Shown here: piece after piece, positions 1 through 64,000 of the stretch
Numbering within the stretch: the stretch's first letter is position 1
Layout: each line of letters starts with the position of its first letter
Virus record (IMG/VR): IMGVR_UViG_3300033233_000009
Span: 1 to 64,000 of that record
Reading direction: 5' to 3' (one strand)
Source: a virus
DNA: 64,000 bases
Notes under the pieces: model-generated
What the model was told of the DNA's origin: nothing
The model's database searches: none
What the model saw: the letters and a program-made list of their open reading frames with translations, nothing else
Translations under genes and position numbers: made by a program

Positions 1-221
1 TTGAACGTGCGCGTGCATTGCCGCCGAAGGATTCCTTTCTTATCCGCCATCGTCGAGAAGACCGGGAGCGACGGCGACAGGTACGAGTTCCCAGTCTTCT
101 TCGAGATCCGAATGCGCCGCGACACGACCGCAGGGTTCTTGCCGAAGAGGACCATCTTCTCGAAGCCGTTGCCCTCCTGGTGTTCGCTCCTTCCAAAGAC
201 TGCCGTGCAACCGTGCTTCAT
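1..221 (-). CDS. Hypothetical protein, 3' end outside window
   Basis: Open from an ATG at 221 to the window edge (73 codons). The product begins MKHGCTAVFG and contains a basic RRIRISKKTG stretch. A purine-rich AGAGGGATAGGTGG lies just upstream. It continues the leftward operon 24 bp after the preceding gene. No family is recognised, and the missing C-terminus limits any call. Confidence 0.6.
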   Translation of the reverse strand, partial: MKHGCTAVFGRSEHQEGNGFEKMVLFGKNPAVVSRRIRISKKTGNSYLSPSLPVFSTMADKKGILRRQCTRTF

Positions 222-244
222 TTTGACCACCTATCCCTCTGCGC

Positions 245-514
245 TCACCTTGTACGGAAGAAGCCAACGGAGTGGACGCCGTTGTTCGGGTCTTCCCAGC
301 AGTAGTCCTGGGTGTGCCCCAGCTCCGTCACGAAGGCGCGAGCGCGATGCGGGCCCGAATGCCCCTCGTCCCCAAGGCACGTTTCGCCGCTGCGCAGCAC
401 GGCCGTACAGCGCGGCGGACGCGGCGGACGCGGCAACGAACTGATGAACGCCAAGAACAGCGTCGCGCCCACGCCACCCGCGAAGGCCACGATGAGCCAT
501 GCCCAGTGGATCAC
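245..514 (-). CDS. Small membrane protein with Cys/His motif
   Basis: 89 residues. GTG is chosen as start because a strong GGAGGTGA ribosome site sits directly before it, and the GTG overlaps the stop of the upstream gene as GTGA. Residues 2-25 form one hydrophobic segment. A C-x7-C-x4-GHSGPH stretch follows, resembling small Cys/His motifs of actinobacterial and phage proteins, which may bind metal. The C-terminus is acidic and aromatic (YCWEDPNNG). Membrane location is inferred; function is unknown. Confidence 0.75.
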   Translation of the reverse strand: MIHWAWLIVAFAGGVGATLFLAFISSLPRPPRPPRCTAVLRSGETCLGDEGHSGPHRARAFVTELGHTQDYCWEDPNNGVHSVGFFRTR

Positions 515-732
515 GGGCTCACCTCCCGGGCAGCCGGCTCCGCTCCGATCGCGTCGAGCGCGTGGAGCCAATCCTCGCCCGCGATCAGCCCGGCGAGCGT
601 CACCGCGTCGCGCGGGTTGCGCGCGGCCGCGTACCGTCGCGCCAGCGCGACGATGGCCTCCGCCTTCCAGGGCGGCAGCTCGCGGAGCGCCCGGAGCACC
701 GTGTCGGTGGCCGTCACAGGCGCCTCCCGCAC
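511..732 (-). CDS. Hypothetical small helical protein
   Basis: 73 residues beginning MREAPVTATD. It is mostly alpha-helical and Ala-rich (AIVALARRYAAAR, GLIAGEDWLHALDAI). It overlaps its neighbours at both ends, which indicates translational coupling in the leftward operon. No domain is recognised. Confidence 0.75.
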   Translation of the reverse strand: MREAPVTATDTVLRALRELPPWKAEAIVALARRYAAARNPRDAVTLAGLIAGEDWLHALDAIGAEPAAREVSP

Positions 733-893
733 GACGGGCAGTAGTTCTGCCCGTTCTGCCCGTCGCTGGCCATCTTGGCGACCCGGGCACGCTCCGCGGT
801 CACCCCAGCCTCGGCGATGCCCAGGATGGCGATGCGCCCGCAGACCACTGCCAGGGCGCCCGCCAGCACTACCAGTACAGCGCCGCCGATCAT
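714..893 (-). CDS. Small membrane protein with CPSC knuckle
   Basis: 59 residues. Residues 2-25 form one transmembrane segment (MIGGAVLVVLAG...). The tail ends NYCPSCGRRL, a half zinc knuckle that could pair with another chain. ATG at 893 overlaps the stop of the upstream DUF4259 gene as ATGA, fixing the start. Function is unknown. Confidence 0.75.
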   Translation of the reverse strand: MIGGAVLVVLAGALAVVCGRIAILGIAEAGVTAERARVAKMASDGQNGQNYCPSCGRRL

Positions 894-1279
894 TTCGTGC
901 TCCTGCCGCGGCGCCCGGCCGCCTTGTCGGTCACGCGCCGCTTCGGTCGCCGCTCCGCCTTCATCGTCCGCTGCACGGCGGCGATCTCCGCGTCCAGGGC
1001 CGCCTGGATCTGCTTCGGCGAGCGCCAGCCTGCGATCCACTCCTCGTCGGCTCGCATGCGCTGCAACGCTTCCAGGGCAGGCTCCAGGGAGGCCCCGCCG
1101 AGGATGTCCGTGCCCTGCGCGAGCAGGCGGATCTGGATGCCGACGCGCGCCATGGCGTAGTGTTTCTCCGCAGCGCTGCTCGTCTTGCTGTCGATGACCT
1201 TGTGGCAAGGCTCCAGCACCTGCACCACGAAGTCCGCCGCGGCGTCGTTCCCGAACGGTCCTTCACCCCATGCGCCCAT
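890..1279 (-). CDS. DUF4259-family protein
   Basis: 129 residues. The N-terminus MGAWGEGPFGNDAAADF is the signature of DUF4259, a small domain of unknown function common in bacteria and sometimes phages. Residues 1-90 carry the domain; the last 25 are very basic (KAERRPKRRVTDKAAGRRGR) and could bind nucleic acid. Its stop overlaps the next gene's ATG. Confidence 0.85.
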   Translation of the reverse strand: MGAWGEGPFGNDAAADFVVQVLEPCHKVIDSKTSSAAEKHYAMARVGIQIRLLAQGTDILGGASLEPALEALQRMRADEEWIAGWRSPKQIQAALDAEIAAVQRTMKAERRPKRRVTDKAAGRRGRSTK

Positions 1280-1282
1280 GGC

Positions 1283-1465
1283 TTACACCGGCTCCGTTCT
1301 GTTCCGAGCGACGAGCCGATCGTAACACTCGATGGCCACCGAGAGGGCGCCTAGCTCGTCCTCCAGGTCCCGCAACCGTGCCTGCTCGCGAGGAACCAGC
1401 GCACTCAGCTCCCGCCAGCGCGCCGCGGCTAGCTCTCTCTCGAACCACTCGTACGGCCGACCCAT
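1283..1465 (-). CDS. Hypothetical small helical protein
   Basis: 60 residues beginning MGRPYEWFERE. It is predicted mostly helical, with a heptad-like Leu pattern from residue 15 to 45 (LSALVPREQARLRDLEDELG). It sits three bases upstream of the DUF4259 start and three downstream of the preceding stop. No family is recognised. Confidence 0.7.
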   Translation of the reverse strand: MGRPYEWFERELAAARWRELSALVPREQARLRDLEDELGALSVAIECYDRLVARNRTEPV

Positions 1466-1467
1466 GA

Positions 1468-1689
1468 CTACTTTCCTTTCGTGGCCCTCTGCGCGAGCCG
1501 TACCGCGATCTGCGTCGCGGCATCTTCCTTTGCCAGATCCCGATCGATCTCCTCGGGGGTGAACCCGTCCATGGCCAGGCCCTTCGCGTACGCCTCGCAC
1601 ACCTCGACGGCTTCGATGAAGGCGGCCCTCCGGCCCCGCTCAAAAGCCTCCGCCACCAGCCGCTCCGTGGCTTCCGTGAGCAGGCTCAT
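1468..1689 (-). CDS. Hypothetical small protein
   Basis: 73 residues from ATG at 1689 (MSLLTEATERL). It is helical and charged, with a DGFTPEEIDRDL turn near residue 45 and a basic end (RATKGK). It overlaps the stop of the upstream gene by 4 bp. No recognisable domain. Confidence 0.75.
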   Translation of the reverse strand: MSLLTEATERLVAEAFERGRRAAFIEAVEVCEAYAKGLAMDGFTPEEIDRDLAKEDAATQIAVRLAQRATKGK

Positions 1690-2096
1690 GGACGCCCCTC
1701 CCCGGGCGGGCGCGTCCCTGCGCCCGCGATCACCTGCCACAGCGCGACCTCGGCCGCCGTCGCGCGGCGCTCGTCGTTATCCGCGATCAGCCGCTCCCCG
1801 ATCACCACGAAGCTCAGCCCGTACCGGCGCGCCAGCGCGAACGCCTGGCACCGCAAGCCGAGGGCCTGCACCTCCTCGACCGTGGCGGCCTTGATCGTCT
1901 CCGCGTGCTTCGGGCAGAGGAACATCCGGGTATCGCCGAGGTTGACCCAGCCATGCCCAAGCGCAGCGCGCGACAGGAAGCTCGTCCTGGGGGCAGCGTT
2001 CGCTGCGGTTTCGTCGTCCTCGAACTCGAACACGCCCAGCGCGCCGCAGTGGGCACACGTGAGCCGCTGTCGGACCTTCATCAGGATCTTCGCCAT
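1686..2096 (-). CDS. Hypothetical Cys-containing protein
   Basis: 136 residues from ATG at 2096 (MAKILMKVRQ); an inner Met at residue 6 is an alternative start. A CAHCG knuckle near residue 15 and a later CPKHAE could form a zinc site of the ribbon type. The C-terminal half contains FVVIGERLIADNDERRATAAEVALW, which looks like a folded domain. The start overlaps the previous stop (TGATG). Confidence 0.75.
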   Translation of the reverse strand: MAKILMKVRQRLTCAHCGALGVFEFEDDETAANAAPRTSFLSRAALGHGWVNLGDTRMFLCPKHAETIKAATVEEVQALGLRCQAFALARRYGLSFVVIGERLIADNDERRATAAEVALWQVIAGAGTRPPGEGRP

Positions 2097-2293
2097 CAGG
2101 CAGGCTCCCCGCCTAGCCATCCAGCCAGGCGCCGCACATCCTCCACCGAGAGCACGATGCACCGGTCCGGGCTCCCGATGGTAGCCCAGACCGAAAGCGT
2201 GCCGTCGGGGTTCTTGCGCGCAACGAACTCGTGCTGCTCCCCAGGCGTGATGTTGACGGAGGTCGCGACGAAGCGTGGCTCGGTCACGACCAT
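2096..2293 (-). CDS. Hypothetical small beta-rich protein
   Basis: 65 residues from ATG at 2293 (MVVTEPRFVA). The sequence alternates short beta strands (VWATIG, RCIVLSVED) and ends in a helix (VRRLAGWLGG). Both ends overlap neighbouring genes. No family is recognised. Confidence 0.75.
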   Translation of the reverse strand: MVVTEPRFVATSVNITPGEQHEFVARKNPDGTLSVWATIGSPDRCIVLSVEDVRRLAGWLGGEPA

Positions 2294-2598
2294 CACCGTC
2301 CGAGCCACAGGCTCACGAGCCCTACCGTGAGCCCGACGACCGCGCCCCACAGGTAGTTCACGCCTTTCCGAAGCAGGCGCAGCTCCCGGTCGGTCTGCTC
2401 CAGCGCCCGGATGATCGCGTCCTCGCGCGCCTGCTGCTCGATCGCCGTCGTCTGGTAGCTGCCGAGCCCCGCGTCGCGCGCGATGGCCTCCGCGTCCTCG
2501 CCCCAGGCGGCCGGCTCCGTCGGATTCGGCGTCGGAACGCCGCCGCTCGGCGGCGCGAAGTAGCTCTCGTTCTTGGGGTCGCTTGCCATTTCGTTCAC
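2293..2598 (-). CDS. C-terminally anchored membrane protein
   Basis: 101 residues. The first 45 are Pro/Ser/Thr-rich, then a helical region with a heptad pattern (RALEQTDRELRLLRKG), then one transmembrane segment at the very end (LWGAVVGLTVGLVSLWL). A cytoplasmic coiled coil with a tail anchor is the simplest reading. A second Met at residue 4 is an alternative start. Confidence 0.75.
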   Translation of the reverse strand: MNEMASDPKNESYFAPPSGGVPTPNPTEPAAWGEDAEAIARDAGLGSYQTTAIEQQAREDAIIRALEQTDRELRLLRKGVNYLWGAVVGLTVGLVSLWLGR

Positions 2599-2602
2599 CG
2601 TC

Positions 2603-2965
2603 CTATTCTGAAACCTGGGGATTCGCCACCGCGCCCCGCTTCGCTCTGCCCTCCGCGCGTACGGAGAGCCACATAGCCTGCTTCGGCTCGATGTTCGCCA
2701 GCGCGTCGCGCCCCACGAGCACGGGCAGCGGCAGCGCGAAGGTGCGACCGTCCACCTCGTCCTGGAGCACGAGCGTCTCGTCGAGCAGGAGCACTTCCTT
2801 CACGCGGCACCGGAGCCCGATCACCTCGTGCGTCACCGGCGGTGGCCGCTTCCGCCGCGCCCGGACGACCGGAGCGTGCGCCGCCTGCGGGCGCGCCCCG
2901 GCCTTGCGCCGCGTGGTCGCCCGCCCACGCGGCTTGCGTCGCTTCGCCTTCGCCAGGGCGCTCAC
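2603..2965 (-). CDS. Hypothetical protein with basic N-terminus
   Basis: 120 residues. The first 42 are strongly basic (AKRRKPRGRATTRRK and similar). The rest is a compact beta-rich domain (EVLLLDETLVLQDEVDGRTF). The layout suggests a nucleic-acid-binding tail on a small fold. The start overlaps the stop of the upstream gene. Confidence 0.75.
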   Translation of the reverse strand: MSALAKAKRRKPRGRATTRRKAGARPQAAHAPVVRARRKRPPPVTHEVIGLRCRVKEVLLLDETLVLQDEVDGRTFALPLPVLVGRDALANIEPKQAMWLSVRAEGRAKRGAVANPQVSE

Positions 2966-3414
2966 GCTGGCCCCGGCCCAGCAAGCGCGGTCACCGCAAC
3001 CTCCGCGCTCAGCTCCGCGAGCCGCTGCTTGCTCGCTTCCACGATGGCGTCACGGACCTTGCTCACGTCGTAGCTGCTCTTGCTGTTCAGCGCCCCCATC
3101 ATGTGCGCGTACAGCGCCTGCACCAGCGCCGCTTCCTGCTCGGGCGTGAGAACGAGCCGCCCATCGGCGACGACGCGGCCCAGCACGTGCCGCACGAGGT
3201 CCCCGACGTTCAGTTGCTGGATGTTCTGGCCGGCCCAGGTCACGATGCGGTCGGCGAGCACTCGCTTGGCGTCGTCGCTCGCCTTGTCCCACGCCTCGCG
3301 CAGCAGGTTCAGGATCCCCGTCGCCGCCAGGTGGTAGTGCAGTTGCGACAGCGCCGCCGTCGGATCGACGTGCGCCGGGTTCTGCGTCTTCGCAAACGCG
3401 TACTCCGTTTCCAT
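2962..3414 (-). CDS. Hypothetical helical protein
   Basis: 150 residues from ATG at 3414 (METEYAFAKT), which overlaps the upstream stop. Mostly helical: HYHLAATGILNLLREAW, then LADRIVTWAGQNI, then a conserved-looking EQEAALVQALYAHMMGAL. The C-terminus is Ala-rich. No family is recognised and no catalytic motif is visible. Confidence 0.75.
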   Translation of the reverse strand: METEYAFAKTQNPAHVDPTAALSQLHYHLAATGILNLLREAWDKASDDAKRVLADRIVTWAGQNIQQLNVGDLVRHVLGRVVADGRLVLTPEQEAALVQALYAHMMGALNSKSSYDVSKVRDAIVEASKQRLAELSAEVAVTALAGPGPA

Positions 3415-3602
3415 CACTCGTCTCCGCTCGCGAGCCCCAGCAGGTGGTGCAGCCGCTCGACCTTCTGCACGAGGCGTGTGCTCAGCTCCGGGCCGAGCGC
3501 GATGGCGATCTGCACGAACGCGCGCTCCATCTCCGTGAGCGCCGGGCGCAGCACTCGCCTGGCGATCTTCTTTCGACCACGTCGCTTCACTTGGCTGGCC
3601 AT
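3414..3602 (-). CDS. Small basic helical protein
   Basis: 62 residues beginning MASQVKRRGRKKIARR. A basic N-terminus is followed by two helices ending LHHLLGLASGDE. GGGAGA lies upstream as a ribosome site. The stop overlaps the next ATG. Nucleic-acid binding is a guess from the charge alone. Confidence 0.7.
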   Translation of the reverse strand: MASQVKRRGRKKIARRVLRPALTEMERAFVQIAIALGPELSTRLVQKVERLHHLLGLASGDE

Positions 3603-3647
3603 CGTGTCGTCTCCCGTTCGGTGAGTGGGGTTTTCGTGCGGCCGAGG

Positions 3648-3700
3648 CTCGCACCCTGACGCGGCACCCGAGGGGGGACCAGTGCAGCACAGGGTGCGAG
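3648..3700 (-). terminator. 11-bp inverted repeat, possible attenuator
   Basis: CTCGCACCCTG at 3648-3658 is perfectly complementary to 3690-3700, with a 31-nt loop. It lies in the 118-bp gap between two leftward genes, the longest gap inside the operon. No U-run follows, so it may be a weak terminator, attenuator or processing site. Confidence 0.4.
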
Positions 3701-3720
3701 GCTCCGCCGCGCGATTCGGT

Positions 3721-3978
3721 TCAGCGCAGGTGGACTCCCCCGAGCCCCGCGTCGGGCTCCGCTTGCACCATCACGACCGGCGGCCGGCGCTTGCCACGCA
3801 TCTGCGGACCGCGCAGGCGCAGCGCCTCCGCCTGCAACACGGCCGCGGCCTTCCCTCGGCCCGCGTTCGCCTCGCTCGTCGCGCGCTCGTCCAGGCGATC
3901 GGCCTGTCTGCACCGCGCGCAGCTCGCGCCGAACCCTCGGTGGCCGCACTTCGGAAATCTCGCTCGGGTCGCTGGCAT
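3721..3978 (-). CDS. Small zinc-knuckle protein
   Basis: 85 residues beginning MPATRARFPKCGHRGFG. Cys11, His13, Cys20 and Cys23 (CGH...CARC) resemble a single zinc-binding site. The remainder is a charged helix with basic patches (RGPQMRGKRRPP). ATG at 3978 overlaps the stop of the first gene of the operon. Confidence 0.7.
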   Translation of the reverse strand: MPATRARFPKCGHRGFGASCARCRQADRLDERATSEANAGRGKAAAVLQAEALRLRGPQMRGKRRPPVVMVQAEPDAGLGGVHLR

Positions 3979-4331
3979 CAGTCGGTCTCTCCTCCGAACT
4001 CAGCGTCCGGGTCAGCATCGTCGTCCGCATCCGGGTCGCTGTCCATCGCGACCTTGACCCACTCGGTCGTGTGGGCGTCTTCCTCCAGGATTTCCACCGC
4101 GCGCTCCACGTCCGCATCGAACGCTGCGGGGAACTGCGCCAGGAGCACGTCCGCCGCGTCGTAGGGCGCGCTCGCGTCGAGGTACAGGTAGCCGCCCTCC
4201 GCACTCTCGTACGGCGTGTTCTCGGCCGGCGACTCGTAGTGCGCCCGGAACCAGCCGACCATCACCCGCACGGGCTCCTCCTCGGCACTCAGGTCGTGCC
4301 CGTCGAGGTCGGGGTCGGAGGCGTTGCTCAT
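3978..4331 (-). CDS. Acidic hypothetical protein, first gene of leftward operon
   Basis: 117 residues from ATG at 4331. It is very acidic: the tail is mostly Asp/Glu (DSDPDADDDADPDAE). A central VRVMVGWFRAHYE and a GYLYLDASAPYDAADVLL region look folded. Its promoter lies 12-39 bp upstream on the minus strand. Acidic phage early proteins often mimic DNA or block host enzymes, but nothing here shows that directly. Confidence 0.75.
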   Translation of the reverse strand: MSNASDPDLDGHDLSAEEEPVRVMVGWFRAHYESPAENTPYESAEGGYLYLDASAPYDAADVLLAQFPAAFDADVERAVEILEEDAHTTEWVKVAMDSDPDADDDADPDAEFGGETD

Positions 4332-4342
4332 CGGTGGCTGCG

Positions 4343-4370
4343 ACGCTACCATCGCTGCCGGAGGCGTCAA
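4343..4370 (-). promoter_or_regulatory. Leftward promoter
   Basis: On the minus strand TTGACG (4370-4365) is followed after 16 bp by TAGCGT (4348-4343). The first ATG of the leftward operon is 11 nt beyond the -10. The form matches the rightward promoters elsewhere in the window. Confidence 0.6.
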
Positions 4371-4451
4371 GCGGCTTTTCATTGGCGCAGGGCCCGCAGC
4401 CGAATTGCCGCGCCGTCGCGCGCGGTGTGACATATCCGGTCCGCGCTGTCC

Positions 4452-4480
4452 TTGCTTCGGTGCGCGAGCGGGAGCATACC
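4452..4480 (+). promoter_or_regulatory. Promoter of recombination operon
   Basis: TTGCTT (4452-4457), 17 bp, CATACC (4475-4480); the ATG of the exonuclease gene is 7 nt later, implying an almost leaderless mRNA. A second pair, TTGCCG...TGACAT, lies slightly upstream and is an alternative. Confidence 0.45.
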
Positions 4481-4487
4481 GACGACC

Positions 4488-5480
4488 ATGCGCAACGCTG
4501 CATACGAGACGCTCGTGTCCGCCGACGCCAGCCGCGAAGCCTGGCTGCAAGCTCGTGCCGGGCTGATCACCGCCTCCGACGTGCCGGTCATCCTCGGCAT
4601 CGTGCCGGGCAAGCCCGCGCTCTGGTACGAGAAGGTCGGGATGCTGGAGCGGAAGCCGCCCGCCGAGCCGGAGGTGCTTCAGATGGGACACGACTCCGAG
4701 CCGTTCAACGCCGAGCAGTACGTCGCCAAGACCGGCCGCAAGGTGAAGCGCTGCCAGGAGCTGCTGCGCAGCAAGCGGTACCCGTGGCTCGGCGCCACGC
4801 TCGACTACTGGACCTGGATCCCGGGTGACAAGCAGCCCGGTCCCCTGGAGCTGAAGGTGACTGGCAACAAGGATCTCTGGCCCGAGGACGGCGCGCCCGC
4901 CATGAAGTTCCAGGCGCAGCTCCAGACGCAGATGCTCGTGACGGGCAGCACGTGGGGCTCCCTCTCCGCCCTCATCGGCAGCCCCTACCTGCACCATCGC
5001 TGGCTCGACTTCGAGCGCGACGACCCGGGGCTGTGCGATCTGATCCTGACCGAGACGCACGCCTTCGCCGAGTCGGTGCAGTCCGGCGTGAACCCGCCGG
5101 TGGACGGCGACGAGAGCACGAGCGACGCGCTTCGCAACCTCGTCGTCGAGGTGCTCGCCGGCACGACGGTCGTGCTCCCCGCCGACGCGGTCGAGTGGGA
5201 TCGGGAGCTGCAAGCCGCGAAGGAAGCGATCAAGACCTGGCAGGAGCGCCAGCGGTTCTACGAGAACTTGCTGATGACCGCGATCGGCGACCACGAGACG
5301 GGGGAGCTTCCGGGCGAGGCGGGGCGCTTCACGTTCAAGCGGCAGACGCGCAAGGCGTACTCCGTCGCCGAGACGAGCTTCCGCAAGCTCCACCGCGTCG
5401 CACCGAAGAAGCCGCGTGCGCCCACGGGCCCGAGTGGCCCGACGTTCGCCGACGCTACCGAAGATCCCCCGTCACCATGA
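4488..5480 (+). CDS. YqaJ-like (lambda exonuclease-type) nuclease
   Basis: 330 residues from ATG at 4488. This matches the YqaJ/lambda-exonuclease fold of phage 5'-3' dsDNA exonucleases, which make 3' overhangs for a single-strand annealing protein. Visible landmarks: N-terminal WLQARAGLITASDVP (about 20-33), acidic GHDSEPFNAEQ (68-78), Asp106 in LGATLDYW, the E-x-K pair in LELKV (121-123), and the Gln-rich helix QAQLQTQM (142-149). RecT follows 25 bp downstream, the usual partner. The tail after about 290 is basic and Pro-rich. Confidence 0.85.
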   Translation: MRNAAYETLVSADASREAWLQARAGLITASDVPVILGIVPGKPALWYEKVGMLERKPPAEPEVLQMGHDSEPFNAEQYVAKTGRKVKRCQELLRSKRYPWLGATLDYWTWIPGDKQPGPLELKVTGNKDLWPEDGAPAMKFQAQLQTQMLVTGSTWGSLSALIGSPYLHHRWLDFERDDPGLCDLILTETHAFAESVQSGVNPPVDGDESTSDALRNLVVEVLAGTTVVLPADAVEWDRELQAAKEAIKTWQERQRFYENLLMTAIGDHETGELPGEAGRFTFKRQTRKAYSVAETSFRKLHRVAPKKPRAPTGPSGPTFADATEDPPSP

Positions 5481-5505
5481 CCCCGAAAGAAAAGGAACCG
5501 TCCCC

Positions 5506-6723
5506 ATGACCACCACTCCGAATCCCGCCGCCGCCCCGAAGGGCCTCACCACGAGCAACCGATCCGTTCAGGCGCGCGATCCCAGCACCGAGTTTCGCGA
5601 CTTGCTGACCAGGATGCGGCCGCAGATCGTCGCTGCGCTCCCCAAGCACCTCGACCCGGACCGCCTGCTCCGCATCGTGCTCACGACGGTGCGGCGCACG
5701 CCCGCGCTGCTCCAGTGCTCGCGGGAGAGCGTGCTCGCCGGCATCATGCAGGCCGCGCAGCTCGGTCTGGAGCCCGACTCGAATCTCGGGCTCGCGTACC
5801 TTCTGCCCTACGGAAACCAGTGCCAGCTCGTCGTCGGCTGGAAGGGGCTCATTGAGCTGGCACGGCGCTCGGGCCTCGTCGCGAACATCACCGCGCACTG
5901 CGTCCACTACGGGGACTTCTTCGAGTACGAGCTGGGCCTCGACACGAAGCTCCGGCACATTCCGGCCGACGTGCTGGACATGCCGCAGTACGCACGCGAG
6001 CAGGCCATCGCCGACGGGATGCGCGCGGAGCAGGTCGTGGGTGTGCTCGCCGACGGCAAGCGCAAGAGCGATCTGGTCGCCGCGTACGCCGTGGTGACCA
6101 TGAAGGACGGCTCGCGCAACTTCCGCGTCGTCACGGCGAAGTTCGTGCAGAAGATCCGCGCCATGAGCAAGGGCGGAAACCATCCGTCGAGCCCGTGGGT
6201 CGCGTGGGAGGAGCAGATGTGGGAGAAGACGGCCGTCAAGCAGGTGCTCCGGTTCGTGCCCCTGTCCCCCGAGGACAAGACGGTCATCGAGCACATGGCG
6301 ACCGACACGGGGCGCACCCTGTCGGGGATCGCCGACGTGCGGACGCGGGAGGCGCTCGCCGAGGAGCCGCTGCCCGCGGACGTCAACGCGGACGGGGAGG
6401 TCACGCCGAGCCCCGCTCCGGGCGACGGAGCGCCGGCCGCGCAGGCGCAGCCCGAGACGCCGCCGCCCGCCGCACGGCGCCCTGGCCGACCGCGCAAGGG
6501 GCCGCCGGAGACGGCCGCACCGGAGGATGCGATCTCAGCGCCACCGCCCCAGGCGCAGGCGCAGGCGCAGGCGCAGGTCCCCCGCCCGCCGTCGCAGCCG
6601 GTCGCGCCGCCGCCTGGTCCGCTGCCGCCGACGACGGCGGCGGACCCCCGACAGGCGGGCCTGTTCGGCGATGCGGAGACGGATGACCCGGGGCCGGGGC
6701 CCGACGAGCTGGACAACGTGTAG
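5506..6723 (+). CDS. recT: RecT-family single-strand annealing protein
   Basis: 405 residues. RecT proteins anneal complementary ssDNA exposed by the partner exonuclease. The core (about 25-260) contains the family pattern: SVLAGIMQAAQLGLEPDSNLG, AYLLPYGNQCQLVVGWKGLIELARRSG and a TAVKQVLRFVPLS motif. Residues 290-400 are a Pro/Ala/Gln-rich extension, including an AQAQAQAQ run, longer than in typical RecT (about 270-310). AAAGGAA precedes the start. Together with the upstream exonuclease it forms a two-component recombination module. Confidence 0.92.
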   Translation: MTTTPNPAAAPKGLTTSNRSVQARDPSTEFRDLLTRMRPQIVAALPKHLDPDRLLRIVLTTVRRTPALLQCSRESVLAGIMQAAQLGLEPDSNLGLAYLLPYGNQCQLVVGWKGLIELARRSGLVANITAHCVHYGDFFEYELGLDTKLRHIPADVLDMPQYAREQAIADGMRAEQVVGVLADGKRKSDLVAAYAVVTMKDGSRNFRVVTAKFVQKIRAMSKGGNHPSSPWVAWEEQMWEKTAVKQVLRFVPLSPEDKTVIEHMATDTGRTLSGIADVRTREALAEEPLPADVNADGEVTPSPAPGDGAPAAQAQPETPPPAARRPGRPRKGPPETAAPEDAISAPPPQAQAQAQAQVPRPPSQPVAPPPGPLPPTTAADPRQAGLFGDAETDDPGPGPDELDNV

Positions 6724-6794
6724 GCCCTGCGGCATGGTTCCGGTCGGCTGATCGTGCCCCGCCCAACACGCGGGACGGCGACCGCTGACGATCC

Positions 6795-6992
6795 ATGAAG
6801 CACCCTCGCACGCTCCGCGAACCGATCCTGCGCGCGTTCCTCTACTACCGCGCGAAGGGTCGGTGCGAGTGTTGCGGGGAGCCACTGGTGCGCTTCCACG
6901 CCGATCACGTGGTCCCGTGGCGCACCGCCAAACGCACCAACGTGTACGAAATGCAGGCGCTCTGCGCGGCCTGCAACCTGAAGAAAGGATGA
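6795..6992 (+). CDS. Small HNH endonuclease
   Basis: 65 residues, a minimal HNH domain: CECCGE (25-30), HADHVVPW (36-43), ALCAACNLKKG at the C-terminus. The paired CxxC motifs bind a structural zinc and HADH supplies the catalytic His. It ends five bases before the next gene, an SF2 helicase, so both are likely co-translated. It could nick or cleave DNA for replication or recombination, or be a remnant homing enzyme. Confidence 0.8.
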   Translation: MKHPRTLREPILRAFLYYRAKGRCECCGEPLVRFHADHVVPWRTAKRTNVYEMQALCAACNLKKG

Positions 6993-6996
6993 ACCG

Positions 6997-8931
6997 ATGG
7001 CCGCCGACTCAGAGAGACTTCGTCCAGGCTCCAAACAGGTCTACCTCACCTTGCAGAGAAGGCTTCTGGCTGGTGACCAGATACACGCCTTCGTGCTGCC
7101 ATGCCGCTACGGCAAGAGTGACCTCCAGCGCTTCTGCGCCATCGCCCTGCACGAGCAGGGCCTCATCGCGACGACGCTCTCCCTGACGCCGTCGAAGTTC
7201 CTGGCGCAGCAGCTTGTCAATCAGGATCACATCGCCGCGGCGCAGCGCCGCTACTCGCTCGGGGCCTTCCGGTTCGCCAACCTCGTGAAGATGCCGGAGT
7301 ACCTGAACCCGAACGGGGAAGTCTTCATGGCGATGACGAATCAGCTTGCGCTTGCGCAGGCAGCCGTCCTCGTGCAGTGGCTAGAAGCGGTACGGCACCA
7401 GACCGGTAAGCCAGTGCTCGTGTTCGTGGACGAGTGCCACACGGTGTCGGAGGAGAAGGCATGGGGTGGACTGATCCAGGCCATACGCGACGCTGGCGCC
7501 ATCATCGTCCTGCTCACCGCGACCGCCCACCGCGCGGACGGACGCAAGATTCCCGGTTTCTCCTACGACGAGGTCGGTCGCTCTGTGACCCAGGAGCGGC
7601 AATGGAAGCCGCACCCCACGGAGCTGGACAAGGCCATCATCGAGCTACGTGAGGTCGAGCGACTACAAGTCGTCCTCCGGGCTGACCACGAGGTCCCGTT
7701 CTCGCAGGCGTGGCATGAGCGCGTCCTGTGCGGCGTGACGCACAGCCGCTTCGACTGCGCGCTGGAGATTATTCGCGGGAAGACACTCGTGAAGCGGCTG
7801 GTGGACCTGACCCCAGAGGAGGCTCGTGAGCACCTCGGGCGGATCGTTCGGCAGCCGGAGACGGTAGAGGCGGGGGTCATCCGAATGTTGCAAGTGCTGG
7901 CTTGGTACAAAAGCATGAACCCGCAGTGCGCCGCGATGGTCTACTGCGGCAACGACTCGGACAGCGACAGCGACATCAACAGGCACGCCAAGGCAATCGA
8001 GAGCGCGATCCGTCAGTTAGCTCCGTTCGCTTGCCGCACACAGATCGTCACCAGCGCGGATGGCACCGACGGTCCCGATCGGCTGCGTGACTTCTGCAAC
8101 GGGGCCAATGACGTGCTCATCGTCAAACAGATGGCGGGGGTGGGGCTCGACGCGCCACGGGTGAAGGTGGTGCTCGACCTGTCTCCCGTTCGGACGTATG
8201 CCTCTTGCGTCCAGCGCTGGCTCCGCGCGTGCACGCCGTTCGAGACCCCTGGCGCCACACCGATCCGGGCTGCGGTGCTGATTACGCCCGAGGACACTCT
8301 CGCGTGCAAGTTCTTCGATGTGCTGACCCGCGGGATGGTCGGCGCGGACACCGTTCGCATCGCGGGCGACACGATCGAGATTACCGTGGTCCCGCGCAAC
8401 GACGAGCCGGTCACGGTGACGCACGTGACCGCCAGTGACTTCAGTGACGGCGCGTTCCACGACCATGCGCTGCGGTCGGAGGAAGCCACCGAGCTTGGCA
8501 TGGTGAAGCAGATCGGGGACGAGTTTCCTGAGATTCTACGGGAGCGTACATGGCCACAGGTCGTGCAAAGCGTACGGCGACTTTCGGCCATCATCACCGG
8601 AACGGCAACCGCTCAGGAGTCCGCCCTGATAGCCCCAGCCGAGGACACGTCCAAGATGGTTTCGGAGAGGAAGCGCCTCATCAACAGCTACATGCGGAGG
8701 GTGCGTCGTCTGCACTTCGGGCGCTACAACCCCGACACTGTGGAGAAGGAAATGCAGCAGGTCTGGCGGCACCTCTACCGGCGGGCTCGTGTGCCTGGGA
8801 AGTTCGAGGAGCTGAACGACCTGACCATGCTGGACAAGCTCATCGAGACAGCCAGGGGGTTCTTGGTGGCTGACACGCACCCGGGTCTGGTGCTCGACGA
8901 CGAAGGCGCGATCGTCACGGACACCCGATGA
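6997..8931 (+). CDS. SF2 (DEAD/DEAH-like) helicase
   Basis: 644 residues. Motif I is the variant PCRYGKSD (35-42) rather than GxGKT. Motif II is DECH (145-148), motif III LTATAHR (173-179). The second RecA domain carries KQMAGVGLDAPRVKVV and a QRWLRAC motif VI. The C-terminal 200 residues contain a beta-rich insert and basic helices and are not recognised. It lies between a tiny HNH gene and the replication genes; a role in replication restart or recombination is inferred. Walker A still keeps the G-K-S core. Confidence 0.85.
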   Translation: MAADSERLRPGSKQVYLTLQRRLLAGDQIHAFVLPCRYGKSDLQRFCAIALHEQGLIATTLSLTPSKFLAQQLVNQDHIAAAQRRYSLGAFRFANLVKMPEYLNPNGEVFMAMTNQLALAQAAVLVQWLEAVRHQTGKPVLVFVDECHTVSEEKAWGGLIQAIRDAGAIIVLLTATAHRADGRKIPGFSYDEVGRSVTQERQWKPHPTELDKAIIELREVERLQVVLRADHEVPFSQAWHERVLCGVTHSRFDCALEIIRGKTLVKRLVDLTPEEAREHLGRIVRQPETVEAGVIRMLQVLAWYKSMNPQCAAMVYCGNDSDSDSDINRHAKAIESAIRQLAPFACRTQIVTSADGTDGPDRLRDFCNGANDVLIVKQMAGVGLDAPRVKVVLDLSPVRTYASCVQRWLRACTPFETPGATPIRAAVLITPEDTLACKFFDVLTRGMVGADTVRIAGDTIEITVVPRNDEPVTVTHVTASDFSDGAFHDHALRSEEATELGMVKQIGDEFPEILRERTWPQVVQSVRRLSAIITGTATAQESALIAPAEDTSKMVSERKRLINSYMRRVRRLHFGRYNPDTVEKEMQQVWRHLYRRARVPGKFEELNDLTMLDKLIETARGFLVADTHPGLVLDDEGAIVTDTR

Positions 8932-9578
8932 CCCCCGAGCAGATCCGCGAGCAGAAGCGCCAGTACGGCGCCACGCGGCCCGACATGGTGCCCGCCGGCA
9001 GTGTCGGGTGGTGCTGGACCAAGCTGAACCTGCTCAGCATCTACTACAAGACGACGGCGTCGAGCTTCAGCGACATCCAGCAGCTCTGGGACGATCTGGT
9101 TGGGCACAAGGCGTGGCTCGTGATTCCCGACGGGGCGCCCTACGGCACCCCCGAGGCGATGCTCCGCGGCGAGTTAGGGATCACGCTGCCGAAGTTCCGT
9201 GAGGAGCTGTCGCGCCGGGAGCGGGTGCTCCAGTTGGCCCGGGACGAGGCGGTTACGGCGCTCGGGCCGGCCGTACCAGCGAAGGGTGGACCATCACGCA
9301 ATCCCAGTGGAAGAAGCAAGGGTAGCAATACTACCCTTGGTAAGGAGCGTGGCGCCGAGTACCTCGTCCGCCGTCTGAAGCGGGACGCCCCCGAGCACGC
9401 CGCCCGGCTCGCTGCCGGCGAGTACCGGAGCGCCAGGGCAGCGGCGCTCGCCGCGGGGATCGTGAGGCAGCGCTCGCGGGTCGAGCAAGCGCTTGCGCTC
9501 GTCGCGAAGATGACGCCCACGGAGTGGGATGATTTCCTGCGGCTCGCGCGTGCTTCGCGCGCGCCGCGACTCAAATGA
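8928..9578 (+). CDS. Hypothetical protein with phage-type helical C-domain
   Basis: 216 residues; ATG overlaps the helicase stop as ATGA. The N-terminus contains an aromatic stretch (VGWCWTKLNLLSIYYKT). Residues about 135-190 (LVRRLKRDAPEHAARLAAGEYRSARAAALAAGI) match a short helical element frequent in phage and plasmid proteins, resembling a helix-turn-helix. DNA binding is plausible; no enzyme signature is seen. Confidence 0.75.
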   Translation: MTPEQIREQKRQYGATRPDMVPAGSVGWCWTKLNLLSIYYKTTASSFSDIQQLWDDLVGHKAWLVIPDGAPYGTPEAMLRGELGITLPKFREELSRRERVLQLARDEAVTALGPAVPAKGGPSRNPSGRSKGSNTTLGKERGAEYLVRRLKRDAPEHAARLAAGEYRSARAAALAAGIVRQRSRVEQALALVAKMTPTEWDDFLRLARASRAPRLK

Positions 9579-9831
9579 GCCCGCTGCACACCTTCCGTGC
9601 AACGCCGTCTCGCGTTTCCTGCACTGTTGAACGCGCTCCCGGATCGCAACCAAAATCGGGCCCACGACCCTCGAAACTTTGTTCGCCCCCAGCAGCGTCC
9701 CGCCCTTCCCGTGTCGCAACGCGGGCTTGCGTGGTGACACCTGCCGTAGCGGGCGAAGCGGGCCGGCAGAATGCCCCTTGACGGTGCTACGTTGCTTTTA
9801 GTACCGGTATAGCCCGCTCGAAAGGGACACC
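9579..9831 (+). other. Intergenic region with promoter
   Basis: A 253-bp gap without a convincing gene. Its 3' part holds the promoter at 9778-9807. The rest shows no repeat or RNA gene that I can support. Confidence 0.5.
9778..9807 (+). promoter_or_regulatory. Promoter upstream of small regulator-like gene
   Basis: TTGACG (9778-9783), 18 bp, TACCGG (9802-9807). Unlike most promoters here it leaves a short leader with an AAAGGGA ribosome site before the GTG at 9832. Confidence 0.5.
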
Positions 9832-10017
9832 GTGCCGACGACGAAGCCCAAACCCAAGCCCAAGCCGTACCACCTCATGGTCATCCTCGACGAGGAGGAC
9901 CGCCGCGCGCTGGAAGACGCCGCGGGCATCGAGAAGCTCTACAAGGCCGACACGGTACGGCGCGCGATCCGCGCCTACGCACGCAAGCTACGAGTACAGA
10001 CCGCCGCCGCCGGCTGA
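9832..10017 (+). CDS. Small basic protein, possible ribbon-helix-helix
   Basis: 61 residues from GTG at 9832, with AAAGGGA upstream. A Lys-Pro tail (TKPKPKPKPYHL) precedes a short strand and two helices (VILDEEDRRALEDAAG, KADTVRRAIRAYARKL), the order of a CopG/Arc-type DNA-binding fold. Position just before the initiator suggests control of replication, which is inference. Confidence 0.65.
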   Translation: MPTTKPKPKPKPYHLMVILDEEDRRALEDAAGIEKLYKADTVRRAIRAYARKLRVQTAAAG

Positions 10018-10099
10018 ACCGAAGGGGGCTTCTGTGGTCAACAGCGAAGGTATTGCTGTCGGTGCTGTCGTCTCCGCGTTCCAGCGGAGGGGCACCTGA

Positions 10100-10969
10100 A
10101 TGGCTTGGCTCATCGATCCGCGCATGTGGGACGACCCGTGGTACCGGGGCCTTCCGAGCGACGCGCGCGAGCTGTTCAAGTTCGTCCTGTTCGGGAACGT
10201 CCGAACGTCCATCCCGGGGCTGGCCAAGGGGGTGAGCGTCGTGGCGCTCTCCGACGCGGTGGCGTTCACGGTCGAGCAGACCGAGGCGGCCCTGAACCGG
10301 GCGCTCATGCCCGACCACGAGGGCAAGGCGCACATGCTGTTCGACGCGGTCGCCCGGGTCATCCGGGTCCCGAACGCCCCGAAGTACAACAAGTGCACGA
10401 ACCCGAACCAGCTCGTCGGGTGGTTCCGGGCCTGGCGGGACGTGCCCGACTGCGGGCTCAAGGTCGCCCACCTGGAGACCGTGCCGGCCGGGGTGAACCT
10501 AGCCAACGCCGAGATGCTCCGGGCCTGGAACCGGACCTTCGGCCCGGTCATCGCGGCCAGGCAGAACGGGGTACACCTGCACACCTACGCGGACCTCGAC
10601 TCACCGAGGGGACAGCAGCAGCTTTCGTTGGAAGCCTTGCCAAAGGCTTCCGAAAGCCTTTCCCCCTCTGAATGGGAAATGGGATCGGGATCGGGATCTG
10701 GATCTAAGGCTTTGGCAAGCCTTACCGAAGCCTCTCCGACGATCATAAAATCCTCCCCAGAGGGAAATCTTACAGCTCAGAGAGAAACAGGAGGCGAGCA
10801 TGGAGCGAGTGGGCATGGTGGCGGGTCTGGACGCGGAGGTACTCCTGACGGGTCGGGAAGCCGACCGGGAGGGGCTCCGAACGGCAGCGCGGGCGGCCGG
10901 GGGCCCGGAGTCACTCCTGCGGGAGCGGCACCCCCTGCTCGCCGCCGGCTGCCCCGCGGGCTGGACTGA
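10100..10969 (+). CDS. Putative replication initiator with internal origin-like repeats
   Basis: Up to 289 residues from ATG at 10100 (GGAGGGG upstream). Residues 1-150 (MAWLIDPRMWDDPWYRGLPS..., then RVPNAPKYNK) resemble N-terminal domains of phage replication proteins that bind the origin and recruit a helicase loader. Residues 170-210 are encoded by a palindrome-rich stretch with GSGSGSGS. The last 57 codons overlap the next gene in another frame and read as low-complexity Gly/Pro, so the true C-terminus is uncertain. Confidence 0.65.
   Translation: MAWLIDPRMWDDPWYRGLPSDARELFKFVLFGNVRTSIPGLAKGVSVVALSDAVAFTVEQTEAALNRALMPDHEGKAHMLFDAVARVIRVPNAPKYNKCTNPNQLVGWFRAWRDVPDCGLKVAHLETVPAGVNLANAEMLRAWNRTFGPVIAARQNGVHLHTYADLDSPRGQQQLSLEALPKASESLSPSEWEMGSGSGSGSKALASLTEASPTIIKSSPEGNLTAQRETGGEHGASGHGGGSGRGGTPDGSGSRPGGAPNGSAGGRGPGVTPAGAAPPARRRLPRGLD
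10630..10732 (+). repeat. Clustered AAGCCTT palindromes, possible replication origin
   Basis: A perfect palindrome (GGAAGCCTT, 4-nt loop, AAGGCTTCC) lies at 10630-10651, and another (AAGGCTT, TGGC, AAGCCTT) at 10706-10723. Additional AGCCTT or GAAGCCT copies occur at 10655 and 10727. A relatively A+T-rich stretch (ATCATAAAATCC) follows at about 10741. Iteron-like repeats inside the initiator gene next to an A+T-rich stretch recall the lambdoid origin inside gene O. Confidence 0.45.
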
Positions 10970-11699
10970 ACCGGCGCTCGTGGCCGAGACGGCGGGCTGG
11001 TACGCCGACTCCGAGGCGCGGCTCGCCCTGTGCGCCGTCTGCCCCCCGGCAGGGGGCGCCTGCGACCGGGCGACCTCGCTGCTCCGCCCCGGCCAGCTTC
11101 CGGTGTGGCAGGGGGACCGCGTCGTGGCCGGGCGCTGCGAGCGGTACCGCGAGTGGCGGCTCTGCCAGCGGCTCGCGGTGAGCGACGTGCCGGAGCGGTA
11201 CCGCGGCGCGCGGCTGAGCGCGTTTCGGACCGACACCCCGGCGCAGCAGGAAGCGTTCGACGCGATCGGTGGGTTCTTCGAGGCGCTCCAGGGAACCGGC
11301 GAGCCGTGGCTCGTGCTCTCCGGTCCGCACGCGAGCGGCAAGACGCACCTCGCGTGCGGGATGCTGCGCGGCCTGCCGCGGACGATGCCGCGTAAGCGCT
11401 TCTGGTACTCCGACCTGAACGAGCTACGGGTCGCGATGAAGGGCTACAAGTTCGACTCGGACGACGAGGACCCGACCGAGCGCTTGCGCACGACCGACGT
11501 GCTCGTGCTCGACAACCTCGACACCGGCAAGCTCGCGAAAGAGGCGTGGCTGAAGGAGCGCGTCGAGGACGTGCTCTACCAGCGATGGAACCGGCAGCGC
11601 GCGACGTTGATCACGACGCACGGGACGCTTGCGGACCTCGTCGCCGCGTTCACGACGATCACCACCCTGAGCGAGGCGCCGTCATGCAGCCTGGCGTGA
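10800..11699 (+). CDS. DnaC/IstB-like AAA+ helicase loader
   Basis: 299 residues. The start is supported by GGAGG five bases upstream. The ATPase domain (about 130-290) has Walker A GPHASGKT (175-182), Walker B VLVLDNL (about 231-237) and a sensor-like ATLITTHG. The N-terminal 125 residues contain Cys78, Cys81, Cys88, Cys113 and Cys122, a likely zinc site as in DnaC/DnaI-type loaders. It sits directly upstream of the DnaB-like helicase, its expected client. Confidence 0.82.
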   Translation: MERVGMVAGLDAEVLLTGREADREGLRTAARAAGGPESLLRERHPLLAAGCPAGWTEPALVAETAGWYADSEARLALCAVCPPAGGACDRATSLLRPGQLPVWQGDRVVAGRCERYREWRLCQRLAVSDVPERYRGARLSAFRTDTPAQQEAFDAIGGFFEALQGTGEPWLVLSGPHASGKTHLACGMLRGLPRTMPRKRFWYSDLNELRVAMKGYKFDSDDEDPTERLRTTDVLVLDNLDTGKLAKEAWLKERVEDVLYQRWNRQRATLITTHGTLADLVAAFTTITTLSEAPSCSLA

Positions 11700-12064
11700 A
11701 AAGCACCGCCGCTCCGGTGCAGCCGCTCCGCCCAACCCCCGGCAGGGTGCCGCCGCACAACACGGACGCGGAGGCGTCGGTGCTGAGCGCGATCCTGATG
11801 AAGCCCGACGAGTACGACGTTGTCGCCGGGGTGATCCAGACGGTGCACTTCTACGCGGACGCGAACCGGTGGATCTTCGAGGCCATGACGGCCCTGCGCG
11901 AGGTGGGTCAGCCGGTGGACGTGGTCACGGTCGCGACGTGGCTCCAGGGGCAGGGGCGGCTCCCGCAGGTCGGTGGCTCGCCGTACATCGCGCAGATCAT
12001 GGACGCGGTGCCGGCCGTCGCGAACGTCGCGGCCTACGCCGAGATCGTGCGCGACGCCTGGTAG
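11684..12064 (+). CDS. dnaB: DnaB-like replicative helicase, N-terminal part
   Basis: 126 residues from ATG at 11684. It is the DnaB N-terminal helical domain: VPPHNTDAEASVLSAILMKPD, FYADANRWIFEAMTALRE, VDVVTVATWLQ, YIAQIMDAVP and AAYAEIVRDAW. It ends at an amber codon (12062-12064). The same frame then continues without another stop into the ATPase domain. With the amber read through, the protein would be 483 residues, a normal DnaB length. The start overlaps the loader gene. Confidence 0.8.
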   Translation: MQPGVKSTAAPVQPLRPTPGRVPPHNTDAEASVLSAILMKPDEYDVVAGVIQTVHFYADANRWIFEAMTALREVGQPVDVVTVATWLQGQGRLPQVGGSPYIAQIMDAVPAVANVAAYAEIVRDAW

Positions 12065-12214
12065 AAGCGGCAGCTCATCGCGCAGTGCCAGACGTTCGCC
12101 GCGGAGGCGTACCACACGGCCACGCCCGCTCGGGAGCTGGTCCAGAACGCGGAGGCGTCGCTCGCGGAGCTGGGTTCGAGCGGCGCAATCGTCGCGTTCG
12201 CACGCGTCGGTCCA

Positions 12215-13135
12215 GTGGTGTCCGCCGAGGTCGAGCGGATGGAGGAAGCGCGTCGGCTCGGTCTGACCGGCGACGGTGTCTCGACCGGCTTCTCGCGCCT
12301 CGATAGCAAGACGGCTGGCCTGCACAAGGGCGACCTCACGATCATCGCGGCGCGCCCCGGCCACGGTAAGAGCAGCCTCGTGATGAATATTGCGGCGCAC
12401 GTCGCGCGGAAGGGCGTGGAGGGCGTCGGGGTCTTCTCGCTCGAAATGCCGAAGGAGCAGATCGCGATGCGCCTCGCGTGCGCGGAGCGCGGGATCGACA
12501 CGGGCGACGTGCGCCGCAACGTGCTGAAGGGCGAGCAGTGGGCGGAGCTGCAACAGGCGGCGCTCGACATCGCGCAGATGCCGCTCTGGATCGACGACAC
12601 CGCGGGCCTGTCGCTCATGGAGCTACGCTCGCGCGCACGGAAGCTCCAGCGGGATCTTGCTGCCGAGCGCATGGGGGTGCCGTGCAGGCACCTCGGCCTA
12701 GTCTGCGTAGACTACTTGCAGTTGATGCGCGGCATGCGGGAGCGCGGCGACTCGCGCGAGCAGGAAATCGGAACCATCACGCGCGGCCTGAAGCAGCTCG
12801 CCAAGGATCTGCAAGTTCCGGTCATCGCGCTCTCGCAGTTGAACCGCGACACCGAGAAGCACGGCAAGGACCACCGCCCCAAGCTTTCGTCGCTCCGCGA
12901 GTCGGGCAACATCGAGCAGGACGCCGACAGCGTGTGGTTCATCTTCCGCCCGGACCTGTACGACAAGGAAGTCGCCTCGGGGCAGGCGGAGCTGATCATC
13001 GCCAAGCAGCGCAACGGCCCGCTCGACACGATCGAGATGCAGTTCCGGGGCTCGACGATGCGGTTCTACGAGCGCGTCGGCGGCGTGGACATGGACCAGT
13101 TCGACGACTTTGACGACGCGGTCCGGTCGGTGTAG
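12215..13135 (+). CDS. dnaB: DnaB-like replicative helicase, C-terminal ATPase part
   Basis: 306 residues if initiated at GTG 12215, where no ribosome site is visible; coding similarity actually begins just after the amber at 12064 (KRQLIAQCQTFAAEAY). The RecA-like domain has TGFSRLDSKTAGLHKGDL, Walker A ARPGHGKSS, VFSLEMPKEQ, Walker B VCVDYLQLM, and ALSQLNRD. It unwinds DNA at the fork as a ring. All key motifs are intact, so a purely degenerate gene is unlikely. Confidence 0.85.
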   Translation: MVSAEVERMEEARRLGLTGDGVSTGFSRLDSKTAGLHKGDLTIIAARPGHGKSSLVMNIAAHVARKGVEGVGVFSLEMPKEQIAMRLACAERGIDTGDVRRNVLKGEQWAELQQAALDIAQMPLWIDDTAGLSLMELRSRARKLQRDLAAERMGVPCRHLGLVCVDYLQLMRGMRERGDSREQEIGTITRGLKQLAKDLQVPVIALSQLNRDTEKHGKDHRPKLSSLRESGNIEQDADSVWFIFRPDLYDKEVASGQAELIIAKQRNGPLDTIEMQFRGSTMRFYERVGGVDMDQFDDFDDAVRSV

Positions 13136-13178
13136 GCTCGGTCTTGCCATTGCGGACCCTCCCTGGGGTAAAGCCCGT

Positions 13179-13222
13179 CCCGCACGCTCCGCTGTCCTCC
13201 TTTCCGGCGTCGAGCGTGCGGG
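13179..13222 (+). terminator. Hairpin after the helicase gene
   Basis: CCCGCACGCTC (13179-13189) pairs perfectly with GAGCGTGCGGG (13212-13222) around a 22-nt loop. It lies between the dnaB stop and the next promoter. No U-run follows. Confidence 0.5.
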
Positions 13223-13258
13223 CGGGCGGGGCCTGAAGGAAGCCCGCCGACCGGTTTC

Positions 13259-13287
13259 TTGACGGCCCGCAGAGTGCCCCGTACCGT
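13259..13287 (+). promoter_or_regulatory. Promoter of lipoprotein operon
   Basis: TTGACG (13259-13264), 17 bp, TACCGT (13282-13287). An in-frame GTG lies 7 nt after the -10. The TTG of the -35 is in frame with the gene and could be mistaken for its start. Confidence 0.65.
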
Positions 13288-13294
13288 GTCCGAC

Positions 13295-13741
13295 GTGCTG
13301 CCCCTTCCCCGAATCGTTCCCCTCGCCGTCGTCGCGTTCGCTCTGTCCCAACCGGCATGCGGCGGCGCGACCACCGAGCAGGTCGCACTGAGCAGCGCGG
13401 TGGTTGCTGCCAACACCACTCGGCTCGCGGTGCAGTCCGCGGAGACCGGCGCCCTGGCGCTCTATCGGGCCGAGCAGGTCGCCGTCGTCGAGCGGGTCAA
13501 GGCGCAGAACGGGACGCGAGACATGGCCGTCGCCGCGGTCGAGGCGGTGCGCGCGAAGTGGAAGCCCGTGTGGTCCGTCATCGACGCCGCCGCCGCGGCG
13601 CACACGGCGCTCGTCGCTGCGATCGGTGCCTACGAGACCGGCAAGCGTACGGCCGCCGAGGTGGCCGGGGCGGTCACGGCGCTCGCCGCCGCCGAGCAGG
13701 AAGTGGTCGCCGCTGTTGCCCTGGTCCGAGGAGAACGCTGA
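13295..13741 (+). CDS. Lipoprotein
   Basis: 148 residues from the leaderless-type GTG at 13295. The N-terminus (LPLPRIVPLAVVAFALSQPAC) is a lipoprotein signal with lipobox SQPAC, so Cys is lipidated and the protein anchored to a membrane. The mature part is a long Ala-rich helix with charged positions. A spanin- or Rz1-like role in lysis is possible given membrane-protein neighbours, but it is not Pro-rich like Rz1. The stop overlaps the next ATG. Confidence 0.75.
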   Translation: MLPLPRIVPLAVVAFALSQPACGGATTEQVALSSAVVAANTTRLAVQSAETGALALYRAEQVAVVERVKAQNGTRDMAVAAVEAVRAKWKPVWSVIDAAAAAHTALVAAIGAYETGKRTAAEVAGAVTALAAAEQEVVAAVALVRGER

Positions 13742-13986
13742 TGCCCGCCGCGCTCGCCTTCGTCGCTTCCCTGCTCCGGTTCGTCGCCGAGGAGGCGCCA
13801 CACCTCGTGAACGAAGTGCGCTCGATCGTCTCCCTGTGGGCGGGTCGCAAGGGGATCCCGCACGCCGAGCTACTCGCCGCCCTCGGGCCGGTGGACGATC
13901 GCGTGAAGGCCGTGGACGCTGCCGTCGATCAGCACATCGCCGACCTCTGGGGCGACCAGACGCCGCCCGACCCGTCGCGGAAGTGA
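13741..13986 (+). CDS. Hypothetical small amphipathic protein
   Basis: 81 residues. An N-terminal helix (ALAFVASLLRFVAEEAP) is amphipathic rather than clearly transmembrane. The rest is soluble, with DDRVKAVDAAVDQHIADLWG. The start overlaps the lipoprotein stop. No domain recognised. Confidence 0.75.
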   Translation: MPAALAFVASLLRFVAEEAPHLVNEVRSIVSLWAGRKGIPHAELLAALGPVDDRVKAVDAAVDQHIADLWGDQTPPDPSRK

Positions 13987-13990
13987 AGCC

Positions 13991-14275
13991 ATGCGCGTCA
14001 ACGTCCCCCTCACCGTTGCGCTCGACGTGGGCACCCCAGCGGTCTGCGTGCCCGACCCGCTCGCGACGATCAAGAGCCAGCGCGTGCGGCTTCTCGACGT
14101 GGTGGTCATCGGGCCGCTGATGATCTGGGGCGGCGTGAAGGCGGGCGGCTGGGGTGGGGCCGCCCTCGCGTTCTTCGGCCTCACCACGATGGCCTACAAC
14201 GCGCGGAACTACGCGCGCGTTCGTGACATGGCGGCGCCGCCGCCAGTGGCAGCAAGCCCCCCCGGAGCCCAGTAG
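13991..14275 (+). CDS. Small membrane protein
   Basis: 94 residues. Hydrophobic segments at about 36-50 (LDVVVIGPLMIWGG) and 54-68 (GGAALAFFGLTTMAY) form a probable hairpin. The tail is Pro/Ala-rich. It is part of the operon that starts with the lipoprotein. Function is unknown; a holin-like role is only a possibility. Confidence 0.72.
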   Translation: MRVNVPLTVALDVGTPAVCVPDPLATIKSQRVRLLDVVVIGPLMIWGGVKAGGWGGAALAFFGLTTMAYNARNYARVRDMAAPPPVAASPPGAQ

Positions 14276-14287
14276 GAGCCTCTCCCC

Positions 14288-14701
14288 ATGGCGGTCACGT
14301 TCAAGGATCTGGTCAACCACCCGTTCAGCTTCGCGATGGGTGTCGGCGTCGCGAACGGGCTGCTCGCGGTGGGACGGAACAAGAAGATCGACATGCCGAC
14401 CGCGCTCACGCTGAGTGCAATCCTCGGGCTTGGTGAGATGGCGCTGGTCATGTACGAGCCGGAGAGCGAGCGGTCCCACAGCTTGCAGGTGATCGGCGTC
14501 TACTCGGTGCTCGGTGTGCTCGCGGGCCTGCTGCCGTTCATCACGACGGTGCCCCAGCACGGCGGCGCGAGCGTGCCGATCGCATCGAAGGAACCGGCGA
14601 TGCCGATTCCGTTGTTCGCCAGCAACGCGCAGCCGGGCGGCGGGCAGGCAGTGAGCGGCTACTCACGCCGGCAGCCGGCGCGGCGGCGTCGGTACGGCTG
14701 A
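14288..14701 (+). CDS. Multi-pass membrane protein
   Basis: 137 residues. Hydrophobic stretches at about 14-30, 42-56 and 66-88 (VIGVYSVLGVLAGLLPFITTV) suggest three helices. The basic tail ends SRRQPARRRRYG, expected on the cytoplasmic or interior side. No family recognised. Confidence 0.75.
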   Translation: MAVTFKDLVNHPFSFAMGVGVANGLLAVGRNKKIDMPTALTLSAILGLGEMALVMYEPESERSHSLQVIGVYSVLGVLAGLLPFITTVPQHGGASVPIASKEPAMPIPLFASNAQPGGGQAVSGYSRRQPARRRRYG

Positions 14702-14715
14702 AGGCGCCGCCCCGC

Positions 14716-15126
14716 ATGGCCTACGCGCTGATGGCGGCGGAGACTCCCGGCACGTCGGTGCCCGCATCGTCGGTCGAGTACTGGCGCGCGATCCACCGGC
14801 TGCGCCTGACCATGCAGGGGGTCGAGAGCTGGAACCTGGCCCAGCTCGACGCGGACGCGCAGCTCTACCTGAAGGCGCTCGCCGCCAATCCGCCGACCGC
14901 GGCGACCCCGGCGGAGGCCGCTGAGAACGCGAAGCTCACGGCCTACGCCCGCCACGTCATCGAGCAGGCGACCCGCGCTCGTTCGGAGGGCCGCTCCCTC
15001 ACCGGGCCGCCGAAGTGGCTGGTGTTCGTGGCGGTGCTCGCGGCCATCCCGCTCGCGTGGCTGGTGCTCAGGAAGGGCACCGGCGAGTGGCGGCACACGA
15101 CCACCGTGCGTCGGGAGTGGCCGTAG
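14716..15126 (+). CDS. C-terminally anchored membrane protein
   Basis: 136 residues. Residues 20-95 are helical (VEYWRAIHRLRLTMQGVESW). One transmembrane segment near the end (WLVFVAVLAAIPLAWLVL) is followed by a charged tail. The layout is like that of the proteins in the 28-60 kb structural module. Confidence 0.75.
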   Translation: MAYALMAAETPGTSVPASSVEYWRAIHRLRLTMQGVESWNLAQLDADAQLYLKALAANPPTAATPAEAAENAKLTAYARHVIEQATRARSEGRSLTGPPKWLVFVAVLAAIPLAWLVLRKGTGEWRHTTTVRREWP

Positions 15127-15128
15127 GG

Positions 15129-15158
15129 TTGCGCGACCCCTGTACTTGCGTGTACGCT
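15129..15158 (+). promoter_or_regulatory. Promoter of RuvC-like gene
   Basis: TTGCGC (15129-15134), 18 bp, TACGCT (15153-15158). The likely GTG start is 14 nt downstream. Confidence 0.45.
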
Positions 15159-15172
15159 GCGCGTCTGACCAC

Positions 15173-15670
15173 GTGATAGCGCTCGGAATCGCGCCGGGGC
15201 TTCGTGCCCTCGGATACGCGGTGCTGCACTTCAACGGAGCACCCCGGGCGGAGCTTTTGGACAGCGACGTGCTCCACGCGGGCCGCGGGATCAGCGTCCG
15301 GGACGCGGTGGACGCGGCTCGGCGCATCCACGCGCACCGGCTGATCCTCGACGTGGTGCTGGCCCGGAACCCCCCGGCGGTGATGGTGCTCGGCCCGCAG
15401 GCGGAACCATCCGAGCCCCCCGAGCACGTAGCTGTGGTACGACTCGGCCTGATGGCGCTCGGGCAGGCGTTCAACGTCCGCGTCGTGGACCTGCACGACC
15501 ACGCTGCGCTCTACGCCGCGCTCGGCATCGACGGGGCCAAGGCGCTCGCGCCCTGCCTCCGCGAGTCGGTGTCGGGGCCCGGGGCGGTCGTGCGGGACCG
15601 CCGCATTCTGTTCGCGACAGCGGCAGCAGTGGCAGGGCGGGTTTCACGCAATCCGGCCGGCAGGCCGTGA
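15173..15670 (+). CDS. RuvC-like fold protein lacking catalytic acids
   Basis: 165 residues from GTG at 15173 (VIALGIAPGLRALGYAVL). The opening matches the first strand-loop of RuvC Holliday-junction resolvases (LGIDPGxRxTGYGV), and length fits RuvC (about 165-175). The first catalytic Asp is Ala (GIAPG), and the second-strand motif expected as IEQ reads VLGPQ. The last helix (ILFATAAAVAG) also lacks the usual Asp. It may bind junctions without cutting, or be decaying. Confidence 0.6.
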   Translation: MIALGIAPGLRALGYAVLHFNGAPRAELLDSDVLHAGRGISVRDAVDAARRIHAHRLILDVVLARNPPAVMVLGPQAEPSEPPEHVAVVRLGLMALGQAFNVRVVDLHDHAALYAALGIDGAKALAPCLRESVSGPGAVVRDRRILFATAAAVAGRVSRNPAGRP

Positions 15671-15689
15671 AACAGTTTCACGACGCACC

Positions 15690-16184
15690 ATGACGCCCCG
15701 GCGCACAAAAAGCGAGATTGCGGCTGGTTTCCAGTTTCCGCTGCCCGACGACAAGTTCTGCGGTGGATGCCGCCGCTGGCTTCCGCTGGACCAGTTCGCG
15801 AAAGCTGCCCGCGCCTCGGACGGACGACAGTCCCGTTGCGCCGAGTGCCACCGGCTGGCCATGCGCGAGTGGAGGGCGCGGAAGCGCGATTCGGAGCGAC
15901 AAACGGAGCGTTACCGTACGGACCCGGAGCAGGCGCGGCGCGTGCGGGCCCGCCAGCGGGTAAACCAGCAAGTGCAGCGTGGCACGTTGCAGCGGCAGTC
16001 GTGCGAGCGATGCGGTGTGCCGAACGCGCAGACACACCATCCCGACTACCAGAAACCCACCGAAATCCGGTGGCTATGCCCGAAGTGCCACGGCGCGGAG
16101 CACTACCCGAAAGCGCAGCCTGAGCACCGGCAAATGATCAGCGACGGCCTCTCCCGACTCGCCGAGAAGTACGCCAACCGCTGA
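15690..16184 (+). CDS. Zinc-finger / HNH-like protein
   Basis: 164 residues. Two metal sites are visible: CGGCRRWLP...CAECHRLA near 25-55, and CERCG...AQTHHPDY...WLCPKCHGAEHY near 110-145. The second matches short phage HNH-type proteins with a His-His-Pro core. The linker is basic (EWRARKRDSERQTERYRT). A DNA-binding or nicking role is likely. Confidence 0.7.
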   Translation: MTPRRTKSEIAAGFQFPLPDDKFCGGCRRWLPLDQFAKAARASDGRQSRCAECHRLAMREWRARKRDSERQTERYRTDPEQARRVRARQRVNQQVQRGTLQRQSCERCGVPNAQTHHPDYQKPTEIRWLCPKCHGAEHYPKAQPEHRQMISDGLSRLAEKYANR

Positions 16185-16190
16185 GCCCCC

Positions 16191-16219
16191 TTGCGCCGGG
16201 CCCCGGGCCGACCGATTCT
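16191..16219 (+). promoter_or_regulatory. Promoter for coiled-coil membrane protein
   Basis: TTGCGC (16191-16196), 17 bp, GATTCT (16214-16219); ATG is 7 nt later. The TTG is in frame but is better explained as the -35. Confidence 0.55.
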
Positions 16220-16226
16220 GGCAGCC

Positions 16227-16742
16227 ATGCTGTCTCACCCGGTCGTGGTCGCCCTCGTGTCGCTCTGCATCGGCGTCGTCCTCGGTGTGCTCGGCCGGCG
16301 CCGCCGCGTGACCCAGCACGGTGCCGCGGCGCTCCGGTCGCTCGACCAGCTCGCCGCCTCGCTTGCGGGGCTGGAGCGAGACCTGGCCACGCAGTGTGCC
16401 GAGACGGAGCGGGCTCGGGCGGAGCGCGACGAGCAAGCCCGGAAGGCGCGCGAGTACTTCGCGAAGATCGACGGGTGCGTAACCGAGGCGACCGAGTCCC
16501 GGCGCCTCCTGGTCCGCACGGGCGCGGAACACGGCAGCGCGCAGTCCATGATGCTGGCCGAAATCGAGAGCCTGGCCCACCAGTACCGGGCGCTCGTGCA
16601 GCAGTATCGCGAGGCCACGGGCAAAGCGCCGCCGCGCGCCGAGCCTCGGCTGAACCCGACCATCCAGATCGTGGCCGACGAGTTCCGGGAGAATCACGTG
16701 GCGCCCTACCAGGCCCCCCCCGTCCCGGGGCCCGTCGCATAG
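16227..16742 (+). CDS. N-terminally anchored coiled-coil protein
   Basis: 171 residues from ATG at 16227. A transmembrane segment (VVVALVSLCIGVVLGVLG, 4-22) is followed by RRRR and a long coiled coil (about 30-150). The N-terminal anchor with a basic stop would place the coil in the cytoplasm or particle interior. No family recognised. Confidence 0.78.
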   Translation: MLSHPVVVALVSLCIGVVLGVLGRRRRVTQHGAAALRSLDQLAASLAGLERDLATQCAETERARAERDEQARKAREYFAKIDGCVTEATESRRLLVRTGAEHGSAQSMMLAEIESLAHQYRALVQQYREATGKAPPRAEPRLNPTIQIVADEFRENHVAPYQAPPVPGPVA

Positions 16743-16759
16743 CAGTTGCCAGCGGGGGG

Positions 16760-16788
16760 TTGATAGCAGGCGCGGGAGGACTTACCCT
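16760..16788 (+). promoter_or_regulatory. Promoter
   Basis: TTGATA (16760-16765), 17 bp, TACCCT (16783-16788); ATG follows after 9 nt. Confidence 0.5.
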
Positions 16789-16797
16789 CCGCGCCTG

Positions 16798-17475
16798 ATG
16801 ACGACGACCAAAGAGGGGCCGAGCGCGGCCTCTGCGGTGCGCCATGAGGCCGAGGGCCCGCGCATCACCGACGCGCTCTACCAGGCGTTCCCGAACGAGA
16901 TCACCCCGATGGCGGTGGATCCGATGGATGGGCTGCCGCGGCCGCTCCTGTCGCAGGCGTGGAAGGACGCGCAGGCCCCCGACCTGGACCCGGCGCGCTT
17001 CGTGTGCATGAGCGACTGCTCCGCGTTCGTCGAGCGCGACGAGTGGGGCTTCGAGACGGCGCGCTACGCGCCGAGCGCGGTGCAGCGCAGCCCGGACGGA
17101 TCCTGGTTCGTGGAGCGCCGGGTCGGCTTCGCGTTCTGGCGACGGACGGTCCGCATCGAGGTCGAGCCGCTCCGGCCGCAGTGCCACCACTACGCGCGCC
17201 AGCTCGTGCCGTTCCCGGAGGAGCAGGACCACCAGCTCGCGGTGCGCCTCTGCACGGCACGGAGAACCGACGAGGGGGAGTTCCTCGACCTGGGCAACCA
17301 GCAGGTGCTCGCGTGCGAGCTGCGCACCCCCGTGATCGGAAGCGAGCGCGCGCAGATCGACGCGCACGACGACCGCACGATCGCGGCGCAGCAGGCGCGC
17401 AAGGCCAACGAGGTTGCAGACGACTTTGACGTAGACGCGGCGCTCGGCGCCCAGACGACGACGAAAGGAAACTGA
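16798..17475 (+). CDS. Hypothetical soluble protein
   Basis: 225 residues. It contains a central beta-rich region with Cys and aromatic residues (FVCMSDCSAFV, GSWFVERRVGFAFWRRTVRIE, PQCHHYARQLV). The C-terminal 40 residues are charged and Ala-rich. First gene of a unit with the next two, with a 2-bp gap. No family recognised. Confidence 0.75.
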   Translation: MTTTKEGPSAASAVRHEAEGPRITDALYQAFPNEITPMAVDPMDGLPRPLLSQAWKDAQAPDLDPARFVCMSDCSAFVERDEWGFETARYAPSAVQRSPDGSWFVERRVGFAFWRRTVRIEVEPLRPQCHHYARQLVPFPEEQDHQLAVRLCTARRTDEGEFLDLGNQQVLACELRTPVIGSERAQIDAHDDRTIAAQQARKANEVADDFDVDAALGAQTTTKGN

Positions 17476-17477
17476 CC

Positions 17478-17999
17478 ATGGCCGACAACCTGGAACGACT
17501 GAACGCGGTGCTCACTGAAATCGAAGCGCACGCCGTCCGCCTGGCGCGGCAGGCGAAGCTGAACAGCGCGACGCCTGCGACGATCATGCAGGAGATCGCC
17601 GAGACGGTCATGCCCCTGCTCAAGGACTTCGCGATCCTGAGCTTCAAGGAGAGCGTCACGGTGCGCGAGTACCTCCACTCGGAAATCGAGCCGCTACTCC
17701 AGGAGGTGGCGGGCCAGGGCGACTCCGCGCTGCAACCGGAGGACGCTGCGATGATCATGCAGCGGCTGCTCGCGTACCGTTCGCTGCTCGACGGTGCGAA
17801 GGAGCGCGTCGTGGGCGACGAGAAGGCGAAGGTCGAGTCGGAGCTGGCCGAGCTGGACAGGGCGCTGGCGCGCGTCGCGGAGATCACCGTGGAAGAAGGG
17901 GAGGACGGCGAGGGGGAGGACGACGACGGGGAAGACGATGGAGGCGACGACGACGAGGAGGGCGGCGAGGACGAGAGCCCCGCCGCCGCCAAGCAGTGA
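17478..17999 (+). CDS. Helical protein with acidic tail
   Basis: 173 residues. Residues 1-130 are helical (two to three long helices). The last 40 are nearly all Asp/Glu/Gly (EDGEGEDDDGEDDGG...), ending in AAAKQ. Such tails are seen on chaperones and scaffold-like proteins that bind basic partners. Its stop overlaps the GTG of the 949-residue protein, so close stoichiometric coupling is likely. Confidence 0.75.
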   Translation: MADNLERLNAVLTEIEAHAVRLARQAKLNSATPATIMQEIAETVMPLLKDFAILSFKESVTVREYLHSEIEPLLQEVAGQGDSALQPEDAAMIMQRLLAYRSLLDGAKERVVGDEKAKVESELAELDRALARVAEITVEEGEDGEGEDDDGEDDGGDDDEEGGEDESPAAAKQ

Positions 18000-20845
18000 G
18001 CGACCCTGAGGCCAGGGACGGCGCGCCGAAGGAACCGAAGCCGAAGCGCCCGATGAACGACGCGCAGCGCGCGGCGCTGGCGAAGGGCCAGGCCGCCCTG
18101 GCCGCCCGGCGTGCGGAGCGCAAGGCGAACGGCCTGGTGCAGACGACCTCGGCGGAGCTGCGAGAGGTGCGCGCCGCACGGGAGGCGCCGCCGACCGTCG
18201 CCGCCGCGCCGGAGCCCGAGCGCGACGATGACGATCCGCCGGAGTCCCGCCGCGGCGCCACGGTCACGCCGATCCGCACCATCGACGACGTGATCCGGCG
18301 CCACGCGGAGGACGAGCCGCCGCCCATCGAGCAGGTCGCGCGCGAGACGCGGCTCTACACGGTCGGGTCCGATCCGCTGCCGCCACCGGAGGACAACCCG
18401 TACCTGAACGACGGCGTGGTGGCATCGAGCGCAGGCGAGGTCGAGGATCTGGCCGGCGTGCAGCCGCCGAAGAACCTTGCGGACCTGATGAACCAGTGCC
18501 CGACGATCGGCGACGGGCAGTACTACATCGAAGTGATCCGGCGCGCGCCGCAGCAGTACGGCGGCGTGATCTGCAAGGGTACGCAGCGCCCGATCCAGCA
18601 GTACATGACCGATCGCGACTTCGTGAGCAGCTACGGAGGCGGCGACTACACGCTCGTTCTCTACGGCCCACCGAAGCGGGGCGGCGTCGTGGATCCGCGC
18701 ACGGGCCGCATGCGGCACAAGGCGCTGTCGCCGCCCGTGAAGATCGAAATCTCTCCCTCGGTGTACCCACCGAACCTCCAGGCGGCCGTGCTGCACGACG
18801 ACGAACAAGGCGAAAGTGAAGGCGACGACATGCGATACATTCAGCCAGGTTTCTCCCCGAGCGTGCCGATGCGACCTACCACGACGGCCGACGCGCGCAT
18901 GCTGGAGGTGCAGCTAGAGCACGAGGAAAAGATGCGGGCCCGCGAGGAGGCGAAGGAACGCGAGCTGCGCGAGCAGCAGGCCGGCGTGAGCGCCTCGCTC
19001 GGGCCGATGCTCGACGTCGTGCACCGCAACAGCATCGAGAGCGTGAAGGCGCTGGAGCGGCAGGCCGAGCACCGTGCACGCCAGGCCGAAGCGCAAGCCG
19101 AACGCGCCGAGGAGGAGAAGCGACGGGCCGAGGCCAGGGCCGAGCTGGCGCAGCGCGAGGCGCGGGAGCGCGAGGAGCGCGAGCGGAACCGCCCGACCGA
19201 CGCGGCCCAGATGGTGTCGAGCTTCGTGCAGATGGCGGAGGTGATGAAGCCGACCGACACCACGTCGGCTCCGTTGCTCGCCGCCGCGCAGGCGGAGGCC
19301 AAGGCGGCGAACCACGCGCTCGACCAGACGCGCCAGGAGATTCAGCGCCTCACGCAGCACCACAGCGCGGAGGTGCAGCGGATCCAGGACAAGGCCGCCG
19401 CGGATCTGAAGCGCGTGCAGGACGACTACCGCGAGGACGCGACCCGGCGCGCCGAGCAGGCGCGGAACGAAGCGGAGCGCCTCGACCGGCAGAACCGCGA
19501 CGAGATGAAGCGGCAGGAGGAGCGGCTGAAGGAGAACATCGAGCGGGCCGAGCGGCGCGCCGAGGATGCGGAGCGGAAGGCCGAGGCGCGCGTGCTGGAG
19601 GCCGAGACGCGCTCGGAGCGGCGCGTGCAGGAGGTGCGCGAGGAGATGCGGCGCGCGCTCGACGACCTGCGCGCGCAGAACCAGACCCGCCTCGACGACG
19701 AGCGCCGGCAGCACGACCGCGACATGAAGTCGCAGGCCGCGACCTACGAGACGCGGCTCGCCGGCCAGAAGGATATGTTCGAGAACCGGATCAGCACGGT
19801 CGGTCAGGAAATCGTCCGTCTCACGGCGGAGACCGAGCGCTGGCGCAAGGAGGCCGAGGACAACAAGGACATCGGCAAGCACATCGAGCGCGCGCAGGAA
19901 GCCGCCTCCGCGCTCGGGTGGGGCCCGTCGAACGGCGCGCCGGAGGGCCCGGAGCCGCCGCGTGACTGGAAGGAAATGATCGGTCGCATCGGGATGGATC
20001 TGGTGCAGAAGCTCCCGGAGATCGTCCAGTCCGCGGGCGAGACGGTCACGAAGATGCGCGGCACGCCGGGCCCGACGCCGGAGCAGGTGCAGGCGATGCA
20101 GTACCAGGCGATGATGGTCGGCGCGCAGAACACGATGGCGCGGCAGATGGCGGGCGTCGCGCCGACGGGACTCCCCCCGCCGCTCCGCGGGCGCGACGGC
20201 AGCGTCTTCCAGCCGACCGCGCTCCGGTTCGGGACGGAGGACGCTTCCGGGCCGCTGGACCCCGGGGCTCCGTCGCCGCGCCCGTCGTTCGATCAGTTCG
20301 GGATGGCTGCGCCGCCGCCCCCGCCGCCCCAGCAGGCGTACGCGCCGCCGGTCTACCAGCCGGGACCGGAGGCGTACGCGCCGCAGCAGACCTACCAACC
20401 GCAGGCTGCGCCGCCGCCGATGGCGCCGCAGCAGACGTACCAGCCACAAGCCGCGCCACCGATGCCGCCGCAGCAGACCTACCAGCCGCAGGCCGCGATG
20501 CCGCAGGCGCCGCAGCTACAGCAGCCGCCGGCTGCTCCGACGATGCAGGCGCCGCCGGGGTCGGTGCCCGCGGTGATCCCGCCGGAGATGATCGTCCAGT
20601 TCGCGCCGGTGCTGGAGCAGGCGCTGGCGTCCGGCGAGCCGGTGGAAAGCATCGCGCGCGAGCTGCTGCCACTCCTCGGTCGCGACAACCTGATCGCGGT
20701 CGTGCGCGGACTGAAGACGGAGCGCGTCGTGGCCGAGTTGCAGAAGGCCGGTATGAGCGCGAGCCCCCTGGTCCGCCGTCAGGGGCAGCAGTTCCTGCGT
20801 GACCTGTGGGCCGCTGCGAACGTGGTGCTCGGGCAGGGCGGATGA
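17996..20845 (+). CDS. Large coiled-coil protein with PQ-rich repeats
   Basis: 949 residues from GTG at 17996. Basic, disordered start (1-110); a globular region (about 150-270: LMNQCPTIGDGQYYIEVIRR); a very long coiled coil (about 300-640, rich in Glu/Arg/Ala/Gln); a Pro/Gln/Ala/Tyr tract with QQTYQPQAA repeated (about 770-860); and a helical C-terminus. It could be a scaffold, internal core or length-determining protein. No tape-measure hydrophobic segments are seen. Its stop overlaps the next gene. Confidence 0.8.
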   Translation: MSDPEARDGAPKEPKPKRPMNDAQRAALAKGQAALAARRAERKANGLVQTTSAELREVRAAREAPPTVAAAPEPERDDDDPPESRRGATVTPIRTIDDVIRRHAEDEPPPIEQVARETRLYTVGSDPLPPPEDNPYLNDGVVASSAGEVEDLAGVQPPKNLADLMNQCPTIGDGQYYIEVIRRAPQQYGGVICKGTQRPIQQYMTDRDFVSSYGGGDYTLVLYGPPKRGGVVDPRTGRMRHKALSPPVKIEISPSVYPPNLQAAVLHDDEQGESEGDDMRYIQPGFSPSVPMRPTTTADARMLEVQLEHEEKMRAREEAKERELREQQAGVSASLGPMLDVVHRNSIESVKALERQAEHRARQAEAQAERAEEEKRRAEARAELAQREAREREERERNRPTDAAQMVSSFVQMAEVMKPTDTTSAPLLAAAQAEAKAANHALDQTRQEIQRLTQHHSAEVQRIQDKAAADLKRVQDDYREDATRRAEQARNEAERLDRQNRDEMKRQEERLKENIERAERRAEDAERKAEARVLEAETRSERRVQEVREEMRRALDDLRAQNQTRLDDERRQHDRDMKSQAATYETRLAGQKDMFENRISTVGQEIVRLTAETERWRKEAEDNKDIGKHIERAQEAASALGWGPSNGAPEGPEPPRDWKEMIGRIGMDLVQKLPEIVQSAGETVTKMRGTPGPTPEQVQAMQYQAMMVGAQNTMARQMAGVAPTGLPPPLRGRDGSVFQPTALRFGTEDASGPLDPGAPSPRPSFDQFGMAAPPPPPPQQAYAPPVYQPGPEAYAPQQTYQPQAAPPPMAPQQTYQPQAAPPMPPQQTYQPQAAMPQAPQLQQPPAAPTMQAPPGSVPAVIPPEMIVQFAPVLEQALASGEPVESIARELLPLLGRDNLIAVVRGLKTERVVAELQKAGMSASPLVRRQGQQFLRDLWAAANVVLGQGG

Positions 20846-21174
20846 GCTTCGCCGACGAGCGCGACCCGGACCCGCCCGCTGGCACCGCGAGCGCGAGCGT
20901 GATCACGGTCGAGCCCGTCGGGCAGGGGGTCTCGGTGAGCTTCACCCGCGGCGGGGTGATGCTGATGCGGGTCTGGATGGCCAGCACCGTCGCGCGTCGC
21001 ATGGAGGGCGACCTCGACGCAGTGACCCCGCTCATGCAGGCCGCGGAGAACGCCGCCGCGTACGCGCGCGTCGTCCATCTGTTTCGCGACGTGGTGCGCA
21101 GCGGCGGCACCGGCGGCGCGGTGGAGTTACCCGACGATCTGCCTGGACAGCTATTCCTCCGCCTACTCCACTGA
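20842..21174 (+). CDS. Hypothetical small protein
   Basis: 110 residues from ATG at 20842 (MSFADERDPD), overlapping the previous stop as ATGA. A beta-rich first half (SVITVEPVGQGVSVSFTRGG) is followed by helices (AENAAAYARVVHLFRDVV). No domain recognised. Confidence 0.72.
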   Translation: MSFADERDPDPPAGTASASVITVEPVGQGVSVSFTRGGVMLMRVWMASTVARRMEGDLDAVTPLMQAAENAAAYARVVHLFRDVVRSGGTGGAVELPDDLPGQLFLRLLH

Positions 21175-21184
21175 GGGACCACCG

Positions 21185-21514
21185 ATGAATCGCAAGGAAC
21201 GACGCGCCGCCAAGGCACAGGACCGGGTGAACGGAAGCGGCGTGCCGCTGGTGCCGCTGGTGATGCTCGACCTGGCGTGCGCCGGCTCGATGTCGGAGCC
21301 CCGGCAGGAGTGCATGCGGCGCCTCACGGTGCCCATGCCGTTCGACCTGGAGGGCCTCCGCATGGAGGGGAACCGGTACGGCTGGTTCGTGACCGTCGTG
21401 ACGCCGCCCGGGACGAGCCCCCTGGCCGTGACCGTGCTCTGCCCGACCTGCGCCGAGGCCCTGATCCCCGAGCTGGCCGCTGTGGCCCGCCGGGTGCGGC
21501 CCGGCAGCGCCTAG
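21185..21514 (+). CDS. Hypothetical protein with four cysteines
   Basis: 109 residues beginning MNRKERRAAKAQDR. Cysteines at about 32, 43, 86 and 89 (the last two as CPTC) could bind zinc. GAGGGA precedes the start. Function is unknown. Confidence 0.72.
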   Translation: MNRKERRAAKAQDRVNGSGVPLVPLVMLDLACAGSMSEPRQECMRRLTVPMPFDLEGLRMEGNRYGWFVTVVTPPGTSPLAVTVLCPTCAEALIPELAAVARRVRPGSA

Positions 21515-21544
21515 CCCGGGGTTCTGGCCCCGGCGGTGGCAGCC

Positions 21545-21573
21545 TTGACGCCAGTGGCAGCATGTGCCAGGGT
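21545..21573 (+). promoter_or_regulatory. Promoter of the interrupted gene
   Basis: TTGACG (21545-21550), 17 bp, CAGGGT (21568-21573); ATG follows after 6 nt, giving a near-leaderless mRNA. Confidence 0.5.
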
Positions 21574-21579
21574 GGGGGC

Positions 21580-22155
21580 ATGACCGACGCCGAAGCGGAA
21601 CGCATGGTCGAGGAACTACGGGAGTCCGTCGAGACGACGCTGCGCGCGTTGCTCGTGCGGGCGCCGCGGACGACTCCGGCCTGCGTGGGGATCGTCGCGC
21701 GCGACGGCGTCGCCGCGCAGGTGAAGGCGACGAGCGCGGCGGGGTACGCCGCGGTCCCGATGCCGGCTGCCGAGGACCCGGGGCGACCGCTCTACGACGC
21801 GGTCGGTGCGGCACTGCGGCGACCGAGGACCGCGGATCAGGAGTGGATCGTGCTCGTGCACCACGACACGGCCGGCGTGCGCGTCGCGGTGCTCACGTTT
21901 GCGTTCGCGACCAAGGTGCGCCGGAGCCTCGCCGAGGTGCTCCCGGAGCCGCGTGCGGAGGACGAACGGCGCGCGGAGGAGCTGGGCAGCGCGCTGTTCA
22001 TGCCGGACCAGCAACTCGGCTCGGTGGGCGAGTGCGTGGAGCAGGTGGACGGCGCCATGCGCGCGTTCGCCGACATGGTCGCCGAGGGGCGCGCCCTGGG
22101 AGTCGCGCTGACGACGTACGGGCGCGGGATGATCAACTGGCGATTATGCACTTAA
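21580..22155 (+). pseudogene. 5' half of transposon-split gene
   Basis: Reads 191 codons from ATG 21580, the last six lying inside the transposon end. Native coding stops at the target duplication (22131-22138). Joining 21580-22138 to 26114-27144 restores one 530-codon frame with no stop, so this is the N-terminal part of an originally 529-residue protein. Residues 1-180 include VKATSAAGYAAVPMPA and EWIVLVHHDTAGVRVAVLTFAF. The start is 6 nt after a -10 box. Family not recognised. Confidence 0.85.
22131..22138 (+). repeat. Target-site duplication, left copy
   Basis: GATCAACT directly precedes the transposon and is repeated at 26106-26113. Eight bp is the usual duplication size for the IS1595 family. 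Confidence 0.95.
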
Positions 22156-22159
22156 CAAA
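22139..22159 (+). repeat. Left terminal inverted repeat
   Basis: 21 bp, complementary to 26085-26105 at 20 positions; the single difference lies in ACTTAAC versus ACTTGAC. Confidence 0.93.
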
Positions 22160-22204
22160 TAGGCGACTTTGCAGCCGCGACGGAAATTCCGGCCCCCGCC
22201 AGCC

Positions 22205-22381
22205 CTACTTGCTCCGGTCGCCCTCGGGCTGACTGGCGCTCGCCGAGCGCTTCTTAGGCACCTTCTCACCACCCTTTGGTGGGACCGCCAAAGCCCGCCC
22301 CATCATGGCGTCGAAGTTCGACGAGTCCAAGTGGATGTCAGGCTCTCTCGCCTTCGATGCTGCCTTCGACTTCGGATTCAT
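22205..22381 (-). CDS. Small antitoxin of RelE/ParE-type toxin
   Basis: 58 residues from ATG at 22381, which overlaps the toxin stop as ATGA. The product has a basic start (MNPKSKAASKAREP), then LDSSNFDAMMGRALAVPPKG, the short phenylalanine/VPPK element typical of small antitoxins that wrap RelE-like toxins. Here the toxin gene precedes the antitoxin, the reverse of the most common order. Confidence 0.75.
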   Translation of the reverse strand: MNPKSKAASKAREPDIHLDSSNFDAMMGRALAVPPKGGEKVPKKRSASASQPEGDRSK

Positions 22382-22656
22382 TTATACACGTCCTTTCTGT
22401 CGTCTATGTCGAGCACTATCACCTCGGTTGGTTTCTCTCGGACCACGTACAGGATGCGGTAGTCACCCGACCGTTCCCGGTAGATCGGTTCACCGGTCGC
22501 AGCGGTTTCACCGCACAGTTTTTTCGATCCGGGAGGGTGGGGGTCATGTTGCAGCGCCCTTGCCTTTCGTGTGACCTGTCTACGGAGTTTGTGCTGTTGG
22601 ATATTTGTCAGGTATTTCAGCGCCACCCTGGTGAACGCGAATCCGATAAGTGCCAT
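22378..22656 (-). CDS. RelE/ParE-superfamily toxin
   Basis: 92 residues. It has the small RelE/ParE fold: ALKYLTNIQQHKLRRQVTRKARAL, then KLCGETAATGEPIYRERSGDYRILYVVREKPTEVIVLDIDDRKDVY. The YRER.GDYRILY and V(L)DIDDRKDVY segments are family hallmarks; such toxins cleave ribosome-bound mRNA (RelE) or inhibit gyrase (ParE). The strand order favours RelE. Located 9 bp after the R-M gene, it may punish loss of the cassette. Confidence 0.85.
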   Translation of the reverse strand: MALIGFAFTRVALKYLTNIQQHKLRRQVTRKARALQHDPHPPGSKKLCGETAATGEPIYRERSGDYRILYVVREKPTEVIVLDIDDRKDVYK

Positions 22657-22665
22657 CCGCGTTAC

Positions 22666-25086
22666 CTACAATTCCAACCGATTCAGCTCTTGTTCTAGTT
22701 CCTTTCCTCGCACGAGCTGGTCCTGGTCGCGCCCTATCTCGACGAGGCGCGTTCGCGCAACGCTAACATCATCCGCCTCTTCTGCGTTCGACAAAGCTAG
22801 GCGTTTTATTTGCTCGGCGTTTTCTATCGACAATCGCACCCGGCCCAGTAGTGCAGCGTTGGTTGGAAGTCGGAAGCGAGCGATACGGGAGGGGGTCACC
22901 TTCCGGCCGTAATTGAACCGCCAGCGCTCCATACGAGCTATGGCCGCTGCCACGTAGAGCAACGCCGGATCTGCTCCCTTCTTAGAGACCAGGATGAGCG
23001 CATCGTCGGCCACGCCGCATGGCCATTCTTGAACATGGGCTTCCCCGATGCTCCCGGTGCTGGGGACAGTAACAAACGGGGGCACTAGCAAGGCTTCAAA
23101 GTCGAAGAAGCCGTAACAACCATTGTCCGTACCGCTGGACGAAACGACCGGCACAAGTCCTGGGGCGAGCATACTCTTGTCATGCAGGGCTTTCGTTCCG
23201 TAACCGATATGGAAATAAGCCCCAATAGTGTCCGAAGCGTCGTCAAGCGCGCGGCTCCTCTTGGGGGCTGTTGGGATCAGTTCTTTGCGGGCGACAGCTC
23301 TTTCTAAGCGGCACAACTCGTGGGCATGTAAGGCGGCGAACGCTCCCTGACTCCGAGCTAGCCCTGCAACTTCTTCCTCGATCTGTGCCTCGGTGAAAAT
23401 CTCTGCTGGGATGTATGCGCCCGGTTCCCAGCCATCGTCATGCACAACAGTAGCCCACCCACAGTACCCCGGGATGACATCGTGATTGCGGTACGCTGCG
23501 AGTGTTTGCGTTAGTTGCTCCCCTGTCCTTGGCACACGCATGTTCTTCTTTCGCTTGAGTCCGTCGTTCTCGATTCGCGCGAAAAACACCTTCTTACCTG
23601 CCGGATGCGGCGTACCCTTCGTAAGAACTAGGATCGCCGGATACACCGATGCGTATGGTTGAAATAATTGGTCGGGCAGCTTGATTACGGCGGTGAGCGT
23701 ATGGTGTTTGAGGATGCCCTCGCGCCATGCCTGCTTCTGCTTCTTCACGGCGAGAGACCTAGGCACGATCATCGCGAGCGTGCCGCCGTGTTTGAGGCCC
23801 TCAAGAGCGCGCTCGACGAACCTCTCGGGCGGCGTGTCCGTTTTCTTATGAGGGAATGGCGGGTTCATCAGAACGACGTTGGCCTTGCCGACCGGGTAGT
23901 CCCCGGCCGTGAAGCAGTCGTCCTTGCGAATGCCCGTCGAACCGTCACCGCGCAAGATCATATTCGCGACGCACAGCGCGGCGGTCACCGGCTCTTGGTC
24001 GAACCCGATGAGGTTCTTCTTCACCATCGCGACCATCTGCACGCGCGAGAGTTTGTGCTCACGCACGACGCGATTCATGGAAGCGATGAGGAACCCTCCA
24101 GTGCCGCACGCAGGATCGAGAACTACGTCGTTCAGGCTGATATTCGTCAGGTCGGTCATAAACGCGGCGATGTGACGCGGCGTGAAATACTGACCGATGG
24201 TGTTCCCTCCTGTGTAATGGAAGAACGTCTCGTAGAGCTGGCCGAGGTAGTCGTGCTCGGCGGTGAGCACGGTTACGTTGAGGCGCTCCAAGATCGTCGT
24301 GATCCGACGCGCCTTGACGGCGAGCACGTCGTTCGCCTCGTCTACCCGTAGGCTCGCGGCGAGATCAGGCTTCCTCGCCTTCCAGAACGCCTTGCGGCAC
24401 GCCTCGTTTATGTCGCCGAGGATGTTCTCGGCGTCTCTGCGAATCGCGCCCTTCGACTGCCATAACGCCAACATTGTAGCGCCCACCACAGCGGGCCGCG
24501 CGGCGTCCGTAATCCCGGCTTCGCGAAGCAGACGGTTGATCTCGTCCGCCCGATCCGCGAGCACCTCGACGGGTGGGATCGACGGGCGCATTTCGGCGGT
24601 CGTGTTGGGCGCAAGAAGACGCTCCACGTCTTCGCGGTTTGGCATCCACGTAATCGGATTGCCGTCGTAGGTGACCGGAACCCACTTCTTGCCGTTCCAC
24701 TTGAATGCACGAACGGCGAAGTCGTCCTCAGACGTGCCCGCAACAGCGATGGCAATAGGAGTAGCGCCCGCATCGACCATCGCCATCCCGTAATCGCGGG
24801 TGACTTCCTTCTCGGCCAGCGCGAGACCAGCAAGCGTACCTTTGGCCTCGATCACCACAAGCGGTTGCAACGCGCGGTCAACGAGGATGGCTTCCGGTAG
24901 CCCTGCGCCCCCACCGCCAGACTTGCTCCGACCCTTGAAAATGTCGAGTAGGTGCGTGTGATCCTTGTACTCGTGTTGACGGAGCATCGCGCCGTTCGGC
25001 GGGCGGCGTGTGTCCCAACCTTGCGCTGCGAGTAGCTCCGTCAGGAGTACCTCTGTACGGACTTCAGCGACGCGCATGGGGCTCAT
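22666..25086 (-). CDS. Fused nuclease-methyltransferase-specificity R-M enzyme
   Basis: 806 residues. The N-terminal domain has a PD-(D/E)xK pattern: Asp70 and E80-x-K82 in LVVIEAKG. The centre is an N6-adenine methyltransferase of the HsdM type: GQYFTPRHIAAFM, DPACGTGGF (324-332), NPPF (408-411). The C-terminal 270 residues resemble a target-recognition region (IGYGTKAL, VVSSSGTDNGCYGFFD, RFRLPTNAALLGRV). One chain could modify and cut DNA, as in type IIG systems. ATG overlaps the transposase stop. Confidence 0.85.
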   Translation of the reverse strand: MSPMRVAEVRTEVLLTELLAAQGWDTRRPPNGAMLRQHEYKDHTHLLDIFKGRSKSGGGGAGLPEAILVDRALQPLVVIEAKGTLAGLALAEKEVTRDYGMAMVDAGATPIAIAVAGTSEDDFAVRAFKWNGKKWVPVTYDGNPITWMPNREDVERLLAPNTTAEMRPSIPPVEVLADRADEINRLLREAGITDAARPAVVGATMLALWQSKGAIRRDAENILGDINEACRKAFWKARKPDLAASLRVDEANDVLAVKARRITTILERLNVTVLTAEHDYLGQLYETFFHYTGGNTIGQYFTPRHIAAFMTDLTNISLNDVVLDPACGTGGFLIASMNRVVREHKLSRVQMVAMVKKNLIGFDQEPVTAALCVANMILRGDGSTGIRKDDCFTAGDYPVGKANVVLMNPPFPHKKTDTPPERFVERALEGLKHGGTLAMIVPRSLAVKKQKQAWREGILKHHTLTAVIKLPDQLFQPYASVYPAILVLTKGTPHPAGKKVFFARIENDGLKRKKNMRVPRTGEQLTQTLAAYRNHDVIPGYCGWATVVHDDGWEPGAYIPAEIFTEAQIEEEVAGLARSQGAFAALHAHELCRLERAVARKELIPTAPKRSRALDDASDTIGAYFHIGYGTKALHDKSMLAPGLVPVVSSSGTDNGCYGFFDFEALLVPPFVTVPSTGSIGEAHVQEWPCGVADDALILVSKKGADPALLYVAAAIARMERWRFNYGRKVTPSRIARFRLPTNAALLGRVRLSIENAEQIKRLALSNAEEADDVSVARTRLVEIGRDQDQLVRGKELEQELNRLEL

Positions 25087-26057
25087 TCCCCGCCCGCCTT
25101 CGGCGGCTTGAGCATGAGCCGCTTGCCTTCGATGAGTCGGATCGCTTCCACCGACCGTTCCCCGTCCGTGACCTTGCGGGTGTTGTACTTGAAGTCCAAC
25201 TCCGCGAAGTAGAGATCCGTGTGCTCGCGGCTGATGTTGTGGTGAGTCCCGTCGATGCTCCGCTTCGAGTTTCCGAAGAAGCCCTCCACTGTGTTCGTCG
25301 TCGCCTTGCGTCCTGTAGCCGCATCGTCCCGAGCGTACTCTTCCCGGCTGTGGTTCACCGTGTCATGGGACGCGAAGTCCTGGCCTACAGCCTTGTAGAC
25401 CGATGACTCGTCCGTGTTGAGGCGCGCGGTGCGAGCGATCTGCCTTCGGAGGAGCTTGCCCATCTCGTCTCCGTTGACCATCGTGGCGACCTGGGATCGG
25501 ACTCGGCCGCCGCGCTCGACGAGAGACACCACCGGAGTCTTGTTGCCGACGTAGCCGCGTCCCTTGCGCCGCACCTTGCCGCCCATGTACGTCTCGTCAG
25601 CTTCTACGGTCCCGTCGAGTTGGTCGTCTGGAAACGAATCCTTGAGGGCGTACCGGATGCGGTGACACATGAACAGAGCAGAGCGGTAGGAGCCAAGCTC
25701 AAGCTGGCGCTGAAGTTGGAGCGCTGACACCTGGGTCTTGGAGGCGCACATCATGTAGAAGGCGATCAGCCACTTGTTGAGCGGAATGTGAGAATCCTCA
25801 CAGACAGTGCCAACCGTGACCGTGAATTGCTGGGCGCAGGCGGCGCAGCGATACAGCCCTGCTCGAATCTTGGCTTTGGGGTTCGCGGTGATCTTGCTGA
25901 TGCACGCCTGATCGATGTTGCCGCAGTGGGGGCAGGACGGACCGTTCGGCCACCGGACCGACTCCATGTAGGCGCGAGCTGCCGCCTCAGTGGAAAACCG
26001 CTGACAGACGGAAATCAGTGTCAGGTCGCGGCCTTCCGGGTCCCAGTTCGTCGTCAT
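25083..26057 (-). CDS. IS1595-family (ISXO2-like) DDE transposase
   Basis: 324 residues. An N-terminal zinc ribbon (CPHC at 42-45, CAAC at 71-74) is followed by the DDE-type catalytic core: Asp154 in VEADETYMGG, Asp216 in LNTDESSVY and Glu258 in NTVEGFFGNSKR. The C-terminus has HTDLYFAELDFKYNTR. All catalytic residues are present. First gene of the element's leftward operon. Confidence 0.95.
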   Translation of the reverse strand: MTTNWDPEGRDLTLISVCQRFSTEAAARAYMESVRWPNGPSCPHCGNIDQACISKITANPKAKIRAGLYRCAACAQQFTVTVGTVCEDSHIPLNKWLIAFYMMCASKTQVSALQLQRQLELGSYRSALFMCHRIRYALKDSFPDDQLDGTVEADETYMGGKVRRKGRGYVGNKTPVVSLVERGGRVRSQVATMVNGDEMGKLLRRQIARTARLNTDESSVYKAVGQDFASHDTVNHSREEYARDDAATGRKATTNTVEGFFGNSKRSIDGTHHNISREHTDLYFAELDFKYNTRKVTDGERSVEAIRLIEGKRLMLKPPKAGGE

Positions 26058-26084
26058 CCGTCAAGAATAGGGGGCGGCGGGGTG

Positions 26085-26105
26085 TTTGTCAAGTGCATAA
26101 TCGCC
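26085..26105 (+). repeat. Right terminal inverted repeat
   Basis: 21 bp, inverted copy of 22139-22159 with one mismatch; it marks the outer edge of the transposon. Confidence 0.93.
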
Positions 26106-26113
26106 GATCAACT
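26106..26113 (+). repeat. Target-site duplication, right copy
   Basis: GATCAACT, identical to 22131-22138, directly abutting the right inverted repeat. Confidence 0.95.
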
Positions 26114-26118
26114 GGGTC

Positions 26119-27144
26119 GTGCAACGTGGTCCCCGTGCGCGCTGCGCGACACGCCAGTCGCTCATGCTGCGCACGCTGCTCGCATGGGGGTTCGAGGAGG
26201 AGGCGCGTTGGCTCCAGCACGTGGCGGCGGTCGCCGCGGATCTGGTGCTTCCGCCGCCGACCTCCGCGCAGAACACCGAGGTGCTCGGCATGAGCGCGGC
26301 GGTGCTGTTCGGGACGTTCGACCCGGACCTGCCGACCGAGGAGGCGTACGAGCAGGCGAGCCTCGCGGAGCACCTCTGCGACGCGGCGTTCCCGCACTTC
26401 CTGCGGGCCGGTCTGCTGGAGGTCGAGCTGGACGACCGGGGCCTGCGCGTGGTGCTGCCCGGCATCCAGAAGTTCCTGGGGGCGTGGCGCGAGGGCGCCT
26501 TCCCTCGCCTGGAGGTCTCCCACAAACTCGCCGCAGCGCTCTGCCTCACCGAGATACCGGACGCGGACACGCTGCACTCGCCCTGGCGGGCATGGTCGCT
26601 GCTCGTACCGAACGGGCTACTCGGGGACGCCCAGCCGCAGCGCGTGTGGTGCGTCGGCGCGGAGCCACGCTACCTCGTGAGCAAGACCGGCGCGGTCACG
26701 GGCTGGTCGGAGGAGCACGCGGGCGGCGCGGTCGCGGCGGACATGCTGCGCTCGCTCGTGCGCGGCGCGTGCGTCGTGCTGAGTGACCCCGAGCGGAAGC
26801 GTACGGAGGGCCGCTGGGGTACGCCTGCGGCGGCGCCGCACACGCGAGCGAAGCGCCCGACCGGCACGGCGCCCGAGGGCGCGCGCTACGTTCTCGCGCA
26901 GCCCGTCACGATCGACCTGCGCGACACCGTGACCGAGGCGATCACCGGCAAGCGACGCGGTGGAAGTCCCAAGGTGCAGTTCCTGGTGCGCGGGCACCTC
27001 ACCCATCAGGCGCACGGCCCGCGGCATTCGCTCCGCCGGGTGCAGTGGATCGAACCCTTCTGGAAGGGCGATCCCGCAGCCCGGGTGCTGCTCCGCGGCC
27101 ACCGCGTGCAGGACGCCGCGACGCCGGAAAAGCCCGGCACCTGA
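26119..27144 (+). pseudogene. 3' half of transposon-split gene
   Basis: 342 codons open from a chance GTG at 26119; native coding resumes at 26114 just after the duplication, in frame with 21580-22138. The C-terminus (FLVRGHLTHQAHGPRHSLR, VQWIEPFWKGDP) resembles a segment seen in other phage hypothetical proteins. The middle holds VLFGTFDPDLP and RAWSLLVPNGLL. Without its own promoter or ribosome site it is probably not expressed, unless transcription from the element reads through. Confidence 0.8.
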
Positions 27145-27161
27145 GCGCGGTCGCACGTTTC

Positions 27162-27191
27162 TTGCGGGGCTCGCCGGGTAGCGAGTAAGCT
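27162..27191 (+). promoter_or_regulatory. Promoter at start of structural module
   Basis: TTGCGG (27162-27167), 18 bp, TAAGCT (27186-27191). A leader of about 40 nt precedes the HNH gene. Confidence 0.55.
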
Positions 27192-27234
27192 CCGGGCTGG
27201 TTCGGATTTTCGGGTCGGACTGCCAGGCACCGCC

Positions 27235-27990
27235 ATGCCCTACGCCTCTCCCAAAGACCCCCGCCGCGTCGTCTCTCAGCATCGCTACAACACGAGCGAG
27301 AAGGGGCGCAAGGCCATGCTCGCGTGGCGCAACGCCCACCGCGGGCGACTTGCTCAGTATTACAGCACCGACAAAGCGAAGGAGTGGATGCGGACCTCGC
27401 GTCAACGGATGCAGGCGGACCCGGAGCGGAAGCGCAAGAACGCCGAGGCGCAGCGTCGGTACAACCAGAGCGAGAAGGGTCGTCTCGCTTTCAAGCGAAG
27501 GGAGGCGAGCAACCGAGTGAAGTTGGGGCTCGGGCCGCCACGGCAGAAGCTCAGTCCAGAGGAGAAGAAGCAACGCCGTAAGGAATCACTGTTACGCTAC
27601 CGCGAATCCGGCAAAGCCAAGGTGTGTCAGGATCGTTTCTACGCAACCGAGTACGGTAAGCAGGCCAGCCTGGTTCGCGTCGAGCGGCGCCGATGCCTGC
27701 TGATGAGCGTTGGCGGTACGTTCACGTCCGACGAGTGGCGCGCGATGCTCCGGGCCTTCGGTTATCGCTGCACCTACTGCGGATGCGGAGGCAAGATGAC
27801 GATCGACCACGTTGTTCCGATCAGCAGCAACGGGCGTCACGAGCGTGCGAACATCGTGCCCTCCTGCCTGCGCTGCAACATCAAGAAACACAAGCACGAC
27901 CTGGCAGTAGCCTGCGCCAGACTGACGATCGATCTGCCTGCCTTTAACCAGCGGCGCGCCGCTGGCCTCGCGCGACTGGATGCCGCATGA
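27235..27990 (+). CDS. HNH endonuclease, probably homing type
   Basis: 251 residues. The first 150 are strongly basic helices with repeated Tyr/Glu-Lys-Gly motifs (YNTSEKGRKA, YNQSEKGRLA, YATEYGKQA), common in DNA-binding arms of phage homing enzymes. The HNH domain follows: CTYCGCGGKMTIDHVVPIS, then NIVPSCLRCNIKKHKHD. Cys pairs hold zinc and DHVV supplies the catalytic His. Its stop overlaps the transglutaminase-like gene. Confidence 0.85.
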   Translation: MPYASPKDPRRVVSQHRYNTSEKGRKAMLAWRNAHRGRLAQYYSTDKAKEWMRTSRQRMQADPERKRKNAEAQRRYNQSEKGRLAFKRREASNRVKLGLGPPRQKLSPEEKKQRRKESLLRYRESGKAKVCQDRFYATEYGKQASLVRVERRRCLLMSVGGTFTSDEWRAMLRAFGYRCTYCGCGGKMTIDHVVPISSNGRHERANIVPSCLRCNIKKHKHDLAVACARLTIDLPAFNQRRAAGLARLDAA

Positions 27991-28532
27991 GCGCAACGCT
28001 ACCATTCCCTTCAGCCGCGCCGCCGCCGTTCACCGTCGGCCGGTTCTTCGGTCCACAAACCACGATCGACAAGATGCGGGAGCTGTGTCTCGGCGCGCGG
28101 GGTGAGCGGTCGATCGTGCTCTACCAGCTCACCGAGCACGTGGTGCGCTGGCTGCAACCCAAGGACTACCTCTCCGAGATTCTCGCGGTCCGCAACTTCG
28201 TCGCCGAGAAGGTCCGCTACAAGAACGACCCGCTCGCGATGGAGACGATCTCCGACCCGCAGCGGCTCGCGGAGCAGATTCTCCAGTACGGCCAGGCGAC
28301 AGCCGACTGTGACGACATCGCGCTTTTGGTCGCCACGATGGCGCGGCAGCTCGGGCGCGAAGCGGAGTTCGTCACCGTAGGCTTCGGCGCGCCCAACAAC
28401 TTCAGCCACGTGTTCGCGCGCGTGAAGGAGCCGAAGTCCGCCCGCTGGCTAGTGACCGACAGCGTTGCGGGGACAAGAGAAGCCGCGATGCTCGCGCGTG
28501 TCACGACCTGGAAGTCTTGGAAAATCGACTGA
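27987..28532 (+). CDS. Transglutaminase-like cysteine protein
   Basis: 181 residues. The catalytic triad of the transglutaminase-like superfamily is visible: Cys108 in TADCDDIALLVATM, His141 in NNFSHVFARV, Asp158 in RWLVTDSV. Such proteins cleave or cross-link peptides; in phage particles they may mature capsid or wall-entry proteins. It is the first gene after the HNH, overlapping it by 4 bp. No membrane segment. Confidence 0.82.
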   Translation: MSATLPFPSAAPPPFTVGRFFGPQTTIDKMRELCLGARGERSIVLYQLTEHVVRWLQPKDYLSEILAVRNFVAEKVRYKNDPLAMETISDPQRLAEQILQYGQATADCDDIALLVATMARQLGREAEFVTVGFGAPNNFSHVFARVKEPKSARWLVTDSVAGTREAAMLARVTTWKSWKID

Positions 28533-28560
28533 GACCGCAACCGCGAGGAACCCCATCACC

Positions 28561-29310
28561 ATGAGCTACGTCGCTTCCCTCGGACAGGATTACGATCGCC
28601 GCCCCCCGAGCGATCCGAAGCAGTACTCCGCCTGCGCGACCAAGGCGCAGCACGACGCGGCGCACGCGGCCTGCAAGCCGTACGAGCTGCGCGGGCTCGG
28701 GCTGCTCGACCTCGCCACGGCGAATCCGTGCTGGGTCGAGACGCTTCCGATCTGTCCGCCGCCCGTGCTGCACGCCGCGCCGATGCCCACGCGCCCCACC
28801 GTGGACTGGGCGGCGCTCGCCAAGTACGCCGCCGCGGTGAAGGCCGCGAACGACAAGCGGGCTTCCGACCTGCTCGCGTACGCGCAGGCGGTGCGCGACG
28901 TGAAGGCCCGTGCCGACCTCCTCGCCTACGTGGCCGCGGTGAAGGCCGCGAACGACAAGCGCGCCGCGGATCTGCGCGCGTACGCGGCGGCCGTCCAGGC
29001 GCGAGCCGCCCTGCCGCCCGCGGTGAAGGCCAAGACGCCTCCGCCCCCGCCGCCGCCCAAGACCCCGCCCCCGCCCGCGAAGCCCCCGGCGCTGACCAAG
29101 CCCCCGCCGGGTGCGCCCCCGCCCCCGAAGCAGACGCCGCCGCCCGCGCCGCCCCCGGGAGCACCCCCGGAAGTGGTCGCGCCTTCCGAGGAGGACGAGC
29201 CGGCGCCCGTCGCCCAGGCGGGCTTCGGCACGGGCGGGCTGCTTGCCGCCGCGGCGGTGCTCGCCGTCGGTGGGTGGCTGATCTTCGGCCGAAAGAAGAA
29301 GGCCGCGTGA
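28561..29310 (+). CDS. Repeat-containing membrane protein (LAYAAAVKA type)
   Basis: 249 residues from ATG at 28561, with GAGGAA upstream. A Cys-rich start (YSACATKAQHDAAHAACKPYE) is followed by PPVLHAAPMP and DWAALAKYAAAVKAANDKRA, then further LLAYV/AAAVKAANDKRAAD units. A long Pro-rich rod follows, then one C-terminal transmembrane segment (GGLLAAAAVLAVGGWLIFG) and RKKKAA. The order repeat-rod-anchor recurs in other proteins of the module. A surface spike held by a membrane is a reasonable model. Confidence 0.8.
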   Translation: MSYVASLGQDYDRRPPSDPKQYSACATKAQHDAAHAACKPYELRGLGLLDLATANPCWVETLPICPPPVLHAAPMPTRPTVDWAALAKYAAAVKAANDKRASDLLAYAQAVRDVKARADLLAYVAAVKAANDKRAADLRAYAAAVQARAALPPAVKAKTPPPPPPPKTPPPPAKPPALTKPPPGAPPPPKQTPPPAPPPGAPPEVVAPSEEDEPAPVAQAGFGTGGLLAAAAVLAVGGWLIFGRKKKAA

Positions 29311-29326
29311 GGCTCCCTGCACGAAA

Positions 29327-29356
29327 GTCGCAGCGTTCCGCGAAGCAAGGTAGGTT
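29327..29356 (+). promoter_or_regulatory. Weak promoter
   Basis: TAGGTT (29351-29356) lies 6 nt before an ATG as in other leaderless units, but the -35 (GTCGCA) is poor although preceded by CGAAA as elsewhere. Confidence 0.3.
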
Positions 29357-29362
29357 CCAGCC

Positions 29363-30130
29363 ATGAGCAGGTATCCCACGTACCCCAGCCAGCCGTTTAC
29401 TGGGGCGCCGCCGTCGATGTGGTCGGACGTGAACCGGGCGAGCGACACGCGCTACTCGTCCAGCACGGCGCCCTACTACCAGGCGCTCATCGACAAGGCG
29501 CATGGCCGCCACCTGGCTGGCACCGACGACGAGGTGCAGGACGAGAAGCAGGAGTCGGGCTACGCGCTCAACGAGCTGCGGCTCATGGCCGAGATGGACG
29601 ACGTGCAGAACAACGGGGTGTTCGACAACCCCGAGGCGACGCCGCCGAACATCCACAGCGACGCGGGCGTGTTCTCGGTGCGCTTCAGCCTGCCGGGCTA
29701 CCTCGCCCGGGAGCGCATGTTCCACCCGAGCGAGGTGCGCGACGTGACCACGGGGCGCCCCATCGTGGTCGTGCCGAACAGCCCGATCGCGTACGACACG
29801 AGCGCGCAGGTCGCATTCATCGAGCGCGGGCTGAACCAGCCGTTCGGCCCGGTGGTGCAGCAGACCTCGCGCGGCGACATGCCGTACCAGTCGATCGTGA
29901 ACGTCATCCAGAACCCCGAGCCGATCAAGACGGGGCCCCCGGCGTCGGGCTTCGGGCTCGACCTCACCTCGGTGCTGCCGATGGTGACGGACGGGAAGAA
30001 GGCGGCGCTGCTCGCAGGTGGCGCGGCGGTGGTCGCCGGTGCGCTCTGGTACTTCCTGAAGGGACCGGGTAGCCGCAAGACGATGGTGAGCAACCGCAGT
30101 CACCGCGGGACGTCGCGGAGGAAGCGCTGA
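29363..30130 (+). CDS. C-terminally anchored structural protein
   Basis: 255 residues. Residues 20-195 appear folded and partly beta-rich (GVFSVRFSLPGYLARERMFH, RPIVVVPNSPIAYD). One transmembrane segment follows (KAALLAGGAAVVAGALWYFL, about 213-232), then a basic tail (SRKTMVSNRSHRGTSRRKR). The basic end would face nucleic acid if the membrane is inside a particle. No family recognised. Confidence 0.78.
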   Translation: MSRYPTYPSQPFTGAPPSMWSDVNRASDTRYSSSTAPYYQALIDKAHGRHLAGTDDEVQDEKQESGYALNELRLMAEMDDVQNNGVFDNPEATPPNIHSDAGVFSVRFSLPGYLARERMFHPSEVRDVTTGRPIVVVPNSPIAYDTSAQVAFIERGLNQPFGPVVQQTSRGDMPYQSIVNVIQNPEPIKTGPPASGFGLDLTSVLPMVTDGKKAALLAGGAAVVAGALWYFLKGPGSRKTMVSNRSHRGTSRRKR

Positions 30131-30132
30131 AC

Positions 30133-30669
30133 ATGACGAACGGACTCGGCGAATACTTCGGACCGCAGATGCAGCAGGCCGCTGCTGGCTCGCCCGCGCT
30201 CGACCCGTATCCGACGCGCACTTCCGTCCGGCAGCGGCCCGAGGCGCTGCCACCGACGAACGGGACCGGCGAGTACTTCGCGCAGAACGGCATGGGCGCG
30301 TTCGGCCCCGGCGTGATGGGAGGCATGGGCGCCTACAACATGGGCCCTGTCGGGCCGCGGCCGCGTGGCGCGTTCCGCAAGGTCGCGAGCAAGGTGTCGC
30401 CGCTCGCGGGCGCGCTCGGGGACGCTTCCGACGTGATCAGCGACGCGAAGGCGGGCGTCGTGACCGGCGTGGCCGCTGCCACGACGCTGACGGCGCTGCT
30501 GCTCGGGATGGGACTCCGGTTCGGTGCGGGCTGGATCGTCGGCAAGGCGCTCGCGCCGAGCCGTGCCGAGGAGCGCGCCTACACCTGGGGCGGCGCCATC
30601 GCGAGCGTGGTCTTCGGAAGCGTGGGGCTCGGCGTCGAGGCACTCGTCGCCCAGAACATGAAGAAGTGA
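30133..30669 (+). CDS. Membrane protein with LGEYF motifs
   Basis: 178 residues. It starts MTNGLGEYFGPQMQ and repeats the motif as TGEYFAQNGMGAF near residue 45. Two hydrophobic regions follow (GVVTGVAAATTLTALLLGMG and GGAIASVVFGSVGLGVEALV). It shares LGEYF with the products at 45861, 53956 and 57327. The gap to the previous gene is 2 bp. Confidence 0.78.
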   Translation: MTNGLGEYFGPQMQQAAAGSPALDPYPTRTSVRQRPEALPPTNGTGEYFAQNGMGAFGPGVMGGMGAYNMGPVGPRPRGAFRKVASKVSPLAGALGDASDVISDAKAGVVTGVAAATTLTALLLGMGLRFGAGWIVGKALAPSRAEERAYTWGGAIASVVFGSVGLGVEALVAQNMKK

Positions 30670-30675
30670 CTACCC

Positions 30676-33600
30676 ATGCGTCTCGGTCCGCTCTCCTACC
30701 AGTCGGCGTTCGATCTGCTCAGGGCGAAGGGCTACCAGCCCGTGCCCGGTAGCTCGCGCTTCGAGGACGCCGCGGGGCGCACCGGCCGCATCGTCGAGGC
30801 CGAGGGCCGTGGCGACACGTGGTACGCCGAGGCGGAGGAGGGCGACGCGGACCTGGCGCGCGTGGGCCAGCCCTGCCCGGAGTGCGGCACGGCGATGATC
30901 GACTACGGCGCGCACGGGACGACGTGCCCCCGGTGCGCGGAGGCGGAGGAGCGCGTGCTCGCGGGCGAGTTCGACCCGGCGGTCGTGCCGGGGTACGAGG
31001 AGAACGCCGGAGGGACGTTCGCCGAGGGCTTCGCAGCGGGCCGGCGGGACCGCGAAGCGAGTCACGTCCGGCAGCTTTGCACGACGGGCACGGGCGAGCG
31101 GCCGCCCGTCGTGAAGCGCCAGGGCCGCGACTACTACCACGGGTACAAGGCAGCGGCCGAGGGCGCCACGAGCGAGCCGTCGGCCTACCTCGCGTACCGC
31201 GCGAAGCACAGAGGGATGAGCGGCATGGCGGCGAACGGACAGCCGGGCGACGAGTACGAGTCGAACGCGCGGCGCGGCGCCCAGGCCAGTAAACCTGGGC
31301 GTCACGGCACGCTGTATCTCTGGAGAGTCACCTATCGCGACACCATTGACCCCGGCTTCGGCGAAAGCTCGGTTCTCAAATGGGCGTACGACAAGCAGCA
31401 CGTGTGGGACGTGTTCAACGAACAGGTCAACGCAGAAGGCGAGTCGTGGGAGATCGTCAAGATCGATCCTGCCGCTGCGAAGGAGTACGAGGCGAACGCC
31501 TCGCGCCGCGATCCGGTCGAGACTCTGACCGACCCGGAAGCCGTGAAGGCTGTCCTGCGGAGCCTGCGCGTCAAAAGCGGCCTGACAAGCACCAGTGCGT
31601 CGCTCGGCGGAAAGTGGTCTATCCGGTTCGGGTACAACCGGGACCACTCGCAGTTCACGACGACGCTGACGCACTTCGGAGCAAGCAAGTCCATGACCGT
31701 CGGGCTGCTGCCGGAGGACGTGGAGACGCGCAGCAAAGGCCAGTGGATGACGAGCAATACCTACAGGTTGACGGAGCCGGCGATCGAACGGCTGGCCGAG
31801 CAACTGGTCCCCGCGATGCGGAACTTCGACGCGAAGTACGCGGCGGGCATGGCGGCGAACCCGGAGCGCGGGACGACCATCACAGCGGCAGAGGTCAGCG
31901 CTCTGCCGGTCGGATCGATCCTGTGGGCGGACCATCGAGGCTGGGTCGTGGTGCCCGGCGGAATCGCACCGATCAGCCTCCTCACTGAACGGGCAGGTGG
32001 GCGGGTGCCGGACGGTGAACCGGCTGGAACCATCAGCCCGAACTTCGAGGTGGTGCGCGAGGGCAACGGTAAGGTGCCGACCTACGGCACGGCGCAGCGG
32101 CACGTGATCGCCTGGTACCAGGGCCGGCGTGCGACCCCGAACCCCGTGCACCTCGCGCTCGATGGCAACTTCTCGTTCGGAATCGGAACGAAGGACGACA
32201 CGCACATGAAGAAGAACGCGGCAGCCAAGGGCGAAGTGATCTGGGAGGACAACCTGCTGACGTGGACCTCCGCCGGAGTGGACAAGCTCGGCAATCCGCG
32301 CGGTCTCAACATGACCGCGACCCCCGAGGGCCGCGTGCTCGCGCAGGACATGCTGGCGGAGCGCCAGACCGGACGCCGCCGCGGTATCCTCGCCGAGCAG
32401 GCGGACTTCTTCGACGTCGCCATGGGCAACGGCTGGCAGTACGTCCCGCCGGAGGGCATCGGTGCGCTGACCGACGCGACCATCGTCAGCATGGACGGCT
32501 TCATCGGCGACGACGGCAAGTGGTACCCGCATCCCGACGTGGAGGAGCCCGTCGTGTACGCCCACATGAACTACGAGGTCGAGGACCCGATCGAGTCGTG
32601 GGCGGAGGGCAAGCCGGTGTTCTGGCAGGCCGAGACGATCGAAATGACACCGGAGGGCCGGGCCGCTGCCCTGGAGGAGCTGGCGAGCGCCACGGGGGAG
32701 GCGTACGAGCCGAACGCGCGCAAGAACGTGACCGCGGTGATCAACGCCTTCATGGAAGGGCGCCGCCTCGGCGGGACGACCGTCAGCACGGACGGGCAGC
32801 AGATTTTCTCCTACGCGATGCCGATCGCGGGCTGGGGTGCGGGCGGCGTGGTCGTGCTGGACGCGAAGGCCGCGCCGAGCCGAACGACCGCGAGCCACAT
32901 TCGCGCGGTCCAGTCAGCGATGCCGGAGGCGCGCGTCGTGGCGGCGCTCGATCCGCCCGCCGAAGGGCATTCTGCCGGGCGAAGGCCCCTCGGCTGGGAG
33001 CCGATGCGGGCGAACGCTGCAATCGACGCTGACAAGATCAAGGCCGCGCTCAGGATGGTGCACCACGCCGAGCGTACGTCCACCAACCCTGGCGGAAAGG
33101 ACCGGGCCGTCGCCTATCGGCAGGCCGTGCGGGACTACGGGCTGAACGACGCGGAGGCCGACATCCTTGGGAACGCGCTGCATGTGTCCGCGCACGAGCG
33201 GAACGCGCGTGGCAGCAAGCCGTGGTTCGGACAGGACCAAGGCAACGTCGGGCACTGGGCCTACGCGATCAAGATCGACGGCATCGAGAACGACTTTCCG
33301 CTCAAGCCCCTGGGGCGCCAGGAGGAGTGGCCAGCGGTACGAGCCTTCCAGGCGTCCGCGCGTACCACGTGGATCAATGCCAAGCACGACCGCTCCGGCG
33401 GGATGAACAGCGTCAAGCGATTCGTCAAGTCGGAGCCACGTCCAGACCAGTTCTACGCGAAGTGGTCACCGGGCGATGACAGCTTCCAGATTTGGTACAC
33501 CGTCGGTGAGGCCGCAGAGAGTCACACCCCCAACTGGGGCCTGATGCTCGATCTGGGCGGTGTGGAACGCCGCCTCGGCGCCGACCATGTGGCCGCGGTG

Positions 33601-33759
33601 CTCGGGAGCGTCACGCCGCACGCGGTCGCGCTCGGTCTGGCGAACGACGCCCTGGACGCGAACGACGTGAAGCGGCACGAGGCGTACACGTCGCTCGCGC
33701 GCATGATCGACGACGGTGACCTCGACGACCTGATCGCGTCGGCGCGAGGGCGGGCCTGA
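30676..33759 (+). CDS. Large multi-module protein with repeated Asn-Ala-Arg junctions
   Basis: 1027 residues. An N-terminal zinc-ribbon-like part (CPECGTAMIDYG...TCPRCAEAEE, about 65-95) is followed by several distinct folded stretches. These are separated by short similar motifs such as YESNARRG, YEANASRR, MAANPERG, YEPNARKN, MRANAAID and HERNARGS, so the protein looks like a string of small domains or a precursor cut at N-A-R/P sites. No enzyme motif is recognised. It overlaps the ComM-like gene start. No clear transmembrane helix. Confidence 0.78.
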   Translation: MRLGPLSYQSAFDLLRAKGYQPVPGSSRFEDAAGRTGRIVEAEGRGDTWYAEAEEGDADLARVGQPCPECGTAMIDYGAHGTTCPRCAEAEERVLAGEFDPAVVPGYEENAGGTFAEGFAAGRRDREASHVRQLCTTGTGERPPVVKRQGRDYYHGYKAAAEGATSEPSAYLAYRAKHRGMSGMAANGQPGDEYESNARRGAQASKPGRHGTLYLWRVTYRDTIDPGFGESSVLKWAYDKQHVWDVFNEQVNAEGESWEIVKIDPAAAKEYEANASRRDPVETLTDPEAVKAVLRSLRVKSGLTSTSASLGGKWSIRFGYNRDHSQFTTTLTHFGASKSMTVGLLPEDVETRSKGQWMTSNTYRLTEPAIERLAEQLVPAMRNFDAKYAAGMAANPERGTTITAAEVSALPVGSILWADHRGWVVVPGGIAPISLLTERAGGRVPDGEPAGTISPNFEVVREGNGKVPTYGTAQRHVIAWYQGRRATPNPVHLALDGNFSFGIGTKDDTHMKKNAAAKGEVIWEDNLLTWTSAGVDKLGNPRGLNMTATPEGRVLAQDMLAERQTGRRRGILAEQADFFDVAMGNGWQYVPPEGIGALTDATIVSMDGFIGDDGKWYPHPDVEEPVVYAHMNYEVEDPIESWAEGKPVFWQAETIEMTPEGRAAALEELASATGEAYEPNARKNVTAVINAFMEGRRLGGTTVSTDGQQIFSYAMPIAGWGAGGVVVLDAKAAPSRTTASHIRAVQSAMPEARVVAALDPPAEGHSAGRRPLGWEPMRANAAIDADKIKAALRMVHHAERTSTNPGGKDRAVAYRQAVRDYGLNDAEADILGNALHVSAHERNARGSKPWFGQDQGNVGHWAYAIKIDGIENDFPLKPLGRQEEWPAVRAFQASARTTWINAKHDRSGGMNSVKRFVKSEPRPDQFYAKWSPGDDSFQIWYTVGEAAESHTPNWGLMLDLGGVERRLGADHVAAVLGSVTPHAVALGLANDALDANDVKRHEAYTSLARMIDDGDLDDLIASARGRA

Positions 33760-35405
33760 TGGCGCGCAGGAAGGCTGCTACTCCGCGTCGTGCGGCCCAC
33801 TCCGGCACGACGGTGTCCGGCGTGCTGTACCGCGGGCTCGAACCCGTGCTCGTTCCGATCGCCGTAACGGTCGATCCGGGGCCGCCCGGCTTGCGCGTCG
33901 CCGGCCTCACCGAGTCGCACGCGCGGGAGGCGCGGGTGCGCGTGCTGAGCGCGCTCACCGGGGTGGGCTTTGCGCCCGAGGCGCAGATCACGGTGCAGGT
34001 GCCCCAGGAAGCCGCGACCGCCGCCCGCGCGGCGGGCTACCCCGGACTCGACCTTCCGATCGCACTCGGTGTCCTGGCCAGTCACGGGCTGATCCCGGCG
34101 GAGTCGCTGACGGGCACGCTGGCGGTCGGCGAGCTGGGCCTCGACGGCGGTCTGCGCGCCGTGCGCGGTGCGGCCGTGGCCGCAGTCGGCGCCGACGAGC
34201 ACGGCGCGGAGGTGCTTCTCGTCCCCGCCTGGAACGAACCGGAGGCAACCTTTTCCGGGCACGTGCCGGTTCAGCCGCTCCGCGACCTCGCGGAAGCCGT
34301 GGCCTACATGCAGGAGCGACCCGTCCCGCGCATGCGTGTGCATCGCGAGTTCGCGCCGTGCGGCGGGCAGCCAGTGGCCAGCGATCCGGGTCTGCCTCCC
34401 GAAGCGCTGGTGGCGGTCGAGGAAGGCCGCAACATTCTGCTCGTCGGGCCACCCGGTTCGGGGAAGACAATGGCCGCGCGGTACATCCTCGGGCTGCTAC
34501 CGCCGCTGTCCGCGGACGAGGCGACGGACCTGACGCTGATCTACAGCGTCGCCGGGCTGCTTCAAGGTAACTACGCCTGCGCGCGGCCGTTCCGTGCGCC
34601 GCACCACTCGGTAAGCGAGGCGGGGCTGGTCGGTGGCGGCAACCCGCCGCGGCCCGGCGAGGTGACGCTGGCGCACCGCGGGGTGCTGCTGCTGGACGAG
34701 CTGTCGGAGTTCAGCCGAACCAGCATCGAATCGCTCGCGGGCGCGCTGCGCCACGAGCAGGTGACGCGGGTGAAGTACCCGGCGGCCCCCCTGGTGGTCG
34801 TGGGCGCGGCCAACCCGTGCCCGTGCGGGTACCTCGGCAGCACGCGGGCGTGCCGGTGCAGCGACCGGGCTCGGGCGCTGCACGACGAACGGCTCAACGC
34901 GCTGGCCGAAGCCCTGGGCATGGAGCGGTTCGACATTGGGGCGCTCACCGTCAAGGGAATGCTGGGCGTGCACGCGCCGAACGCGCGGCCCGAGTCAGCC
35001 ATTGCGAAGCGGTGGATGCGGGACAGCCTTGCGAACGACATCCACCACGAGTTCGTGGACGGCATCACCGGCGAGGTCAACCTGACCAAGCTGGCGGAGG
35101 AGTGCGCCATCGCGCTCGGGCACACCGAGTGGCTCGACGACGAGACGCATCCGGTGTGGGACTGGGCCATCGAGGTGACGGACGCGGGCGGCTACGCGCG
35201 CAACGCGAGCGCGCGCTTCGTGAACTGGGACCTCTCGCGGACGCCATCCGGTCTGCTCGAAATCTCCTTGGCCAACGGCGCCGTGCTCTACTACGAGGTG
35301 GGGCCGGCGGACTGGCGCAACACGGGCGGCAGCCGAGTGAGCCCCGCGGAGGAGACGACGATCGACCGCTTCCTGGCGTACGCGCTGGCGCAGGGGGCGG
35401 GCTGA
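33759..35405 (+). CDS. ComM-like AAA+ ATPase with novel C-terminal domain
   Basis: 548 residues. Residues 15-190 match the ComM/Mg-chelatase-like N-domain. The AAA+ core has Walker A GPPGSGKT (230-237), RPFRAPHHS (276-284), Walker B LLLDEL and a zinc pair CPCG/CRC (353-367). ComM is a branch-migration motor in natural transformation. Here homology ends after about 370: the usual SGPLLDR region with the arginine finger is replaced by an unrelated 150-residue domain (VHAPNARPESAIAKRWMRD, HEFVDGITGEVN). Confidence 0.85.
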   Translation: MARRKAATPRRAAHSGTTVSGVLYRGLEPVLVPIAVTVDPGPPGLRVAGLTESHAREARVRVLSALTGVGFAPEAQITVQVPQEAATAARAAGYPGLDLPIALGVLASHGLIPAESLTGTLAVGELGLDGGLRAVRGAAVAAVGADEHGAEVLLVPAWNEPEATFSGHVPVQPLRDLAEAVAYMQERPVPRMRVHREFAPCGGQPVASDPGLPPEALVAVEEGRNILLVGPPGSGKTMAARYILGLLPPLSADEATDLTLIYSVAGLLQGNYACARPFRAPHHSVSEAGLVGGGNPPRPGEVTLAHRGVLLLDELSEFSRTSIESLAGALRHEQVTRVKYPAAPLVVVGAANPCPCGYLGSTRACRCSDRARALHDERLNALAEALGMERFDIGALTVKGMLGVHAPNARPESAIAKRWMRDSLANDIHHEFVDGITGEVNLTKLAEECAIALGHTEWLDDETHPVWDWAIEVTDAGGYARNASARFVNWDLSRTPSGLLEISLANGAVLYYEVGPADWRNTGGSRVSPAEETTIDRFLAYALAQGAG

Positions 35406-35407
35406 AG

Positions 35408-36295
35408 ATGCCGCGCGTTCGCGTCAATCTGGCGGGGCAACGGTTCGGCAAATGGACCGTCCAGACGTATACCGGCGGCGGCCGGTGGACCTGTCTATGC
35501 GACTGCGGGCAGACGAGAGCCCTCGCGAGTACAACACTCAGCCAAGGGCGCTCCAAGTCCTGTGGCTGCCGCAGGGGCGAGCTGACGAGGCTGCGGAACC
35601 TGACGGCGAACCCAGCGCGGCGTACTCCGCTGGAGAGCCTCGTGGGACGGAGTTTCGCGCGACTCACCGTTATTGGATACGTGAAGGGGGCGAAGTGGCG
35701 GTGCGTCTGCAAATGCGGACGCGAGAGCGTCGTACGCGGTGTTCATTTGAAGAACGGTGCGGTGCGAAGCTGCGGTTGTTACATGATGGAGGTTGCCCTC
35801 GCGAGGGGCGAGCGGCTGCGTGTACCGGAGACGATCAGGAAGCAGCGTGATAAAACGCGCGGAGAGAGGTACCGCGCCACGCAGAGGTTTGCCAAGACTC
35901 GGGCCGAGTACGAGGCGTCGGAGCAAGGAAAGGCCAACCGCAGGAGAGGGTATCTGTCGCCGAAGGCAAAAGAAGCGGCGCGCCGTCGCCGCGCTTTGCT
36001 GGCGGGTTCCGACTCTTGCCTGACAGAGGCGCAGTGGCAGGCCATCGTTGGTCTGTGGGGCTGCTGTGCCTACTGCCTGGAACAAACGAAAGTGACCCAG
36101 GATCACATCGTACCGATCAGCAAACAAGGCTCCGGTGACGCTTGGAATGTGGTCCCCGCGTGCCCCCGCTGCAACAGCGCGAAGCACGTATCGGACGTGG
36201 AAGTGTTCCTGAGACGCAAAGGGCGTGACTCTGTGCAGTTCTGGGACCGCGTCCGAGAAGTTGCTCACGCTATCGAAATGATGGAGGCTGCGTAG
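35408..36295 (+). CDS. HNH homing endonuclease with tandem zinc modules
   Basis: 295 residues. Two copies of a small Cys module occur at about 10-60 and 75-125: F-G-K/RLTV.Y followed by W.C.C(D/K)CG and K/RSCGC. They are DNA-binding arms seen in phage HNH enzymes. The basic linker has RGERYRATQRFAKTR, and the HNH domain reads CAYCLEQTKVTQDHIVPIS and WNVVPACPRCNSAKH. It sits between the ComM-like gene and the structural genes, probably as a mobile intruder. Confidence 0.87.
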   Translation: MPRVRVNLAGQRFGKWTVQTYTGGGRWTCLCDCGQTRALASTTLSQGRSKSCGCRRGELTRLRNLTANPARRTPLESLVGRSFARLTVIGYVKGAKWRCVCKCGRESVVRGVHLKNGAVRSCGCYMMEVALARGERLRVPETIRKQRDKTRGERYRATQRFAKTRAEYEASEQGKANRRRGYLSPKAKEAARRRRALLAGSDSCLTEAQWQAIVGLWGCCAYCLEQTKVTQDHIVPISKQGSGDAWNVVPACPRCNSAKHVSDVEVFLRRKGRDSVQFWDRVREVAHAIEMMEAA

Positions 36296-36298
36296 CTC

Positions 36299-37339
36299 AT
36301 GTCCTACGGAATCCCGAATCCATACGTCGCGACAACGCACCCGTACCCCTCTCCCGCCACAGGCGGAAAGGGTGGTAGCTGGATCCGCCCCGTACACACG
36401 TTTCCTTACATGCGGTCCGTCCAGAGCGTATTCCTCCCCAGTCATTTCAACGACGGCAACCCGGCGCTCCGCGGGCTCGGTGACGTGAACGCCGCGAACG
36501 GCGTGTTCGGCACGTCGCAGGGTGGCGGCGGCGTGTTCGGGCCGTCGCTGTACGGGCTCGGGGACACAGGCGAGGACATCGACGCCATCGCGGCGTTCAT
36601 CCTGAACAGTCGCACCACCTCGCCGGCTGCCTTCGACGTCCAGACCCACTTCCGCGCCTGGTACAACGGGCTGTACTTCTGGCAGAAGGACGACGACGCG
36701 AAGGCGAAAGCAGAGAACTACAGGAGACAGTTCATCGACGCGAACGCGGTCGTCAGCAAGGCTACGGCGCCGACCAGCACCGCCCCGGCGCCGTCGTTCA
36801 TGCCGATGATCAACGACCCCAACGCGCCGGTCGCGACGAAGGGCCCGACTGCGCCTGCGCTCACGGGCCAGGCCAGTGGCCAGAGTGGCGACCCGCGCGT
36901 GAGCGAGCTTCAGGGCTACCTGAACCGTGTGCTCAAGACGGCGGGGCTGACCGCGCTTGACCAGGATGGCAAGCTCGGCGCGAAGGGCTGCGGCGCCATC
37001 GCGTGGTACCGCGGGCCGGGACGCTCCCTGGCAAGCGCGAGCACCGCGGCGGCGATCGACGCGAACCTCGGTGCGATGGGCGCGATCTACGCCTCGGTCT
37101 GCGCGGTCAAGGGCTCGACCGCGCCGGGCGGCGGGGGCGCCACGACGGTGAAGGCGCCTTCCGTGTACGTGGCGACGCCTCCGGTGGCGACGCCTCCGGT
37201 GGCGACGCCGCCCGTGGCACCTCCGCCGGAGGAGCCCGCGAAGGCGAGCGCCATGGGCGCGGGCACGTGGGCGATGATCGGTGGCGGATTGCTTGCCGTC
37301 GGGCTCGCGGTCGTGGGAAAGAAGAAGGGCTGGTTCTGA
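36299..37339 (+). CDS. Membrane protein with peptidoglycan-binding-like repeat
   Basis: 346 residues. A Gly-rich start with GLGD repeats (60-95) precedes a helical domain (GEDIDAIAAFI...YNGLYFWQKDD...FIDANA) shared with the product at 40600. Residues about 195-245 hold a peptidoglycan-binding-like unit (VSELQGYLNRVLKTAG...DGKLGAKGCGAI). A VATPPVATPPVA linker leads to one C-terminal transmembrane segment and GKKKGWF. GGAGG lies upstream. Confidence 0.78.
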   Translation: MSYGIPNPYVATTHPYPSPATGGKGGSWIRPVHTFPYMRSVQSVFLPSHFNDGNPALRGLGDVNAANGVFGTSQGGGGVFGPSLYGLGDTGEDIDAIAAFILNSRTTSPAAFDVQTHFRAWYNGLYFWQKDDDAKAKAENYRRQFIDANAVVSKATAPTSTAPAPSFMPMINDPNAPVATKGPTAPALTGQASGQSGDPRVSELQGYLNRVLKTAGLTALDQDGKLGAKGCGAIAWYRGPGRSLASASTAAAIDANLGAMGAIYASVCAVKGSTAPGGGGATTVKAPSVYVATPPVATPPVATPPVAPPPEEPAKASAMGAGTWAMIGGGLLAVGLAVVGKKKGWF

Positions 37340-37343
37340 TCCC

Positions 37344-39047
37344 ATGTCCCTCGGTTCACTCGGCAGCAGCAGGCGGCGGTCCAGCACGAACGGCGTGCTG
37401 GGCGGTCACCTCGGTGCCGTGCCGAGCCAGTGGACCGCGGATTCGCGCGTCAAGGCGCTGCAAGCCGCGCTGAACACGCAGATGGCGGCGGCGGGCTGCA
37501 CCACCGCGCTGACGGCCGACGGGCTGATCGGGCCCGGGACGTGCGGCGCCCTCGCCTGGTCGAAGGCGACCGGCGCGCCCCCGAGCGCGTACCAGACCTA
37601 CGCGGCGGACTTCGACGGGGGCTGCAAGGCGTTCACGCCCAAGGCGCCGGCCTGCCCGGCGGTCACTGCCACGGCGCCTGCCACCACCACCACCACCACC
37701 ACGGCGACGGCACCGGCGGGCACGTACGGCCTGCCCTTCGCGCTCGGAGTGAAGGACCCGACGGTGCTGAAGTGGCAGTACATGCTGAACACCGAGCTGG
37801 ACGCGCGCGGGATCCCGACCGTGCCGGAGGACGGGGTGTTCAGTCTGGCGACGTGCGCGGGCTTCGGGGCGTTCGGGCGCTCTTACAACGAGGCGCCGAA
37901 CGAGCCGACGCCGGACGATACCTTCGCGGGCATCGTGGCGCAGTACCAGAAGGGCATCGTCGCCGCCTGCGCAGCCCTGGCGCAGCCCGCGACGACGACC
38001 GCGCCGCCGGCCACCACGACCACGACCACGACCGCGCCGCCTCCCGCTACCACGCCGTCGGCGAGCGCGAGCGACCTGATGCGCCAGCAGCAGACGATGC
38101 TCAACGCCTGGCTCGCGAGCGTCGGGTATCTACCGATCCCGGTGAGCGGCGTGTGGGACGGGCGGACCTGCGGCGCGGGGCAGCTACTCGCCAAGACCCT
38201 GCCCGACACCGACCCGACGAAGATCGCGCTGGCCGGCGTGCTGGCGAAGATCAAGCCGCTGCTCGGGATGCCGTGCGGCGTGACCGTGCAGCCGATCGCG
38301 CCCTCGCGACCGGCGGTCGCTCCGCCGTCGAGCGCGCAGATCCTCCAGATGCAGAAGCTGCTCAACGCCGAGGTGCTCCGGCCCGGCAGCTACCGGCTGC
38401 TCGCGGAGGACGGGAAGCTCTCGGCGGCGACATGCGGCGCGGCGAGCGACACCGCGGCGGCGGCGAGCATCGGCCGGATCCGCGTGTCGGCGACGCTCCA
38501 GGCCCTGCTCGACCACACGGGGCTGCTCCCGGGCTGCCTGCCGCTGAAGCCCTGGCAGTTCCCGCAGACGGCGACGCCGATCGTGGCGAGCCGTTCCGCG
38601 TCGCTGCCGCCGCTGAACCGCGACGGCGAGTGCGTGATCAACTTCGGGCAGAAGTACGCCGAGATCGGCCTGCTGCAACAGCAGATGAACGCCACGCTCG
38701 CGAGCAACGGCTACAAGCCGATCCCCGTCACGAGCGCGTGGGACGCGGCGACCTGCGGCGCGCTGTTCGAGCTGGGAGGGAAGTTCTCGCCGCGCTCGTC
38801 GAGCGGGTGCCCGCACGCCTACTCGGTGCCGCTCACGTGCCCGACGGTGGCGCGACCGGCCAAGGTGGTGGTGGCGCCGCCGCCCACGAAGCTGCCGGTG
38901 CCGCCTCCCCCTCCGCTCGCTCCGGTGAAGCGGGCCAGCATGGCGCTCCCGCTCGGCATCGCCGCCCTGGTCGGCATCGGAGCGCTCGTCTACGCGAAGA
39001 AGAAGGGCCTCATCATGGCTGCGAAGAAGGCAACGGTGAAAGCATGA
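37344..39047 (+). CDS. Five-repeat peptidoglycan-binding-like membrane protein
   Basis: 567 residues from ATG at 37344. Five units of about 37 residues at 36-72, 139-176, 245-282, 332-369 and 439-476 share L(Q/M)..(L/M)N..L...G and DG..G..TCGA, the pattern of PG_binding_1 domains but with a conserved Cys. Thr-rich linkers separate them. A Pro-rich stem (515-527) and one transmembrane helix (532-551) follow, then KKKG. It may grip the cell wall during entry. The stop overlaps the next gene. Confidence 0.82.
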   Translation: MSLGSLGSSRRRSSTNGVLGGHLGAVPSQWTADSRVKALQAALNTQMAAAGCTTALTADGLIGPGTCGALAWSKATGAPPSAYQTYAADFDGGCKAFTPKAPACPAVTATAPATTTTTTTATAPAGTYGLPFALGVKDPTVLKWQYMLNTELDARGIPTVPEDGVFSLATCAGFGAFGRSYNEAPNEPTPDDTFAGIVAQYQKGIVAACAALAQPATTTAPPATTTTTTTAPPPATTPSASASDLMRQQQTMLNAWLASVGYLPIPVSGVWDGRTCGAGQLLAKTLPDTDPTKIALAGVLAKIKPLLGMPCGVTVQPIAPSRPAVAPPSSAQILQMQKLLNAEVLRPGSYRLLAEDGKLSAATCGAASDTAAAASIGRIRVSATLQALLDHTGLLPGCLPLKPWQFPQTATPIVASRSASLPPLNRDGECVINFGQKYAEIGLLQQQMNATLASNGYKPIPVTSAWDAATCGALFELGGKFSPRSSSGCPHAYSVPLTCPTVARPAKVVVAPPPTKLPVPPPPPLAPVKRASMALPLGIAALVGIGALVYAKKKGLIMAAKKATVKA

Positions 39048-40003
39048 ACGGCATCCTCGGTAGCCCTACGGGGCTCGGCGTGTTCGCGGGCAGGCAGGGG
39101 CTCGGTGCGACCTACCCGTTCGGCAAGTACTCGGACGACACCAAGGCGTTGCAGCGCCAGGTGAACGCCTGGCTTGCGGCCACCGGCCTGGCCGTGGTCG
39201 CGGAGGACGGGCTGCTCGGGCAGCGCACGTGCGGCGCGCTTCGCAAGGCGAAGATGGAGGTCCCGAGCACGTGCAGTGGCTTCGTGGAGCCGACCCCGGG
39301 CTACTACCCCTGGAACAACTACAGCGCGGACACCAAGGCGTTGCAGGCCGTGCTCGCCGCCCGGTTCCCGAGCGTGAAGGTGGACGGTATCCTCGGGCCG
39401 CTGACGTGCGGCGCCGGCAAGGCTGCGGGGCGGTACCCCGCGACCTGCGAGAGCTTCACCCTCCCGGAGGGCGCGGTCGTCTCGGCCGGGCCGTCGGTGG
39501 CCCCCGCTCCCGCGGCGGCGCCCGGGAAGGCCGTGGACTGGGTGGCGCTGGCGGCGTACGCGGCGGCGGTCAAGGCGCAGAACGACAAGCGCGCGGCCGA
39601 CCTGCTCGCGTACGCGGCGGCGGTGAAGGCGGACAAGGACCGGCAGAACCTGCTCGCGTACGCGGCGGCGGTGAAGGCCGCGAACGACAAGAAGGCTGCC
39701 GACCTGCTCGCGTACGTGGCCGCGGTGAAGGCCGCGCAGGCTGCCAAGAAGCCCGCGCCGCGCCCGCCCGCTGCACGCGCGGTGACGGTGGCCAAGCCGA
39801 AGGTCAGCGCGGCCACGCCTGTCCCGCCGCCGCCGGCTCCTCCGCCGCCCGCGCCGGATCCGGCGCTGGAGCCCGCGCACGCCTCCGCGGAGATCGCGGA
39901 GGCCGGCATGAGCATGACCACCAAGCTCGCCCTCGGCGTAGGCGTCGTCGCGGTGGTAGGCTACATGGTGTTCTTCAGGAAGCCGTCGCCGAAGGCCGCG
40001 TGA
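39044..40003 (+). CDS. Membrane protein with wall-binding-like and LAYAAAVKA repeats
   Basis: 319 residues from ATG at 39044. Two peptidoglycan-binding-like units (about 30-68 and 88-125; DDTKALQRQVNAWLAATG...DGLLGQRTCGAL) are followed by DWVALAAYAAAVKAQNDKRAAD and three further AYxAAVKA units (165-230). A Pro-rich stem and a transmembrane segment (LALGVGVVAVVGYMVFF) follow. It combines the modules of the 37344 and 28561 products. Confidence 0.8.
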   Translation: MNGILGSPTGLGVFAGRQGLGATYPFGKYSDDTKALQRQVNAWLAATGLAVVAEDGLLGQRTCGALRKAKMEVPSTCSGFVEPTPGYYPWNNYSADTKALQAVLAARFPSVKVDGILGPLTCGAGKAAGRYPATCESFTLPEGAVVSAGPSVAPAPAAAPGKAVDWVALAAYAAAVKAQNDKRAADLLAYAAAVKADKDRQNLLAYAAAVKAANDKKAADLLAYVAAVKAAQAAKKPAPRPPAARAVTVAKPKVSAATPVPPPPAPPPPAPDPALEPAHASAEIAEAGMSMTTKLALGVGVVAVVGYMVFFRKPSPKAA

Positions 40004-40023
40004 TGCCGCGATAGGATCCCAAG

Positions 40024-40341
40024 ATGCGTAGAATTTATACCTCGACAGCGCACTTCCGCGCTCCGTACGACACCGCGAACATCAGCTTCGCCGGACTCGG
40101 CGTGCTCGGTTCGGATCACCGCGCGTACGACGCGAACCGATGGCCCGCGCGGCGGAGCTACTTCGACGTCTCGCAGTACCGCGCTCCGCTGCGTGCCGGC
40201 TACTACCAGTCGGGCGCGCTCCGCGGCGCCGAGGCACCGGAGGCGCAGGCAAGCATGACTGGCGCGCAGAAGTGGACGATCGTGGCGGTCATCCTCGGCT
40301 CCATCGCGCTCGGCGTCCTGGGCGACAAGCTGAAGGCGTGA
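40024..40341 (+). CDS. Small C-terminally anchored protein
   Basis: 105 residues. The N-terminal 75 are Tyr/Ala-rich (FDVSQYRAPLRAGYYQSGAL) with GLGVLG near residue 25. One transmembrane segment at the end (WTIVAVILGSIALGVLG). TAGGAT lies 6 nt before the ATG, a possible -10, without a good -35. Confidence 0.75.
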   Translation: MRRIYTSTAHFRAPYDTANISFAGLGVLGSDHRAYDANRWPARRSYFDVSQYRAPLRAGYYQSGALRGAEAPEAQASMTGAQKWTIVAVILGSIALGVLGDKLKA

Positions 40342-40345
40342 GCCG

Positions 40346-40567
40346 GTGACGGCGCAGCTACCGAGCACCGCGGTCGTGGCGCCGGCCGACAGCGCCATGC
40401 CGCCTGCCGTACGGCGCTACGCCCTGACCGGGGTGGTGCCGAGCGCGTTCCGGCGGGATCTGGTCACGGCGACCAACCAGATCCCCCGCTGGGGCTACGT
40501 GGCGCTCGCGCTCGTGTCGGCGTGGCTCGCAGCGCGGGCCTACGGCGAGGACCGACCGAAAACTTGA
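40346..40567 (+). CDS. Small C-terminally anchored protein
   Basis: 73 residues from GTG at 40346. Ala/Pro-rich start, then a transmembrane segment at about 48-66 (GYVALALVSAWLAARAYG). It ends immediately before the next promoter, whose upstream CCGAAAAC overlaps its last codons. Confidence 0.7.
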   Translation: MTAQLPSTAVVAPADSAMPPAVRRYALTGVVPSAFRRDLVTATNQIPRWGYVALALVSAWLAARAYGEDRPKT

Positions 40568-40593
40568 CCCTCGGGGGCTCGCAGCGGGAAGCT
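40564..40593 (+). promoter_or_regulatory. Late-type promoter
   Basis: CCGAAAACTTGACC: TTGACC (40564-40569), 18 bp, GAAGCT (40588-40593); ATG only 6 nt later, so the mRNA should be leaderless. The extended CCGAAAAC upstream is shared with promoters at 44587 and 53909. Confidence 0.7.
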
Positions 40594-40599
40594 AACCCG

Positions 40600-41145
40600 A
40601 TGCGAAGGCAAACAAGCGGGCTCGGTGTGCTGGGCGGGCCTGACGTGCTCGGTGGCGCGCTGGGCGACCAGGCGGAGGACATCGACACCATCGCGAAGTA
40701 TATGTCCGGTACGCCGTACCGGACGGAAGCCGCGCGGAAGATTCAGGACGAGTGGAAGGTCTGGCTCGACGGCGTGAGCTGGTGGGACAAGAACTACGAC
40801 CGGCCGACATACGACCACGCTCGGAACCTCCGCAACTCCTTCAACAAGGCCAACGCGACGACCGCAGCGGAGGCGGCGGCGGCGGAGCACGTCATCAAGA
40901 CCGGCATGACCACCGAGACGATGACGGGCGGCGCCTCGCGGATCACGTCGGGGGGCACCTTCTCGGAAAAGGACGGCGGCACCGTGGCGCTGCCGCTGTG
41001 GGCGAAGTTCGGCATCGGCGTGGCGATTGCCGGGCTCGGGATCTATGCGCTGCGCGAGCTGCGCCTGTTCGCCACGCTGTTCAAGAAGGCGCCGAAGACC
41101 GGGCACACGCCGAACCGCCGGTCACGCCGGAGGGCTCGCGCGTGA
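40600..41145 (+). CDS. Membrane protein, paralogue of 36299 helical domain
   Basis: 181 residues from the leaderless ATG at 40600. GLGVLGGPDVLGG opens the protein. Residues 27-90 (AEDIDTIAKYM...WLDGVSWWDKNY...SFNKANA) match the helical domain of the 36299 product in order and spacing. One transmembrane segment follows (LWAKFGIGVAIAGLGIYAL), then a tail ending PNRRSRRRARA. Its stop overlaps the next GTG. Confidence 0.78.
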   Translation: MRRQTSGLGVLGGPDVLGGALGDQAEDIDTIAKYMSGTPYRTEAARKIQDEWKVWLDGVSWWDKNYDRPTYDHARNLRNSFNKANATTAAEAAAAEHVIKTGMTTETMTGGASRITSGGTFSEKDGGTVALPLWAKFGIGVAIAGLGIYALRELRLFATLFKKAPKTGHTPNRRSRRRARA

Positions 41146-41585
41146 TCTACTCCCGCTGGCGCCCGGACACGGGCGGCTACGACTACTTCCAGTCCGCGGA
41201 ACGCCGTGGGCTCGGCGACGATCTGCCCGTGCCGAAGCTCTACGGGGGCACGGCCATCGGCGTGGCCAGCACCGACATCGGGCGCCCTGCGCCGGGTGCG
41301 CTGCGCCCCGCCGGCAGCGGGCCGGTGGCGAAGGGGTCAATTCTGCCGCTGTCGCGGCAGGGGCTGAGCAGCATCGACTGGATGGGGAGCGGCGGCGTGG
41401 TCGCGGGCGTGCTGTTCTTCGGGGCGCTGGCGGCGTTCGTCGCGGTGCCGGGTGCGGTCGGTGGGTACCTGACGGCCGCGGCGCTCAAGAAGGACAAGAA
41501 GAAGTGGGCGATCTACGGCGCGGTCGGCGCGCCCGTGGCGCTGTTCGGCTGGAACGCGGTCGAGAAGCTGCGGTTGCGGAAATGA
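41142..41585 (+). CDS. Membrane protein with two C-terminal helices
   Basis: 147 residues from GTG at 41142. A Gly/Pro-rich soluble start (WRPDTGGYDYFQSAERRGLG) precedes two hydrophobic segments (GVVAGVLFFGALAAFVAVPG and WAIYGAVGAPVALFGW) joined by KKDKKK. A membrane hairpin with a basic loop is likely. The stop overlaps the next ATG. Confidence 0.77.
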   Translation: MIYSRWRPDTGGYDYFQSAERRGLGDDLPVPKLYGGTAIGVASTDIGRPAPGALRPAGSGPVAKGSILPLSRQGLSSIDWMGSGGVVAGVLFFGALAAFVAVPGAVGGYLTAAALKKDKKKWAIYGAVGAPVALFGWNAVEKLRLRK

Positions 41586-42163
41586 GACGCTACGAGCGCA
41601 ACTTCGACGCGCGCCGCGCGGCCACGTCGCTTCGGGAGAAGTTCATCGACGCGCCTGCCACGAAGGAGCAGGTGATGCGGTGGGAGTGGCCGAAGGAAAT
41701 GCAGGAGGTCGGGCGCTGGGATGCGGGCGAGGGTGCGGTGATGTACGCATCCTCAAAGTGGCAGAAAAACCCCAGCAAGGTGATCGACTACAAGCACCTC
41801 GCCGAGGGCCCGCAGCGCCTGCTCGTACTGCCGGGTTTCCTGCGTGACTACCACCGGCCGGGGTCGAAGATCCCGGTCACGGGACCGATGGTCGAGCTGG
41901 ACGGGCCGCTGCCCGAAGCGTTCGCGGTGCTCGCGCCCATCCTCGGGATCCAGGCACGCCTGTACGACGGCGGCACCGAGGGGGAACCGGAGCTGTCGGA
42001 TGACAGCCTGTACCAGATCAACATCGCGAACGCGACGCTCGCCGCGGCGAAGCATCCGCGTACCGGGCAGACGTTCCTGTTCGTCTACACCGAGAAGGAA
42101 GGGCCGCTCTGCGTCATCACGGGCGACATCCTCGACGTGGAGAAGGACGGGATCGTAGGGTAG
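41582..42163 (+). CDS. Hypothetical soluble structural protein
   Basis: 193 residues from ATG at 41582. It lacks transmembrane segments, unlike most neighbours. Beta-rich stretches (GAVMYASSKWQKNP, RLLVLPGFLRDYHRP, TFLFVYTEKEGPLCVITGD) suggest a compact fold that could be a capsid-associated or minor structural protein. No family recognised. Confidence 0.77.
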   Translation: MRRYERNFDARRAATSLREKFIDAPATKEQVMRWEWPKEMQEVGRWDAGEGAVMYASSKWQKNPSKVIDYKHLAEGPQRLLVLPGFLRDYHRPGSKIPVTGPMVELDGPLPEAFAVLAPILGIQARLYDGGTEGEPELSDDSLYQINIANATLAAAKHPRTGQTFLFVYTEKEGPLCVITGDILDVEKDGIVG

Positions 42164-42166
42164 GTC

Positions 42167-44590
42167 ATGGCGTACGCGAGCACGCGCGGGTTCGGCCTGG
42201 GCGCCGAGGCATCGGCCGGCGCGTCGCTGGCGACGCCCGGATTGCCCACGGTCGCGTGGGCGCCGCCGCAGGTGCGGTTCAACGCGGCCGACTACCAGCC
42301 CCAGACATTCGCGCAGGCGCAGTTTGCGAAGTGGTCGCACTCGTCGATGCAGGCGGACATCGAGAAGGGCCGCGCGCAGCTTTCCGCCAAGCTCGGTGTG
42401 ACGCTCCCGAAGCTGCCGGCGATGGGGCAATCGGAGGTCACGAGCTGGACGGCGGCGTACGCGCTGGCGCACGGCGTCCCCACGAACTTCGAGGACGGGG
42501 CGAAGATGGTGACCGCGTTCGCGCACGCGCAGGCTGCGAAGCTGGGCGTGCCGCCGGAGTGGATCGCGGCGGCCGACGTGCTGATGCACCCGCCGACGAC
42601 GACGGCAGAAGCCACCGCGCTCGTCGCGGACGTCGGCAAGGCGTATTTCGCGAAGTACGGCATCGCGCTCCTCCAGAACGAGCTGATGAGCGTCAGCACG
42701 AACCTCGCGATGGTGACGCAGGCGATCCCGGTGGAGTTCGCGGTCGCCGGGTTCGACGCGCTGAAGGACGGCAAGCTGACGGGCGAGGAAATCGCCGGCA
42801 TCGCCGTGCAGGCGGCGGCGTACGCCTGCGGCATGCTCCTCCAGGGGATCGGGATCCCGGCGCCGCTCGGGGCGCTCATTGGAGGGGTGATTGCGGGGCA
42901 GCTCTCGGCGGTCGCGGACAACGTGATTCACGCGGACGACGCGGATACGCGCGCGCGCAAGGCCGCGTACGCCGCGCTCGACAAGCAGCGCGAGGCGCTG
43001 ATGACGGAATGCGCGAGCGCCGCCCAGGAGACGTGGAACAAGACGCAGGAGTACTGGGATCAGGTGCTCGGGCGCATCCAGGCGCTCCTCGACGTGCCGG
43101 CCATTGCCGCGCGGATCCGCGCGGCGGGAGGGATCCGGTACTACGGCCGCAACGTGGTCCAGCTCCCGGCCGGGGTCGTGCTGCCCGAGACCAGCAGCGT
43201 CGTGGCCAAGCGGTTTCGGGAGCCGGGCGACTGGGAGGCGTGGGCAAAGCAGGCCGAGGCGGACGCGAAGGCCGCAGAAGCAATCGCAAAGAAGCACTAC
43301 GGATCCAGAGACGCCGGCCCCTACATCGCCAAGGCGGGAGCGGCACGCAAGCGCGCAACCGATCTGGCCAAGAAGGCCGCGGAGCAGCCCAGGCTGCCGC
43401 TGTACGAGTACGGCTTCGACTGCCTGTGGTGGGAGGGACAGCTCGACCACCGGCAGGGCCAGCCGGTGCTGCCGCGGAACGCGCGCCCGTTTCCCGACGG
43501 CTGCCTCTACTACGGGCGCGTCCGACCCACCGGCGTGTGGGTGGGGAGTGAGCAGAAGCTCGACCCGGCGCAGTGGATGCAGGGCCCCTACTGGGTGGAT
43601 CCGAGCCGAGTCTGGGAGCGCTGCGCTGCGCGATCCTCCATGCGGTGGTACCCGTCGTTCCGGGCAGGGGACACCGACGAGTCGTGCAGCGCGGCGATGA
43701 AGGTCGCGGCCGAGTTCCGCTTCGACTTCACGCCCGATTATGAGACGCGCAAGATGAACGTGCGGCTCACTCCGTACACCGACCACCAGAGTGCGGTACG
43801 GACGAAGATCGTCACGATCACGCGGGGCGCGCTCGTGGACGGCGCGCCGAACGCACAGGCCGCGCTCCAGTTCTGGGGCGCGAAGCGGCCGACCTCGCCG
43901 GTGCTCTACTCGGACGGCTCCGATGCGTCGCAGTGGAAGCAGTTTGCCTACATCGACCCGGGCGCGATGGAGGTGCACAAGGTCGCCGGGAGCCTCACGG
44001 CGAAGCTGAACCTGCCGTTCGACTACTGCGACGTGAACCAGTGGATGGCGGCGGTGCAGACCGCGGCGGCGGCGTCGGCGCTCGTGGAGCAGGACATCGT
44101 CCGCACGGTGGCGTGGCAGGCCGGCGCGGAGGAGGCCCGGAGGGTCGCAGCCGACTGGCAGAAGCTCGCGGCGCTGACACCCGACCAGCAGCAGCAGCTC
44201 GTCGCCTACGCGAAGGCGGCGCAGACGGAGAAGGAGAACTGGGCGAAGCTCGCGGCGCTGACGCCGGAGCAGCAACGCCAGCTCGTCGCGTACGCTGCGC
44301 AGCAGGCCGAGCAGCGGCGCCAGCTCCTCGCCTACGCGGCGGCGCTGAAGGCCAAGCAGCAGTCGGACATGATCGCCGCGCGGGCCAACCGGGCCCTGCT
44401 CCAGGCGAAGGCGCTCGGGGCGGCGCGGGCGGCGTCGGGCGCGTACGCCGTGGCGCTGAAGGCCCGGCTCGGCTACCAGGCGGCGCAGATGAGCCAGCGG
44501 ACGACGCTACTCCTGGGCGGCCTGGCGATCGGGGCCTTCCTGCTGTGGAAGGTCGCTACGGGCAGCAAGCGGGCCCGACCGAAAACTTGA
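42167..44590 (+). CDS. Large membrane protein with AALTPxQQ repeats
   Basis: 807 residues. An N-terminal helical region contains an EF-hand-like FDALKDGKLTGEEI followed by a Gly/Ala hydrophobic stretch (about 208-250) that may enter a membrane. A central beta-rich, Trp/Tyr-rich domain (about 390-640) follows. The C-terminus repeats W.KLAALTP(D/E)QQ.QLVAYA and LLAYAAALKA before a terminal transmembrane segment (TTLLLGGLAIGAFLLW) and KRARPKT. The end overlaps the next promoter. Likely a major membrane-associated virion protein. Confidence 0.8.
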   Translation: MAYASTRGFGLGAEASAGASLATPGLPTVAWAPPQVRFNAADYQPQTFAQAQFAKWSHSSMQADIEKGRAQLSAKLGVTLPKLPAMGQSEVTSWTAAYALAHGVPTNFEDGAKMVTAFAHAQAAKLGVPPEWIAAADVLMHPPTTTAEATALVADVGKAYFAKYGIALLQNELMSVSTNLAMVTQAIPVEFAVAGFDALKDGKLTGEEIAGIAVQAAAYACGMLLQGIGIPAPLGALIGGVIAGQLSAVADNVIHADDADTRARKAAYAALDKQREALMTECASAAQETWNKTQEYWDQVLGRIQALLDVPAIAARIRAAGGIRYYGRNVVQLPAGVVLPETSSVVAKRFREPGDWEAWAKQAEADAKAAEAIAKKHYGSRDAGPYIAKAGAARKRATDLAKKAAEQPRLPLYEYGFDCLWWEGQLDHRQGQPVLPRNARPFPDGCLYYGRVRPTGVWVGSEQKLDPAQWMQGPYWVDPSRVWERCAARSSMRWYPSFRAGDTDESCSAAMKVAAEFRFDFTPDYETRKMNVRLTPYTDHQSAVRTKIVTITRGALVDGAPNAQAALQFWGAKRPTSPVLYSDGSDASQWKQFAYIDPGAMEVHKVAGSLTAKLNLPFDYCDVNQWMAAVQTAAAASALVEQDIVRTVAWQAGAEEARRVAADWQKLAALTPDQQQQLVAYAKAAQTEKENWAKLAALTPEQQRQLVAYAAQQAEQRRQLLAYAAALKAKQQSDMIAARANRALLQAKALGAARAASGAYAVALKARLGYQAAQMSQRTTLLLGGLAIGAFLLWKVATGSKRARPKT

Positions 44591-44616
44591 CGGTGGCGTG
44601 GGCGGCGCGGGAAGCT
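44587..44616 (+). promoter_or_regulatory. Late-type promoter
   Basis: CCGAAAACTTGACGG: TTGACG (44587-44592), 18 bp, GAAGCT (44611-44616); ATG is 7 nt later. Nearly identical in layout to the one at 40564. Confidence 0.72.
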
Positions 44617-44623
44617 ATCGACC

Positions 44624-45217
44624 ATGAGCTACCACGTGAACCCGATCGCCCGGAGCCTGCCTCGCCTCGGCGCTCGGTCCGTCGGAGGGCTCGGTACGGT
44701 GGCCCCGCCTCCGGTGCTCCACGCGGCGCCGCGCCCGCTCACCGCCGCGGACTGGGCGAACATCGCGGCCTACGCGAAGGCGGTCAAGGCGGCCGAGGCA
44801 GCGAAGGTGACCGCGCCGCCCCCGCCCACGACCGTGCCGGTGGTGTCGCTCGCGACGCTGGTCAGCAAGCTCCAAGCGAAGGGCGCGACCCCCGACGAGG
44901 TCGGCTACTTCCAGGCGTGCATGACCGACAAGCTCGGCGACAAGCCGCCCACGGCGTGCGAAACGGAGGCTCGGAGCCTGGCAAAGCTCTCGGCGGAGGG
45001 GCTCGCGTTCTACAAGTCGTGCGCGAGCCAGCGCGCCGCGGACATGCCGGTCCGCACGCAGCACTCCGCGTGCTACGGCGAGGCGCTCAAGATCGCGAGC
45101 GGCGGCGCGGCGCCGGATGGCGGTGGCGCGACGACGACCGCCGGCATGGGCACCACGAAGTGGCTGCTGATCGGCGGCGTCGCGGTGGCGCTCTACTTCC
45201 TCGTGATCCGCAGGTAG
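44624..45217 (+). CDS. Membrane protein with PPVLHAA-DWANI module
   Basis: 197 residues from leaderless ATG. PPPVLHAAPRPLTAADWAN followed by IAAYAKAVKAAEA is shared with products at 28561, 39044 and 49987. Residues 75-160 hold four cysteines (YFQACMTDK, PTACETEA, YKSCASQ, HSACYGEA) spaced for two disulfides. A C-terminal transmembrane segment (WLLIGGVAVALYFLVI) follows. Disulfides would suggest an extracytoplasmic domain. Confidence 0.8.
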   Translation: MSYHVNPIARSLPRLGARSVGGLGTVAPPPVLHAAPRPLTAADWANIAAYAKAVKAAEAAKVTAPPPPTTVPVVSLATLVSKLQAKGATPDEVGYFQACMTDKLGDKPPTACETEARSLAKLSAEGLAFYKSCASQRAADMPVRTQHSACYGEALKIASGGAAPDGGGATTTAGMGTTKWLLIGGVAVALYFLVIRR

Positions 45218-45227
45218 GAGGCTTCCG

Positions 45228-45452
45228 ATGGCCTTTGCGACCAGCGCCGACGCCGTGCAGAGCGGCGTGTTCCGTGCTCGGACCCGAGCGGTCGCGCCGG
45301 CACCCGTGCCGCAGCCGGTGGCCCTGGTGCTGGCCCCCGCTCCCGCAACGCCGCCGCCCGCCCCCGCCGCGGGGGGCTTCCGCTCCTGGTGGTGGCTCGC
45401 CCTGCTTGCAGCAGGTGGCTACCTCGTCTGGCGCCAGCGAACGAAGCGGTAA
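45228..45452 (+). CDS. Small C-terminally anchored protein
   Basis: 74 residues. A Pro/Ala stem (VPQPVALVLAPAPATPPPAPA) leads to a transmembrane segment (WWWLALLAAGGYLVW) and RQRTKR. GGAGG precedes the start. The 3' end overlaps a minus-strand gene. Confidence 0.75.
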   Translation: MAFATSADAVQSGVFRARTRAVAPAPVPQPVALVLAPAPATPPPAPAAGGFRSWWWLALLAAGGYLVWRQRTKR

Positions 45453-45655
45453 CCGTTCAGGCCGCCGGCCCCGGCCGGGAGCGTCTGCGCAGCAACCCAG
45501 GTGAGCGCGAACACCTCGATGAGACCCGCCGCGACGAGCGCCTGCAACGCGACGTTCCGTCGGCCGCCCGCGAGATAAATGCCGGTGGCGACGAGGGATG
45601 CGCGGAGGAGGGCGGTCCCCATGACGCCCCAGAAGGCCCCGGGGACGCCGTCCAC
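45419..45655 (-). CDS. Minus-strand small membrane protein
   Basis: 78 residues if started at GTG 45655; no clear ribosome site, so the start is uncertain. Two hydrophobic helices (GTALLRASLVATGIYLAGG and ALQALVAAGLIEVFALTWVAA) with strong third-position G/C support real coding. It is the only leftward gene in the structural module apart from the transposon and faces the 45228 gene. It might be an integral membrane protein made from its own promoter. Function unknown. Confidence 0.6.
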   Translation of the reverse strand: MDGVPGAFWGVMGTALLRASLVATGIYLAGGRRNVALQALVAAGLIEVFALTWVAAQTLPAGAGGLNGYRFVRWRQTR

Positions 45656-45753
45656 GAACTGGATGGCGGCACGGGAGGACGGAAGCTCACGCGGGTCCGG
45701 TCCGGCATTGGCCCCCCAAGATTAGCCGGCCACCATTTTTCGGTGCAGAAAAG

Positions 45754-45782
45754 TTGACGGGCTGTTTTCTCCTGGGTAGCTT
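45754..45782 (+). promoter_or_regulatory. Promoter of histone-like gene
   Basis: AAAAGTTGACGG: TTGACG (45754-45759), 17 bp, TAGCTT (45777-45782). The leader is about 70 nt, with GGAGGT before the ATG at 45861, unlike the leaderless units. Confidence 0.6.
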
Positions 45783-45860
45783 CACCATCGACCCGTAGGA
45801 GCCAGCCGTACTTTCGAGGCCGCTGGGCACACCGCGCTAAGCGCGGAGGTATGCCCGAAG

Positions 45861-47891
45861 ATGGCCAGAACAATCGGCAAGGCGTTCAAGATCGGCAAGA
45901 AGGACGTGAAGTCCTACGGCTACGCCACGCCGAACCGCCGCGCGGGTGGCCGCATGACGGCGAACGCCGGGGTGACGGCCATCGCGGCCATCAACGGCCC
46001 CGGGGCACACGCTCGGCACCACCGGGGCGTGAGCGCGCGGGCGGCCATGAACGGTCTGTCGCGCGAGGAGCGCCTCGCGCGGGCTCGCAAGATCACCGGC
46101 GCTGACCGGGCGGCGTTCGCGCGCCGCATGGGTGCCGCCACGAAAACCAGAGGAACAACCATGCGAACGAACGCCAGTCCAGCGCAGATCGCGGCCGCAC
46201 GCCGCAACATCAAGAAGGCCATCGCTGCCCGTCGGGCAGGCGGTCATCGCCCGAACCTGCGTCCGATGCGGTTCGGTCGCCCGCTGGGCCGGCCCGGGCT
46301 GCGTCCGAACACCTGGCCCGGCGAGGTCCGTCGGCACGAGCACGCCGCGGCGCGCGGCTGGGCTCTGCGTACCGGGTCCCGTCCGCCGTTCGCCTCGACG
46401 CTGGGCACGGCGGCCAGGCGACGGAAGAAGAAGAAGCACACGGCCAACAGCCGGAGGAAGAAGACCATGAGAACCCATCGCCGGAACTTCAGCGCGAAGC
46501 AGCGGGCTGCCGCGCTCCGCAACCTCCGCAAGGCACGTGCCGCGCGGAAGCACCGCCCGAACGCCCGGAAGACGCGGAGCCGCCGGAAGGCGCACCGCCG
46601 CAACGGGCTGGTGTCGAACAAGCGGCGCGTCGCGCGGCGCAGGAGCCACCGCAAGAACTTCAGCGCGAAGCAGCGGGCCGCCGCGCTCCGCAACCTGCGC
46701 AAGGCGCGCGCGGCGCGGAAGCACCGCCCGAACGCCAAGCGGCGTACGGCTCGCCGGAGCCACCGTCGCAACGGCCTGGTCTCGAACAAGCGGCGCACGC
46801 ACCGCCGGAACTTCAGCGCGAAGCAGCGGGCTGCCGCGCTCCGCAACCTCCGCAAGGCACGTGCCGCGCGGAAGCACCGCCCGAACCGGAAGCACCGCCG
46901 GAACACGCACCGCAAGGCGCACCGCCGGAGCCACCGCCGCAACGGCCTGGTCTCGAACGGAGCATTCCGTCGCAACCAGTTCCTCGCGACGGCCAAGGCG
47001 GTCCTCAAGATCGGCGCGATCACCACGGCGGGCTTCGTGGCGCACAAGGCCGTCACCAAGGTCTTCACCGACCAGATCCTCGACCGCATCCTCGGGTCGA
47101 GCGGCGCGGCCTCCCCGGCCAAGCCGGCGGCGGCGAGCGGGCTCGAAGCGCTCCAGCCCTACCGGAGCATCATCGGCGGCGCCGCAGTCGCGGCGGCCGG
47201 CGTGTTCCTGGCCAACAAGGTGGTCAAGGACACGCAGACCAAGATGTTCCTCACGGCCGGCATCGCGACCTCGCTCGTTCACTCGATCGCGGTCGTCGCG
47301 CTGGCGAAGCTCGCTCCGTCGTACTCCGGCTACCTGTCCGGCGACGGAACGGCAGCCAACATCTCGGCCATGTACGGCTTCGGTGCGGGCGCGAGCATCA
47401 TGCCCGAGTACCACCCGATCAACGGCCTGGGCGAGTACTTCGCGCAGAACGGCCTGGGCGAGTACTTCGCGCAGAACGGCCTGGGCGAGTACTTCGCGCA
47501 GAACGGCCTGGGCGCGTACACGAGCAACCCCGACCTGATGCAGGCGGCGGCGGGCTACGGCGTGGTCGAGAACCAGAACAGCAACATCGTGGACCCCGGT
47601 GGTGACCTCGACGCGCAGCTTTCGATCGCGGAAGCGGCGGCGGGCGTCGGCGCGGTGCCCTACGAGGCGGCAGCCGGCTTCGGCCGGGTGCAGCCGTTCG
47701 AGGCGAGCGCGGGCTACGGCGGCTTCGGTGCGGTGAGCACCGTGCCGCCCACGGCCGACACCTGGATCCCCGGCTCGTCGCACGGCCAGCTCTGGGCAGG
47801 CACCCGCGACATCACCGCGGGCCAGTCGGCCCACGAGATGGTGAGCGCCGGGATCATGGAGACCGGCGGCAACCAGGGGGTCTTCGGCTGA
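45861..47891 (+). CDS. Histone-like repeat protein fused to membrane and LGEYF repeats
   Basis: 676 residues. Residues 1-370 are extremely rich in Arg/Lys/His/Ala; FSAKQRAAALRNLRKARAA units occur three times between basic linkers (KTRSRRKAHRRNGLVSNKR). This resembles histone H1 or protamine and should condense DNA. Residues about 375-490 contain hydrophobic helices. Then GLGEYFAQN is repeated three times (520-547), followed by a Gly/Ala-rich tail. It may link packaged DNA to a membrane or shell. Confidence 0.82.
   Translation: MARTIGKAFKIGKKDVKSYGYATPNRRAGGRMTANAGVTAIAAINGPGAHARHHRGVSARAAMNGLSREERLARARKITGADRAAFARRMGAATKTRGTTMRTNASPAQIAAARRNIKKAIAARRAGGHRPNLRPMRFGRPLGRPGLRPNTWPGEVRRHEHAAARGWALRTGSRPPFASTLGTAARRRKKKKHTANSRRKKTMRTHRRNFSAKQRAAALRNLRKARAARKHRPNARKTRSRRKAHRRNGLVSNKRRVARRRSHRKNFSAKQRAAALRNLRKARAARKHRPNAKRRTARRSHRRNGLVSNKRRTHRRNFSAKQRAAALRNLRKARAARKHRPNRKHRRNTHRKAHRRSHRRNGLVSNGAFRRNQFLATAKAVLKIGAITTAGFVAHKAVTKVFTDQILDRILGSSGAASPAKPAAASGLEALQPYRSIIGGAAVAAAGVFLANKVVKDTQTKMFLTAGIATSLVHSIAVVALAKLAPSYSGYLSGDGTAANISAMYGFGAGASIMPEYHPINGLGEYFAQNGLGEYFAQNGLGEYFAQNGLGAYTSNPDLMQAAAGYGVVENQNSNIVDPGGDLDAQLSIAEAAAGVGAVPYEAAAGFGRVQPFEASAGYGGFGAVSTVPPTADTWIPGSSHGQLWAGTRDITAGQSAHEMVSAGIMETGGNQGVFG
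46479..46886 (+). repeat. Three 84-bp direct repeats encoding basic units
   Basis: Copies at 46479-46562, 46650-46733 and 46803-46886. The first and third appear identical, including silent positions; the second differs at several bases. The pattern indicates recent duplication or gene conversion. Confidence 0.85.
47421..47504 (+). repeat. 27-bp tandem repeat encoding NGLGEYFAQ
   Basis: Three perfect 27-bp units start at 47421, 47448 and 47475, followed by the start of a fourth at 47502 that diverges to GLGAYTSNP. Perfect identity suggests copy number could vary. Confidence 0.92.
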
Positions 47892-47906
47892 GCTAGCCGA
47901 TTCCCT

Positions 47907-47958
47907 CGCGCTCCAGGCGCGGTGTCCTCCGGCAACGGAGGCCCGCGCCTTGGGCGCG
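47907..47958 (+). terminator. Three consecutive hairpins
   Basis: Stem-loops at 47907-47921 (CGCGC/GCGCG), 47926-47941 (CCTCCG, GCAA tetraloop, CGGAGG) and 47944-47958 (CGCGCC/GGCGCG). Placed between the histone-like and capsid-candidate genes, they probably end transcription or protect mRNA ends. Confidence 0.6.
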
Positions 47959-48109
47959 TAGAGAGCACCCGTTCCCTTCCCCAGCTCCGCCCAGGAGGTT
48001 CCGCAACAGCGGTTCCCTGGGCTTCGGCCGTTGAGAGCCCAAGAGGGAATTTCCCCTCGAACGAGGAACGTAGCCTCGCAAAAAACGGTAAGGCTCATAC
48101 GGAGTTACC
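47959..48109 (+). promoter_or_regulatory. Leader region of capsid-candidate gene
   Basis: Noncoding stretch ending in a CGGAG ribosome site. TAGCCT at 48071-48076 is a possible -10 like those elsewhere, but the matching -35 position (AATTTC) is poor. A GAGGGAATTTCCC palindrome at about 48043-48055 could bind a regulator. Confidence 0.35.
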
Positions 48110-48868
48110 ATGGCAAAGGTCGTTTCCATTCGCGAGCGAGTGCACCAGCCCTTCTGGGACAGTCTCGTTCGCACTGCCGGCTTGACCGCCGGTGCCCTCA
48201 ACGACACCACGTCGCTGTTCACCTCGAACGGCGCGCGGTCCGAGGCCACCACCAACCTGATCAACGGCAGCACGCTGCCGTCCGACCAGTCGCACGTGGT
48301 GCTCGCGCTCCGCGTGTTCACGTGGTTCCGCAACCCGATCCTCCGGGTCCCGGGCGGCGCGCCCGGCTCGGGCGAAGTCTCCGAGAACGGCGACTACGGC
48401 ACGCTCACCCCGTGGCTCGTCGGCGGTCCCGGCTTCGGCCAGGCTCCGGCGAACATCGAGGACATCTACCGCCTGCACTGGCAGACGGAGGAGCAGCTCC
48501 ACTGGAGCTTCGGAACGGGCCTCAAGAACAGCATCGACAATGTTCCGACGTGGTACTTCCCGACGGGAGGGGGCATCTCGGGCGACATGGGCGCCGCAAC
48601 CGACCTCATTCACTGGCAGAACAGTGGATGGGACGGGCACAGCGGGATCCTGCGGCTCGCCCGCGCGATCCTGATTCCGCCCCGCCAGAACATCCTCTGC
48701 CAGGCCAAGATTTTCGCCCTCCCCGACGCGGGGCAGGCGCAGACCTTCCTGACGTCGCAGGGGTCGCGGAACATGCTGTCCCTCAAGGACAACCTGAACG
48801 CGGTGGACGCGGCGCAGAAGTGCATCACGTTCGTGTTCGACGGTCTGTTCTCCCGAGACGTTCAGTAG
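48110..48868 (+). CDS. Candidate major capsid protein
   Basis: 252 residues without transmembrane segments. Beta-rich throughout: SHVVLALRVFTWFRNPIL, HWQTEEQLHWSFGTG, ARAILIPPRQNILCQAKIFAL and CITFVFDGLFSRDV. TNLINGSTLPSDQSHVVLALR resembles a strand entry seen in jelly-roll capsid proteins of tailless phages, but this is from memory of patterns only. A dedicated leader, a strong upstream hairpin cluster and a strong terminator after it fit a highly expressed coat gene. Confidence 0.5.
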   Translation: MAKVVSIRERVHQPFWDSLVRTAGLTAGALNDTTSLFTSNGARSEATTNLINGSTLPSDQSHVVLALRVFTWFRNPILRVPGGAPGSGEVSENGDYGTLTPWLVGGPGFGQAPANIEDIYRLHWQTEEQLHWSFGTGLKNSIDNVPTWYFPTGGGISGDMGAATDLIHWQNSGWDGHSGILRLARAILIPPRQNILCQAKIFALPDAGQAQTFLTSQGSRNMLSLKDNLNAVDAAQKCITFVFDGLFSRDVQ

Positions 48869-48902
48869 CCAAGTACTGCGCGGCACGGAAGGGACACGGG
48901 AA

Positions 48903-48937
48903 GTGGTCGCGGGGCCTTCGACGGGCCTCGCGACCAC
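48903..48937 (+). terminator. Strong hairpin after capsid candidate
   Basis: GTGGTCGCGGGGCC (48903-48916) pairs with GGCCTCGCGACCAC (48924-48937) along 14 positions with one G-U pair. It is the longest stem noticed in the window. No U-run follows. Confidence 0.7.
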
Positions 48938-49009
48938 TCGCTCCCGAGCGGGGGCAGGTCTGATGCGTACGGCGCGCTCCGCCGGTACTCCCTTGTGGAG
49001 GTAGCTACG

Positions 49010-49972
49010 ATGAATCCCATGCTTCAGCAGTTGATGGACAGCGCGGGCCTCGCGATCAAGCAGTCGCGTGACGCGCTGGCGGCCTCGCAGCAGATCGGCA
49101 ATCAGGTCAGCGGGGTGCGCCAGGAAATGGCGCGGCTCGCGCAGAACGCAGCCGATCTCCAGTCGGCGATCGGTCGCTTGCAGGTACAGCGGGCGAACGG
49201 CGACCCGGGCATCCAGCGGGTCGAGAACATCCCCGGGCGGCGGGTGCCGTTCGACCTGTTCGTGGACATCCCCATCGGGGACAACGTGACGAGCGTCCAG
49301 CAGGGCACGATCACGATCAGCCAGGAGGGGCCGTTCGTGGCCGTCTCCCGGATGGCGGTCTTCCTCTCGACCTACCAGTTCCAGGTGGTCACGGACCCGA
49401 ACCAGCCGAACAGCAAGGCGACGTTCGCCGGGCGGAGCTTCGGAAGGCAGCGGCCGATCCACAGCGTGTGGGACCTGAACGACGGGCTGCCGCGCACGCA
49501 GGTCGTGATGGCCGTCGCGATGCCGGGCACGGGCGCCCCGCAGGTGATCAGCCCGTCGAACGCGAGCCCGTTCCGCACGATGGAGGCGGACTACCGGATC
49601 CGGTTCGAGAACGCGGGGTCGAGCTTCCCGCGGTCGAACATCGAAATCCCGAGCGCGTTCTGGACGCGGGGGATGAACGATCCGTTCGAGCTGGCGGCGC
49701 TCGACGTGTTCGAGCGGGGCGAGGTGATGACCTTCCAGGTGCTCCCGCTCCACCCGAACAACCCGCCCTTCGGCAACGTCGCCGGCTTCGGCGCTCCGAA
49801 CCCGGCCTACCCGTTCGTGCAGAGCGGCTGGGATGCGGTGGAAGGCGTCGTGGACGCGAACAACCCCGCTGCCGGCACCACCGATCCGGTGACGCGCGTG
49901 GCGAGCGGCATCCTCACGATCGGCTTCCACGGCTACCGGATCGTCCAGCCTGCGGGCGCGGGCCCGTACTGA
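49010..49972 (+). CDS. Candidate structural protein (second coat or minor capsid)
   Basis: 320 residues; start fixed by GGAGGT at 48997-49002. An N-terminal coiled helix (residues 1-60) is followed by a beta-rich domain (RVPFDLFVDIPIGDNVTS, GPFVAVSRMAVFLSTYQFQV, DYRIRFENAGSSF, GEVMTFQVLPLHPNNPP). No membrane helix. Located right after the capsid candidate; it could be a second capsid protein, a vertex or a spike-base protein. Confidence 0.5.
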   Translation: MNPMLQQLMDSAGLAIKQSRDALAASQQIGNQVSGVRQEMARLAQNAADLQSAIGRLQVQRANGDPGIQRVENIPGRRVPFDLFVDIPIGDNVTSVQQGTITISQEGPFVAVSRMAVFLSTYQFQVVTDPNQPNSKATFAGRSFGRQRPIHSVWDLNDGLPRTQVVMAVAMPGTGAPQVISPSNASPFRTMEADYRIRFENAGSSFPRSNIEIPSAFWTRGMNDPFELAALDVFERGEVMTFQVLPLHPNNPPFGNVAGFGAPNPAYPFVQSGWDAVEGVVDANNPAAGTTDPVTRVASGILTIGFHGYRIVQPAGAGPY

Positions 49973-49986
49973 GAAAGGGCCCCACG

Positions 49987-50625
49987 ATGTCGTACCGCGC
50001 AACGGGTGCTGTTCCTCCGGTTCTCCACGCGGCGCAGCGGCCGCTCACCGCCCAGGACTGGGCGAACATTTCGCTGTACGCCAAGGCCGTGAAGGACGCG
50101 CAGCGGCAGCGCCGCATGGGCGGCGAGCGGGCGATGCACGGCATGGGCGACCTGGGGCTTGGGCTCCTCCCCGCCCCCGCGCCCGTTCCGATGCCGATGC
50201 CGACGCCGACGCCGGTGGCCACCTCCGTGGCCGACTGCGTGCGGCACAACACGCAGAAACTGGCCACGCTTCCGACCCTCCGGCTGGGAGCGCGCGGCGA
50301 GGCGGTGGGCGGCTGGCAGGAGGAGCTGCGACACCTCGGGGCCGCCATCCGGGTGGACAGCGTGTTCGGTCCGGCCACCCGGGCGGTGACGGTGGCCTGG
50401 CAGCGCAAGCACGGTCTGGTACCGGACGGCGTGGTCGGCCCGCGGAGCTGGGCCACGATGATCCAGGTGCACTGCGCCCGGCGGGCACAGATGGATGCCA
50501 TGCGGGCGACGCACGGCATGGGCGCCGAGGCGGAGCTGTCCAAGCCTTCCGTCGTGCTGCCCGCCTTCGTCTACGGGGCCGCGGTGGGTCTCGGGCTGGG
50601 GTACGTCTTCTTCGCGTCGAGGTAG
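49987..50625 (+). CDS. Peptidoglycan-binding membrane protein
   Basis: 212 residues from ATG at 49987. It starts with the shared VPPVLHAAQRPLTAQDWAN and YAKAVKDA elements. Residues 95-155 are a canonical peptidoglycan-binding domain (LRLGARGEAVGGWQEELRHLG...DSVFGPATRAVTVAWQRKHGL). A C-terminal transmembrane segment (FVYGAAVGLGLGYVFFA) follows. It should anchor wall binding to a membrane. Confidence 0.83.
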   Translation: MSYRATGAVPPVLHAAQRPLTAQDWANISLYAKAVKDAQRQRRMGGERAMHGMGDLGLGLLPAPAPVPMPMPTPTPVATSVADCVRHNTQKLATLPTLRLGARGEAVGGWQEELRHLGAAIRVDSVFGPATRAVTVAWQRKHGLVPDGVVGPRSWATMIQVHCARRAQMDAMRATHGMGAEAELSKPSVVLPAFVYGAAVGLGLGYVFFASR

Positions 50626-50637
50626 GAGCACACCGAG

Positions 50638-51381
50638 ATGGACGCGCAGAAATTCGTCGAGCAGTGCGTCGCCAAGGTGCAGCGGCAGCCGGCGATCCGG
50701 CTCGGTGCCCGAGGCGACGCGGTGCGCGTGTGGCAGACCCTGCTGAACCGGGAAATCGGCCAGGCGCTTCGGGTCGATGGGGTGTTCGGTCCGAACACCC
50801 ACCACGGGACGGTGGCATTTCAGCGCAAGGCCGGCCTGCGCCCGGACGGCGTGGTCGGATCGAAAACGTGGGCGGCCGCATCGGTGGCTCCCTGCTACGC
50901 CCAGGCGGTCGTGCAGCAGCGCGGCGCGGCGGCAGGCAAGGGCGGGGGCCAGGCGGCGCGTCAGGCCGCGCAGGGCCTCGGCCGCGGCGGCGGTGGGCAT
51001 CACGGCGGTGGCGGTCACCACGGCGGCGGCGGTCATGGCGGTGGGGGACACCACGGCGGCGGCGGTCGCTTCTGGGGTGGGGGCGGCGGCGGCGCGTACT
51101 TCGCCCCGGGCGGCGGCTACCCGTACATCGTCGAGGACTACGGGCCGACGCTGCTCGTGGTGGGCGACGACTGCGCGAACCGCGTGCGGAACTCCTGCTA
51201 CCAGCAGTTCAGCCAGAACCCCGCTCAGCAGGCGGGCTGCACGCAGGCCGGTCTGGCCCGGTGCGGCACGGCGGGCCTCGGGGCGATGGACTTCACCTTC
51301 TCGGTGCTCGACCCGAAAAGCATGGTTCTCGGGGCCGTGCTCGGCCTCACGGTCGGGGCCGTGCTTTTCGGGCGGAAGTGA
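50638..51381 (+). CDS. Peptidoglycan-binding protein with His/Gly-rich spacer
   Basis: 247 residues; GGAG upstream. Residues 10-75 are a peptidoglycan-binding domain (IRLGARGDAVRVWQTLLNREIG...DGVFGPNTHHGTVAFQRKAGL) very like that of the preceding gene, so the two are probably duplicates. A Gly/His tract (GHHGGGG repeated, about 119-150) that could bind metal follows. A Cys-containing segment (DDCANRVRNSCYQQF...GCTQAGLARCG) and a terminal hydrophobic helix end the protein. Confidence 0.82.
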   Translation: MDAQKFVEQCVAKVQRQPAIRLGARGDAVRVWQTLLNREIGQALRVDGVFGPNTHHGTVAFQRKAGLRPDGVVGSKTWAAASVAPCYAQAVVQQRGAAAGKGGGQAARQAAQGLGRGGGGHHGGGGHHGGGGHGGGGHHGGGGRFWGGGGGGAYFAPGGGYPYIVEDYGPTLLVVGDDCANRVRNSCYQQFSQNPAQQAGCTQAGLARCGTAGLGAMDFTFSVLDPKSMVLGAVLGLTVGAVLFGRK

Positions 51382-51396
51382 GCGAAGATCAGGCGC

Positions 51397-52275
51397 ATGC
51401 AGCCCAGCTTCCGCGAACAGATGCTCGCCTCGTTCCAGGCGGTGAATCCCCACATGGCGCTGGGCGCTGCGCCGCCGCAGCCGGAGCCGGCCGCGAGCTT
51501 CAAGGAGACGAGCATCAACAAGGTGGTCCAGGCGGGCGGCGAGGTTGCGGCGCGCTTCATGCACCCGACGTTCCTGCCGTTCGAGAAGCTGTACCGGAAG
51601 TTCCCGCAGCAGGGCGTGTTCACGGCGACGCCACAAAACAACTTCGTGCTGGAGCTGGGGTCGTTCCGGGTGCCGCAGCAGATGGCGTTCGCCCTGGTGG
51701 ACTACCGCTTCGACCTGTACCGGCTGTCAGGGGCGGCAGCGGGCGACTGGGTGCCGCTGGAGGAGCGGCGCCTGTCGGGCCAGATCGGCTACGACGTGCT
51801 GATCGCTGACTACCGCAAGGCAAACCTGTCGTACGAGCTGGACCCGACGGAAATCCAGGCGGCGAAGGAGGCGAGCGAGCAGCCGCCGAGCCCCGGCATC
51901 ATCGCGGCGGGCGCGGAGTTCAACAACAATTTCCCGCCGCAGATCGGCAACCCGCTGTTCCCGCCGAGCGCGGCGCCGTTCGGCGCGAGCCTCACCGACT
52001 TCGCGAACGCGCGCGCGGCCGCTGCGTCGTCGCCGGGTGGCCCCGGGCTGTCGCTCATGCCGCAGCGCCACGAGCGGCTCGGGCCGCTGCCGCTGCCCTT
52101 CACGCTGATGGTGCGCGAGAACCAGCGCGTGACGTTCAAGGCCGTCGTGTTCCGGCCGGTGCCGATCCCGCTGGCGTTCTTCGAGGTGGACGTGACCGGC
52201 GTGCTCATGCCGGCGAACGTCGCCGATTCGCTGCTCGCCGCGATGGCGCCCTACGTGCCGCAGGGGAGGCACTGA
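51397..52275 (+). CDS. Candidate structural protein
   Basis: 292 residues, no membrane helix. Beta-rich: FVLELGSFRVPQQMAFALVDYRFDLYRL, GQIGYDVLIADYRKANLSYEL, PFTLMVRENQRVTFKAVVFRPVPIPLAFFEVDVTG. The FRVP...ALVDYRFD stretch and the C-terminal strand set suggest a jelly-roll or similar beta-sandwich. Placed among coat and wall-binding genes; it may be a penton, vertex or collar protein. Confidence 0.5.
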   Translation: MQPSFREQMLASFQAVNPHMALGAAPPQPEPAASFKETSINKVVQAGGEVAARFMHPTFLPFEKLYRKFPQQGVFTATPQNNFVLELGSFRVPQQMAFALVDYRFDLYRLSGAAAGDWVPLEERRLSGQIGYDVLIADYRKANLSYELDPTEIQAAKEASEQPPSPGIIAAGAEFNNNFPPQIGNPLFPPSAAPFGASLTDFANARAAAASSPGGPGLSLMPQRHERLGPLPLPFTLMVRENQRVTFKAVVFRPVPIPLAFFEVDVTGVLMPANVADSLLAAMAPYVPQGRH

Positions 52276-52451
52276 TGCCGAGCGGGCTCCAGTCTACGGG
52301 CGGCGACGCTCTCGGGTGCTTTCTTCTTCGTCGTCGGCAGCACCGTGACGCCTCGTGCGCTCCCGCAACTCAAAAAGTGGGAGTCAGCGAGATCGTCCTC
52401 GAAACGAGGGTGTCGCCTCCCGTTCTATTCCGGCGGGAGGTGCGACCGTGA
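52275..52451 (+). CDS. Possible 58-residue coupled ORF
   Basis: Spans exactly from the previous stop (TGATG) to the next start (GTGA). Product MPSGLQSTGG...LFRREVRP has no recognisable features, and its codon third positions are less G/C-rich than neighbours. The tight coupling argues for a gene, the composition against. The same bases carry the ribosome site of the next gene. Confidence 0.3.
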   Translation: MPSGLQSTGGDALGCFLLRRRQHRDASCAPATQKVGVSEIVLETRVSPPVLFRREVRP

Positions 52452-53215
52452 ACGGCAGCCCCGCGTACTACCGTCCGCAGGCGGCACTGGCGCTGGCAAC
52501 CGACAGCGGCGACGCCGCGCTCGGCAAGGGGCAGAGCCTCGCGGTCGAGACGATGCTGCGCACCGTGCGATCGAGCCATGCGTTCGATCCGCTCGGCGTC
52601 TACGTGCCGTGGGCACGGCAGAAGGGCGGTGTCACCTGGGAGACGATCGCGGAGCCGGACCACGACCTCGTGCTCTACCCGATCAGCGCCGCGACGGTCG
52701 ATCGGGTGAACGCGGCGTCCTACGGCCACGAGCTGCCGTGGGTCGGCGTGGTCGCCGAGGCACCGACGAACAGCCGGACGGCTGACGAGGTGTGGGACGC
52801 GACGCGGTACGATCTGTTCGCGGTCGAGGGGCTGTACGACGTGAACGATGCGCGGCCGGCGCCGCGGATCTGTTTCCTCTACTGGGCAAAGCTCCACGAT
52901 GACGTGGGCGGCGGGCGAGCGTCGCTCGATGCGGTCGCGCAGCGGCTTGGAGGGCGACTCGTGTTCCCGATGCACGTGCCGGTCACCGATCCGCGCCGGC
53001 CGCCGTCGCTACCCTTCCAGATGGTGCTGAACGCGCAGCTTGCCGGCCCGGAGGCGTTGCCCGAGCTGGCAGGCTTCGGCGCGGAGGCGAGCGCAGCAGC
53101 GGCAGCCGCGGCACCGCCCGCGACCCGGAGCGCGCTGCCGTGGCTGGCGCTCGCCGCCGCGGCAGGCGGCGCCGTGTGGCTCGCGCTGCGCGGCGGGAAG
53201 CGAAGGAAGCGGTGA
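52448..53215 (+). CDS. C-terminally anchored structural protein
   Basis: 255 residues from GTG at 52448 with GGGAGG upstream. A folded domain (20-200) with DLVLYPISAATVDRVNAASYG and RICFLYWAKLHDD is followed by an Ala-rich stem, a transmembrane segment (ALPWLALAAAAGGAVWLAL) and RGGKRRKR. The layout matches the other tail-anchored module proteins. No family recognised. Confidence 0.78.
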   Translation: MNGSPAYYRPQAALALATDSGDAALGKGQSLAVETMLRTVRSSHAFDPLGVYVPWARQKGGVTWETIAEPDHDLVLYPISAATVDRVNAASYGHELPWVGVVAEAPTNSRTADEVWDATRYDLFAVEGLYDVNDARPAPRICFLYWAKLHDDVGGGRASLDAVAQRLGGRLVFPMHVPVTDPRRPPSLPFQMVLNAQLAGPEALPELAGFGAEASAAAAAAAPPATRSALPWLALAAAAGGAVWLALRGGKRRKR

Positions 53216-53218
53216 GCG

Positions 53219-53449
53219 ATGCCGACCTTCATGGCGACGCCGACCGACGTGCTGAAGCTGGTGCACACCGCACGGAAGCTCGACGCGAATCCGTTTTCGC
53301 TCGCGGGCAAGCTCGTGGGGCTCGGCGCGGACGAGCAGCGGGCGGGCATCCCGGCGTGGGCCTGGGTGCTCGCGGGAGTGGGGGTCGGGGTGGCACTCGG
53401 CTGGAAGCTCGCGCCGACCGCGCGGGCGCGACTCAAGGCGTTCTCCTGA
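53219..53449 (+). CDS. Small membrane protein
   Basis: 76 residues. An amphipathic N-terminal helix (DVLKLVHTARKL) precedes one transmembrane segment (IPAWAWVLAGVGVGVALGW). It follows the previous stop by three bases. Confidence 0.75.
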   Translation: MPTFMATPTDVLKLVHTARKLDANPFSLAGKLVGLGADEQRAGIPAWAWVLAGVGVGVALGWKLAPTARARLKAFS

Positions 53450-53467
53450 ACCAAAGGACAAGTAACC

Positions 53468-53878
53468 ATGGCATTTGCACTCGCAGTCGGTGACCTCGTG
53501 TCCCCCCTCGCCGTCGCGGCCTTCGCGTCCAGCACCGAGCCGCCGCTCCTCGGCGTCGTCACGAAGATCAGCCCCACGACCGTGGTGTGGCAGGATGGGC
53601 GCGAGGTGACCTACACGCCCTCGACGGGCGCCTCGGTGGACGAGGGGCTGTCGAAATTCGAGCCGACCCTCGGCACACCCTTCCAGAACGCGAAGGTGCG
53701 GCCGAACGGGACGATTCCGTTCCCGAACCCTGCCGGTCGCGCGGAGGGCTTCGTGGTGCTCGTCGGCAACGTCACCAACGCCCTCGTGACGGCACTACCG
53801 ACGGCGATCATCCGCTTCGGCAACGGCCTCTACACGGCGGTGCCCGTCTCCGGCATCGAGGTGATCCCGGGCGCCTGA
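53468..53878 (+). CDS. Small beta-rich structural protein
   Basis: 136 residues. An SH3-like or small beta-barrel pattern is suggested by ALAVGDLVSPLAV, GVVTKISPTTVVWQDGREVTYTP and NALVTALPTAIIRFGNGLYTAVPV. AAAGGA precedes the start. No membrane helix. Possibly a cement or spike-base protein; that is inference. Confidence 0.72.
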   Translation: MAFALAVGDLVSPLAVAAFASSTEPPLLGVVTKISPTTVVWQDGREVTYTPSTGASVDEGLSKFEPTLGTPFQNAKVRPNGTIPFPNPAGRAEGFVVLVGNVTNALVTALPTAIIRFGNGLYTAVPVSGIEVIPGA

Positions 53879-53908
53879 GAGGCCCGCCGCTCTCCCGATA
53901 CCGAAAAC

Positions 53909-53938
53909 TTGACGGCGAGCCGGGCAGCCGGCGAGCAT
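53909..53938 (+). promoter_or_regulatory. Late-type promoter
   Basis: CCGAAAACTTGACGG: TTGACG (53909-53914), 18 bp, GAGCAT (53933-53938). The ATG at 53956 is 17 nt downstream, with AAGGAACAGG as ribosome site. Confidence 0.6.
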
Positions 53939-53955
53939 GAAGGAACAGGCAAACC

Positions 53956-54360
53956 ATGTCGCTCAATCAGATGGCGTACCAGTCCGGCGTGCTCGGGGCC
54001 CTGCCCCCGGCTCCCGCCTTCCGCTCGGGCTCGCTCGGCGTGCTCGGCTTCGTGCCGCCGGTGTCCGGTGCGGTGCGCTCGGGCTCGCTCGGCATCCTGG
54101 GGGCGCCCCCACCGAGCGGCGCCGTGAAGTCCGGCGTGCTCGGCACGCTCGGTGGCGGCCCGCCTCCCTCCGGTGCGGTGCGCTCCGGCTCGCTCGGTGT
54201 ACTCGGCGAGTACTTCGCGCAGAACGGCCTCGGTGCCGATGCGGTCGTGATGCCCACCGCGGTGGGGCCGAAGCCCGCCATGGCGACCCTCACCATGGCC
54301 ATCGCTGGCCTGGGCGCGGTCGCCGCGATCTGGTGGGCCATGACCCGCCGGCACGCCTGA
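53956..54360 (+). CDS. Membrane protein with SGSLGVLG and LGEYFAQNG repeats
   Basis: 134 residues. SGAVRSGSLGVLG-type units occur about four to five times (residues 10-82), separated by Pro-rich turns. One LGEYFAQNGLGAD follows, then a transmembrane segment (ATLTMAIAGLGAVAAIWWAM) and TRRHA. The repeat joins this protein to the 30133, 45861 and 57327 products. Confidence 0.8.
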   Translation: MSLNQMAYQSGVLGALPPAPAFRSGSLGVLGFVPPVSGAVRSGSLGILGAPPPSGAVKSGVLGTLGGGPPPSGAVRSGSLGVLGEYFAQNGLGADAVVMPTAVGPKPAMATLTMAIAGLGAVAAIWWAMTRRHA

Positions 54361-54372
54361 GCCCGGCATCGG

Positions 54373-54393
54373 AGGGCTGCCCGGGAGAGCCCT
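54373..54393 (+). terminator. Short hairpin terminator
   Basis: AGGGCT (54373-54378) pairs with AGCCCT (54388-54393), followed by TC. It lies between the repeat protein and the DnaJ-like gene. Confidence 0.5.
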
Positions 54394-54412
54394 TCGGAGC
54401 GGACGCCCGAAA

Positions 54413-54444
54413 ACTGGCGTGAGGGTTGGACCCAGGTGTAGCCT
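54413..54444 (+). promoter_or_regulatory. Promoter, degenerate -35
   Basis: CCGAAAACTGGCG at the -35 position resembles CCGAAAACTTGACG, with TAGCCT (54439-54444) as -10 at a long spacing (19-20 bp). ATG follows after 12 nt. Confidence 0.4.
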
Positions 54445-54456
54445 GCGAGGCACAGC

Positions 54457-55077
54457 ATGGCGGACCTGCTCGAAACCCTCGGCCGCGTCGTCCTGACCTT
54501 CCAGTCCGCTCCGCAGGGCGTGCCGGGCAGGATCTGGGACGAGCTGCGTCCGTGGTTCGGGCGGCTCGTGGTGAGCGCGGCGCCGAAGTGGCTACCGCGC
54601 CTGTCGTTCGGCTTCGCGTGCTCGGTGCCGCATCCGAACGGCGCGGCCTGTCCGCGGCCCGCCATCGCGGCCTGCGATGTGTGCGGCCAGCCCTGCTGCC
54701 TCGACCACGCGCGCATCGACCAGTACGGCGACGCGATCTGCTACCTCTGCTGCATCGAGGCGATCCGGCGGAAGCAGGCCGAGCGCGCCGGGGAGCCAGC
54801 GCCGGGGCACGGTCACGCCCAGGGGGGCCATGCCGGGCACGGGCATGGGCCGCAGCCGACCCCTGAAAAGGAGCTGGCCTGGGCCCGCAAGACGCTCGGC
54901 GTGAAGAAGGGCGCGGACTGGGAAGAAGTGCGCGCGGCGCACCGTAGACTCTCCGCGAAGTGGCACCCCGATCGCCATCAGGGCGCGGGCTACCAGGCAG
55001 CCGAGGACCGGTTCAAGCAGGTACAGAGAGCGTTCGACTTGCTCACGAAGGAACGTGAGCGAAAGGAAGCGGCGTGA
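54457..55077 (+). CDS. DnaJ-type J-domain protein with Cys cluster
   Basis: 206 residues. The C-terminal J domain (about 138-203) has HPD at 170-172 and QRAFDLLTKE, so it can stimulate an Hsp70 (DnaK) ATPase. Residues 55-99 hold nine cysteines and an HxxC-type pattern (CDVCGQPCCLDHA, CYLCC) resembling a B-box or zinc finger. A His/Gly linker (GHGHAQGGHAGHGHG) joins them. The J domain is C-terminal, the reverse of classical DnaJ. It may recruit the host chaperone to virion assembly. Confidence 0.85.
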   Translation: MADLLETLGRVVLTFQSAPQGVPGRIWDELRPWFGRLVVSAAPKWLPRLSFGFACSVPHPNGAACPRPAIAACDVCGQPCCLDHARIDQYGDAICYLCCIEAIRRKQAERAGEPAPGHGHAQGGHAGHGHGPQPTPEKELAWARKTLGVKKGADWEEVRAAHRRLSAKWHPDRHQGAGYQAAEDRFKQVQRAFDLLTKERERKEAA

Positions 55078-55565
55078 TGGCGAAGCGAGCAACCAAGGCG
55101 AAGCGGGCCCCCGCTGACTTCGACGACGAGGACGCGGTGCTCAAGGAAGTTGCGAAAGACCTCGGCGAGGACGCCGACGATCTGAAGATCAAGGAGGACG
55201 GTGGCCTCGGGAGTTTCGGCGAGGGCACGGTCTACCGGATCAGCACGCCACGCGGCGGCCGCGAGTGGTGCGTCGTGCAGGACCACGACACCGCCTACAA
55301 GCTGGCCGTCGCAGTGGTCACTCAGGATCTGGAGAGCGAGCCGGAAATCTTCAACAAGGACTTTCTCGAATCGCACATCGACAAGATGAAGCTCGCTCGC
55401 GAGCTGGAATCGGACCTGCGCAGCATGGCCGAAGACGACGTGCGCGAATGGACGCGGACGACTTCTGGCGCGAGGCGGGGCGCGAGGGCATGGAGGTGCC
55501 GGAAGCCGAGGTGGACGAGGACGGCAACGAGGAGGATCTGCGCGACCCGACCGAGAACGAGCTGA
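55077..55565 (+). CDS. Hypothetical protein, N-terminal part of possible frameshifted pair
   Basis: 162 residues from ATG at 55077. Residues 1-125 look genuine and acidic (DADDLKIKEDGGLGSFGEGTVYRIS, GREWCVVQDHDTAYKLAVAVVTQDL). After about 125 the product turns into Arg/Thr-rich low complexity, while the -1 frame becomes the clear coding frame. Overlap with the next ORF is 118 bp. Confidence 0.65.
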   Translation: MAKRATKAKRAPADFDDEDAVLKEVAKDLGEDADDLKIKEDGGLGSFGEGTVYRISTPRGGREWCVVQDHDTAYKLAVAVVTQDLESEPEIFNKDFLESHIDKMKLARELESDLRSMAEDDVREWTRTTSGARRGARAWRCRKPRWTRTATRRICATRPRTS

Positions 55566-55798
55566 GCGAGCTGGCCGAGAAGCGCGTCGAGGACCAGCTA
55601 CGCGATCCGATGCAGTACCTCTCCGACATTTACGGCGACAAGGAAGCGGTCGAGCAGGCGATCAAGATCGCGGGCATCGACGTGGACGCTGCCGCCGAGG
55701 ACGCCGTGGACACCGACGGCTGGGAGCACTTCCTGTCGCGCTACGACGGGCACAGCCACGAGACGGCGAGCGGGTTCGTCTACTGGCGGGAGAACTGA
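55448..55798 (+). CDS. Hypothetical protein, C-terminal part of possible frameshifted pair
   Basis: 116 residues from ATG at 55448 in the -1 frame relative to the previous gene. Acidic, with LRDPMQYLSDIYGDKEAVEQAIKIAGID and a conserved-looking end (DGWEHFLSRYDGHSHETASGFVYWREN). A joined product (…DDVRE|MDADDFW…) would be one smooth acidic protein of about 240 residues. Whether it is one frameshifted protein or two coupled genes is unresolved. Confidence 0.65.
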   Translation: MDADDFWREAGREGMEVPEAEVDEDGNEEDLRDPTENELSELAEKRVEDQLRDPMQYLSDIYGDKEAVEQAIKIAGIDVDAAAEDAVDTDGWEHFLSRYDGHSHETASGFVYWREN

Positions 55799-55801
55799 GC
55801 C

Positions 55802-56581
55802 ATGGCCGCCCAGAAGTGGACGCTGAAGTTCCGTGAGCTTGCCGAGGGTGCATCGCTCGTCGAGGCGAAGCCACCCAAGAGCCGCCGAACGCTGAAGGGC
55901 GGCGAGAGTCCGCGCTACGTCCAGGCGTACGTCCAGGCCACCGGGATGCAGGAGCGCGCCCAGAAGCTGATGAGCTACAGCGGCGACGACGTGCAGTACA
56001 TGGAGGCCGTGATCGAGGAGGAGCACATGGCGAACGCTAAAAGCAAGACGAGCGACAAGCTCAACACGGACCAGATCGCCAAGCTGTTCGACCTCGACAC
56101 GTACGAGGATCTGAACGAGCGGAACATCGACTACATCGCCGAGCAGGGCCACTACGCCTACAAGGCCGCGATCGAGGACGGCGCCTCGGAGGAGGAAGCC
56201 GACGAAGCGAACATGAAGGGCCAGGAGGAGGCCGACGGCGAGCTGTTCCGTCAGTGGCACGACGGCGTGATGGCGGCCGCCGAGGATCTGTTCGGGAAGC
56301 ACGGGCTCACGCTGGTGCCGGTGGGCAAGCAGGGCAGCGCCGCCTACCCCTACGAGTACAAGGTCGTGCCCGAGGAGTCGTGGGACAAGGCCGTCGTCGC
56401 GATCATCGAGACGATCAACGGCGTTGGCGACTACCACTTCAGCAGCGTCCGTGAGTTTCTGGACTCCGGGCCGTACACGGCACGCTCGGGCGTGCTGGAG
56501 CACCTGGGCTACATCGCGAGCTACCCCGAGGTCTACGGGGACACGAGCGCGCGGCGCATCTACGAAGGTCACTTCCGCTGA
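55802..56581 (+). CDS. Hypothetical acidic protein
   Basis: 259 residues. It contains a repeated-looking helical region (TSDKLNTDQIAKLFDLDTYEDLNERNIDYIAEQGHYAYKAA) rich in acidic residues and a C-terminal mixed domain (YKVVPEESWDKAVVAIIETINGVGDYHF). It follows the frameshift pair by 3 bp and shares its composition, so they likely act together. No family recognised. Confidence 0.75.
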   Translation: MAAQKWTLKFRELAEGASLVEAKPPKSRRTLKGGESPRYVQAYVQATGMQERAQKLMSYSGDDVQYMEAVIEEEHMANAKSKTSDKLNTDQIAKLFDLDTYEDLNERNIDYIAEQGHYAYKAAIEDGASEEEADEANMKGQEEADGELFRQWHDGVMAAAEDLFGKHGLTLVPVGKQGSAAYPYEYKVVPEESWDKAVVAIIETINGVGDYHFSSVREFLDSGPYTARSGVLEHLGYIASYPEVYGDTSARRIYEGHFR

Positions 56582-56604
56582 GAGGCGGGAAGGCAAGCAA
56601 CCCC

Positions 56605-57276
56605 ATGTCATACGATCGCGTGAACCCGACCTACTACCAGACGTTCCAGCAGGACACGCCCTTCCACGCCGGATCGGAGGGCTGGACGAGGTCGCCCTGG
56701 CCGACCTGGGGCGACAACCCGAACCTCGCGGGTCGGCGCACGCTCGCGACCGACGGGCTCGGTGGCTGCGGGTGCGCGGGAGCGTCCGGGCTCGGCACCG
56801 TCCTGGCAATCTCGGGGCTCGGCACCGTCGCGGTGACCAAGCCGGCGCCGTACTCCGCGCCCGCTCGGGCGACCATGGGCAACCCGGCGTCGGAGAACTG
56901 CGTCGCGAAGGGCGGCACGGTCCAGGTCGTCGAGACGCCAGCGGGGCAGAGCGGGATCTGCGTGTTGCCGAACGGCACCCGGTGCGAGGAGTGGGCGCTG
57001 TTCCGCGGCCAGTGCGGCCCGGCGGCGGCGAGCATGTTCCCTCCCATCCCCGAGCAGCCTGCCTGGAAGAAGGCGCTCAGCATGGCGGCGGGGGCCGCCT
57101 GCGCCTACCACGGCTTCAAGCGGAACGAGTCGGCAGGCTGGGCGGTCGCGTGGGCCGCGTTCGGCAGCACGATCCCCCTTCTGGCGCTCCCCATTGCGCT
57201 CGCGCAGGGCTTCGGGAAGCCGGCGCGGAAGCCCGCGATGGCAGCGAACAGGCGGCGCGGTCGCGCCCGGCGCTGA
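56605..57276 (+). CDS. Membrane protein with DUF333 domain
   Basis: 223 residues. Residues 90-140 (NPASENCVAKGGTVQVVETP, GQSGICVLPNGTRCEEWALF, RGQC) match DUF333, a small Cys-containing domain usually found in secreted bacterial proteins. The N-terminus is Tyr/Gly-rich with GLGT repeats. Hydrophobic helices follow (about 155-205), then a tail ending AANRRRGRARR. Three conserved Cys suggest disulfides outside the cytoplasm. Confidence 0.8.
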   Translation: MSYDRVNPTYYQTFQQDTPFHAGSEGWTRSPWPTWGDNPNLAGRRTLATDGLGGCGCAGASGLGTVLAISGLGTVAVTKPAPYSAPARATMGNPASENCVAKGGTVQVVETPAGQSGICVLPNGTRCEEWALFRGQCGPAAASMFPPIPEQPAWKKALSMAAGAACAYHGFKRNESAGWAVAWAAFGSTIPLLALPIALAQGFGKPARKPAMAANRRRGRARR

Positions 57277-57290
57277 GCCCGACCGGAAAC

Positions 57291-57320
57291 TTGCCGGCCC
57301 CCGACCGGGGGGCGTAGCCT
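57291..57320 (+). promoter_or_regulatory. Late-type promoter overlapping a hairpin
   Basis: ACCGGAAACTTGCCGG: TTGCCG (57291-57296), 18 bp, TAGCCT (57315-57320); ATG 6 nt later. The spacer is itself a hairpin (GCCCCC, GACC, GGGGGG; 57297-57312), so terminator and promoter are superimposed. Confidence 0.68.
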
Positions 57321-57326
57321 CGGGGC

Positions 57327-58490
57327 ATGGACTACTACCGCGTCGGCTACGCACAGTCCCCGCTCGTTCCCATGGGGATGGGCTCCTCGCCCGACGGCCT
57401 CGGCGCGTACTTCCAGACGACGTACCAGCAGCCGATCCGCGCGGTGCACGGCGGCACGAGCACGGTGGCGGCCTACCAGCCGATCGATGGGCTCGGCGCG
57501 TACTTCGCGACGACGTACCAGCAGCCGATCCGTCCGGCGCAAGGCGGCGCGAGCATCATCGCGGACTACAAGCCGATCGACGGGCTCGGGGAGCTGACGC
57601 CCGCCCAGCGCAGCGCAGTCGCCTGGGCCTCGCTCCTCGGCTTCGTCGGGTGGGGCAGCGGGCTCCTGGCGCGGGGCCCCGTCTACGCCCGCAAGCGCGG
57701 CCCGTGGGTACCGCTGGCCGGCGCGGCGGCCGGCGTGGCGGTGGGCTACGCGATCGGCACGCGGCGGGCTACCGCCCCGCCTGCGCCCACGGCTGGCCTT
57801 GGCGCGTGCCTCCCGTGCATGGCAGCGGCCGCGGGCCTCGGTGCGGATGCGGTGCCGGCGGCGACGCCCTCCGCACTCAGCAAGCCATGGGTCAAGGTCG
57901 CGCTCGGTGTCGGCGCCGTCACGCTCGCCTGGTACACCGTGCCGGCGTTCCGCAAGCTGTGGGGTCCCGGTGGCGCGCTCGCGAAGAACAAGCGGCACCG
58001 GCGGAACGCGCACACGGGCGGACCCGACGATCACGTTTACGCGCCAAGCGGGATGCGTGGCTGGGATGCCTGCGCGAGGTGCGGTTACGCCCGCGGACAG
58101 CACCTCACTGCTGCCGAGCTAAAGCGACTCCGCTCGCTCACGCCGAACCGCCGCCGCAGGCACCGGAAGAACGCGAAGTGGTCGGGCAAGGCGAAGCGGA
58201 GCCTGCCGGACACCAGCTTCCTCTACGTTGCGCCCGGCGGCCACGCGCGCATCGAGGGCGGCAAGAAGGTCACCATCCCGCGGAGCCTGCGGAAGTTCCC
58301 GTACCGCACGGCGGCGGGCAACATCGACCTGCCGCACCTGCGGAACGCCATCGCGCGCATCCCGCAGTCGAACCTGCCGGAGAGCCAGCGCACGCTGCTC
58401 CAGGCGAAGGCCCGCGCCATCCTCGCCGAGCACGGCGGGTACAAGCGCGCGCGCAAGGCGGCGGGCGGCGTGCTCCGACAGGCGGCGTGA
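57327..58490 (+). CDS. Multidomain membrane protein with GLGAYF repeats
   Basis: 387 residues from leaderless ATG. Two DGLGAYF(Q/A)TTYQQPIR units (24-72) and a third DGLGEL precede two hydrophobic regions (about 95-140 and 190-210). Basic linkers (NKRHRRNAHTGG, TPNRRRRHRKNAKW) flank a small Cys module (CARCGYARG). Residues about 295-375 (SFLYVAPGG, RSLRKFPYRTAAGNIDLPHLR, NAIARIPQS) match a C-terminal domain seen in phage prohead-protease-associated proteins. Confidence 0.8.
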   Translation: MDYYRVGYAQSPLVPMGMGSSPDGLGAYFQTTYQQPIRAVHGGTSTVAAYQPIDGLGAYFATTYQQPIRPAQGGASIIADYKPIDGLGELTPAQRSAVAWASLLGFVGWGSGLLARGPVYARKRGPWVPLAGAAAGVAVGYAIGTRRATAPPAPTAGLGACLPCMAAAAGLGADAVPAATPSALSKPWVKVALGVGAVTLAWYTVPAFRKLWGPGGALAKNKRHRRNAHTGGPDDHVYAPSGMRGWDACARCGYARGQHLTAAELKRLRSLTPNRRRRHRKNAKWSGKAKRSLPDTSFLYVAPGGHARIEGGKKVTIPRSLRKFPYRTAAGNIDLPHLRNAIARIPQSNLPESQRTLLQAKARAILAEHGGYKRARKAAGGVLRQAA

Positions 58491-58552
58491 TGGCCAGGAG
58501 ACGCCCGAAGCCCGAGAGGCCCGACTCGGATCAAACGCTGGCCAAGGCGTAA
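58490..58552 (+). CDS. Possible 20-residue peptide
   Basis: ATG overlaps the previous stop (TGATG); product MARRRPKPERPDSDQTLAKA. It ends at TAA just before the next GTG. It could simply be a coupling sequence. Confidence 0.25.
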   Translation: MARRRPKPERPDSDQTLAKA

Positions 58553-59359
58553 GTGTCCTACGCCGCCGCCCTGCCGCTCGCCCGCTCCCAGCGCCGCCCG
58601 CTCGGGGCTGGCGCAGGCGTAGGCGAGTTCTACCTCCGGCAGTGGCCGATCATGGTGGCGCCGCGGGTGCGGGCGTACCGGCTCGCGCGCGCGATGGCCG
58701 GCTCGCTCGGAGCGACGGTACTGGGCGGCACACGGATCCCCGACAAGCTGACGCCGCTGACGCCGGAGCAGGCCGCGCAGGCGCTGGCGACGGCGTACCA
58801 GCGCGTGACGGGCAAGGTGGCCGACCAGCGGGTGCTCGGGCTCCTGATCGGGCAGACCGCGCTCGAAACCGGCAACTGGAAGTCGCTGCACAACTACGGG
58901 TTCGGAAACGTCAAGGCCACGGCGAGCGACCCGTACTACGCCGGCTTCCGGTGCTGGGAAGTGGTGAACGGCGAGAAGGTCTGGTACGAAGCCGACCACC
59001 CGGCGTGTCAGTTCGCGGCGCACCTCACCGCGGCCGACGGCGCGGAGCACTATGTACGAATCCTTCAGCGCCGTCCCCACTGGTGGGCGGGCCTGGAGTC
59101 GCGCACGGTACCAGGGTTCGTCGCGGGGCTCACGACGCGCCCCGCCTACTTCACGGCCGACCCGGGCACGTACGAGCGGGTGCTCTCCGAGCGGATGGGG
59201 CAGTACGCCGACCAGGCCGTGAAGTACGCCGGGCAGGCGGTGGAGTTCGCGGGCAAGCACAAGGTCGCGGTGGGAGGCACGGTCGTGGGCGTGTTCGCCC
59301 TCACGTTCGGATCCTGGTATCTCTACAACGCGATGACCAGCAAGCGGAAGGCGGCCTGA
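58553..59359 (+). CDS. Glucosaminidase-like lysozyme with C-terminal membrane anchor
   Basis: 268 residues from GTG at 58553. The catalytic region (about 70-200) has the lysozyme-like pattern LGLLIGQTALETGNWKSLHN, with Glu105 as probable acid, followed by YGFGNVKATASDPYYAGFRCW. It would cleave the glycan backbone of peptidoglycan. A C-terminal transmembrane segment (VAVGGTVVGVFALTFGSWYLY) and KRKAA anchor it, unlike soluble phage endolysins; this fits a particle-borne enzyme for entry. Confidence 0.8.
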   Translation: MSYAAALPLARSQRRPLGAGAGVGEFYLRQWPIMVAPRVRAYRLARAMAGSLGATVLGGTRIPDKLTPLTPEQAAQALATAYQRVTGKVADQRVLGLLIGQTALETGNWKSLHNYGFGNVKATASDPYYAGFRCWEVVNGEKVWYEADHPACQFAAHLTAADGAEHYVRILQRRPHWWAGLESRTVPGFVAGLTTRPAYFTADPGTYERVLSERMGQYADQAVKYAGQAVEFAGKHKVAVGGTVVGVFALTFGSWYLYNAMTSKRKAA

Positions 59360-59361
59360 CC

Positions 59362-59457
59362 ATGGCCAAGGCATTGAGTAAGGCGGCACGCGAGGTCGCG
59401 GCCGAGACACTCTGGACGAGGCAATCAAAATGCTGGCGCGTGCGCGAGGCGCTATGA
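59362..59457 (+). CDS. Possible 31-residue peptide
   Basis: ATG 3 bp after the previous stop; product begins MAKALSKAAREVAAETLW. Helical and basic. Support is only position and length. Confidence 0.3.
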   Translation: MAKALSKAAREVAAETLWTRQSKCWRVREAL

Positions 59458-59484
59458 TGCACGCTCGCAGGAGACTGCGCTGAC

Positions 59485-60078
59485 GTGAAGCTCGACCCGA
59501 CCATCATCCTGCTCGGTGTCGGTGGCGCGCTCGTCGGCTACGGCGTCTACCACGCACTCGCGAAGCGCGGCACCGTGCCGGCGCCGCCGTGGGTCCAGCC
59601 GGATGGGAAGCCGGAAGTGACCGGGCCACCGCCGCCTGGCCTGCTGAAGTCCGAGCCGCTGATCCAGCAACTGCTCCCGAGCCTCCAGCCGATGGCGCGC
59701 GAGACGCTCCAGCGCGCGTTCAACATCGGCATCCCGCTCGTGGTGACGCAGGGCTACCGCAGCCCGGCGACGCAGGCGGCGCTCTACGCGCAGGGACGCA
59801 CCGCGCCGGGCGCGGTCGTGACCAACGCGCCGCCGGGGTGGTCGTGGCACGAGTACCGGCGCGCGTTCGACGTGGCCGTGCTGGACGCCCGCGGGAACCC
59901 GACCTGGCCAAACGACGTGGCGCTGTGGAGCCGCATCGGGCAGTGCGGGAAGGAGGCCGGCCTGGAGTGGGGAGGGGACTGGACGGGCATCATCGACCGG
60001 CCGCACTTCCAGCACACGGGCGGGATGACCATGGCGCAGGCCCGCGCGGGGCAGAGCCCCGCGTCGCTGGTGGCGTGA
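59485..60078 (+). CDS. M15-family D-Ala-D-Ala/L-Ala-D-Glu peptidase, membrane-anchored
   Basis: 197 residues from GTG at 59485. An N-terminal transmembrane segment (IILLGVGGALVGYGVYHAL, 7-25) leads by a Pro-rich linker to an M15/VanY-like zinc peptidase: TQGYRSPATQAALYAQGR, His122 and Asp129 in WHEYRRAFDVAV, His174 in DRPHFQH. It cuts peptide cross-bridges of the cell wall. With the glucosaminidase just upstream it forms a wall-opening pair. Confidence 0.88.
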   Translation: MKLDPTIILLGVGGALVGYGVYHALAKRGTVPAPPWVQPDGKPEVTGPPPPGLLKSEPLIQQLLPSLQPMARETLQRAFNIGIPLVVTQGYRSPATQAALYAQGRTAPGAVVTNAPPGWSWHEYRRAFDVAVLDARGNPTWPNDVALWSRIGQCGKEAGLEWGGDWTGIIDRPHFQHTGGMTMAQARAGQSPASLVA

Positions 60079-60102
60079 GCGCTGGACGGCGGCTGCCGCG
60101 GA

Positions 60103-60117
60103 GGGGCCAGAGGCCCC
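60103..60117 (+). terminator. Short G+C-rich hairpin
   Basis: GGGGCC (60103-60108), loop AGA, GGCCCC (60112-60117), followed by TT that begins the next -35. Terminator and promoter abut. Confidence 0.55.
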
Positions 60118-60147
60118 TTGACCGGGGCGTGGCGGCGGTGCTACCAC
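60118..60147 (+). promoter_or_regulatory. Promoter
   Basis: TTGACC (60118-60123), 18 bp, TACCAC (60142-60147); ATG after 8 nt. Confidence 0.6.
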
Positions 60148-60155
60148 TGGCGCCA

Positions 60156-60755
60156 ATGGCAGACGACGACGTGCCGGCCAAGCCGGCGGCTTCCGAGCGC
60201 ATCCAGGCCCCCATGATCTTCGTGAAGGGCGGGACCACGACCGCCGCGCACGACGCCATGATGGCGAAGCAGCGCGCCGACACGGACCAGCGCCGCGCGA
60301 TTCAGGATGCGAAGTACGCTGCCACGCAGCGCGACCCCCTCGGGGCACGGATGCACAGCATGAAGCTCGGCGGGCAGGACGACCCGAAGATCGTGCTCGC
60401 GGTCAAGCACCCGAAGGACACGCTGTTCCTTGACTGGATCGTGTGCGAGATCATCCAGCACGGGCCCGACGAGCTGGTGCTCAACATGGCGTGTCCGAAG
60501 TGCCACGCGAAGAACCCTGGCCACGAACCGGACTTCAAGATCCATCAGAGCAACCGGAAGTGGTGGCTCGACCCGAACCCCCCGAAGTGGATGCGGGAGG
60601 TGGGGGCGGATCGGATCTGGCTGAACCCGCGGGACCAGAGCACGGTCGTGGTGGCGGGCAGCGTCACTACCGAGGACTGGATCCGGTGCCCCGGGCTCGG
60701 CTGCACATGGGTGTTCAAGATCGACGACTCGGTGGTTCACACCCGGGGGCCCTGA
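60156..60755 (+). CDS. Hypothetical protein with zinc ribbon
   Basis: 199 residues from ATG at 60156. Residues 110-190 contain CPKCHAKNPGH and, about 60 residues on, CPGLGC, likely one zinc site. Strand-rich flanks (DELVLNMACPKC, STVVVAGSVTTEDWIRC) support a folded domain. The N-terminal half is helical and Lys/Arg-rich. The stop overlaps the next ATG. Confidence 0.77.
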   Translation: MADDDVPAKPAASERIQAPMIFVKGGTTTAAHDAMMAKQRADTDQRRAIQDAKYAATQRDPLGARMHSMKLGGQDDPKIVLAVKHPKDTLFLDWIVCEIIQHGPDELVLNMACPKCHAKNPGHEPDFKIHQSNRKWWLDPNPPKWMREVGADRIWLNPRDQSTVVVAGSVTTEDWIRCPGLGCTWVFKIDDSVVHTRGP

Positions 60756-61135
60756 TGGCGGGCATCTTCGACCACGAGACCGAGCAGGCCACCGACGCGG
60801 CCGCGCAGGAAGCTGACAGCCAATCGGCGGACCTGATCCAGCAGGCGGTGCAGACGATGCAGGCCGTGCAGGCGAGCCTGCCGCGCGATCAGGGCATGGG
60901 CGTGTTCGCGTACGGCGCCCCGAGTGCGCCGGGCTGGCCGGCTGCGCCCCAGCCGTTCGTGCCGGCCACCCCCGTGCAGCCGATCCCAGTCCCATCGCTC
61001 TGGATGGACCCGCCGCCGCCGCACGCCGATGCGGAGTTCGCGGCGCTGGGCAAGATCCTGGACGCCCTGGCTGGCCTTCCGCCCGAGGCGCAGAAGCGGC
61101 TCGTGCGCTACCTCGCGTCGAGGTACGAGCCGTGA
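60755..61135 (+). CDS. Hypothetical small helical protein
   Basis: 126 residues. An acidic and Gln-rich helical start (DLIQQAVQTMQAVQ) is followed by a Pro-rich middle (FVPATPVQPIPVPSLWMDPPPP) and a helical end (GKILDALAGLPPEAQKRLVRYLA). The ATG overlaps the preceding stop (TGATG). No family recognised. Confidence 0.75.
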   Translation: MAGIFDHETEQATDAAAQEADSQSADLIQQAVQTMQAVQASLPRDQGMGVFAYGAPSAPGWPAAPQPFVPATPVQPIPVPSLWMDPPPPHADAEFAALGKILDALAGLPPEAQKRLVRYLASRYEP

Positions 61136-61147
61136 CGGCTTGTGCTA

Positions 61148-61162
61148 CCTTGCTCTGCAAGG
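61148..61162 (+). terminator. Small hairpin
   Basis: CCTTGC, loop TCT, GCAAGG, just after the end of the previous gene. Possible terminator without U-run. Confidence 0.4.
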
Positions 61163-61259
61163 CGTGGCGGCTCAATGGGTCCCCCCCCTCCTGTTGCCTG
61201 TCGCGCCCAGCCTGTCCGTCGGGGAACCCCTGGCGGGCAGGCGCTTTGGGGGGAAGACG

Positions 61260-61502
61260 GTGAGCGCGCGGGAGCCGCCTGCGTGGCTGGAGGCGCTGGA
61301 CACCGTGTTCTTCGGCATCGACTGGGCGGTGCTACTCGCGACGGTGGCCTTCGTGGTGCACGCGCTCGGCTGGAAGTCGCTGCCGGTCGTGTTCCTGCCG
61401 CTGTTCTGCGCGTACTCGGTGGGCAAGCGGCTTGCGACCGACAAGTGGATGCGGGCGATGGACGCGAAGGTCGCCGAGCTGAAGAAGCGGGAGGAGCGGT
61501 GA
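61260..61502 (+). CDS. Small membrane protein
   Basis: 80 residues from GTG at 61260 (GGGGGGAAG upstream). Two adjacent hydrophobic stretches (WAVLLATVAFVVHALGW and LPVVFLPLFCAYSVG) form a hairpin, followed by a charged helix (MDAKVAELKKREER). A holin-like topology is possible but not shown. The stop overlaps the next GTG. Confidence 0.65.
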   Translation: MSAREPPAWLEALDTVFFGIDWAVLLATVAFVVHALGWKSLPVVFLPLFCAYSVGKRLATDKWMRAMDAKVAELKKREER

Positions 61503-61738
61503 TTGCGCGCAAGCGCAAGAAGGCGCCGCGAGCGCGCCTCGTGGTGAAGACGCCGGTGCGGTTCCGGGTGCACGCGATCATCAGCGAGAAGGTCGAGCAG
61601 GGTGTGCGCTACGGGTACAGCCGCGCGCACAAGCACACGAACACGCCGAACGCGGAGGCGTTCACCGAAGCCATCGAGCAGGCCGTCATGGACGCGCTGT
61701 CGGAGGTGATCGACTTCGAGCCGGAGTTCGACGAGTGA
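61499..61738 (+). CDS. Small basic protein
   Basis: 79 residues from GTG at 61499 with GGGAGGA upstream. A basic start (IARKRKKAPRARLVV) and an alternating strand (FRVHAIISEKVEQGVRYGYSRAHKH) precede an amphipathic helix (AFTEAIEQAVMDALSEVI). No family recognised. Confidence 0.7.
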   Translation: MIARKRKKAPRARLVVKTPVRFRVHAIISEKVEQGVRYGYSRAHKHTNTPNAEAFTEAIEQAVMDALSEVIDFEPEFDE

Positions 61739-61759
61739 AGACATCCGCGCGGCAGGCCC

Positions 61760-61788
61760 TTGCGTGCCCACCGAGCAGGTGTTATAGC
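61760..61788 (+). promoter_or_regulatory. Promoter of XRE regulator
   Basis: TTGCGT (61760-61765), 17 bp, TATAGC (61783-61788); ATG 9 nt later. The -10 is the best match to a general bacterial -10 in the window. Confidence 0.62.
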
Positions 61789-61797
61789 GTCTGTACG

Positions 61798-62004
61798 ATG
61801 AAACAACGGTGGACGGCCGCGCGCGTACAGGCGGCCCGGAAGCGCCTGGCGCTGACGCAGGAGCAGTTTGCAGGGCTGCTCGGGGTCACGTTCGCGACGG
61901 TCAATCGCTGGGAAGCCGGCCACTCCTCGCCGAGGGGGCTGTCCGTGCGGGCGCTGGATGCGCTGGCGATGCCGGGCGACGCCGGCAGCGGGAAGGGGCG
62001 GTAG
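61798..62004 (+). CDS. XRE-type helix-turn-helix regulator
   Basis: 68 residues from ATG at 61798. Residues 6-58 form an HTH_3 domain: VQAARKRLALTQEQFAGLLGVTFATVNRWEAGHSSP. LTQEQFAGLLGVTFATVNRWE holds the recognition helix. No ligand domain. It stands between the structural module and the genes leading to the TnpB/Cas12-like protein, and could control either. Confidence 0.88.
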   Translation: MKQRWTAARVQAARKRLALTQEQFAGLLGVTFATVNRWEAGHSSPRGLSVRALDALAMPGDAGSGKGR

Positions 62005-62055
62005 GGGCAGTGCGGGCGACCCACGAGGCCGTGCAAGGGGCGCCGCCGAACTGAC

Positions 62056-62442
62056 ATGACGGACTTCGGAGGCATGGGCGGCGTGCAGGGCGGCCGACCG
62101 CGGAACCCGGACGACCCGTTCGAGGCGGCGGTGGAGCGGGCGCTCGGCGAGCGGCTGCGCAAGGAACATGTCGGAGTGCCGCGCCTCGGCTGGTACGAGG
62201 GCAGGGCCATCGGCAATCGCCTGTGGGGCTCGCTCGCGAACGTGGACTGGACGCACGAGAACGGCGACACGGCGAGCTACTCGTTGCGGGCGGCCGGCGA
62301 CCTGATCGCGGCCATCGTCGGCGAGGGCGACTACATGACCTACTACTGCTCCGCGGAGCACGGCGTCATCGACGAGGAGATCGCCGATGCGATGGCGCGC
62401 GAGGGCTGGACGGCGAGCGTGATGGAGGCGGAGGGAACATGA
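62056..62442 (+). CDS. Hypothetical protein
   Basis: 128 residues. A Gly-rich start is followed by a mixed domain (GWYEGRAIGNRLWGSLANVDW, ASYSLRAAGDLIAAIVGEGDYM, DEEIADAMAREGWTASVME). Its stop overlaps the next ATG. No family recognised. Confidence 0.72.
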   Translation: MTDFGGMGGVQGGRPRNPDDPFEAAVERALGERLRKEHVGVPRLGWYEGRAIGNRLWGSLANVDWTHENGDTASYSLRAAGDLIAAIVGEGDYMTYYCSAEHGVIDEEIADAMAREGWTASVMEAEGT

Positions 62443-62720
62443 GCGTCACGACGATCACTGGGCTGTTGCTCGCTGCCGCGTGGGGTTGGTTGGGCTACCG
62501 CCACGGGCGACGGAGCGGCATCCGGGCCGAGCGGCTGCGCGTGCTCTACGGCATGGACGTCGCCTTGAACCTCCTGTCGAGCCCGGCGCTCCACTACCTG
62601 AACGGCTGGATTCGCGGGGACATCGACGAGGACTATCTCCGCGCCGGGGTCCGCGACTACGCGAAGCGGAAGCAGGAGAAGCACGAGGCGGAGCGCAAGC
62701 AGTGGAGGGGGCCACTATGA
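62439..62720 (+). CDS. N-terminally anchored small protein
   Basis: 93 residues. A hydrophobic segment (TTITGLLLAAAWGWLGY, 4-20) is followed by HGRRSG and a soluble helical part (DVALNLLSSPALHYLNGW), with a basic end. The stop overlaps the next start. Confidence 0.75.
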   Translation: MSVTTITGLLLAAAWGWLGYRHGRRSGIRAERLRVLYGMDVALNLLSSPALHYLNGWIRGDIDEDYLRAGVRDYAKRKQEKHEAERKQWRGPL

Positions 62721-63112
62721 GCCCGACTGCTGCCGCTGAGGCCGCGGAGCTACGCGCCGCCGAGCTAGCGCTCGGGAACCTGCCCGAGCGAGCGCTCACG
62801 CTGCTGTACCGCTCGCTCGTGCAGAACCGCCACCTGAGCCCGCTGGAGCACCCGGCCCGGCCGATGACCGAGTGGGAGCTGGACGCCTTCCGTCAGGTCG
62901 AGGCGGAGTTCTTCACGCCGGACGGCACGCGCACGCTGCGCGTTGCCCCGGCCTTCGTGGACGCGGTGAACGCCGGGAACGTCCCTGTGCGACTGACGGG
63001 CACGCCTCGGGATGTCTACTACTGCGGAAATTACAACGGCTGGGTCCAGCTACGGAAGCTGATCCCCGGCGAAGCGGTGTACGTGGACACGGAAAGAAAG
63101 GATCGAACATGA
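62717..63112 (+). CDS. Hypothetical protein upstream of TnpB/Cas12-like gene
   Basis: 131 residues from ATG at 62717. A helical first half (LRAAELALGNLPERALTLLYRSLV) is followed by a beta-rich end (RDVYYCGNYNGWVQLRKLIPG). Its stop overlaps the ATG of the TnpB/Cas12-like gene as ATGA, so the two are made together. No family recognised. Confidence 0.75.
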   Translation: MSPTAAAEAAELRAAELALGNLPERALTLLYRSLVQNRHLSPLEHPARPMTEWELDAFRQVEAEFFTPDGTRTLRVAPAFVDAVNAGNVPVRLTGTPRDVYYCGNYNGWVQLRKLIPGEAVYVDTERKDRT

Positions 63113-64000
63113 AACGTCGAACGTCCCAAGCATTGGTCGGTATCTGGACTGGATTCGCACGGCCGCCCGTGGAGGGGGCCGCTCTGGTGCGGCGAGAGCT
63201 GGAGAAGGCGCACGACTACTACAACCAGATCGTGCAGTTGGAGCTGGACAGGCGGACCCTGTACCGCGCTGCGCGCGGGACGGTCGGGGAGACCCTCACC
63301 GCCCTCCAGGCGGAGATGGACGCGCTGAACGAGAAGATCACGGCGGAGGTCGGCGGCCTGCGCGCAGTGCGCCAGGCGGCGCGGACGCGCGTCGAGGATC
63401 CCGCGGCGAGTGCCAGGATCAAGGCGGTGAAGGAGGAGCGGCGGGCGCTCGCCGAGCGGCTCAAGGCGGCGCGCGCGGAGGCCGAGAAGGTCTACGGGCC
63501 GGGCAACGAGGAGCTGAGCCAGCGGAGCGCCCGTCTGGCGGAGGGGAACACGGCGTCGCGCATCCGGGAGAAGACGAACCGCGCGGCGCTGGAGGAAATG
63601 CTCACGGAGCCGGAGTGGGCTGACGAGTGGAAGATGGTCGCGCGGATCAATCACGACGCGAACGAGGTGAAGAAGCAGATCCGGGCCGCCTGTGGCCTCA
63701 CCCCCGGCACGTACCTGCTGGTCGAGAAAGCGGTCGAGGCTGCGTTCGCGCCGCCGCCGAAGGGGCGGCCGCCGCGGCCCGACCCGCGCCCGAAGGAGCG
63801 GTTCATCGGCGAGGGGCGCCTCGGTGTGCAGGTGCACCGGCTGCCGGTGGCAGACCTGCTGGCGGGTCGCAACGGGCAGATCGCCCTGCGCATGAGCGAC
63901 CGGCTCCCGAACGGAGCGAAGGCGGCGCAGCGGTACGGCACGCTGCGCATGCGGGTCACCACCGACGGTCAGTACGCCGAGTTCCCGGTGAAGCTCCACC
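63109..64000 (+). CDS. TnpB/Cas12-like protein, N-terminal part
   Basis: 297 residues, open at the window edge. The N-terminus (VEGAALVRRELEKAHDYYNQIVQLELDRRTLY), a long charged helical region (50-180), then RAACGLTPGTYLLVEKAVEAA and FIGEGRLGVQVHR...VADLLAGRNGQIAL resemble phage-encoded TnpB-like proteins often annotated as transposases or miniature Cas12. The RuvC catalytic residues and zinc finger would lie beyond 64000 and cannot be checked. RNA-guided DNA binding or cutting is therefore inferred. Confidence 0.55.
   Translation, partial: MKRRTSQALVGIWTGFARPPVEGAALVRRELEKAHDYYNQIVQLELDRRTLYRAARGTVGETLTALQAEMDALNEKITAEVGGLRAVRQAARTRVEDPAASARIKAVKEERRALAERLKAARAEAEKVYGPGNEELSQRSARLAEGNTASRIREKTNRAALEEMLTEPEWADEWKMVARINHDANEVKKQIRAACGLTPGTYLLVEKAVEAAFAPPPKGRPPRPDPRPKERFIGEGRLGVQVHRLPVADLLAGRNGQIALRMSDRLPNGAKAAQRYGTLRMRVTTDGQYAEFPVKLH

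Follow-up and report, generated by a model that had tools for sequence, protein, structure and literature searches.

A group of large bacterial viruses, apparently undescribed, encodes a highly basic, GLGxYF-tagged protein with hydrophobic segments beside candidate capsid genes

The window analysed here covers the leading 64 kb of an IMG/VR virus record (124,597 bp), and contains a gene for a 676-aa protein (Table 1) whose start codon, an ATG, lies 11 nt past a GGAGG sequence (45845–45849). Residues 1–370 carry a net charge of +114 with 6 acidic residues, and comprise a moderately basic N-terminal core (residues 1–95; K+R 22%, net +17) and a strongly basic region (residues 96–370; K+R 36%). 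The hydrophobic part of the protein (residues 371–490) is formed by three segments, which appear as three peaks at around residues 392, 446 and 474 when the hydropathy is averaged over the family. The C-terminal domain (residues 491–676) is acidic, with only 2 K/R, and displays GLGEYFAQNG repeats at its start. With a whole-protein net charge of +107, it ranks highest of all 187 proteins predicted in the record, the runner-up reaching +37. Charge, hydropathy and repeats thus bear out the original observation that a single polypeptide combines about 370 residues of basic sequence, hydrophobic segments and an LGEYFAQNG tag.

Table 1. Features of the 676-aa protein gene and of related or neighbouring genes (window coordinates).
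Feature	Position	Strand	Remarks
Tagged membrane protein without basic region (GLGEYF, GTGEYFAQNG)	30133..30669	+	weak match to tag and membrane module of the 676-aa protein
Gene of the 676-aa basic, membrane and tagged protein	45861..47891	+	conserved in 27/27 loci
N-terminal core, conserved, residues 1–95	45861..46145	+	MAR.IGKAF.I...NAGVTAIAAINGPGA...SAR.AMNGLS (alignment); dN/dS 0.19
Strongly basic, fast-changing region, residues 96–370	46146..46970	+	net +97, 2 acidic residues
Repeat copy 1 (HRRNFSAKQRAAALRNLRKARAARKHRPN)	46473..46562	+	46479–46562 identical to copy 3
Repeat copy 2	46644..46733	+	7 differences over 84 nt
Repeat copy 3	46797..46886	+	46803–46886 identical to copy 1
Hydrophobic segment 1, residues ~383–402	47007..47066	+	family-mean hydropathy peak ~392
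Hydrophobic segment 2, residues ~437–456	47169..47228	+	family-mean hydropathy peak 446
Hydrophobic segment 3, residues ~465–484	47253..47312	+	family-mean hydropathy peak 474
Acidic C-terminal domain, residues 491–676	47331..47891	+	net -15; conserved end ..TWIPG....LWAG....ETGGNQGVFG
GLGEYFAQNG tag repeats	47421..47519	+	27-bp unit, 3.7 copies, 98% matches
Candidate small major capsid protein, 252 aa	48110..48868	+	in 27/27 loci; 93% identical to G001
Candidate large major capsid protein, 320 aa	49010..49972	+	in 27/27 loci; AlphaFold model, SH1/HHIV-2 best PDB matches
Third conserved predicted virion protein, 292 aa	51397..52275	+	homologues in 21/26 other loci
LGEYFAQNG-bearing membrane protein	53956..54360	+	
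GLGAYF-tagged protein, hydrophobic segments, basic C-terminus	57327..58490	+	net +37

Pfam gave no matches when searched with the entire protein (E up to 1), or with its pieces and the basic regions of its relatives (E up to 10). Because no curated profile matched, membership in the histone, H1, Hc1 or protamine families was rejected. The histone/protamine/H1-like label that had been attached to the protein is valid as a statement on composition and fails as one on homology; judged on sequence, "histone-like" refers to composition only and is to be dropped as a family claim.

Long overlapping frames are found on the opposite strand of the gene, as is usual at 70% GC, and the basic frame could be taken for an untranslated mirror of GC-rich, low-complexity DNA. 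Codon-wise comparison with the orthologue in the G001 record gave dN/dS values of 0.19 for the N-terminal core, 0.24 for the basic region, 0.48 for the membrane region and 0.16 for the C-terminus, with third codon positions changing most. Values between 0.16 and 0.48 in all four domains indicate a frame that is translated and under purifying selection. Considering the ratio of about 0.2 in the basic region itself, the conserved start region and the retention of the frame in 27 loci that range from 59 to 70% GC, such an artefact is scarcely credible, and this reading was discarded as already refuted by codon-wise selection.

The 90-nt unit repeated in the basic region is present in three copies in the window gene and four in the G001 orthologue. 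The identity of two 84-bp repeats, from which a recent expansion had been proposed, is real, but homogenisation or gene conversion explains it equally well. The motif G[LMVF]G[EADN][YF], which defines the tag of the C-terminal domain, was counted 12 times in the record, compared with 0.7 times in shuffled proteins. Tags are more similar within genomes (0.331) than between genomes (0.245), a difference reached in 3 of 2000 shuffles, which is no more than suggestive of a co-variation of the tag within each genome.

The two genes downstream of the 676-aa protein gene encode the most conserved proteins of the block. Neither has a match of weight in Pfam, PHROGs, NCBIfam, PDB sequences or phage records, and a PDB sequence search with both proteins and the C half of the 676-aa protein returned nothing useful. 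Structural models of both were generated with AlphaFold at medium confidence (mean pLDDT 68). A Foldseek search of the PDB with the model of the larger protein retrieved, as the top three matches, chains as long as the large capsid protein VP4 from SH1 and HHIV-2, whose membrane-containing particles have two single-jelly-roll MCPs (E 0.003–0.008, probability 0.80–0.84), followed by the capsid proteins of iridovirus, vaccinia (D13) and PBCV-1. This result is a lead rather than a proof, since no match passes E 0.001. For the smaller protein, the top matches are also jelly-roll capsids, and are loose and not significant. On the basis of these models, the two proteins look like capsid proteins. 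An extra gene of 340 aa separates the two candidates in L016 (11176–12198), and comparable gaps in L038 and L042 suggest insertions.

A query with the 676-aa protein itself retrieved one viral contig (L003, 179 kb), and a query with the neighbouring 252-aa protein yielded 25 IMG/VR viral contigs together with a single MAG contig that bears the label Pseudomonadota. The largest contigs of the group reach 179–182 kb, and two of the loci (L014 and L015) may belong to one virus, as their coordinates and identity values match. A homologue of the 676-aa protein is located upstream of the 252-aa neighbour in 27/27 loci, the window counted. Homologues were detected by profile search, except those in L040 and L043, which were recognised by inspection of the frames (884 and 910 aa, with whole-protein net charges of +128 and +133). 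The gap to the small-capsid candidate is only 127–276 nt in 20 of the 25 tabulated loci, and 0.9–2.1 kb in L027, L039, L041 and L042; the start of the homologue was not parsed in L045. In L040 (5054–5776) and L043 (6931–7668), a short protein lies between the homologue and the small-capsid gene that has an RRNP-hydrophobic start like that of the membrane module of the 676-aa protein and lacks the basic domain, and is possibly a duplicated bare membrane module. A tblastn search of 50,697 phage records gave no match for the 676-aa protein or for either capsid candidate.

The architecture of basic N half, hydrophobic segments and acidic, tagged C-terminus is kept in all 27 loci. Across the 25 tabulated loci, the net charge is +81 to +193 over the N-terminal 60% of the sequence and -7 to -17 over the final 180 residues. 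Both ends are conserved, and the basic stretch changes quickly in sequence and length. The open frames range from 597 to 924 aa, a variation that resides mostly in the repetitive basic region and would be expected of a tape-measure or scaffold, in which this region would run along the gap between capsid and membrane, or rest on anionic lipid, and set the particle size rather than condense DNA. Membrane-proximal proteins are known to organise the capsomers of HCIV-1 and HHIV-2 (PMC6414509). We consider this reading unlikely, as net charges between +81 and +193, with hardly an acidic residue, exceed what a tape would need and suit the binding of a polyanion, and as the basic stretch is contiguous and lies N-terminal to the membrane segments. 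For the contiguous +114 region ahead of the membrane segments, which every member retains, the best explanation is a putative genome-facing polyanion binder.

The gene is part of a block (28–60 kb) in which membrane proteins abound (21/35, against 19/143 elsewhere), several of them sharing the short tag, and which also holds peptidoglycan-active domains. Such a composition suits a membrane-containing bacterial virus. Cationic and hydrophobic parts combined in one protein, with peptidoglycan-active neighbours, might also denote a lytic or antimicrobial-like disruptor whose cationic region perturbs membranes at entry or exit. This is very improbable, given that separate endolysin-type genes are present and that the size of the protein and its universal pairing with capsid genes favour a structural role. 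A basic domain with membrane helices could equally tether a replication site, the protein being in that case a non-structural organiser that fastens replicating viral (or host) DNA to the cell membrane and stays out of the particle. That role is doubtful for a gene placed just before two capsid-like genes, within a block of membrane proteins and endolysins and away from DnaB (12239) and RecT (5506), and encoding a tag common to other proteins of the block.

Several other genes of the window and of related records are of interest in their own right. A transglutaminase-like protein (window 28074–28532, plus strand; PF01841, E 8e-8), with a counterpart in the six records compared (6/6), could be a maturation protease or a cross-linker; cleavage of the tag by this core protein is speculative. 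A J-domain protein with a Cys/His-rich N part (window 54457–55077, plus strand), likewise in 6/6 records, represents a chaperone within the virion block. A VWA/metallopeptidase-like protein (G000 118508–121033, minus strand; L009 14508–17033) contains an intein insertion with a LAGLIDADG domain. Two proteins conserved in 6/6 records (L007 7998–9314 and 10424–11545; G000 71998–73314 and 74424–75545) have the look of glycosyltransferases, and PHROGs assigns glycosyltransferase phrog_2170 to two members, not named, of the set shared by the six records. The window also includes an island of lower GC (22000–26000; 59–62% versus ~70%) with an N6 DNA methylase gene (22666–25086, minus strand). Distantly related proteins are encoded in L014 (16636–18576) and from window position 63187 onward (gene end at record position 65226), and are likely TnpB-like nucleases, based on a Cas12f1-like TNB domain in the former and a CxxC zinc ribbon in the latter.

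Markers of tailed phages were searched in 21 virus records. No match was found in them to the portal (PF04860) or the HK97 capsid (PF05065), and TerL (phrog_2) gave only one weak, partial match, in G014. A tailed-phage structural gene, and with it an assignment to the Caudoviricetes, was rejected for lack of conserved TerL, portal and HK97 MCP in these records. The packaging ATPases FtsK, HerA (DUF87) and A32 (PF01580, PF01935, PF04665) had no conserved match in the 21 virus records either, DUF87 being above the cut-off in G014 alone, although a diverged motor might escape detection and some records may lack part of the genome. In six records covered almost in full, the only P-loop families shared between records are DnaB, a DnaC-like loader, and MoxR-type and ComM/Mg-chelatase-type proteins. 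These absences are provisional, because CheckV gives no completeness for these records. On gene content, the group comprises large viruses of bacteria in which tail genes are not recognisable. No large single-jelly-roll bacterial virus group was found in the open-access literature searched, though one may have been published elsewhere, and the group in which this protein is universal is apparently undescribed.

On this evidence we favour, with a probability of roughly 60%, the reading that the bacterial virus is tailless and contains a membrane, and that the 676-aa protein is its main membrane protein, grown into an anchor for the genome. Because it adjoins likely capsid genes in every member found, the protein probably ties viral DNA to a membrane inside the particle. 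The N half would bind and condense the viral DNA regardless of sequence, the hydrophobic segments would anchor in a lipid layer within the capsid, and the acidic GLGxYF-tagged C half would touch the capsid or other tagged membrane proteins, so that genome, membrane and shell would be joined by a single polypeptide. Two membrane crossings would leave the C half on the DNA side of the membrane, and three would place it on the capsid side. The proposal that a DNA-condensing protein is tethered to a membrane or shell hence stands as the best reading, on the strength of an architecture found in 27/27 loci, the usual presence of capsid-like neighbours and the membrane-rich block, and is to be relieved of its supposed histone, H1 or protamine homology.

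Single-jelly-roll membrane-containing viruses of the kind compared here have genomes of 16–31 kb and a packaging ATPase. If the proposed anchoring role is true, a group several-fold larger would show how such particles scale up, and large eukaryotic viruses with genome-condensing core proteins would have a counterpart among bacterial ones. It is conceivable, though we would not expect it, that tailless membrane-containing viruses of >180 kb, with two single-jelly-roll MCPs, package their genomes without a conventional FtsK/HerA or terminase motor; the anchored protamine-like protein would condense the DNA and draw it to the membrane, and the capsid would assemble on the other end of the protein. 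A gene for a basic protein with membrane segments and a GLGxYF tag, next to two capsid genes, is a clear marker for finding more members, and serves for testing whether condensation instead of a motor can package large dsDNA genomes. Of wider importance is the group itself, in which this type of protein is universal.

Proteins with comparable tasks have been described in other viruses. The adenovirus capsid has no membrane. Adenovirus core protein V is basic and bridges genome and capsid via protein VI (PMC7998265); its likeness to the 676-aa protein is one of function, and homology is indicated by no test made. Ascovirus P64, from a eukaryotic virus, is a large cationic virion protein that condenses a dsDNA genome of 100–200 kb, and database searches found no similar family (PMC6163548). 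In the abstract of that study, condensation is attributed to a basic C-terminal domain and no membrane segments are reported, whereas the basic part of the 676-aa protein is N-terminal; the two are likened by description, not by sequence. Adenovirus V and P64 are functional analogues, not claimed relatives. In tailed moraphages, a histone H1-like protein (PF07432) is proposed to compact the genome during packaging, in phages that have TerL and portal and for which no membrane part of this protein is reported (PMC12619734); the 676-aa protein has no match to PF07432.

A closer parallel in gene organization is offered by the Halopanivirales (Helvetiavirae). P23-77, HHIV-2, SH1 and SNJ1 share the order membrane or structural protein, small MCP and large MCP, the gene that precedes the capsid genes being VP15 in P23-77, VP12 in SH1 and HHIV-2, and VP6 in SNJ1. 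The 676-aa gene fills the equivalent slot, and the two single jelly-roll MCPs side by side in Halopanivirales may have their counterpart in the two neighbouring candidate capsid genes of 27/27 loci. The members compared have genomes of 16.5–30.9 kb and a conserved FtsK/HerA packaging ATPase, whereas contigs of the window's group extend to 179–182 kb and none was found conserved in it. VP12 (SH1, HHIV-2 and HCIV-1) and VP15 (P23-77) have short hydrophobic segments in a layout that by eye is similar to that of the 676-aa protein, but are only 94–138 aa long, with net charges of +2 to +5, and lack the basic domain and the tag. When the membrane region was aligned to VP12 and VP15 with hhalign, VP12 ranked first, with a non-significant score of 19.1 against 18.0 for the best reversed decoy; the capsid candidates against VP7, VP16, VP4 and VP17 also gave nothing significant relative to reversed decoys, and the accepted relatives VP15–VP12 and VP17–VP4 likewise score nothing by this method. 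If the 676-aa protein is the same protein as VP12 and VP15, the group would have extended it by an N half that binds DNA and by a C half with the tag.
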